A program made the position numbers and the translations under genes. A stretch of 23,109 nucleotides of DNA from a virus, in IMG/VR virus record IMGVR_UViG_3300024520_000513, positions 1 to 23,109 of that record. One strand, given 5' to 3'. Of this stretch, positions 1 through 23,109 are shown one piece after another. The notes below the pieces were generated by a model. It had not been told where the DNA came from. It saw only the letters and a program-made list of their open reading frames with translations, and did no database searches. How positions within the stretch are numbered: the first letter of the stretch is position 1; each line of letters opens with the position of its first letter.

Positions 1-1
1 G

Positions 2-307
2 GGCCCATACAGGCACGCTAATGGCCCCACAAGGGCGTTTGTTAAGTTATTAGTGTTTATGCCCTCTGTGACCAAAACAGGCCGTCACAAGCGCAGGCAG
101 GCACACATAGCCACCATGATCGAGGGCGAGGCAGCGGTGGAGATATGCAAGGCTGTCAAGGCAGGCGATAAGCTCAATCTTGACGGGCACCTGTATAACT
201 ACGTGCCTATCCGCAGTCGGGTGAAGAATGACGACAACAAGGATTTTCTAGTAGTAAAGGTTGACAGATGGGAGTTTATCAGGGATACTAGACACTGTGA
301 GCAATAA
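2..307 (+). CDS. Hypothetical phage protein, probably 5' partial
   Basis: I do not recognise this protein. It is small and basic at its N-terminal side (GRHKRRQAH), followed by a mixed region ending in DFLVVKVDRWEFIRD, which reads like a small alpha/beta or beta-rich domain. The frame stays open to the left edge of the window. The internal candidate starts (GTG at 53, ATG at 59) have no good Shine-Dalgarno sequence in front of them. I therefore infer that the true start lies upstream of the window. If the gene does start inside, ATG 59 gives about 82 residues. It lies in the same direction as the recombination genes but is separated from them by a 190-bp gap with a strong hairpin. Coding status is likely; function is unknown. 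Confidence 0.55.
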   Translation, partial: GPYRHANGPTRAFVKLLVFMPSVTKTGRHKRRQAHIATMIEGEAAVEICKAVKAGDKLNLDGHLYNYVPIRSRVKNDDNKDFLVVKVDRWEFIRDTRHCEQ

Positions 308-400
308 GAGGTTGCTCTAGGGGCATAAATGAACAACTAATGATTGCGTGGCTGTATGTGGCGTGGTTCCCTCTCCGTCACAGCCCCGGCTGCGTAATCA

Positions 401-441
401 GGGGCACTGAGCGCCCGCTCCATCCTCTAGCTCAGTGCCCC
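401..441. repeat. Perfect 12-bp inverted repeat (hairpin) upstream of the ATPase gene
   Basis: GGGGCACTGAGC at 401-412 is the exact reverse complement of GCTCAGTGCCCC at 430-441, leaving a 17-base loop. The stem is GC-rich and stable. No T-run follows, so it is not a standard intrinsic terminator. It sits in the 190-bp non-coding gap, about 55 bases before the start of the Sak4-like gene. It could be an mRNA-stabilising 5' structure, an RNase III site, a protein-binding dyad or part of an origin; the sequence does not decide between these. Confidence 0.7.
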
Positions 442-496
442 ACCTAGACTTCCACCGCACCGCAATGGGGCGTGCGCTGGACGAAAGGAGACAAGT

Positions 497-1363
497 ATGG
501 CGAAGACTCTTGCGGCAATTGAGCCCAAGAAAACCAAGGCAGCAAAGCCCAAGGTGCAAATCTATGGGCCTCCTGGTGTCGGTAAGACGTGGGCAAGTCT
601 GGATTTCCCAGATGTGTACTACATTGACACCGAGCGCGGCGCTGACCTTGAGCACTACACCGACAAGTTGGCGGCGAGTGGTGCCGGGTACATGGGGCCT
701 GATGAGGGATCCCAGAAGTTTGACATTGTACTTGAACAGGTGGAGCTACTGGCTACCACCAAGCATAAGTATAAGACGTTGGTAATTGACTCACTGACCA
801 AACTCTACAATGAGACAATGGCTGATGCCGCTGAAGACGGTGGCGATGCCTTTGGTCGTGACAAGAAGGAAGCCAACAAGCCGATGCGGAAGTTGATCCG
901 GTGGTTGTCCAAGATTGACATGAACGTGATCTTGATATGCCATGCCAAGGACAACTGGGAAGATGGCGAGAAGGTTGGGTTGCTGCCTGACTGCTGGGAC
1001 AAGATCAGCTATGAGATCCACCTTGTGTTGGAGATCAAGAAGATCGGTAACGCCCGCCATGCCATCATCAAGAAGTCACGGTTGAATGATTTCCTTGATG
1101 GCAAGACATTCCCATGGTCATATCAGGAGTTCAGCAAGAAGTACGGTGCTGATGTGATCGAGCGCACTGGTGATATCATTAAGTTGGCAACGCCAGCGCA
1201 AGTGTCAATGGCAATCAAGTTGAATCAGGCGATACGGCTTGAGGATGGCTTGGTGGAGAAGTGGTTCAGCAAGGCACAGGTGGATGACTGGTCAGAGATG
1301 GCCCATGAAGACATCGCCAAGTGCATCAAGTACATGGAAAAGAAACGGGAGGCAAGTAAATGA
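497..1363 (+). CDS. Sak4-like RecA-family ATPase (single-strand annealing/recombination)
   Basis: This is a P-loop ATPase of the phage Sak4/AAA_24 type. Walker A is GPPGVGKT at residues 24-31, followed by a strand YYIDTE. Walker B is TLVIDS around residue 98, and the sensor strand is VILICHAK around residue 149. At 288 residues it is longer than many Sak4 proteins because of an extra C-terminal helical region. Sak4 proteins are small Rad51/RecA-core paralogues that bind single-stranded DNA and promote annealing together with a phage SSB; the next gene fits that partner. The start is clear: an AAAGGAG Shine-Dalgarno lies 7 bases before the ATG. The stop overlaps the next ATG (AATGA), so translation is coupled. 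The family assignment is strong; the annealing role is inferred from family and neighbour. Confidence 0.85.
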   Translation: MAKTLAAIEPKKTKAAKPKVQIYGPPGVGKTWASLDFPDVYYIDTERGADLEHYTDKLAASGAGYMGPDEGSQKFDIVLEQVELLATTKHKYKTLVIDSLTKLYNETMADAAEDGGDAFGRDKKEANKPMRKLIRWLSKIDMNVILICHAKDNWEDGEKVGLLPDCWDKISYEIHLVLEIKKIGNARHAIIKKSRLNDFLDGKTFPWSYQEFSKKYGADVIERTGDIIKLATPAQVSMAIKLNQAIRLEDGLVEKWFSKAQVDDWSEMAHEDIAKCIKYMEKKREASK

Positions 1364-1812
1364 AGTTTGATACATCTGGTGGGACGGAAGCACCACCCAA
1401 GAAGGAGTTTCCGCTGTTGGATCCTGGCACGTACCAGTTTGTGGTGCTGACTGCTGTGGATGCAGTGTCTAGAGCTGGCAATAAGATGGTCACGATTGAG
1501 ATCCGGGCCTTCGACATGGAGGCCGACAAGGATGTCAAGATAAAGGACTACCTTGTTGGAACCGAGTCTGCGTCATGGAAGGTCAAACAGTTCCTTAAAG
1601 GGATTGGTGATCCAGAAGCTGCGGAGTCGGGTGAGCTTGATGCGGAGGCTATCATTAACCAAGGTGGCATGGTAGTTGTCGGGAAGAAAGAACCCAACGA
1701 CAAGGGCTATGTATACAACGAGGTGGTTGCATACGTTGACCCTGACGAAGAACCAGCCGAGGCCCCACGCAAGGCAATCGGTGAAGATCCTGACGAGGAC
1801 CCCTTTAGCTAG
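1360..1812 (+). CDS. SSB-like protein (DUF669-type), partner of the Sak4-like ATPase
   Basis: This 150-residue protein has a beta-rich body with the GTYQFVV and KMVTIEIRAFD strands typical of the phage DUF669 family, which is thought to adopt an OB-like fold. Its tail is acidic and ends in DPDEDPFS. An acidic tail with a terminal D-x-P-F is the hallmark of bacterial SSB proteins, where it docks replication and repair partners. Translation starts at an ATG overlapping the previous stop, so it is produced together with the Sak4-like ATPase; Sak4 genes are commonly paired with an SSB gene. I infer that it coats single-stranded phage DNA and loads the annealase. The alternative is a structural homologue without DNA binding. 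Family assignment is from memory of motifs only. Confidence 0.7.
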   Translation: MKFDTSGGTEAPPKKEFPLLDPGTYQFVVLTAVDAVSRAGNKMVTIEIRAFDMEADKDVKIKDYLVGTESASWKVKQFLKGIGDPEAAESGELDAEAIINQGGMVVVGKKEPNDKGYVYNEVVAYVDPDEEPAEAPRKAIGEDPDEDPFS

Positions 1813-1826
1813 GGGACAGGAACGCT

Positions 1827-1905
1827 GGGGTGTGTGGATTGGGGAAATGGTATGCCACATTAGGAACGATGGGATCCCCGTTCGATTCGGGGGTCCACAC
1901 ACCCC
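1827..1905 (+). ncRNA. tRNA-like structure or degenerate tRNA with extended acceptor stem
   Basis: The interval folds as a near-cloverleaf. The outer arms GGGGTGTGTGGA (1827-1838) and TCCACACACCCC (1894-1905) pair perfectly over 12 bp. Inside lies a canonical T-arm (CCCCG, loop TTCGATT, CGGGG at 1876-1892). The D-arm has loop AAATGGTA, carrying the usual A14, G18-G19 and A21 positions, and T8 is present. The acceptor strands are 1833-1839 and 1893-1899 with one G-T pair. What does not fit is the anticodon arm: only CATT/GATG with a 6-base loop AGGAAC (1858-1871), about three bases short of a real tRNA, plus one G-G mismatch in the D-stem and no encoded CCA. A functional tRNA is therefore unlikely. 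TTTACTTT follows, so it might also stop transcription. Confidence 0.5.
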
Positions 1906-1926
1906 TTTACTTTAAGGAGTAGTGAC

Positions 1927-2325
1927 ATGAAGAGGGGCATCGAAGACGTGGCTATCGCCAGGAGTAAGGCGCAGACCGGGTTTGGGTGGAGCAAGTTTGG
2001 GTTCAAGAAGGAACTTGTGAAGTTTGTTGAGGAACAGGATGCCGGGGGTGCGGAAACTATTGACACCATCAACAACCGCATGGTTGTGCCAGATGGGTGG
2101 TTTGTTGACAAGGAGGCTAACCGATTTTGCGTGCTCGAAATAGAGGACACGAACCCAATGTCGCGTGGCAAACTAACGCAGTACTCCGAGATATGGTTTG
2201 CGTTTGACTGCTCAGAAACAAGTTCTGACTTTGCCCTGTACGTTGGTGATCGGTATGGTGACACAAAGGAGGTGCCGCTAGTGGACATCTGGTATGCTTT
2301 TCTCGCGGAGAAGGCTGCTTCATGA
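1927..2325 (+). CDS. Hypothetical protein, possible PD-(D/E)XK nuclease-like fold
   Basis: The 132-residue protein has no family I can name with confidence. The central part has a pattern reminiscent of PD-(D/E)XK nucleases: P55-D56, then a hydrophobic strand leading into E71-I-E73-D74, then K82 and a helix KLTQYSEIW, followed by a strand FALYVGDRYG. The second acidic motif is E-x-E rather than E-x-K, so an active nuclease would need a displaced lysine such as K82. The start ATG has an AAGGAG Shine-Dalgarno 9 bases upstream, just after the tRNA-like structure. It is coupled by ATGA to the following membrane-protein gene. Coding status is sure; the nuclease idea is tentative. Confidence 0.6.
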   Translation: MKRGIEDVAIARSKAQTGFGWSKFGFKKELVKFVEEQDAGGAETIDTINNRMVVPDGWFVDKEANRFCVLEIEDTNPMSRGKLTQYSEIWFAFDCSETSSDFALYVGDRYGDTKEVPLVDIWYAFLAEKAAS

Positions 2326-2612
2326 TGCTTCTATCACTAATCCTCATAGCCGCAATCGACTCCAACTCACCCAAGCACCTTGCCGCTGGCATGGTTGGAG
2401 GGTACGTTACATACCAGTACACGGAGTCAGTGTGGCAGACAGTGGGGCTGAGTGTGGTAGCGGGGTTCGCACATGAGATGTACCAAGAGGCGAATGGCGG
2501 GGTGTATGACACTGATGACATTATGTTTGATGTGTTCGGTGCGTGGATAGGGGCACAGGGGGCCCACGCAAGGGTGCATCGTGGTGGTATTACTTTTACA
2601 TGGAGGTTTTAG
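2322..2612 (+). CDS. Small membrane protein, YfiM/DUF2279-like
   Basis: At 96 residues it opens with a hydrophobic stretch (MMLLSLILIAAI) that could be a signal peptide or membrane anchor. Then come KHLAAGMVGGYV and GLSVVAGFAHEMYQE, followed by YDTDDIMFDVFGAWIGA. The order KH...AAG..GG, a Gly-rich helix with H/K-E-x-Y, then a D-rich DxxxDxxG helix resembles the YfiM-like membrane or lipoprotein family often carried by phages, where the role is unknown. The ATG overlaps the upstream stop (ATGA). It precedes several other short membrane proteins on the same transcript. It might alter the host envelope during infection, but this is inference. Confidence 0.65.
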   Translation: MMLLSLILIAAIDSNSPKHLAAGMVGGYVTYQYTESVWQTVGLSVVAGFAHEMYQEANGGVYDTDDIMFDVFGAWIGAQGAHARVHRGGITFTWRF

Positions 2613-2614
2613 GG

Positions 2615-2902
2615 GTGGGTAGAATACGAGGATTCGGGTATTACGACCCGATAAGCATGGTCAACCCGGTGAGCACGACAACAGCAGCAAGCACTATTTT
2701 CATGTGCCGACCAGACAAGCGCAGGGCCCCGAGAATTGTATCTGCTGGTGAGCGCAAGGGGCACGCGCTGAAGAGTGAACGCACAGGGCGGCATGGTATC
2801 GGGTCAGGCAATCACAAACTGCCACGTATGATCAAGTGCGGGACATGGACAATGGATCAGTGGGTTGAGCAATGGGAGGCAAGGCGTGGCAAAGAAGCAT
2901 GA
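2615..2902 (+). CDS. Hypothetical small basic protein
   Basis: I do not recognise this protein. I chose GTG at 2615 because a GGAGG Shine-Dalgarno (2602-2606) lies 8 bases upstream. Longer forms starting inside the previous gene lack such a signal. The product of about 95 residues is rich in Arg, Lys and Gly, with a basic middle (PDKRRAPRIVSAGERKGHA) and a C-terminal amphipathic helix containing WTMDQWVEQWEARR. The basic character suggests nucleic-acid contact, but there is no recognisable motif. It overlaps the next gene by about 17 bases. Codon pattern and packing support it as a real gene. Confidence 0.5.
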   Translation: MGRIRGFGYYDPISMVNPVSTTTAASTIFMCRPDKRRAPRIVSAGERKGHALKSERTGRHGIGSGNHKLPRMIKCGTWTMDQWVEQWEARRGKEA

Positions 2903-3122
2903 ACGAGCACTGGAAGACATCCTGCTCATGTGGGACGAGTACTCTGATGCAGTACGCAACAAGCTGATCAAGAGCTACGCCGAGTATGGGGATGGCACGA
3001 TTAAGATGCCCATTGGTCGGCTGTCAAATGAACTCCAAGAGGAAGCAATTGACATGGCGGGCTGGGGCGTGTTCTTGTGGAACCGGGTCAGGCAGATCGA
3101 GGAGAAGCTGGATGAACGATGA
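2886..3122 (+). CDS. Hypothetical all-helical protein
   Basis: GTG at 2886 is preferred over an upstream TTG at 2865 because GGGAGG lies 6 bases before it. The roughly 78-residue product is predicted all-helical and charged: ALEDILLMWDEYSDAVRNK, then NELQEEAIDMAGWGVFLW and a C-terminal charged helix RVRQIEEKLDER. The E-L-x-E-E-x-x-D-x-A segment recalls a helix of MazG-like or DUF5664-like nucleotide pyrophosphohydrolases. The protein is too short to hold a complete metal site of that family, so I do not assign the function. It overlaps the previous gene and the following small membrane-protein gene. Confidence 0.6.
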   Translation: MAKKHERALEDILLMWDEYSDAVRNKLIKSYAEYGDGTIKMPIGRLSNELQEEAIDMAGWGVFLWNRVRQIEEKLDER

Positions 3123-3237
3123 CCCCCCAGTAGACATCCTCCACCTGGCAGCCAACATCATCCTGTGCATAGCCGCAGTGGGGTTCTGGGTTGGCATGGT
3201 GTACTTGGCGTGGTGGATTAAATCATTGACATCTTAG
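3112..3237 (+). CDS. Single-pass small membrane protein (41 residues)
   Basis: A short frame beginning at ATG 3112, preceded by GAGGAG within the end of the upstream gene and overlapping its stop by 11 bases. After an acidic head (MNDDPPVD) there is one long hydrophobic helix, roughly ILHLAANIILCIAAVGFW through MVYLAWW, and a short basic tail WIKSLTS. This is a single transmembrane protein, possibly N-outside by its charge distribution. Its function is unknown. A second, longer hydrophobic reading frame overlaps its last codons in the -1 frame, so the two may be expressed together or by frameshifting. Confidence 0.5.
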   Translation: MNDDPPVDILHLAANIILCIAAVGFWVGMVYLAWWIKSLTS

Positions 3238-3461
3238 CAGCCCTTCTGGTCACACTTGGCCAAGTCCCGCTGGGGGGACGTGATCGGAGGGGTTTTTTAA
3301 TTATTGCATTGGGGTGTGCGCTATGGATAATCCATGGCTGGCAGACCAAGACATGGGGGTTACTCATTGAGTGCCCAGTTAGTATCATCCTCTTGATAAG
3401 GAACTACAGGCTATGGGGTATCCCCGCAAGCTCAACATCTGTGGCAAAATCTACCACGTAA
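3225..3461 (+). CDS. Putative two-helix membrane protein without a standard start codon
   Basis: The frame is open from 3222 to a TAA at 3459-3461 and encodes what looks like a genuine membrane protein. An amphipathic start (IDILAALLVTLGQVPLGGR) is followed by a helix LIIALGCALWIIHGW and a second helix WGLLIECPVSIILLI ending in RNYRLWGIP. The hydrophobic helices flanked by R, H, K and W resemble small PnuC-like phage membrane proteins. No ATG, GTG or TTG lies before the first helix (the first TTG, 3309, is inside it). Possible explanations are a rare ATT/ATC start at 3222-3225, a CTG at 3246, a -1 frameshift from the overlapping 41-residue gene, or a sequence error. It overlaps the following metallopeptidase gene by 49 bases. 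Coordinates assume ATT 3225. Confidence 0.4.
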   Translation: MDILAALLVTLGQVPLGGRDRRGFLIIALGCALWIIHGWQTKTWGLLIECPVSIILLIRNYRLWGIPASSTSVAKSTT

Positions 3462-3745
3462 CATACGTCAAGCGCCACATTGATGTGGATCCTGATGGGG
3501 AAGAGTTGTTATGGGGACAGGTAGATTACCGGCGCAGAAGGATTAGGGTATACGATGGCAAGGAATACACCAGCAACCCTGACAAGTTTGACACCTTGAT
3601 ACATGAGATGATTCATGCTATCCTTCGTGAGCACTCAATGCTGATGTCCATCGTTGGCGAGATGGAAGAACCATTCGTGAATGATGTTGCATCTGCAATA
3701 ACTGATTGTCTAATCAGGAACAAGTTGATCGAGGAGTGGGGATGA
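3413..3745 (+). CDS. Small zinc metallopeptidase-like protein (HExxH)
   Basis: The 110-residue protein has the zinc motif H64-E65-M-I-H68 in the context FDTLIHEMIHAIL, with downstream acidic residues E85/E86 in a helix (EMEEPFVNDVAS) that could give the third metal ligand. The N-terminal half is beta-rich (HVTYVKR, RRIRVYDGK), the usual layout of SprT-like or minimal zincin proteins in phages. The catalytic motif is visible; the substrate is unknown. Known relatives act on proteins, sometimes on repressors or DNA-protein crosslinks, but nothing here selects one. The start ATG has AAGGA about 10 bases upstream. The stop overlaps the ATG of the phosphoesterase (ATGA), so the two are coupled. 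Confidence 0.7.
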   Translation: MGYPRKLNICGKIYHVTYVKRHIDVDPDGEELLWGQVDYRRRRIRVYDGKEYTSNPDKFDTLIHEMIHAILREHSMLMSIVGEMEEPFVNDVASAITDCLIRNKLIEEWG

Positions 3746-4479
3746 AGTTCAAAAGATTCATTGTATGCGCTGACTTACACGGTGACATGCAGGACAAGAA
3801 GGCCGTATCTGCGTTCCTTCGATTCAATAAGACATGGGACGCACAGATACGTGTGTTCGGTGGTGACCTGTTCGACTTCAGGGCTATCCGCAAGGGTGCC
3901 AGCAAGGAGGAGCAGAGCGAGTCAATGGACCGTGACCTGGATGCCGGTGAGAAGTTCCTTGGTGACTTCAAGCCGACACACTTCCTGCGTGGCAATCATG
4001 ATGAGCGCCTGTGGGATCTCGCAAGGGATGGCAAGGGGTTATTTGGTGACCATGCGAAGGCTGGCGTCCGTGAGATTGAGGACATCGTTAAGGATCTCGG
4101 ATGCAAGATGTACCCATACAATAAGCGCACGGGTATCGTAAGGATTGGACACCTACAGATCATACACGGGTTTGCCACTGGGGTGGGGGCAGCACGTAAG
4201 CACGCACATGCATTTGGGTCATGCCTATTCGGGCACACCCATTCGATTGATGAACACGCAGCGGAGGGAATTGAACGGAGAGTGGCAAGGAACATTGGGT
4301 GTCTATGCCGCTTGGATATGGATTACAACAGGCATCACATCGCAGCATTGAGACATGCCCATGGGTGGGCATACGGTGTGGTGAATGAAAGGACCGGCCT
4401 GTATCATGTGTTGCAGGCGGAGAGGGTAGCGGGTAAGTTTGTGCTCCCGATTATTACTGACTTTGTTGAGATGAAATAG
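3742..4479 (+). CDS. Calcineurin-like metallophosphoesterase
   Basis: All the signature motifs of the metallophosphoesterase superfamily are present in order: D11-x-H13 in ADLHGD, GGDLFD (GDxxD), GNHDE (GNHD/E), an IHG histidine and GHTH near the C-terminal side. These residues bind two metal ions. The protein has 245 residues, normal for a single-domain member. The family includes phosphodiesterases, nucleases and protein phosphatases. Phage members are often DNA-related, such as SbcD-like enzymes, but the substrate cannot be told from the sequence. I start it at ATG 3742, which overlaps the upstream stop and follows GAGGAG, rather than at an earlier in-frame codon inside the previous gene. 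No partner SbcC-like gene is adjacent. Confidence 0.85.
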   Translation: MKFKRFIVCADLHGDMQDKKAVSAFLRFNKTWDAQIRVFGGDLFDFRAIRKGASKEEQSESMDRDLDAGEKFLGDFKPTHFLRGNHDERLWDLARDGKGLFGDHAKAGVREIEDIVKDLGCKMYPYNKRTGIVRIGHLQIIHGFATGVGAARKHAHAFGSCLFGHTHSIDEHAAEGIERRVARNIGCLCRLDMDYNRHHIAALRHAHGWAYGVVNERTGLYHVLQAERVAGKFVLPIITDFVEMK

Positions 4480-4487
4480 GAGCGGTT

Positions 4488-4733
4488 ATGGCTAATAGAG
4501 AATGGTCAGTTGCGATGAGTAGTCACCTGAGTGCGGCGGTAGAGGCTGCCCCGAAGGCAAAGGGGTGGATGCCGATCACTGAGATTGCAGATGAGGTAGG
4601 CATGACCGTTGCTGGTATGCGATACCGCATGAACAAGATGATTGCTATCGGTGCAGCAGAGGGTAAGCTGTTCCGTGTTGGCAACAAGTCGTTGCGTCAC
4701 TACAGGCTGACAGCGAAGGGCAGGGGCAAGTAA
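4488..4733 (+). CDS. Winged-helix DNA-binding protein
   Basis: This 81-residue protein has a helix-turn-helix pattern: WMPITEIADEVGMTVAGMRYRMNKM, whose helices correspond to a positioning helix (TEIADEV) and a recognition helix (VAGMRYRMNKMI). It is followed by a short wing, KLFRVGNKSLRHYRLTAKG. The layout fits a MarR/ArsR-like or replication-type winged helix. It probably binds DNA as a transcriptional regulator of phage genes. The start has AGGAG 6 bases upstream. It is the only clear stand-alone DNA-binding regulator in the left half, so it may act at the promoter region near 5.65 kb, but no operator can be tied to it. Confidence 0.65.
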   Translation: MANREWSVAMSSHLSAAVEAAPKAKGWMPITEIADEVGMTVAGMRYRMNKMIAIGAAEGKLFRVGNKSLRHYRLTAKGRGK

Positions 4734-4918
4734 TGAGCAAGCTTAAAATTGTATCCGCAGTTGTGTCCACATTTGCAACGACCCCAATATGGTTCTACTT
4801 GGTCTACTTCATGCTCAAGGCTGCTGGCGCTGGCGGCGTCGAGTGGTTACTGTTTGGAATATACATCCCATTCACCATGGTGGTTGTGTTTTGCACGACG
4901 CTGGCCGCCCAAGAGTGA
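4733..4918 (+). CDS. Two-helix small membrane protein
   Basis: The 61-residue product has a short basic N-terminus (MSKLK) and two hydrophobic segments: a first around PIWFYLVYFMLKAAGA and a second around WLLFGIYIPFTMVVVFCTTLA. It probably spans the membrane twice. The ATG overlaps the upstream stop as TAATG, and the stop overlaps the following GTG as GTGA, so it is embedded in a translationally coupled series. I do not recognise a family. Possible roles are envelope modification or superinfection exclusion; this is only inference from position among early genes. Confidence 0.6.
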   Translation: MSKLKIVSAVVSTFATTPIWFYLVYFMLKAAGAGGVEWLLFGIYIPFTMVVVFCTTLAAQE

Positions 4919-5124
4919 CCCGCACACGCTCCAGTAGCCTGTGGGAGTCGGTAACAAATGTATCCGTGGGTTACATCCTGGCTCTCACAGTGTGGCAGGT
5001 ATACTTCCACATGAGTGGTCACGACATCCCAGTGTCGCATAATGCGGGGATGGGCGTGCTGATGATTGGGATGTCGTTTGCTAGGTTATATGTAATCAGT
5101 CGGATGTTTGCGAGGAGAGGGTGA
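4915..5124 (+). CDS. Small phage membrane protein, DUF7220-like
   Basis: With the GTG at 4915, which overlaps the previous stop, the product has 69 residues. The pattern SLWESVTNVSVGYILAL, then a W-Q-V-x-F segment, a polar loop with HDIPVSHN, then GMGVLMIGMSFARLYVISRMF resembles a family of small phage membrane proteins with the consensus S-L-x-E-x-x-x-N-V-x-V-G-Y and a terminal R-x-Y-x-x-R-R-x-F. I believe this is the family called DUF7220. Two transmembrane helices are expected. Function is unknown in all members I know of. No strong Shine-Dalgarno precedes the GTG, so expression probably depends on coupling to the upstream gene. Confidence 0.6.
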   Translation: MTRTRSSSLWESVTNVSVGYILALTVWQVYFHMSGHDIPVSHNAGMGVLMIGMSFARLYVISRMFARRG

Positions 5125-5125
5125 T

Positions 5126-5398
5126 ATGGGGAAGTGTAATGCAGAGGATATTTGTGATTCACTGGCAATGCGGCCACAGGATTGGGAGGCCACGGCCTAT
5201 ACCCTCACGAATAAGACAGCGGGGATTGTGTTGTGGGTAGCCAATGGGATAACAATGGAGCCCTATTATTCCGCGACTCCCGTATACACAACGCTGCTAG
5301 GTAGACGGAAGATGAGGAAGGCATACAAAAAGTGGCTGCTTGGATTTGTTCACGACAAGTTGTGGCCTGAAGATTCCGAGGAGGGAGAACCGGGTTGA
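5126..5398 (+). CDS. Hypothetical protein
   Basis: A 90-residue soluble protein that I cannot assign. I start it at ATG 5126, after the GAGGAGAG stretch at the end of the previous gene, rather than at an earlier in-frame codon inside that gene. It has two cysteines near the N-terminus (CNAEDIC), a central YTLTNKTAGIVLWVANG segment, a basic patch GRRKMRKAYKKW, and an acidic tail (PEDSEEGEPG). The KAYKKWLLGFVHDKLW segment is probably a helix. The stop overlaps the TTG of the next gene. Coding status is well supported by packing. Confidence 0.6.
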   Translation: MGKCNAEDICDSLAMRPQDWEATAYTLTNKTAGIVLWVANGITMEPYYSATPVYTTLLGRRKMRKAYKKWLLGFVHDKLWPEDSEEGEPG

Positions 5399-5658
5399 GC
5401 GCATATCGGAGGTGCCCCAAATGCTACGCAGAGGATGGTATCGACGTTGACGGGTACAAGTGTGACGAATGCGGGTTCGAGAGTTGGGATACTGAGGCGC
5501 TGAACGAGTGCAAAGTGAAGCTTGATGTCGCTGTATCATGCCTTGAGCACCTGTCAACAAGGCTTACAGAGTGTGACGAGGAGCGCGCTCTAGAGGAGTA
5601 CGTGCATGGTGAGTGTCAGGCAGCGTTGGCTGAGATAGGCCGAGTTAAGCTTGACTAG
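5395..5658 (+). CDS. Zinc-ribbon plus coiled-coil small protein
   Basis: Starts at TTG 5395, overlapping the previous stop, with GGAGGGAG upstream. The N-terminal part holds two CxxC pairs, CPKC and CDEC (16 residues apart), forming a classic zinc ribbon. After FESWDTEALNECKVK there is a long helical, probably coiled-coil region with further cysteines. Small zinc-ribbon proteins of this kind are common in phage early regions, often named Lar-like or restriction-alleviation-like, though the match here is only general. It ends right at the promoter-like sequence that leads into the replication operon. Confidence 0.6.
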   Translation: MSAYRRCPKCYAEDGIDVDGYKCDECGFESWDTEALNECKVKLDVAVSCLEHLSTRLTECDEERALEEYVHGECQAALAEIGRVKLD

Positions 5659-5679
5659 CAACAGTTATTGCAGTATGCT
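5651..5679 (+). promoter_or_regulatory. Sigma70-like promoter ahead of the replication operon
   Basis: TTGACT (5651-5656) and TATGCT (5674-5679) are separated by exactly 17 bases. The -35 box matches the consensus in 5 of 6 positions and the -10 box in 4 of 6. It lies at the end of the zinc-ribbon gene and at the start of a 165-bp non-coding gap that precedes the replication initiator, the right place for an operon promoter. Transcription would start near 5686. No phage-specific promoter repeated elsewhere is obvious. Confidence 0.4.
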
Positions 5680-5731
5680 GTAATTGGGAACACGGCACAC
5701 TGTTACAATTAACTTTACACCTGAACCTGGC

Positions 5732-5775
5732 CCTCATGAGGCCTTCACATCCGTGTTTCCCAGCCTCATGCTGGG
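5732..5775. repeat. Two dyad-symmetric sites in the gap before the replication initiator
   Basis: CCTCATGAGG (5732-5741) is a perfect 10-bp palindrome. Eighteen bases later CCCAGC-CTCAT-GCTGGG (5759-5775) forms a 6-bp stem with a 5-base loop. Both contain the core CCTCATG. They lie downstream of the promoter-like boxes and upstream of the initiator start. They may be operators, leader hairpins or part of a replication origin. The hairpin is not directly followed by a T-run. Confidence 0.4.
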
Positions 5776-5823
5776 TCAGGGGAGGGTTTTGTCTTTGCTT
5801 GGGGTGAAGAATGGGAAGAACGG

Positions 5824-6738
5824 ATGGAAGGTTGGGTAAAGTTGTACCGCGATATAGAGGACACTTGGATGTGGAGGGACCCCAAGAAGCTCAGGGCATG
5901 GCTCTGGATTCTTAATAGGGTTTCACATAAAGGGTTCGAGAATCGCGAAGCTGGCAAGGCGTATGTCAAGATAGCACGCGGTGAGGTGCTAACAAGCATT
6001 TTGCGCATGGCAAACGAGAATGACATGGATCGGAGAACGGTCGCACGTTTCCTCGATGACCTAGTCAGAAGTGGGTTTATAGCTCAACGCAAAACGGCAC
6101 ATTACACGGTCATAACGGTCGTTAACTGGGAAACTGCGTATACCATGGTACAGCGCGATCCCCAACGCAATGTGCAGCCCGATGAGCAACGCGATGCACA
6201 ACGCACGCCCACATACAAGAAGGTTAAGACTGTAAAGAACGTAAAGAAACAACATCCTGTAAAGTCTCACCCCGTCGTTGACCAGTGGAACGATATGGCC
6301 GTGGCATGTGGTCTTCGCAAGGTGCGTGCGGTTACAGCATCCAGGGTTGGTCACATCAATGCCAAGTTAAAGATCAAGGAGTTCGACTGGGACTCTATCC
6401 TTGGCAGCATCCCCAAGTCACCACATCTATTAGGCCACAACAATCGTGGCTGGCAGGTGACCTTTGATTGGATCTTTGTGCATGAAGGTAACTGGCCCAA
6501 GATACTTGAGGGAAACTATGAGCAGGCTGGTGCTGCTGTTGCAGTCAAGGACAAGCCCTCTGCCTTCGACACCTTCTGTGGGCCGCACTGTCAGGACAAG
6601 CCCAAGATAGCCTTATTCCGCTGGGTAGATAAAAAGAAGGGATTAACCCTTGACGCCGTGCTTGCCATGGCTATAAAGGGGGAAGTTTATATTTCACCTG
6701 CCGATGAGGGCAAGCTAAAGGAGTGGTTGAATGGGTAA
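5824..6738 (+). CDS. Replication initiator / helicase loader (DnaD or lambda O-like)
   Basis: The 304-residue protein opens with WVKLYRDIEDTWMWRDPKKL, the start typical of phage replisome-organiser proteins. It continues with a winged helix whose recognition helix is RRTVARFLDDLVRSGFI (residues 70-86) and a wing YTVITVVNWETAY. A polar linker rich in Gln-Arg (about 110-145) leads to a C-terminal domain ending with W-Q-V-T-F-D-W-I-F, NWPKILEGNY (to residue 232), a motif shared by phage initiators and DnaT/DnaD-like loaders. Such proteins bind the origin and recruit the DnaB-type helicase, which is encoded 1.2 kb downstream. The last part after residue 240 has an unusual extra domain with CGPHC. 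Binding sites may lie in the gap just upstream or in its own linker-coding DNA. Confidence 0.75.
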   Translation: MEGWVKLYRDIEDTWMWRDPKKLRAWLWILNRVSHKGFENREAGKAYVKIARGEVLTSILRMANENDMDRRTVARFLDDLVRSGFIAQRKTAHYTVITVVNWETAYTMVQRDPQRNVQPDEQRDAQRTPTYKKVKTVKNVKKQHPVKSHPVVDQWNDMAVACGLRKVRAVTASRVGHINAKLKIKEFDWDSILGSIPKSPHLLGHNNRGWQVTFDWIFVHEGNWPKILEGNYEQAGAAVAVKDKPSAFDTFCGPHCQDKPKIALFRWVDKKKGLTLDAVLAMAIKGEVYISPADEGKLKEWLNG

Positions 6739-6949
6739 GTACGGCGGGCGCGAGAGCACCATTGAGAAACTAGAGAAGATCATTGATGAGGTGGTAGAGC
6801 AACGCGAGGCTGCTTGGGCCGATGCGGAGAAGGGGCGCGTGCTGGTGAGGGGTTGGGAAGCTGCTGTAGGGGATGAGTCTGCATCGTTTCGTTTTGGACG
6901 AGCGTTAATTGCGTGGGCCGAGGAGGGGGATGATGGGCAACAGGGCTAA
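6731..6949 (+). CDS. Hypothetical small helical protein
   Basis: This 72-residue product is charged and mostly helical (TIEKLEKIIDEVVEQREAAWADAEKGR), ending with FGRALIAWAEEGDDGQQG. The ATG has AAAGGAG 7 bases upstream, inside the end of the initiator gene, and overlaps it by 8 bases. Its own end overlaps the radical-SAM-like gene, supplying the AGGAGG that serves that gene. I recognise no family. A role as a small accessory to replication is possible from position only. Confidence 0.55.
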   Translation: MGKYGGRESTIEKLEKIIDEVVEQREAAWADAEKGRVLVRGWEAAVGDESASFRFGRALIAWAEEGDDGQQG

Positions 6950-7925
6950 CGTTGTCACTGTTGGATCTAAAAGCGAAAGCTTGGGGGCTAACAAGTTGGC
7001 GACATGGCTAAGGGCAACCGGGTGGGACGTTACTGAATCAATCGAAGTGTCTCCGATGTTCCACGACTTTGACCTAACCTGCTTCTCGGTCGTGTTTTCG
7101 TGGAAGCTACCGGCGCTGGTGAAGATGGTCAATTCCATTAAGGACAAGAGCGAGGTCTGGATTGGTGGCCCTGCCGTGAGCTTCAGCAATAAGAACTATC
7201 GGTATGTGGAGGACTCTACTGGTATCGCACCCACCACCGGGATCGACCAACGCTTTGAAAAGGCAGAGCATGATTCATGCATGAATTACTTTTCGCGTGG
7301 GTGCCCGGCATATACCCCGGCTTGCGGGTTTTGCCCCGTGCCCAAGATAGAGGGCAGCACATTTACCTTTTACCCAGATGCGCGACCCACCAAGATGCTG
7401 CTGGACAATAACCTATCTGCGCTGCCTGCTGAATATCAAGATCATATAATAAATGCCTATCGTGATTTCAGTGGCAAGGTAGACGCCAACAGCGGTTTTG
7501 AACCGCACTCATTCAACGAAGAAATACTAAGCAGGTGGTCAACCTTCCCGCTTATGTACTGGCGCTTCGGGTATGATGACCTGACCGAGAGAGAGCAGGC
7601 GCTTACAATGTTAGACCTTTTGATGTCCAAGGGGGTTGCGGGGAGGCGCATCCAGGTATATACGCTGATAGGGAACGAGTCGGTTGCAGACAGCATAAGC
7701 AGGTGTCGGGAAGTCATTAGCTTGGGCGCTGAACCTAGGCCACAAAGGTTGAGGCCGCTTGATTGGCTAGGTGGCGATCTGCCATGCCGCCATGACTGGA
7801 CAGAGCCGAATCTGATCGCAACACAAAGGTACTTTGCACTACCACAGATATGGAGGACGGTGGAGATGCGTGACTTTTATTACCAGAAGAGGTATCCGTT
7901 TCGGGATATGGGGGTGGCGGCTTGA
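6933..7925 (+). CDS. Radical-SAM-like enzyme with B12-binding-type N-terminal domain
   Basis: With the start at ATG 6933, placed 6 bases after AGGAGG, the protein has 330 residues. The N-terminal third is a Rossmann-like domain (ANVVTVGSKSESLGANKLA, VWIGGPAVSF) as found before radical SAM cores of the B12-binding class. Then comes SRGCPAYTPACGFCPVPKIE, which matches the RGC..C.FC.VP..EG cluster loop of radical SAM enzymes. However, the spacing is C124-x6-C131-x2-C134 instead of the usual CX3CX2C. Further TIM-barrel-like strands follow (VDANSGFE, YWRFGYDDL, IQVYTLIGNES). Radical SAM enzymes use a 4Fe-4S cluster and S-adenosylmethionine. Its place between initiator and helicase suggests a DNA or nucleotide substrate, which is inference. 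The substrate is unknown. Confidence 0.65.
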   Translation: MGNRANVVTVGSKSESLGANKLATWLRATGWDVTESIEVSPMFHDFDLTCFSVVFSWKLPALVKMVNSIKDKSEVWIGGPAVSFSNKNYRYVEDSTGIAPTTGIDQRFEKAEHDSCMNYFSRGCPAYTPACGFCPVPKIEGSTFTFYPDARPTKMLLDNNLSALPAEYQDHIINAYRDFSGKVDANSGFEPHSFNEEILSRWSTFPLMYWRFGYDDLTEREQALTMLDLLMSKGVAGRRIQVYTLIGNESVADSISRCREVISLGAEPRPQRLRPLDWLGGDLPCRHDWTEPNLIATQRYFALPQIWRTVEMRDFYYQKRYPFRDMGVAA

Positions 7926-9196
7926 ACAATCTCCCCGCTGAACGATCACTCCTCTACCTCTGCATAGACTCCGACATATCATGTGGGGAAATCTGCGCAG
8001 TAGTGGAGACATCCGACTTCACTGACCCTGACCATGCTGAGTTGTACAGCATCGTGCTTGAGTTACATGGTGCAGAAACCAAGGTGGAAATGAGCACCTT
8101 ATTAGCCGCTGGTGCCTCCACATCCACGGTGGGTGACGTATTGGAGCATGGGATGGCCGATGCAAGGTCGTGTAAAGCCCACTTAAGGGCCCTCACAGCC
8201 TCTACACGGGCACGAAAGCTCTCAAGGGTATGCAGGGAGGCCCTAGACAATTTGGAGGCCACCTCGGGCCGTATAGAGCCCCTTCTTGATTCCTTCCAAT
8301 CGCTCATAGATGACCACCACAAGTCCAGCATTGACGATCAGACGGTCAGCATGGCACAAGGTGCAGAGGAAACCATGGAGTGGCTGGTGTCTGGAGGGGC
8401 TTCCAAACAGTTGAAGACTGGGTATATAGAGGTTGACAAGTTGGTACGCTTCCGGCCAGGTGGGCTACACATCATCGCAGCCAGGCCCAGCGTAGGGAAA
8501 ACATGCCTTGCCCTTAACCTCACACGCAAGTGGGCCACTGCTGGGACACCCGTACTATTCGTATCATTGGAGATGGCATACCAAGACCTCGTCACCTCAC
8601 TGATTGCAGCAGAGGCCAACATACCAATCGATGCCCTGATGTACGGTGACCCTGACGGGACTCAGTGGGTCAAGGCTGCAATGGCAAAGGACAGGGTATC
8701 CGGACTGCCCATCACCATCACATACAACCGCAACCTGTACGGTGTCATCACCCTTGCCAAGCAGATGGCCCGGCAGAACAAGGACTTGGTCGTGGTCGTT
8801 GACTACCTCCAGCTATTAGAAGGTGCCCGCGTTGGCAAGAACTCCAACCGAGAGCAAGAGATATCCCAGTTCAGCCAGAAACTTAAAGGCATGGCTCTGG
8901 ATGAAGGGATCACAGTGGTTGCCCTGTCGCAGCTTAACCGTAGCGCAGAGCACCGCACCAATAAGAAGCCTGTGTTGTCTGATCTACGCGAGTCTGGTGC
9001 CATCGAGCAGGACGCTGATGTGGTGCTTCTCATGTACCGGGCAGACTACTACTCAGACACAGCGCGGGCTGATTCACAGACGGAGATAATTTGTGCTAAA
9101 CAACGCGGAGGGCAGACTGGGAAAGTGGATATGATGTTCAGGAAGGACAAGGGCAGGTTTGAGAATTTAGCTTATGGAGGAGGAAGAGATGTATGA
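7922..9196 (+). CDS. dnaB: DnaB-type replicative DNA helicase
   Basis: This is a RecA-fold hexameric helicase that unwinds the fork. The reduced N-terminal domain (about residues 1-135) resembles DnaB-N but is divergent. The C-terminal motor has Walker A ARPSVGKT (187-194), SLEM (215-218), Walker B VVVVDYLQLL, the motif ALSQLNR, and DLRESGAIEQDADVVLLMYR, then CAKQRGGQTG with the Lys/Arg of the arginine-finger region. At 424 residues it is slightly shorter than the usual 450-470. The start is a TTG overlapping the stop of the previous gene, with a G-rich Shine-Dalgarno. It works with the initiator at 5824. No primase domain is seen, so priming would be by the host or another locus. Confidence 0.93.
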   Translation: MNNLPAERSLLYLCIDSDISCGEICAVVETSDFTDPDHAELYSIVLELHGAETKVEMSTLLAAGASTSTVGDVLEHGMADARSCKAHLRALTASTRARKLSRVCREALDNLEATSGRIEPLLDSFQSLIDDHHKSSIDDQTVSMAQGAEETMEWLVSGGASKQLKTGYIEVDKLVRFRPGGLHIIAARPSVGKTCLALNLTRKWATAGTPVLFVSLEMAYQDLVTSLIAAEANIPIDALMYGDPDGTQWVKAAMAKDRVSGLPITITYNRNLYGVITLAKQMARQNKDLVVVVDYLQLLEGARVGKNSNREQEISQFSQKLKGMALDEGITVVALSQLNRSAEHRTNKKPVLSDLRESGAIEQDADVVLLMYRADYYSDTARADSQTEIICAKQRGGQTGKVDMMFRKDKGRFENLAYGGGRDV

Positions 9197-9392
9197 TTTA
9201 AAAGGGCTGGATGATTTTGAGTTTATCGAGAAAGTCTTTACTGACCTGAAGTCGGCTAAGTCAAGGGGTGAACTGTGCATGGTTGATAACAATGACCTTG
9301 ACCGACTGGTCAAGACTGCATTGGCTGGCTTGGCGTGGAAGGAGACTGCGGTGGGCCTGATGAGCGAGGAGGCCCCAGATGACCAACATTGA
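9189..9392 (+). CDS. Hypothetical small acidic protein
   Basis: The 67-residue product starts at ATG 9189, directly after a strong GGAGGAGGAAG in the end of the helicase gene. An earlier in-frame ATG at 9174 would lie before that ribosome-binding sequence. The protein is acidic and helical (DLKGLDDFEFIEKVFTDLK, DLDRLVKTALAGLAW). No family is recognised. It overlaps both neighbours and is clearly part of the operon. Confidence 0.55.
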   Translation: MYDLKGLDDFEFIEKVFTDLKSAKSRGELCMVDNNDLDRLVKTALAGLAWKETAVGLMSEEAPDDQH

Positions 9393-9609
9393 CATCGACA
9401 TCATACTAGACCAATGGGTGAATGACGGATGGTCACTGATAATCGAGGGTAACACATACGGGTACATGGTCACCATCGCCCATGCCGACCGGGAAGACAT
9501 CACGGTGGAGAACGAGAATTTCACCCGTGCTGTCATGGATGTGGATGGCATACTGGCTGATCAGGACGATGCGGATAGCTGGAGAGAAGAGTTTGAGGGG
9601 AGACGGTAA
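9379..9609 (+). CDS. Hypothetical protein
   Basis: A 76-residue acidic protein. The centre (WSLIIEGNTYGYMVTIAHAD) reads as a pair of beta strands, followed by a strand and a helix (FTRAVMDVDGILAD). This is loosely like the small beta-beta-alpha of HicB-type or dsRBD-like folds, but no diagnostic residues are present. It starts at an ATG inside the end of the previous gene after GAGGAGG. It stops at TAATG with the next start. Function is not assigned. Confidence 0.55.
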   Translation: MTNIDIDIILDQWVNDGWSLIIEGNTYGYMVTIAHADREDITVENENFTRAVMDVDGILADQDDADSWREEFEGRR

Positions 9610-9857
9610 TGTCCACACTTACCCAGGAGGAAGTAGATACAATCATGGCATCAGGCAAATGGTATTCCGACATCATCCAAGGCAAGGAACTGGACGAGAA
9701 CATCGCCAGTATGACCAAGTGCCTATACTGTGAAACCATCTTGTGGAAGCGGGAGGTGTGTGCTTGCCACAAGTATGATTGTCAGGAAGGGCCTCTATGC
9801 GATGCCTGCATGGATGATCATATTGTGGAGCATATTGATAAGGGGGATGAGGCATGA
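9609..9857 (+). CDS. Cys/His-rich probable zinc-binding protein
   Basis: The 82-residue protein has a cluster of metal ligands: CLYC, then CACHKYDC, then CDAC followed by HIVEH. The number and spacing of Cys and His residues suggest two bound zinc ions in a RING- or B-box-like arrangement, though it matches no family I know exactly. The start overlaps the previous stop as TAATG with GGGGAGA upstream. The stop overlaps the RuvC-like gene (ATGA). It lies in the replication operon, so interaction with DNA or with a replication protein is plausible but unproven. Confidence 0.6.
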   Translation: MSTLTQEEVDTIMASGKWYSDIIQGKELDENIASMTKCLYCETILWKREVCACHKYDCQEGPLCDACMDDHIVEHIDKGDEA

Positions 9858-10294
9858 GATACGTCGGCATAGACCCTGGTGTGAATGGTGCGATAGCGTG
9901 GATGGATGAAGACAACAATGGGTGCGGCTCCATCAAGATGCCAAAGGAGGGCTACCTGAGACAAGGTATGCGTGGCCACGTATGTGAACACTTCTGCGAT
10001 GTCTACGTTGAGGACATCCCCAAGGGGTTCAGTGGCATGGTCAACCAGTCTACGATGGCTGTGCTTCACCGCAACTTCGGGTATATGCTTGGGGTATTGG
10101 CCTGCACCAACATCACACCTATTATGGTCCGACCCCAAACATGGCAGAAGGACATACCCGGACTCAAAGGACTAAAGGGCAAAGACCGAAAGAACGCGCT
10201 TTGGGAGCACGCGAAGGAATGCTTCCCAGATATAAAGGTTTTTAAGTATTCTGCCGATGCGTTACTTATTGCCAAGTGGGGGAGTGAACAGTGA
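9854..10294 (+). CDS. RuvC-like Holliday junction resolvase
   Basis: The protein has the RNase H-like fold of phage RuvC resolvases. The first motif is YVGIDPGVNGAIAW with D7, the second VYVEDIP with E53, and the C-terminal helix YSADALLIAKW with D135, matching the usual A-D-A-L-L-x-A. Between them lies VRPQTWQKD, another conserved segment of this family, and a basic loop GKDRKNA. At 146 residues it is slightly shorter than cellular RuvC. It would cleave four-way junctions or branched replication intermediates before packaging. The ATG overlaps the stop of the previous gene, with GGGGGATGAGG as the Shine-Dalgarno region. Confidence 0.85.
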   Translation: MRYVGIDPGVNGAIAWMDEDNNGCGSIKMPKEGYLRQGMRGHVCEHFCDVYVEDIPKGFSGMVNQSTMAVLHRNFGYMLGVLACTNITPIMVRPQTWQKDIPGLKGLKGKDRKNALWEHAKECFPDIKVFKYSADALLIAKWGSEQ

Positions 10295-10488
10295 AGGTAT
10301 CCAACGAGGACTGGGGCCCGCAGAAGGCAGATGGCCCATGCCCATTTTGCAACCATGGCAAGCTCTACCAAGCCCCGGCTAGCATCCACCCCAAGTGGAG
10401 GACCCCGACACTATATGTGGCACTATGTTGCAATGGGTGCAAGTGGCGTGGGTATGGCTGGTGGCATGGAGCAGAGGAAGAGCAATGA
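10291..10488 (+). CDS. Small zinc-ribbon protein (Lar-like)
   Basis: Starts at GTG 10291, overlapping the stop of the RuvC-like gene (GTGA), with GGGGGAG upstream. The 65 residues hold CPFC near the N-terminus and CCNGC later, separated by about 25 residues including a WRTPTLYVALCC strand. This is the layout of Lar-type restriction-alleviation or other small phage zinc ribbons. The Lar label is only a resemblance. It is coupled to the next zinc-ribbon gene through ATGA. Confidence 0.55.
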   Translation: MKVSNEDWGPQKADGPCPFCNHGKLYQAPASIHPKWRTPTLYVALCCNGCKWRGYGWWHGAEEEQ

Positions 10489-10691
10489 GGGAACGGTGTA
10501 GTGATTGTGGTCAGTTTGTAAGGCTAGGAGATTCAGGCGTCTTCCACGAATTCATCCCAGACACAGAGTTCACCATCGAGGAAGATATTTGGACGTGTAA
10601 CACCTGCATCAACCTATCAATGCCCGCTAATCATACTCCAGAAACCCTTGAACAAGGCGACAACGCCAGCGACCAAGGCACCCCAGACTAG
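10485..10691 (+). CDS. Small zinc-ribbon protein at the convergent junction
   Basis: ATG 10485 follows GAGGAAGAG and overlaps the previous stop, giving 68 residues. CSDC near the N-terminus and CNTC about 35 residues later form a zinc ribbon around a beta region (FIPDTEFTIEEDIWTC). The last 25 or so residues (ANHTPETLEQGDNASDQ) are polar and look unstructured. They are encoded in DNA that also encodes, on the other strand, the C-terminal membrane helix of the holin-like gene. It is the last gene of the plus-strand half. Confidence 0.5.
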   Translation: MRERCSDCGQFVRLGDSGVFHEFIPDTEFTIEEDIWTCNTCINLSMPANHTPETLEQGDNASDQGTPD

Positions 10692-10871
10692 CTTCTGCTT
10701 CTGCTCAAGGCGGTCCAGACGCACAGCGTCACCCTTCTCTGGCTGACCGGGAGGGCCATTGCGGTAGACATCAAACTTCTGGAACATCACCGTGTGGTCT
10801 TCCTGTGTATCAGATACCCTGTCAAGGGCACGCATAACAGTGTGTAGGGTAGGCTCTGATTCAGGTGGCAT
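10617..10871 (-). CDS. Holin-like small membrane protein (XhlA-like layout)
   Basis: The 84-residue protein has a polar N-terminal half with a charged helix, then DRLEQKQKLVWGALVAGVV, a single C-terminal membrane helix continuing to LFKGFWSM. This order (coiled-coil helix, then one membrane span) is that of XhlA/hemolysin-like phage proteins and some class III-like holins. Phage holins permeabilise the inner membrane at lysis. The call rests on topology, not on a diagnostic motif. It is the last gene of the minus-strand virion block, overlaps the preceding lipoprotein gene by 11 bases, and meets the plus-strand genes tail to tail with 75 bases of overlap. Confidence 0.5.
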   Translation of the reverse strand: MPPESEPTLHTVMRALDRVSDTQEDHTVMFQKFDVYRNGPPGQPEKGDAVRLDRLEQKQKLVWGALVAGVVALFKGFWSMISGH

Positions 10872-11316
10872 TGGAGGTAACCTTTTCTTTCATCTCTTGG
10901 TAAACGCCATGCTCAACATGGACTTGGCGCATGTGGTCAATGTAATCCTTCTTGTTCTCTTCTGGCATAGTCTCCATCCAGCGATTGGATGCAGCTATCT
11001 GTGCGTCATTCACTCTCTGTTCTGTTGCCACCCTCGCGTCCGATTCCGCAAGTTTACTCGCCATTGTCCTGCGGATAAGAATAGCCGCCATACCCAATAG
11101 CCCAGTACCACCAATACCAGCCCCACCGAGAATGCCAATATTCTTAACAGCCGACCCAAGGAAATTCGTGAACCAGTTACCATATGTTAATTCTACCTTG
11201 CCGGTAGTAGGATTTATTTTGGCGCGATGACCCAATGGGTGCTGGTCATTATGGATGTGGTTCTCTAAACAACCAATGCAGAACATCAGCATCCCAAACA
11301 GTACCCATTTCCTCAT
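10861..11316 (-). CDS. Putative lipoprotein/membrane protein with coiled-coil tail
   Basis: I start it at the ATG at 11316, two bases after the stop of the giant gene. A longer version (from 11415) would run through that gene and lacks a signal. The roughly 151-residue product begins MRKWVLFGMLMFCIGC, a signal-peptide-like stretch with a possible lipobox ending at C16, although the -3 residue is Cys rather than Leu. A glycine-rich hydrophobic segment (GILGGAGIGGTGLLGMAAI) forms a likely membrane span near the middle. The C-terminal third is a charged helix. Lipoprotein plus membrane span next to a holin-like gene suggests a lysis or envelope role; a spanin is possible but unproven. Confidence 0.55.
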   Translation of the reverse strand: MRKWVLFGMLMFCIGCLENHIHNDQHPLGHRAKINPTTGKVELTYGNWFTNFLGSAVKNIGILGGAGIGGTGLLGMAAILIRRTMASKLAESDARVATEQRVNDAQIAASNRWMETMPEENKKDYIDHMRQVHVEHGVYQEMKEKVTSNAT

Positions 11317-11317
11317 G

Positions 11318-14300
11318 TCATGCGCCTTGTGATTTAAGTAAGTCTTGCATGGCCTGTAGTGTAAAGCCGTCCTTGCTAACACGGGTACCCTTATCCTTAC
11401 CCCGTGCCTTATCAATTCTCTTCAGTTCCTTCTGTGCGTTGTCCAATTGGAACTGCTCTGCACTGAATGCAGGTTCAATCTCACGGATCAAACCCTGCAA
11501 GACTTCAGCGTTGGCATCGTCACCTATCTTCTGGGCACGCTTCAATGCAGAGCGTAGGGTGCCAAGCGACTTCTTCTTCTGGAAGTCTACCGTAGCCTTG
11601 CGGCGGTCGATGTCCACCTTGTTGAGTTTGACGCCGAATGCGAATCGCATAGCAACGTCCATGATCTCTCGCTTGCGGAACTCATCAGTCCCAGGTGACA
11701 GGCGAATGAAGTTATCAAGTTCATTCAGTGTGCGGATAGTCTGTAGCGAATGGATCTGTTTCTTTTGTACTCGGAAGTTGAGGAACTGACCCTTCTCACC
11801 AGCGAACCGTTCAATGTCTTGATCCTTAAAGATGGACTTGTTAAAGAACAGTTCCCACGGCAACTTAAAGATCGGTGACAACATTCCCACCATCTCCTTG
11901 GCCATGACCTTCGGATTCAGTGTCAGTTTGTTCAATTCAAATATAGGTATCCATGACTCCAGCAAGAAGTACTCAGGGTTGCCATCATCGTCAAGGCGAA
12001 CAGGTACACCAAAGTTATCTGATACAAAGTTGGGTACCAGTTCATCTGGCAACGGTTCTTCAATAGCACCAAAGTCCACGCCAAAGTCCCGAAGGTTGAT
12101 GGCTGTCTTAGGCTCAACCAGTGCGCGCCGCATTGCATTAACCTTGCCGGGCGTCAGTGACACAGCCTTGATCATGGCAGGAAGAGACTTCCTCGTCCAG
12201 GTATAAAACGGAAATAGCCTACGAAACACACCAGACTCAATATCAGTCAGGTCACCATAATCAAACAGCGTTGCCACAGCGCTCTGCCCAGCAGTGGCCT
12301 CATCCCACTTGTCTACCTCCATCCGGTAGATGATGTGGGCTATCCGGTCATTGTCCTCAACAAAGGATGATGCCTTACGTGCAGCATCGTTGGTCTTGCC
12401 AACCTTCTCCTTGACCTTGGAGAACGCACGGGCTGCTTTGCTGGTCAACGTCTTCTTGGCAAACTGCTTATTGGTGGCAGACCCGAACTCTTCAGCGAAG
12501 AAGGACCCAGAGTCCATGCCACGGTTACGGATGATAATGTCCAGCATCTCCTTGCCATCGACATCGCCACCACCGATCTTGAAGTTCATTTTCCTCAGTC
12601 TCGCCGTAGCTGCCGCAACCTCTTCAGCAGTACGTGCCTTCTTCAGTGACGTAGCAGCAAGTTGCAGGTTCAGCCCCTTGGCGTAGCTACGGGTGAACCC
12701 AATGGGGTTATCCATCCCAGACAACCAGTTAAGGAACTTGTTGGAGATGGAGTTGCGACCATGGAAAGCAGGGTTGTACGCAGTAGCTGATATCTTCCAT
12801 GCGTTCTGCACGGTATCAAACGACTTCAGGAACTGATTCATCACCGCAGGCTGGAACAGTTTCTCTCTCACATTCAGGATCTGTTCTGCCACTTCAGGCG
12901 GGAAGAAGACACCCTTTAAGTTCTTGTCATTGGGGAGTGCTTCAACCCAGCCGGGTGGGACTTCATCCAGTGCCTCCGAAGGCAGTTGGCTGGAACGCAC
13001 CTTCTTGCCGTTCTTGGTTGTCAGGTTGACAGCCTTGCCGAATAGCTTGGAGTAGTTCTTGAAGTACTCAGCATTGGAGGCAGCTTCAACGAATCGCCTG
13101 CCTACAGTGTCTAGCACCGCACGAACATCTGTCTCAAAGTACTCAGCAACAAGGTCTTGGAACCCATGCTTGGTGGCATCTTCCATGTTTTTGATGGTGC
13201 CATTAGCCACAAGCCTATCCAGTTCCCTTGCACGCTCGGGTGACTGGGCTCGTAGGTTGGCCACAAACTTCTGTGCAACGCCCTCACTCAACTGTCCCGG
13301 CTCTAATGCCACCAACTTGTTGACTTCTTCAGTGGTCAGCGCACGTCCTGGTAACCCATCGTCCAGTGGCTCACGGAACTTGCGCACAATGTTCTGGGCT
13401 ATGTCGGTTTTTGCTACACGCTTACCACGCTCACCTTGCTTCAGTGTAGCGAAGAACTTGTTAGCTTCCTCGGTAGCAATGTGTGGCAGGTACAGCGGTG
13501 TCTTGGCAATGGCATCAGCGGCATCGTCAGCACTCTTGGTCAGTGACCCTATCTGACCCTTCAGTTGGGCTTGGAAGGTATCCCCGCCAGTCTCCAGCAC
13601 CTGTTCAGCCACAGCACCCACGTTCTGCTTGTCAAGGTTATTCAGTGCCTTGGACAATGTAGGAGCCTGTGGTCCCATGGCATCAGCAGCCCTGCGTAGT
13701 TCAGGCACAGCATCCTTCACGGCAGCATTGAGCAAGTCCATCTCAGCCGTGATCTCACGGAACTTCTTGCGGTCCAATGGGTCAGGCAGGAACTTGGCAA
13801 GCGTCTTGTCATCAACTCGCCTCAATGCCTGTACAAATTCGCTTGTATTGCCGAAGGATACCTGCTTATTCTTGCCAGCCAGCGCAGATAGCTCCCTGCG
13901 TCCATCCTTCATCAGTCGGGCGGTCAATGCCACGGCATCAGTCTTGTCCATTGACTTGAGCTTGCGACCCAGCTTGCCGGTGCTGCGCTCCAGTTTCTCA
14001 ACCAGCGGGCGAAATTCCCCACTTAACTTACGGGCATACACCTTCAGTGCAGTATTCGTCTTCTTCGGGATGGCCTCGATGGTCTTCTTAAACTTGGCTG
14101 TCTGGCTAGGGATCTCAAGCCCCAACTCCTTCATCCAGCCTGCCCATCCCTCGATTAGCTCTGAGCCCTTCAGAATCGCCTGTAGCTCACCCTGTGTGTA
14201 TTGGAGGGTCTTGTCACCCCCCTTGCGCACGGAGGCCGTCAGGAGCCCGTCAGGCCCCTTCAGCGGCTTGCTACCAAGGTTCTCCCACTTCTTGTACAGT

Positions 14301-14539
14301 TGGGCTATACCAGCGTCATCTAACCCCTGTGTGGCCAGCAAACCATTGAAGTCTCGCAGGTCACCCTCAACCTTATACTTTAACTCTGCCTTCTTACCCC
14401 CAAGCATGTGCTCAACCTGACGCACTGCCGCACCCTGATGCTTGCCAAATACCTGCTCCAGCTTCTTGAATGTCTTCGTGCCCTTAGTGAACTTGGATAT
14501 ATCAGTCAGGAACTCCAGCACAGGAGTACCCTGCACCAA
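11318..14539 (-). CDS. Giant ejection/polyvalent-type virion protein, C-terminal fragment
   Basis: This 1073-codon frame has no convincing start of its own (a TTG at 14539 is only the first available codon). It almost surely continues the frame at 14502-15149, from which it is separated by the G8 run. It is helical and charged. Segments around residue 590 (SATAYNPAFHGRNSISNKF) and 780 (LFPFYTWTRKSLPAMIKA) match a pattern I know from large phage polyvalent or internal virion proteins. The position, last and largest of the virion block, corresponds to T7 gene 16, whose product is ejected into the host with the DNA. No transglycosylase motif is seen. The joined product would have about 1277 residues, close to T7 gp16 in length. 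Confidence 0.7.
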   Translation of the reverse strand: MVQGTPVLEFLTDISKFTKGTKTFKKLEQVFGKHQGAAVRQVEHMLGGKKAELKYKVEGDLRDFNGLLATQGLDDAGIAQLYKKWENLGSKPLKGPDGLLTASVRKGGDKTLQYTQGELQAILKGSELIEGWAGWMKELGLEIPSQTAKFKKTIEAIPKKTNTALKVYARKLSGEFRPLVEKLERSTGKLGRKLKSMDKTDAVALTARLMKDGRRELSALAGKNKQVSFGNTSEFVQALRRVDDKTLAKFLPDPLDRKKFREITAEMDLLNAAVKDAVPELRRAADAMGPQAPTLSKALNNLDKQNVGAVAEQVLETGGDTFQAQLKGQIGSLTKSADDAADAIAKTPLYLPHIATEEANKFFATLKQGERGKRVAKTDIAQNIVRKFREPLDDGLPGRALTTEEVNKLVALEPGQLSEGVAQKFVANLRAQSPERARELDRLVANGTIKNMEDATKHGFQDLVAEYFETDVRAVLDTVGRRFVEAASNAEYFKNYSKLFGKAVNLTTKNGKKVRSSQLPSEALDEVPPGWVEALPNDKNLKGVFFPPEVAEQILNVREKLFQPAVMNQFLKSFDTVQNAWKISATAYNPAFHGRNSISNKFLNWLSGMDNPIGFTRSYAKGLNLQLAATSLKKARTAEEVAAATARLRKMNFKIGGGDVDGKEMLDIIIRNRGMDSGSFFAEEFGSATNKQFAKKTLTSKAARAFSKVKEKVGKTNDAARKASSFVEDNDRIAHIIYRMEVDKWDEATAGQSAVATLFDYGDLTDIESGVFRRLFPFYTWTRKSLPAMIKAVSLTPGKVNAMRRALVEPKTAINLRDFGVDFGAIEEPLPDELVPNFVSDNFGVPVRLDDDGNPEYFLLESWIPIFELNKLTLNPKVMAKEMVGMLSPIFKLPWELFFNKSIFKDQDIERFAGEKGQFLNFRVQKKQIHSLQTIRTLNELDNFIRLSPGTDEFRKREIMDVAMRFAFGVKLNKVDIDRRKATVDFQKKKSLGTLRSALKRAQKIGDDANAEVLQGLIREIEPAFSAEQFQLDNAQKELKRIDKARGKDKGTRVSKDGFTLQAMQDLLKSQGA

Positions 14540-15149
14540 GGTAGTCCCCCCCCACGCTGATCAATGACCGATACCCCTCCTGTGCCTGCTCCGCAAATGT
14601 ATCAGCGAAGTTAGGCTTCAGGTCACCCATGTCTATGCGAGCCTTCTTGGCACTAGCCTTCAGCCCCTTCAGTGCCTTCTCAGCACCTGGAGCCCCCAGT
14701 TTCAGCCCACGCTCAATCGTCGTCAGCCTACGTGCGTGCTCACCCTTGGTAGTCAGCCCAGCGAATCGGGTAGAGAGCCTCCCGAACCCACCAACACCAG
14801 TCCATGTGACAGGGTCACTGACTATGTCTACGGCGAGCTTGGGAAGCCAATGTGACCCTTTGGGGAAGATCACATCGGACACAGAGGTAGCTTCGTCTGC
14901 GTCAATATCACTGAACGGCAACAGTACCGTGTAGGCATTCCAGACATCACCCTCTAGCAAGTTGCCTAGCGCGTAACTCGGGCGCGACAACTCCGTGAGG
15001 ATATGCCTGATGCCGGGGGTGTTGGCTACTGTTCCAAGGGAAGATAGGAACCAGTTGGGCTTTTCAGGTTCAGCCTGACGAGGTTGTATAGAACCAAGTT
15101 CAGGTAGGCCCGGTAGTTTGCCGAACTGAGTTGCTTTTTGTTTGGCCAA
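14502..15149 (-). CDS. Giant ejection/polyvalent-type virion protein, N-terminal fragment
   Basis: This frame starts at TTG 15149, six bases after the stop of the preceding virion gene, with AGGTAG upstream. It encodes a helical region with NWFLSSLGTVANTPG and SRPSYALGNLL, then LAVDIVSDPVTWTGVGG, which resembles N-terminal parts of large polyvalent virion proteins. About 17 codons before its stop it crosses a run of eight G. After that point it reads a low-quality tail (YLGAGYSCAGVPD) and stops, while the long downstream frame begins to read well. Dropping one G joins the two as ...ISVGGTTLVQGTPVLEF. The fragment is therefore probably not a separate gene. Confidence 0.65.
   Translation of the reverse strand: MAKQKATQFGKLPGLPELGSIQPRQAEPEKPNWFLSSLGTVANTPGIRHILTELSRPSYALGNLLEGDVWNAYTVLLPFSDIDADEATSVSDVIFPKGSHWLPKLAVDIVSDPVTWTGVGGFGRLSTRFAGLTTKGEHARRLTTIERGLKLGAPGAEKALKGLKASAKKARIDMGDLKPNFADTFAEQAQEGYRSLISVGGDYLGAGYSCAGVPD
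14546..14553 (-). other. Run of eight G (minus strand) at the frame break of the giant virion gene
   Basis: On the plus strand this is eight C in a row, flanked by GT and AC. Both adjoining frames read through it, and removal of one base (or addition of two) fuses them without a stop. Such a homopolymer is a common place for sequencing errors, for transcriptional slippage and for phase-variable indels. The 38-bp overlap of the two frames (14502-14539) supports a break rather than two genes. Confidence 0.7.
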
Positions 15150-15155
15150 TCTATG

Positions 15156-16070
15156 CTACCTGACTATCTTGCTGCCAAGGCCACCGCCGCTTTGTTGCAC
15201 ATTAACCTCAAACTGGAAGTCTTTGGGCAGCCCAAGTATTGATCTAATTTTCGCATTGCGCTTGTCCGGGTCAAGCTCAGTATCCAACACAGCCGCCTGC
15301 ACCTTGCTGACATCGCTTATGTCGTCGAATATATTCACCGAACCGTCTGCGCCAGTTATGACAGCCCTTCTCTTAATTATGCCGCCTGGAGCCTCGGTTG
15401 GGAACCCGATCAACTTCTGAAGGACGCCCGCAGGAACGTCAAAGAACTCTGCGTTCTCGCCAAGCCCAGCGGGATCAAGCCCCAGGTTCTCGCCAAGTTG
15501 CGCACCAACGTGCCCGAGAATCTGTGGGCCACTTGCGTTTACCAACTCCTCTGGGTCCCCGCCTGTGTTTATAAACGCATTGAATATGTCCTTGCCGAAG
15601 CCTTGGCCCGCCGCAGCAAGCCCTTGCTGGGCAGCGTTTATCACACGGCCAAATGTTCCAGTGTTCTCATCCGTTGGGCCAGGACCGCCAAATACAGCGG
15701 GCGTGCCTGCGCCATCACCAGCCCCGCCGTCACCGCCATTGGCTTTGTCTTCCGCCGCCTGCGCATCACGCAGGAATGCCGCTAACTTGGCCTCAGTAAC
15801 ACGCTGTTCAAGTTCAAACCTGCGGCGCTCCAAGTCTTGGTCAGCCTTGCTTTGTGCAAGACCAGCCGACAACTGTTGTGCCTGGAAGTTGGCCTGCGAT
15901 GCAGCCTGTTCCTGCTGGAAGTTCAATAGCTCACGGCGCAACTCAGCATCAGTCTCGGCCTCTTGTCGCGCATTCTTCTGTTGGTTGCTTGCCAAGATCA
16001 ACTTCAATATCTGATTGATGCCTTTGGATCCAGCTTCTAAGCCGCCTGCGGCTCCTGCTCCTGTGCTCAT
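15156..16070 (-). CDS. Internal virion (ejection-type) structural protein
   Basis: The 304-residue protein has an N-terminal Gly/Ala segment, then a long coiled-coil of about 90 residues rich in Gln, Ala, Glu and Arg (LRRELLNFQQEQAASQANF). A low-complexity linker (GGDGGAGDGAG) follows, and then a folded C-terminal domain with strands (AVITGADGSVNIF) and a Pro-rich end. This architecture and its place between a gp14-like and a gp16-like gene suggest a counterpart of T7 gp15, but it is much shorter than gp15 (747 residues), so homology is not claimed. The start overlaps the neighbour's end as TAATG. Confidence 0.55.
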   Translation of the reverse strand: MSTGAGAAGGLEAGSKGINQILKLILASNQQKNARQEAETDAELRRELLNFQQEQAASQANFQAQQLSAGLAQSKADQDLERRRFELEQRVTEAKLAAFLRDAQAAEDKANGGDGGAGDGAGTPAVFGGPGPTDENTGTFGRVINAAQQGLAAAGQGFGKDIFNAFINTGGDPEELVNASGPQILGHVGAQLGENLGLDPAGLGENAEFFDVPAGVLQKLIGFPTEAPGGIIKRRAVITGADGSVNIFDDISDVSKVQAAVLDTELDPDKRNAKIRSILGLPKDFQFEVNVQQSGGGLGSKIVR

Positions 16071-16741
16071 TATCGTCTACCTCCACCGATCTGTAGTTGG
16101 TCTGGTCGGATAAATGAAGACCCGCCACCGCTGCCCAGTACGCCATTTCCAAAGTCTAACTGACCTTGCGCGCCAAGCACGCCAAGCCCGGCAACGCTTC
16201 CGCCAAGGCCAGCAAGCCCAGCGCCAAACTGATTCTGTGGGGTGCCCAAGCTCTGCCCCAATGCCATGCCAGCTTGACCAGCAATTGGGTTAAGTACCTG
16301 TGTGGCATTCAATGCCTGGCCCAACTGCTGCTGTCTAAACTGTTCAGCCAACTGAGCCTCACCGGAATCCACGTTGGCAATGTTCTGGATAGCCTGACCA
16401 GCAAGCTGACCTTCAATGCCAGCACGCCGACCACCTGATGCACGACTAAGACCAAGCCTGTTCATCACAGCCTGTCTCGTTGCCTCATTGCCCGCAGCCG
16501 CACCCTGCCGCCTAGTGTCAGTGATACCAGCAGCCAACTGTTGCGGAGACTGACCACCTTGTGGGCCAAGCCCAAGCAAGCCAAATATCTGTTGCCCTAG
16601 TGGACCACGACGACGTGACCCGGCCTCGCGGCGCAAGAACTGTCTCTGATCCTGTTGGGCATCAGCATTCGCACCGCCCTGTAATATCCCACCCAGAACC
16701 TGTGCACCAAGCCCTGCTCCAATTGCTGCGCCAGCACTCAT
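16070..16741 (-). CDS. Gly/Gln/Ala-rich internal virion protein
   Basis: This 223-residue protein is of low complexity. The N-terminus is a hydrophobic Gly/Ala helix (AAIGAGLGAQVLGGIL), followed by Gln/Arg-rich helices (QQDQRQFLRREAGSRRRG, LAEQFRQQQLGQALNATQ) and a C-terminal Gly-rich repeat with LAGLGGSVAGLGVLGAQG. Membrane-active Gly/Ala helices and Gln-rich coiled coils are typical of podovirus ejection proteins such as T7 gp14 (196 residues), and the gene order agrees. Assignment by context and composition only. The ATG overlaps the stop of the acetyltransferase gene (ATGA). Confidence 0.55.
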   Translation of the reverse strand: MSAGAAIGAGLGAQVLGGILQGGANADAQQDQRQFLRREAGSRRRGPLGQQIFGLLGLGPQGGQSPQQLAAGITDTRRQGAAAGNEATRQAVMNRLGLSRASGGRRAGIEGQLAGQAIQNIANVDSGEAQLAEQFRQQQLGQALNATQVLNPIAGQAGMALGQSLGTPQNQFGAGLAGLGGSVAGLGVLGAQGQLDFGNGVLGSGGGSSFIRPDQLQIGGGRR

Positions 16742-17226
16742 GCTTCTTCTCCAATCCCCAGATCCAACTGGTAATTAACTGATACTGGTCGGAACTCATG
16801 CTTAGTAGCAAGGCTGATAATTGACTTGTTATGCCTAGCAAAAGAACAGTTGACCTTGATACATCTCTGATACCGAAAATACAACATTATCGTCTTGAAC
16901 AACTCCGCGTAGATAGGCTTCTTGCCACCACGGTAATCCTCGTTCACCCACAACTCTTGGATGTGACCACGCTGGCCGGTGATAAACCCAACCACAAAGC
17001 CAACCACCTCATCGCCATCCTTCGCAACGAACACCATCCCAAACTCATGGTCTTGAATAATCATTGCCATGCGCTCACCAAGGATCGCACGGTCATACTC
17101 ATCCATCTCAAGCCCACGGTCGTAGTGCTCTGCTTCGTAGTTATTCCACAGGATGATCTCGTCCATCACGGCAAAGAAGTCGTTTGGATCAAGCCTGTCA
17201 ATCTTCACCGTCTCAGTCTTGCTCAT
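16738..17226 (-). CDS. GNAT-fold N-acetyltransferase-like protein
   Basis: The 162-residue protein carries the GNAT fold: a strand VFVAKDGDEVVGFVVGFI, then HIQELWVNEDYRGGKKPIYAEL. The V-x-E-x-Y-R-G-G-K/R part resembles the acetyl-CoA pyrophosphate-binding loop (usually Q/R-x-x-G-x-G/A), though degenerate. The fourth strand is CIKVNCSFARHNKSIISLATKHEF, the usual C-terminal N-x-x-x-I-x-x-A-x-K-x-G/E-F signature. Most GNATs acetylate amines using acetyl-CoA. Its position between the structural and ejection genes matches the T7 gp13 slot, so it may be a virion or assembly protein. Both ends overlap the neighbours by ATGA. Confidence 0.75.
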   Translation of the reverse strand: MSKTETVKIDRLDPNDFFAVMDEIILWNNYEAEHYDRGLEMDEYDRAILGERMAMIIQDHEFGMVFVAKDGDEVVGFVVGFITGQRGHIQELWVNEDYRGGKKPIYAELFKTIMLYFRYQRCIKVNCSFARHNKSIISLATKHEFRPVSVNYQLDLGIGEEA

Positions 17227-18083
17227 GATAAGTCATCCGTATATCCACGTAGGTTAAGTTCATCTGTGGTTGCGCCCAATGCACTGGATGAAAACCATAT
17301 GCCAAGCCCAGGCGCACGCTCCATGTCAAATTCAAAGGTGATGATCTTGCCAAACACAGCAAACACTTGATTGCCGGTCACGGCAGTCGGGGCAGCCTCG
17401 CCATCCACCATCTCTGGGGCAGCGTGGAAGTCCAAGTTCTGGTTACCCGCACCACTGTCATACACGCACTGGAACCTGAATGAGCAGATACCATCAGGCA
17501 ACGCAGACCCATCCAGCAGCCGCATGGCAACAGTAAACGTGTCATCCAACAGTACGCTATCCTTCAGCGTGTATCGCTTCTGCCAGTATTCTCCGCACTG
17601 CACAAAGGCTTCCACGTCATTGGCGCTATCTGTCAGCACCAATCCAATGCGCCGCAACTTCCTGAATCCACTGGGCACGTTCGCGCCAACTTTGTCCTTG
17701 GACACGTACCCCTTAATCTTTGTCCGGTCATCGTTCTTCACAGCAAGGAATACGAATAGGCTCCCGCTTGTAACCGACACATCAATAGGTATTTGGATCT
17801 GATCCTTGACCTCAAACAGTTCACCCTCAATGCCAAGTGACCCACTCGACACATTGATTGCCCCGCCATTGACCCATGACAGGTTCAGGCCACGCAACTG
17901 CTGCGGATAGAACAGGTTCTCTTGCCGCTTAGTCTTCTCTTGGTCGTCCTGCGTGATCTCCTGCACATCACGGCGCTGCGCAGTTCCATCTTCGCTATCC
18001 CCTGTCATCAGGTTCTGCGACATAGGCCCGCCCTCAAGCATCTCGTCAAGGGGATTAACAGGTTCAACCATTGCCTTCGCCAC
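17223..18083 (-). CDS. Virion structural protein of unknown role
   Basis: A 286-residue protein with an N-terminal polar, probably disordered region (to about residue 55) and then a beta-rich body of alternating strands (FEVKDQIQIPIDVSVTSG, SLFVFLAVKN, FTVAMRLLDG, IITFEFDMER). It resembles no family I can name. Strand-rich proteins immediately after the nozzle gene are often tail, fibre-attachment or head-closure components. It starts at GTG 18083, which overlaps the upstream stop (TAGTG). An ATG four codons later is the alternative. No collagen repeats, lectin motif or enzyme signature is seen. Confidence 0.5.
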   Translation of the reverse strand: MAKAMVEPVNPLDEMLEGGPMSQNLMTGDSEDGTAQRRDVQEITQDDQEKTKRQENLFYPQQLRGLNLSWVNGGAINVSSGSLGIEGELFEVKDQIQIPIDVSVTSGSLFVFLAVKNDDRTKIKGYVSKDKVGANVPSGFRKLRRIGLVLTDSANDVEAFVQCGEYWQKRYTLKDSVLLDDTFTVAMRLLDGSALPDGICSFRFQCVYDSGAGNQNLDFHAAPEMVDGEAAPTAVTGNQVFAVFGKIITFEFDMERAPGLGIWFSSSALGATTDELNLRGYTDDLS

Positions 18084-21000
18084 TAGATAACACCCATCTG
18101 TTCAAACTCTGGCAGTGACCATGTCTGGATGAAGAAGGGTACAGGGTCAATCGTGCCAAACCCCACAACGTGACGCTCACGGGATATGTTCGCACCATAC
18201 CTGCCATCAGTAGACGATGCCAAGTTGATGGTCCCCTGCTTAGAATTACTCGCCCATACAGTCGGGCCAAAGTCGGTCGGGTCAATATCATCAGGGCCAA
18301 GGAACAACAGCTTCAGCAAGCCTGTGGTTTCCTTCGTGTGCTCAGTCTCAAACCAACGCAGCATCTTCTTGTTGTCAGACAGCGTCCTCATGTCCATTGC
18401 CTTGGTAAAGTAATACGGGCGATACACACCAATGAACACAGTCCCGCTTGTGGGCAACGTAGCAGCAGCAAGACGCAATGACAGCGTAGCGCCGTCCTGA
18501 TACGTCACCACCCCAATGAAGGTGCTCGTCATGTTCGTGGCATCAATCTCGTATACATACGTCCCCTTGACACCGTCACCAGTAGCCGTGGGCGTGGCTG
18601 TCAACGTAATCGTGTCAGCAGTGTCGTCAGAGGAAGACACCGTAAACGAGGAAGCATCCCCATCAGCAAGCCCATCCTTCTGCCCAGACGCCTCAAGCTC
18701 ACAGGCAAACCCCTGCACAGCAGAGCCTATCACCTCGATGGCCCCGTTGGCCTTAACCCGCCTGGTCATTACACCAGCACAAGGCCATGTCTCAAAACGC
18801 ATCCACGCACTGGTGTCTACCTGCAAAGGCAGTATCTCAAAGAAGTTACCAGTCTTGTCGGGGAGCGAAAGGTACAGTGTCTTGAAGTCCTCGTTATATG
18901 CAGACGATGCCTCGTCCCATCTAGTCTTGTCAGTGCTGTCCTCAAGCAACTGTCGTATGCTGCCCGTAATCCTGCCAGCACCACTGAACTCATCAATGGG
19001 GATATACCGCTGGCTAGTCGCAAGGAACGGACCATCAGGCCCAACGCCAAACGTGCCTCTCCCCGGTACGGGGGCCAGCGAGTTATGCGACAAGCACCCA
19101 CCATCCCAGAAGTACCTGTTCGTGGTGAACGGATTGGTAATATCACCAAAGATAACCGTCCGGTCTGTCTTGCCCCAGATGAACAATTCGTTATTCGCGC
19201 TGACTGATAACCCAGTCACCTCGTTGCGGTGGTCAATGAAGTTCAGCACCCCAACGTATTCGGGGAAGTCAACCTCGGAGAAGAACACCGATCTCGGGGC
19301 ATCGGGTGATCCAGCCCATATCATGCGGCCATCACGCTCCACCATGTATTTAAAGTTCAATGGCTGCTGATGATTGGGCTCCTCCTGCACAAGCAGGTCA
19401 GCTTCCGTAGTCGTTATAGTTGCCAAGCCGCCAGATATCCCGCCCGGCGTAGCAAATCTCTGGGCCTTGAACAATACCTGCCCATCAGCCTTGGTCGAAT
19501 ATATCTGTACGGAGTCAACCTGTGGATCAGCCGAGTCATTCAGGAAGCCCAAGTTCAATTCTGTCACAGTACCCGCAAGAGTGTGCTCCATCAGCGGAGA
19601 CATGGCTGACTCGTACTCAATTCCATCCGGGGCCTTACCAATGTAGGTGTACCCCATCTTGTAGTCACCAATAGGCCACTCAGCGCCAACCCCTGTCGTT
19701 GACAGCAAGATCATCGCTATGGGCGGGGGAGCTATCCCGGCTTGATACAGGTTGTCACCGTCATACCTCCACGGAAGACTACCCCCATCAGCAAAGTAAC
19801 TGCGGTCACCACCGCCTGAATAATTCGTGAATGCAACCGCACCAGTGCCCTGCGGGCTGAAGGGACCAAGCCTCTCAAGCAGGTTGGTTGTCTGGTTAAT
19901 CTTGTATGTGGCTCCAGCGCCAGTCTCTAGGGCCTCGTTAACGCCCCCCACAGGCCCCTCATAGCCATGAATGCCCCTGATGCATGGTGAGGCGCACGTA
20001 ACGGTCCCTGACGACCACAGGGCGCACCCAGTGCCAAAGAACTGGGCATCGGGCCGTATGGCCCAAATGGTTGAACTGAATGTAGCCAAGGGCGACGAGG
20101 GCAGGGAGGCCCCGCTGCGACCAAACAACGACTCCATCTTCCAATTGGCGGCAAAGTCAATGTCGCTGTAGTCTGTATCATACAGGGTGTGTTCGCCAAG
20201 CGCAGCCACGAAGGCATCAGTCTTGGCTACACCGGCACCCGTGGAATCAGACCACGTTCGTATATCGTCCACAGTGTAATCGATAGTGCCATCGACAGTG
20301 GTGGGAGATGTCGTTTTGACAAGTGCCGACACAATGCCAGAGGAGGTTGATCCCGCCACAGCAACGACGGGGATTCCCGCAGATGAAACAATGGCAACCC
20401 CGTCAATGAATAAGGTCGTCGTGCGAACGGCGGCAACGATGGACGAGCGTGCCGAAAGCCTATAGGTCTGCCCCAGCACAGGATCAAACGCAGCCTTACT
20501 AATGGTGACCCCCTCTGTGGCGTGCTCAAATATAAGGTCTAGGTCCACAACCGTTGTGGCCCCAGCACTATTAAGTGACATGAACATCCCATCAGTGCTG
20601 GATGTCGCTGCGCCACAGGGCTGAAACATATACTCCCAGGCATCCGTGGTAACGGGATAACTGTCAAACTTGACAAAGAAATCCCACAATACGTCGTCCC
20701 CGTTCATCCAGGGGCTCCAGTCACCGCCAGCATTTTGGTCGTTGCTGGCAAATGTCTTCTCTATATTCTTAATGCGCAACGCCCCGTTGCTTCCATCAAT
20801 GATCCCATCAACAAGGGCATCGTAGCATACCGGCAAGTCGTAATCCGTAACGCCGAGGTCGTCAGCAGTGTCCCCGCCGCCCTCACCGAATTGCCAGTAG
20901 TGCTTCAATTCTACATCGGCGGCTATCTCTTCAGCCGTTAGTTGACGCCCATCAGCGCCAGCAACCTCGCCAGATGTGCGCAGGTCATCCCACATGCGCA

Positions 21001-21601
21001 ACTCAGATACCCTCAACTCACCAACCTCTGCCCCCGCTACAATGGAGCCTATCTCCATGTCTGTCGTTGGTGAGGGGTTCACGGGTTTCCCATACGCAGC
21101 GTCAACCGCATCAGACACACCATCAAGATACATCGTTAGCGTACCCGCACCAGCCGGGTCGTATGTGATCGAAGCATAATAGTCAGTGTCGATTACAATT
21201 GTCGTGGCAGAATCAAGATTGGCAAATACGCCAACATCAACCCGAAGCAAAGCGCCAGTTGTGATGCGAACATCGAATGGACCCTTGAGGATTGTGCGTG
21301 AGGCAGATGTGGGGATCTCGCTAATGCTAAACGAGAACTCAATAGTCCACCCGCGAAGAGATGTGAAGTCAAACAACTGCGTGCTGTCTGCCAATATCGG
21401 CTGCGTGGTGGTAGTATCAAACAACACGCTTGAACACTTGATTGCATCAGTGTGCATCTTCTGGTGACCAAGCCGCTTCTCAATGGCCTTGTTGCGCAAC
21501 ACCACATCACGCATGGAGCTTGCACTGTTGAGTATATTATCAACAGCACCCTTGCGGCTATCAGTACCAGCCCAGTTCCTTCTGGATCTTTGTGTAGGCA
21601 T
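18083..21601 (-). CDS. Large tail nozzle-like protein with two laminin-G-like domains
   Basis: At 1172 residues this is the second-largest product. Residues about 55-255 form a concanavalin/laminin-G-like domain: a FDFTSLRGWTIEFSFSI strand, TMYLDG, a GELRVSELRMWDDLRTSGE segment, and the closing LKHYWQFGEGGGD. Residues about 270-490 repeat the same plan (VVDLDLIF, TTLFIDG, TVDDIRTWSD, FAANWKMESLFG). The remaining two-thirds are a beta-strand-rich body with YKMGYTYIG, VDSVQIYST, MVERDGRMIWAGSPDAP and ELFIWGKTDRTVIFG, like podovirus tail nozzle or stabilisation proteins. I infer that the body closes the tail and the N-terminal lectin-like pair binds glycan or protein. The ATG overlaps the adaptor stop (TAATG). 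Confidence 0.65.
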   Translation of the reverse strand: MPTQRSRRNWAGTDSRKGAVDNILNSASSMRDVVLRNKAIEKRLGHQKMHTDAIKCSSVLFDTTTTQPILADSTQLFDFTSLRGWTIEFSFSISEIPTSASRTILKGPFDVRITTGALLRVDVGVFANLDSATTIVIDTDYYASITYDPAGAGTLTMYLDGVSDAVDAAYGKPVNPSPTTDMEIGSIVAGAEVGELRVSELRMWDDLRTSGEVAGADGRQLTAEEIAADVELKHYWQFGEGGGDTADDLGVTDYDLPVCYDALVDGIIDGSNGALRIKNIEKTFASNDQNAGGDWSPWMNGDDVLWDFFVKFDSYPVTTDAWEYMFQPCGAATSSTDGMFMSLNSAGATTVVDLDLIFEHATEGVTISKAAFDPVLGQTYRLSARSSIVAAVRTTTLFIDGVAIVSSAGIPVVAVAGSTSSGIVSALVKTTSPTTVDGTIDYTVDDIRTWSDSTGAGVAKTDAFVAALGEHTLYDTDYSDIDFAANWKMESLFGRSGASLPSSPLATFSSTIWAIRPDAQFFGTGCALWSSGTVTCASPCIRGIHGYEGPVGGVNEALETGAGATYKINQTTNLLERLGPFSPQGTGAVAFTNYSGGGDRSYFADGGSLPWRYDGDNLYQAGIAPPPIAMILLSTTGVGAEWPIGDYKMGYTYIGKAPDGIEYESAMSPLMEHTLAGTVTELNLGFLNDSADPQVDSVQIYSTKADGQVLFKAQRFATPGGISGGLATITTTEADLLVQEEPNHQQPLNFKYMVERDGRMIWAGSPDAPRSVFFSEVDFPEYVGVLNFIDHRNEVTGLSVSANNELFIWGKTDRTVIFGDITNPFTTNRYFWDGGCLSHNSLAPVPGRGTFGVGPDGPFLATSQRYIPIDEFSGAGRITGSIRQLLEDSTDKTRWDEASSAYNEDFKTLYLSLPDKTGNFFEILPLQVDTSAWMRFETWPCAGVMTRRVKANGAIEVIGSAVQGFACELEASGQKDGLADGDASSFTVSSSDDTADTITLTATPTATGDGVKGTYVYEIDATNMTSTFIGVVTYQDGATLSLRLAAATLPTSGTVFIGVYRPYYFTKAMDMRTLSDNKKMLRWFETEHTKETTGLLKLLFLGPDDIDPTDFGPTVWASNSKQGTINLASSTDGRYGANISRERHVVGFGTIDPVPFFIQTWSLPEFEQMGVI

Positions 21602-22776
21602 TAGTTAGTCGTCAACTGATTGCTGCGGATCTGACCAGCAAGCGGGAACGGGCCCTCGCCAATGCGGTGTATCCTAGACCCATGCCGACTGATATTGGCA
21701 TCAGCGTTCTTCTTCATTTCAAACAACGACTTCTCATAGTCCTGCGCCAAGTCCTGGTATGGCAACCGGCGCAACTGCAACGCATCAATCAATGCCCGCT
21801 TCAGCAACACAGTGTGGTGGTACTCAACCGGGATAGGCACCGGGGTGTCGATGTCCTGCACCATCTTAATGGGGCGGCGCTTGTACTCCATGTGGACGTA
21901 CCCATCAAAGTCTGGGTAATCAAATACCCGGAACCGCCTCCGTCCCGCTGGGTTTATGAAAAACCCCTTTGCTGGGGCCACAGTCGTGCCACGGTATGGG
22001 CGGTCAAGCGTCAAGGACGTGCCAGTTACTATCTTCTCAATCAAGTACTCGTCATCGTCATCTTGAAACCTAAACGAAGCGCCGGGGGCCTCGATGTCCT
22101 GAACGTCCCAAACGGTAAGCGTGCCGGTAACTGTCGCGCTGCCATTCGTGGCAACGGCGGTTCCATCCACGCCTGTGTCCAGACCGTAGTAAGGCTCATT
22201 GGACGTATTAAAGTCCAAGTCAACCCTGTTCACAATCCCAGAGAACGTGTCATACAGCAGGAAGTCCTTGACCTCAAACTGCATGTTGGTCCTGCCAATC
22301 TCAGCAGGGGTATCCAACTGGCGCATCGTATACATCTTCATGAAGTCGTACGGCATATCAAACACATCGTAATCAATCTGGTATGACTGACCAGCCGCAC
22401 CAGTGCCCGTGTACTGATTCTCAAGCGTCAGCACACCGGGAGAGCCAGCAGGGATCGACCTGATCCTGTTAAGCTCACCGTTCACAGTGATCCTCTGGCC
22501 TTCCATTGTGCGGTCCCATGCCGTGCCAGCACCAGTGATAGCAGTGCTGCCATTGATGGTGGTGATCGTCCCCGCCGTCACGGAGTCTCTCACATGTACA
22601 CGGGCCTCATGTCGCAAGAATGGGAAGTCATTCTCCGAGCACAGACGCTGAAGTGACTCATTTATCTGGCGCTTCGTTGATTCCAAATCAGGGAGACTCG
22701 CCAAGATAGACCCATCACCTGGGTCGCGCTGACCGAGCATCATCTGATATTCATTCTGCAACTGGAGGAAATTCAC
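21601..22776 (-). CDS. Head-tail adaptor / tail tubular A-like protein with duplicated beta domain
   Basis: This 391-residue protein starts at GTG 22776, after AAGGAG at the end of the upstream gene. It begins with helices (MNFLQLQNEYQMMLG, STKRQINESLQRLC) and the segment FPFLRHE, as in gp4/gp11-type adaptor proteins that join portal to nozzle. It contains two copies of a small beta domain: residues about 70-132 (NGSTAITGAGTAWD ... LTLENQYTG) and about 206-268 (NGSATVTGTLTVWD ... LTLDRPYRG). The body continues with MPYDFMKMYTMRQLD between the copies and ends with helices LLKRALIDALQLRRLPYQDLA. The gene order adaptor then nozzle matches T7 genes 11 and 12. The adaptor role is strongly suggested, not proven. 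Confidence 0.7.
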   Translation of the reverse strand: MNFLQLQNEYQMMLGQRDPGDGSILASLPDLESTKRQINESLQRLCSENDFPFLRHEARVHVRDSVTAGTITTINGSTAITGAGTAWDRTMEGQRITVNGELNRIRSIPAGSPGVLTLENQYTGTGAAGQSYQIDYDVFDMPYDFMKMYTMRQLDTPAEIGRTNMQFEVKDFLLYDTFSGIVNRVDLDFNTSNEPYYGLDTGVDGTAVATNGSATVTGTLTVWDVQDIEAPGASFRFQDDDDEYLIEKIVTGTSLTLDRPYRGTTVAPAKGFFINPAGRRRFRVFDYPDFDGYVHMEYKRRPIKMVQDIDTPVPIPVEYHHTVLLKRALIDALQLRRLPYQDLAQDYEKSLFEMKKNADANISRHGSRIHRIGEGPFPLAGQIRSNQLTTN

Positions 22777-22779
22777 CTG

Positions 22780-23109
22780 TTACTCCTTCGGGGCCTTCTT
22801 GGCAGCCGGTTTCTTTGTCTCTTTCAACTGTGCTGCAATAGCACCCTCAAGGGCAGCAAGCCGTGCTTCCATAGCAAGCTTGTCAGCCTTCAGTTCCTGT
22901 ATCTCAAGGTCAGGAGGAGAGATGTCCCGGTTGTAGTCCACAGTGTGCTTAGTAATAAGCATCGCCATAAACTTCGGGTCTTCTTCCGCTCGCTCCTCTA
23001 CCGCACTGCGCCAACTCTGGATCTTCTCACGATCCTCACGCTTAATGTGGCAGTCCGTGATGTAGTTAAACACCCCGCCCGGCTTAGTCCCATAAGGGCA
23101 CTTAAACCC
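22780..23109 (-). CDS. 5'-truncated hypothetical protein with C..C-x-H motif and coiled coil
   Basis: The frame is open to the right edge of the window, so the start is outside. The first possible internal start, GTG 23073, has only GGGCGGG before it. The visible N-terminal part reads KCPYGTKPGGVFNYITDCH, with a Cys pair and a His suggesting metal binding; it would be lost if GTG 23073 were used. Then come helices (REDREKIQSWRSAVEERAEE) and a coiled coil KADKLAMEARLAALEGAI, ending in the basic KETKKPAAKKAPKE. It immediately precedes the adaptor gene, whose Shine-Dalgarno it contains in its last codons (AAGGAG). It may be a small virion or assembly protein; function unknown. Confidence 0.55.
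   Translation of the reverse strand, partial: GFKCPYGTKPGGVFNYITDCHIKREDREKIQSWRSAVEERAEEDPKFMAMLITKHTVDYNRDISPPDLEIQELKADKLAMEARLAALEGAIAAQLKETKKPAAKKAPKE

Follow-up and report, generated by a model that had tools for sequence, protein, structure and literature searches.

A tRNA-shaped, non-decoding element before a start codon in a viral replication gene cluster, and a recurrent mini tRNA-elbow structure in other phages

Introduction

In plant mitochondria, tRNA-like structures at mRNA ends, known as t-elements, guide the endonucleolytic cleavage of polycistronic RNA, a process related to tRNA punctuation (PMC8003010). Several phage RNAs have likewise been described as substrates of host RNase P, including phi80 M3 RNA, P1/P7 C4 RNA and T4 gene 32 mRNA (PMC11143913). 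A T-stem-loop/acceptor shape of the right length is sufficient for a substrate of this enzyme, the D-loop being apparently dispensable (PMC4919913).

Here, we analyzed a tRNA-like fold in the IMG/VR virus record IMGVR_UViG_3300024520_000513. The whole stretch of DNA that was analyzed (positions 1 to 23,109 of the record) is referred to as the window, and all positions of the element count along it.

Results and discussion

Genomic setting and anatomy of the element

The record (23.1 kb) carries a replication gene cluster on the + strand, which includes genes for a Sak4-like ATPase, an SSB-like DUF669 protein, a DnaD-like loader, DnaB and a RuvC-like protein (Pfam and PHROG). The - strand contains long, mostly unclassified genes, one of which matches tail-protein families. 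A Radical SAM/B12-binding-like protein (window 6909-7925) also sits in the phage replication gene cluster.

Two co-directional genes are separated here by 114 nt, and the tRNA-like fold, read directly from the sequence, occupies this gap. It lies 14 nt past the stop codon of the first gene (TAG, 1810-1812) and 21 nt before the ATG of the second, and is therefore placed in sense just before a start codon (Table 1). The Shine-Dalgarno (SD) sequence of the downstream gene begins 8 nt after the outer stem. The upstream product, which has an acidic DEDPF C-terminal tail, matches PHROG 378 (single strand DNA binding protein). The element is present as a single copy in its record.

Table 1 Features of the tRNA-like element and its flanking genes in the window
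Feature	Position	Strand	Basis
Upstream gene, SSB-like (DUF669)	1360..1812	+	Pfam DUF669 E 2.7e-6; PHROG 378 E 7.7e-9
tRNA-like element, whole	1827..1905	+	Direct reading, RNA fold, lowered-threshold ARAGORN
Outer (extended acceptor) stem, 5' strand	1827..1839	+	Predicted pair probabilities 0.57-1.0 (RNA fold)
D-arm-like GGGA/AAUGGUA/UGCC, G18G19 at 1849-1850	1842..1856	+	Direct reading, lowered-threshold ARAGORN; absent from MFE structure
Shortened anticodon arm CAUU/AGGAAC/GAUG	1858..1871	+	Direct reading, RNA fold, lowered-threshold ARAGORN
T-arm CCCCG-TTCGATT-CGGGG	1876..1892	+	Direct reading, RNA fold, acceptor/T-arm scan
Outer stem, 3' strand	1893..1905	+	Direct reading, RNA fold
Shine-Dalgarno AAGGAG of downstream gene	1914..1919	+	Direct reading; 7 nt before ATG 1927
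Downstream gene, 132 aa	1927..2325	+	No family in Pfam or PHROG

The outer stem pairs GGGGUGUGUGGAU with GUCCACACACCCC over 13 positions without a bulge, 12 of them Watson-Crick and the innermost a U-G pair (U1839-G1893). The T-arm is perfect (strands 1876-1880 and 1888-1892, loop 1881-1887), and its stem-loop is stacked on the acceptor stem as in substrates of RNase P and RNase Z, giving an acceptor/T stack of 18 bp in which the leader is paired with the trailer. In our own numbering, the tRNA-equivalent bases are U8 (1840), A14 (1846), A15 (1847), G18G19, A21 (1852) and U48 (1875), and the elbow contacts U8-A14, A15-U48, G18-U55, G19-C56 and U54-A58 are possible. Three of the four D-stem pairs (1842-1845/1853-1856) can form, the remaining one being a G-G mismatch. 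In the anticodon arm (1858-1861 with 1868-1871), 4 bp close a loop of 6 nt (1862-1867); since a 7-nt anticodon loop and U33 are absent, the element cannot decode in the normal way. The predicted RNA fold has an MFE of -37.6 kcal/mol (z = -2.48 versus dinucleotide shuffles).

An earlier model-made annotation of this stretch (hereafter the sequence-only reading) had described a canonical T-arm, a D-loop GG, T8, a 4-bp anticodon arm with a 6-base loop and a location between the SSB-like gene and the next co-directional gene, all of which could be read directly at 1827-1905. Its outer stem of 12-13 bp is indeed contiguous, although 13 bp is reached only when the U-G pair is counted, and the T-rich tail it mentioned, UUUACUUU, is a poor U-run. 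This tail bears on the terminator role that the same reading had raised, in which the 13-bp GC-rich stem and the following U residues would halt RNA polymerase before the downstream gene. A strong stem with some U downstream is in line with such a terminator or attenuator. However, the U-run is interrupted, the stem encloses a structured 53-nt loop that does not resemble that of an intrinsic terminator, the downstream SD follows the stem by only 8 nt, and terminator-like matches in the region are at chance level (7, including one at 1889-1906, versus 7.2 expected). No positive evidence for termination was thus obtained from this search, and we regard the role as quite improbable.

A 9-bp direct repeat (ACCCCTTTA) at 1799-1807 and 1901-1909 brackets the element, with a 102-nt unit between its copies that, counted in codons, preserves the frame from the SSB gene to the next gene. 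Insertion with target duplication was considered for these repeats and is not favored, because, on our reading of the frames, the SSB frame would run on into the next gene once the unit was removed, and because the DEDPFS tail resembles the natural end of an SSB protein.

Comparison with chance folds and with tRNAs

The structure of the element is not due to chance. A comparable fold was defined by a T-arm with a perfect stem of 5 bp and a TTCRANH loop (where H is A, C or T), together with an abutting stem of 7 or more pairs; only one was present in the 4.6 Mb obtained by shuffling the dinucleotides of the window 200 times. Shuffling of phage contigs (4.0 Mb) produced no match that combined a perfect 7-pair acceptor with a perfect T-arm.

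At default settings, ARAGORN called neither a tRNA nor a tmRNA at the element. Lowering its threshold gave about 160 low-score calls across the window, one of which, labeled 'tRNA-?', spans 1832-1903 and shows the cloverleaf described above. Rfam gave no match to the window up to E = 1, and no tRNA (RF00005) match to the interval alone (141 bases) up to E = 10; the mir-6790 match in the interval, far below its gathering score, and a lncRNA match were discarded as irrelevant. The T-arm and the elbow bases are those of a decoding tRNA, and the lowered-threshold cloverleaf would agree with a functional but unusual one. On the other hand, such a tRNA has a 7-bp acceptor with unpaired flanks and a 5-bp anticodon stem with a 7-nt U33 loop, in place of which the element has 13 contiguous outer pairs and a short arm without U33 or an identifiable anticodon. 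Together with the missing Rfam match, this makes decoding extremely unlikely.

We also compared the element with 1,055 phage tRNAs. Its best alignment score was 27.2, below the lowest score of 60 control tRNAs (29.6), so the element is not a fresh copy of a common tRNA, in agreement with the sequence-only reading, which had argued against a freshly decayed tRNA. Among 1,043 canonical tRNAs drawn from the fetched phage contigs, flanking sequence extended the acceptor by 0-1 pair in 988, by 2 pairs in 50 and by at least 3 pairs in 5. A paired leader and trailer therefore seem to be avoided in canonical phage tRNAs, as expected if pairing blocks processing. Two otherwise canonical tRNAs have strongly paired flanks: a tRNA-Pro (L299 rc 10753-10828) with 16 additional acceptor pairs and a tRNA-Asn (L177 168-243) with 12.

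These comparisons also bear on the view that the element is a relic, that is, an old tRNA gene of a phage, without a present role, whose anticodon arm has lost nucleotides and whose extra outer pairs are accidental. Every elbow position is like that of a tRNA, AAUGGUA is a common D loop among tRNAs, and tRNAs and atypical tRNA-like folds occur in many phages, as a relic would lead one to expect. A decaying gene should lose pairing first, yet all 13 outer pairs are intact, five of them perfect pairs added outside an 8-bp acceptor, an extension of a size (at least 3 pairs) seen in only the 5 canonical tRNAs mentioned above, and there is no close resemblance to any sampled tRNA. A relic is therefore somewhat unlikely.

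Search for relatives

Viral contigs were searched with single proteins (those of the flanking genes, and DnaB) and genome contigs with the SSB, and nothing near was found; blastn and tblastn searches against phages likewise gave nothing near. By these sequence searches, the virus is an orphan in the viral, genome and phage collections. Its best-connected gene, which encodes a 1,073-aa protein, reaches 80 distant phage contigs, in which the SSB and 132-aa genes are absent. A scan of those 80 contigs for a perfect acceptor and T-arm revealed normal tRNAs and a few non-canonical structures, among them those of L064, L070 and L033, which are closely followed by an RBS or a start codon. The L192 and L064 regions had no homologs in the phages collection. 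The 3' half of the element had no exact match, and the best blastn match of the element in phages (E 0.7) lay within an HNH endonuclease gene, with tRNA-Trp matches at E 8. In L141, AGGAGG and ATG are directly preceded by a tRNA-like structure (2634-2714) whose acceptor has 10 bp and whose long anticodon stem closes a 6-nt loop.

A recurrent mini structure in other phages

A recurrent structure of about 40 nt was found in other phages, consisting of a 5-8-bp acceptor, a linker that has no D stem and carries GG (the counterpart of D-loop G18G19), a T-arm and the closing acceptor strand. At least 30 such mini folds, some of them less regular than the consensus, were known from 3.4 Mb of real sequence before the dedicated search, and none from 3.4 Mb of shuffled sequence. 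Three pattern searches led to the structure (for a T-arm with an RBS and ATG after it, for a T-arm alone, and for ATGGT close to a T-arm), and at least 97 distinct mini elements were identified. It should be noted that the comparison sets come from patterns that fix parts of the T-arm, and that the counts given here are among the matches listed. The acceptor stem was not required by the pattern, and 65 of the 126 viral-contig matches listed still fold as mini elements, compared with 9 of the 124 bacterial and archaeal matches listed (GTDB), indicating that the mini structure is enriched in viruses.

The placement of the mini elements is clearly biased. Among the 97 listed, an ATG-initiated ORF starts within 45 nt downstream in sense in 60 cases and in antisense in 14 (P = 9e-12), and in 61 the stop of a co-directional ORF lies no more than 120 nt upstream, in most cases no more than 15 nt. 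Because the RBS-selected set is biased for placement, other subsets are quoted here: 31 of the 45 mini elements listed for contigs that the third search yielded lie between co-directional genes, compared with 11 of 104 canonical tRNAs (P = 2e-12), and in the T-arm-alone set the corresponding values among the matches listed are 3 of 6 and 21 of 223. Both P-values are descriptive, since the criteria for mini elements were set while viewing the data.

Several contigs contain multiple copies: seven matches in G001 (L348), five in G003 (L388) and in G007, four in G002 (L360) and in G009, and three in Gordonia phage Trine. The acceptor and T stems vary between these copies yet remain paired. Among 30 aligned mini elements, 138 cells were changed on both sides of a pair, compared with 38 in shuffles, a count that is partly circular because selection required pairing. 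Multi-copy locations are L388 (rc 2349-4651), L348 (75-2625), L360 (rc 406-3016), L379 (rc 7630-9212), L319 (2537-2930), L343 and L361. In our reading, another small hairpin lies between several of the mini elements and the SD.

In phage Trine (NC_047991, L438), the three copies are on the - strand at 31979-32019, 32088-32128 and 32209-32249, about 115 nt apart. They fall within gp40, annotated as a hypothetical gene, for which the start given in the annotation probably lies too far upstream. The same scan found no mini element in the related phages Mahdia and Widow. Mini elements also occur in the bacterial genome contigs L446, L458, L496, L512, L516, L537 and L553, which include Streptomyces, Nonomuraea, Brachybacterium and Thermocatellispora and are possibly prophages.

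No Rfam family matched the mini elements in the ten contigs scanned, ARAGORN called none of them on the multi-copy contigs, and no description was found in the literature searched, which included few subscription papers. The mini set is a widespread, uncatalogued group that occupies the same intergenic position in many unrelated phages.

Relation of the element to the mini set

The element and the mini set (R1) share the T-arm (TTCGANT in the mini elements), the GG, the acceptor core and the position before a start codon between co-directional genes. In contrast with the element, the mini elements have neither a D stem nor an anticodon arm, their acceptor is 5-8 bp rather than 13 bp, and they often occur in several copies. 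No match between the element and the covariance model of the mini elements (R1) could be observed. Considering this result and the differences in copy number and stem length, we did not assign the element to the mini set, and kinship between them is inferred from the shared features. We further examined mid-length non-decoding folds in sets that had not been chosen for an RBS. Among the matches listed, the fractions lying between genes were 1/9, 1/10 and 1/2, compared with about 10% of canonical tRNAs, showing no clear placement bias; placement alone thus does not prove function for this group. Nevertheless, the element likely works in part like the mini elements, as a cis-acting, tRNA-shaped mRNA element.

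Proposed function

We estimate a probability of about 50% that the element is a cis-acting processing or end-protection element of a polycistronic early mRNA, tRNA-shaped and non-decoding. Its transcription within such an mRNA is suggested by its position, since the neighboring genes are co-directional and, apart from the gap that it fills, tightly packed. The transcript would fold into a tRNA shape that, judging from the anticodon arm, does not decode, and the T-arm/acceptor stack and elbow would present a tRNA-like surface in cis beside the downstream RBS. The most likely role would be to set or protect an mRNA end. Host tRNA-processing enzymes or another endonuclease may cut at or near the stem, after which the downstream message would begin, or the upstream message end, with a very stable structure; alternatively, the structure may simply block exonucleases.

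RNase P and RNase Z measure an acceptor/T stack of about 12 bp from the T-loop to the cleavage site, next to an unpaired leader. The anatomy of the mini elements fits recognition by these enzymes and could serve as 'punctuation' of polycistronic mRNA. The 18 stacked pairs of the element depart from this ruler and would be better suited to protection of an mRNA end or to a different enzyme. Hence, the RNase P/Z signal suggested by the sequence-only reading appears appropriate for the mini elements and less so for the element itself, whose clamp-like extended stem probably represents a longer, single-copy form that protects an end or is cut in another way, and not an ordinary RNase P/Z substrate. 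Either action of the element on mRNA, cleavage or protection, is an inference from its structure and position.

The broader idea of a tRNA mimic is supported insofar as the structure is non-random and a tRNA-like intergenic set exists in phages; the decoy and terminator roles attached to it are not supported. As a decoy or sponge, the element would act in trans as a free tRNA-like RNA on RNase P, the CCA-adding enzyme, tRNA modification enzymes or a tRNA-targeting defense protein. The elbow and T-arm are indeed surfaces read by the CCA-adding enzyme, tRNA modification enzymes and tRNA-targeting defense proteins. They are also read by RNase P (PMC4919913). However, the element directly precedes an SD and has no sign of its own promoter, its paired flanks make a tRNA-like release unlikely, and anticodon nucleases would meet no anticodon. 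Positive evidence for a decoy was not found, and we consider this role unlikely.

Our results suggest that phages borrow the tRNA shape to process or protect their mRNAs. A more general and tentative possibility, which we rate below the cis-acting role itself, is that tRNA-elbow elements punctuate the mRNAs of many phages as sites that host tRNA-processing enzymes cleave or bind, the element being an elaborated member with a clamp stem. If so, the 40-nt mini elements between a stop and the next start would segment and stabilize phage mRNAs, and such elements would escape current annotation (ARAGORN and Rfam). The mini elements are testable RNAs with covariation support, and the three copies in the isolated Gordonia phage Trine make the idea accessible to experiments in a laboratory host.

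Comparison with known systems

The element shares with tRNA (RF00005) the T-arm, U8, A14, R15, G18G19, A21, Y48 and acceptor/T stacking, and differs from it in the 13-bp outer stem, the 4-bp anticodon stem and the 6-nt loop without U33. Like the tRNA-like domain of tmRNA, it has neither a complete D stem nor a normal anticodon arm, whereas the mRNA-like domain and tag reading frame of tmRNA are absent. Beside the known phage substrates of RNase P, its extended stem is atypical; C4 of P1/P7 is an antisense RNA, unlike the element, and none of the phi80 M3, C4 and T4 gene 32 substrates is described as a multi-copy intergenic element (PMC11143913). The t-elements of plant mitochondria are organellar and experimentally shown, whereas the phage element is known from its sequence. 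If the punctuation reading is true, the exploitation of the tRNA processing machinery for mRNA segmentation or protection would be a bacterial-virus counterpart of mitochondrial tRNA punctuation.
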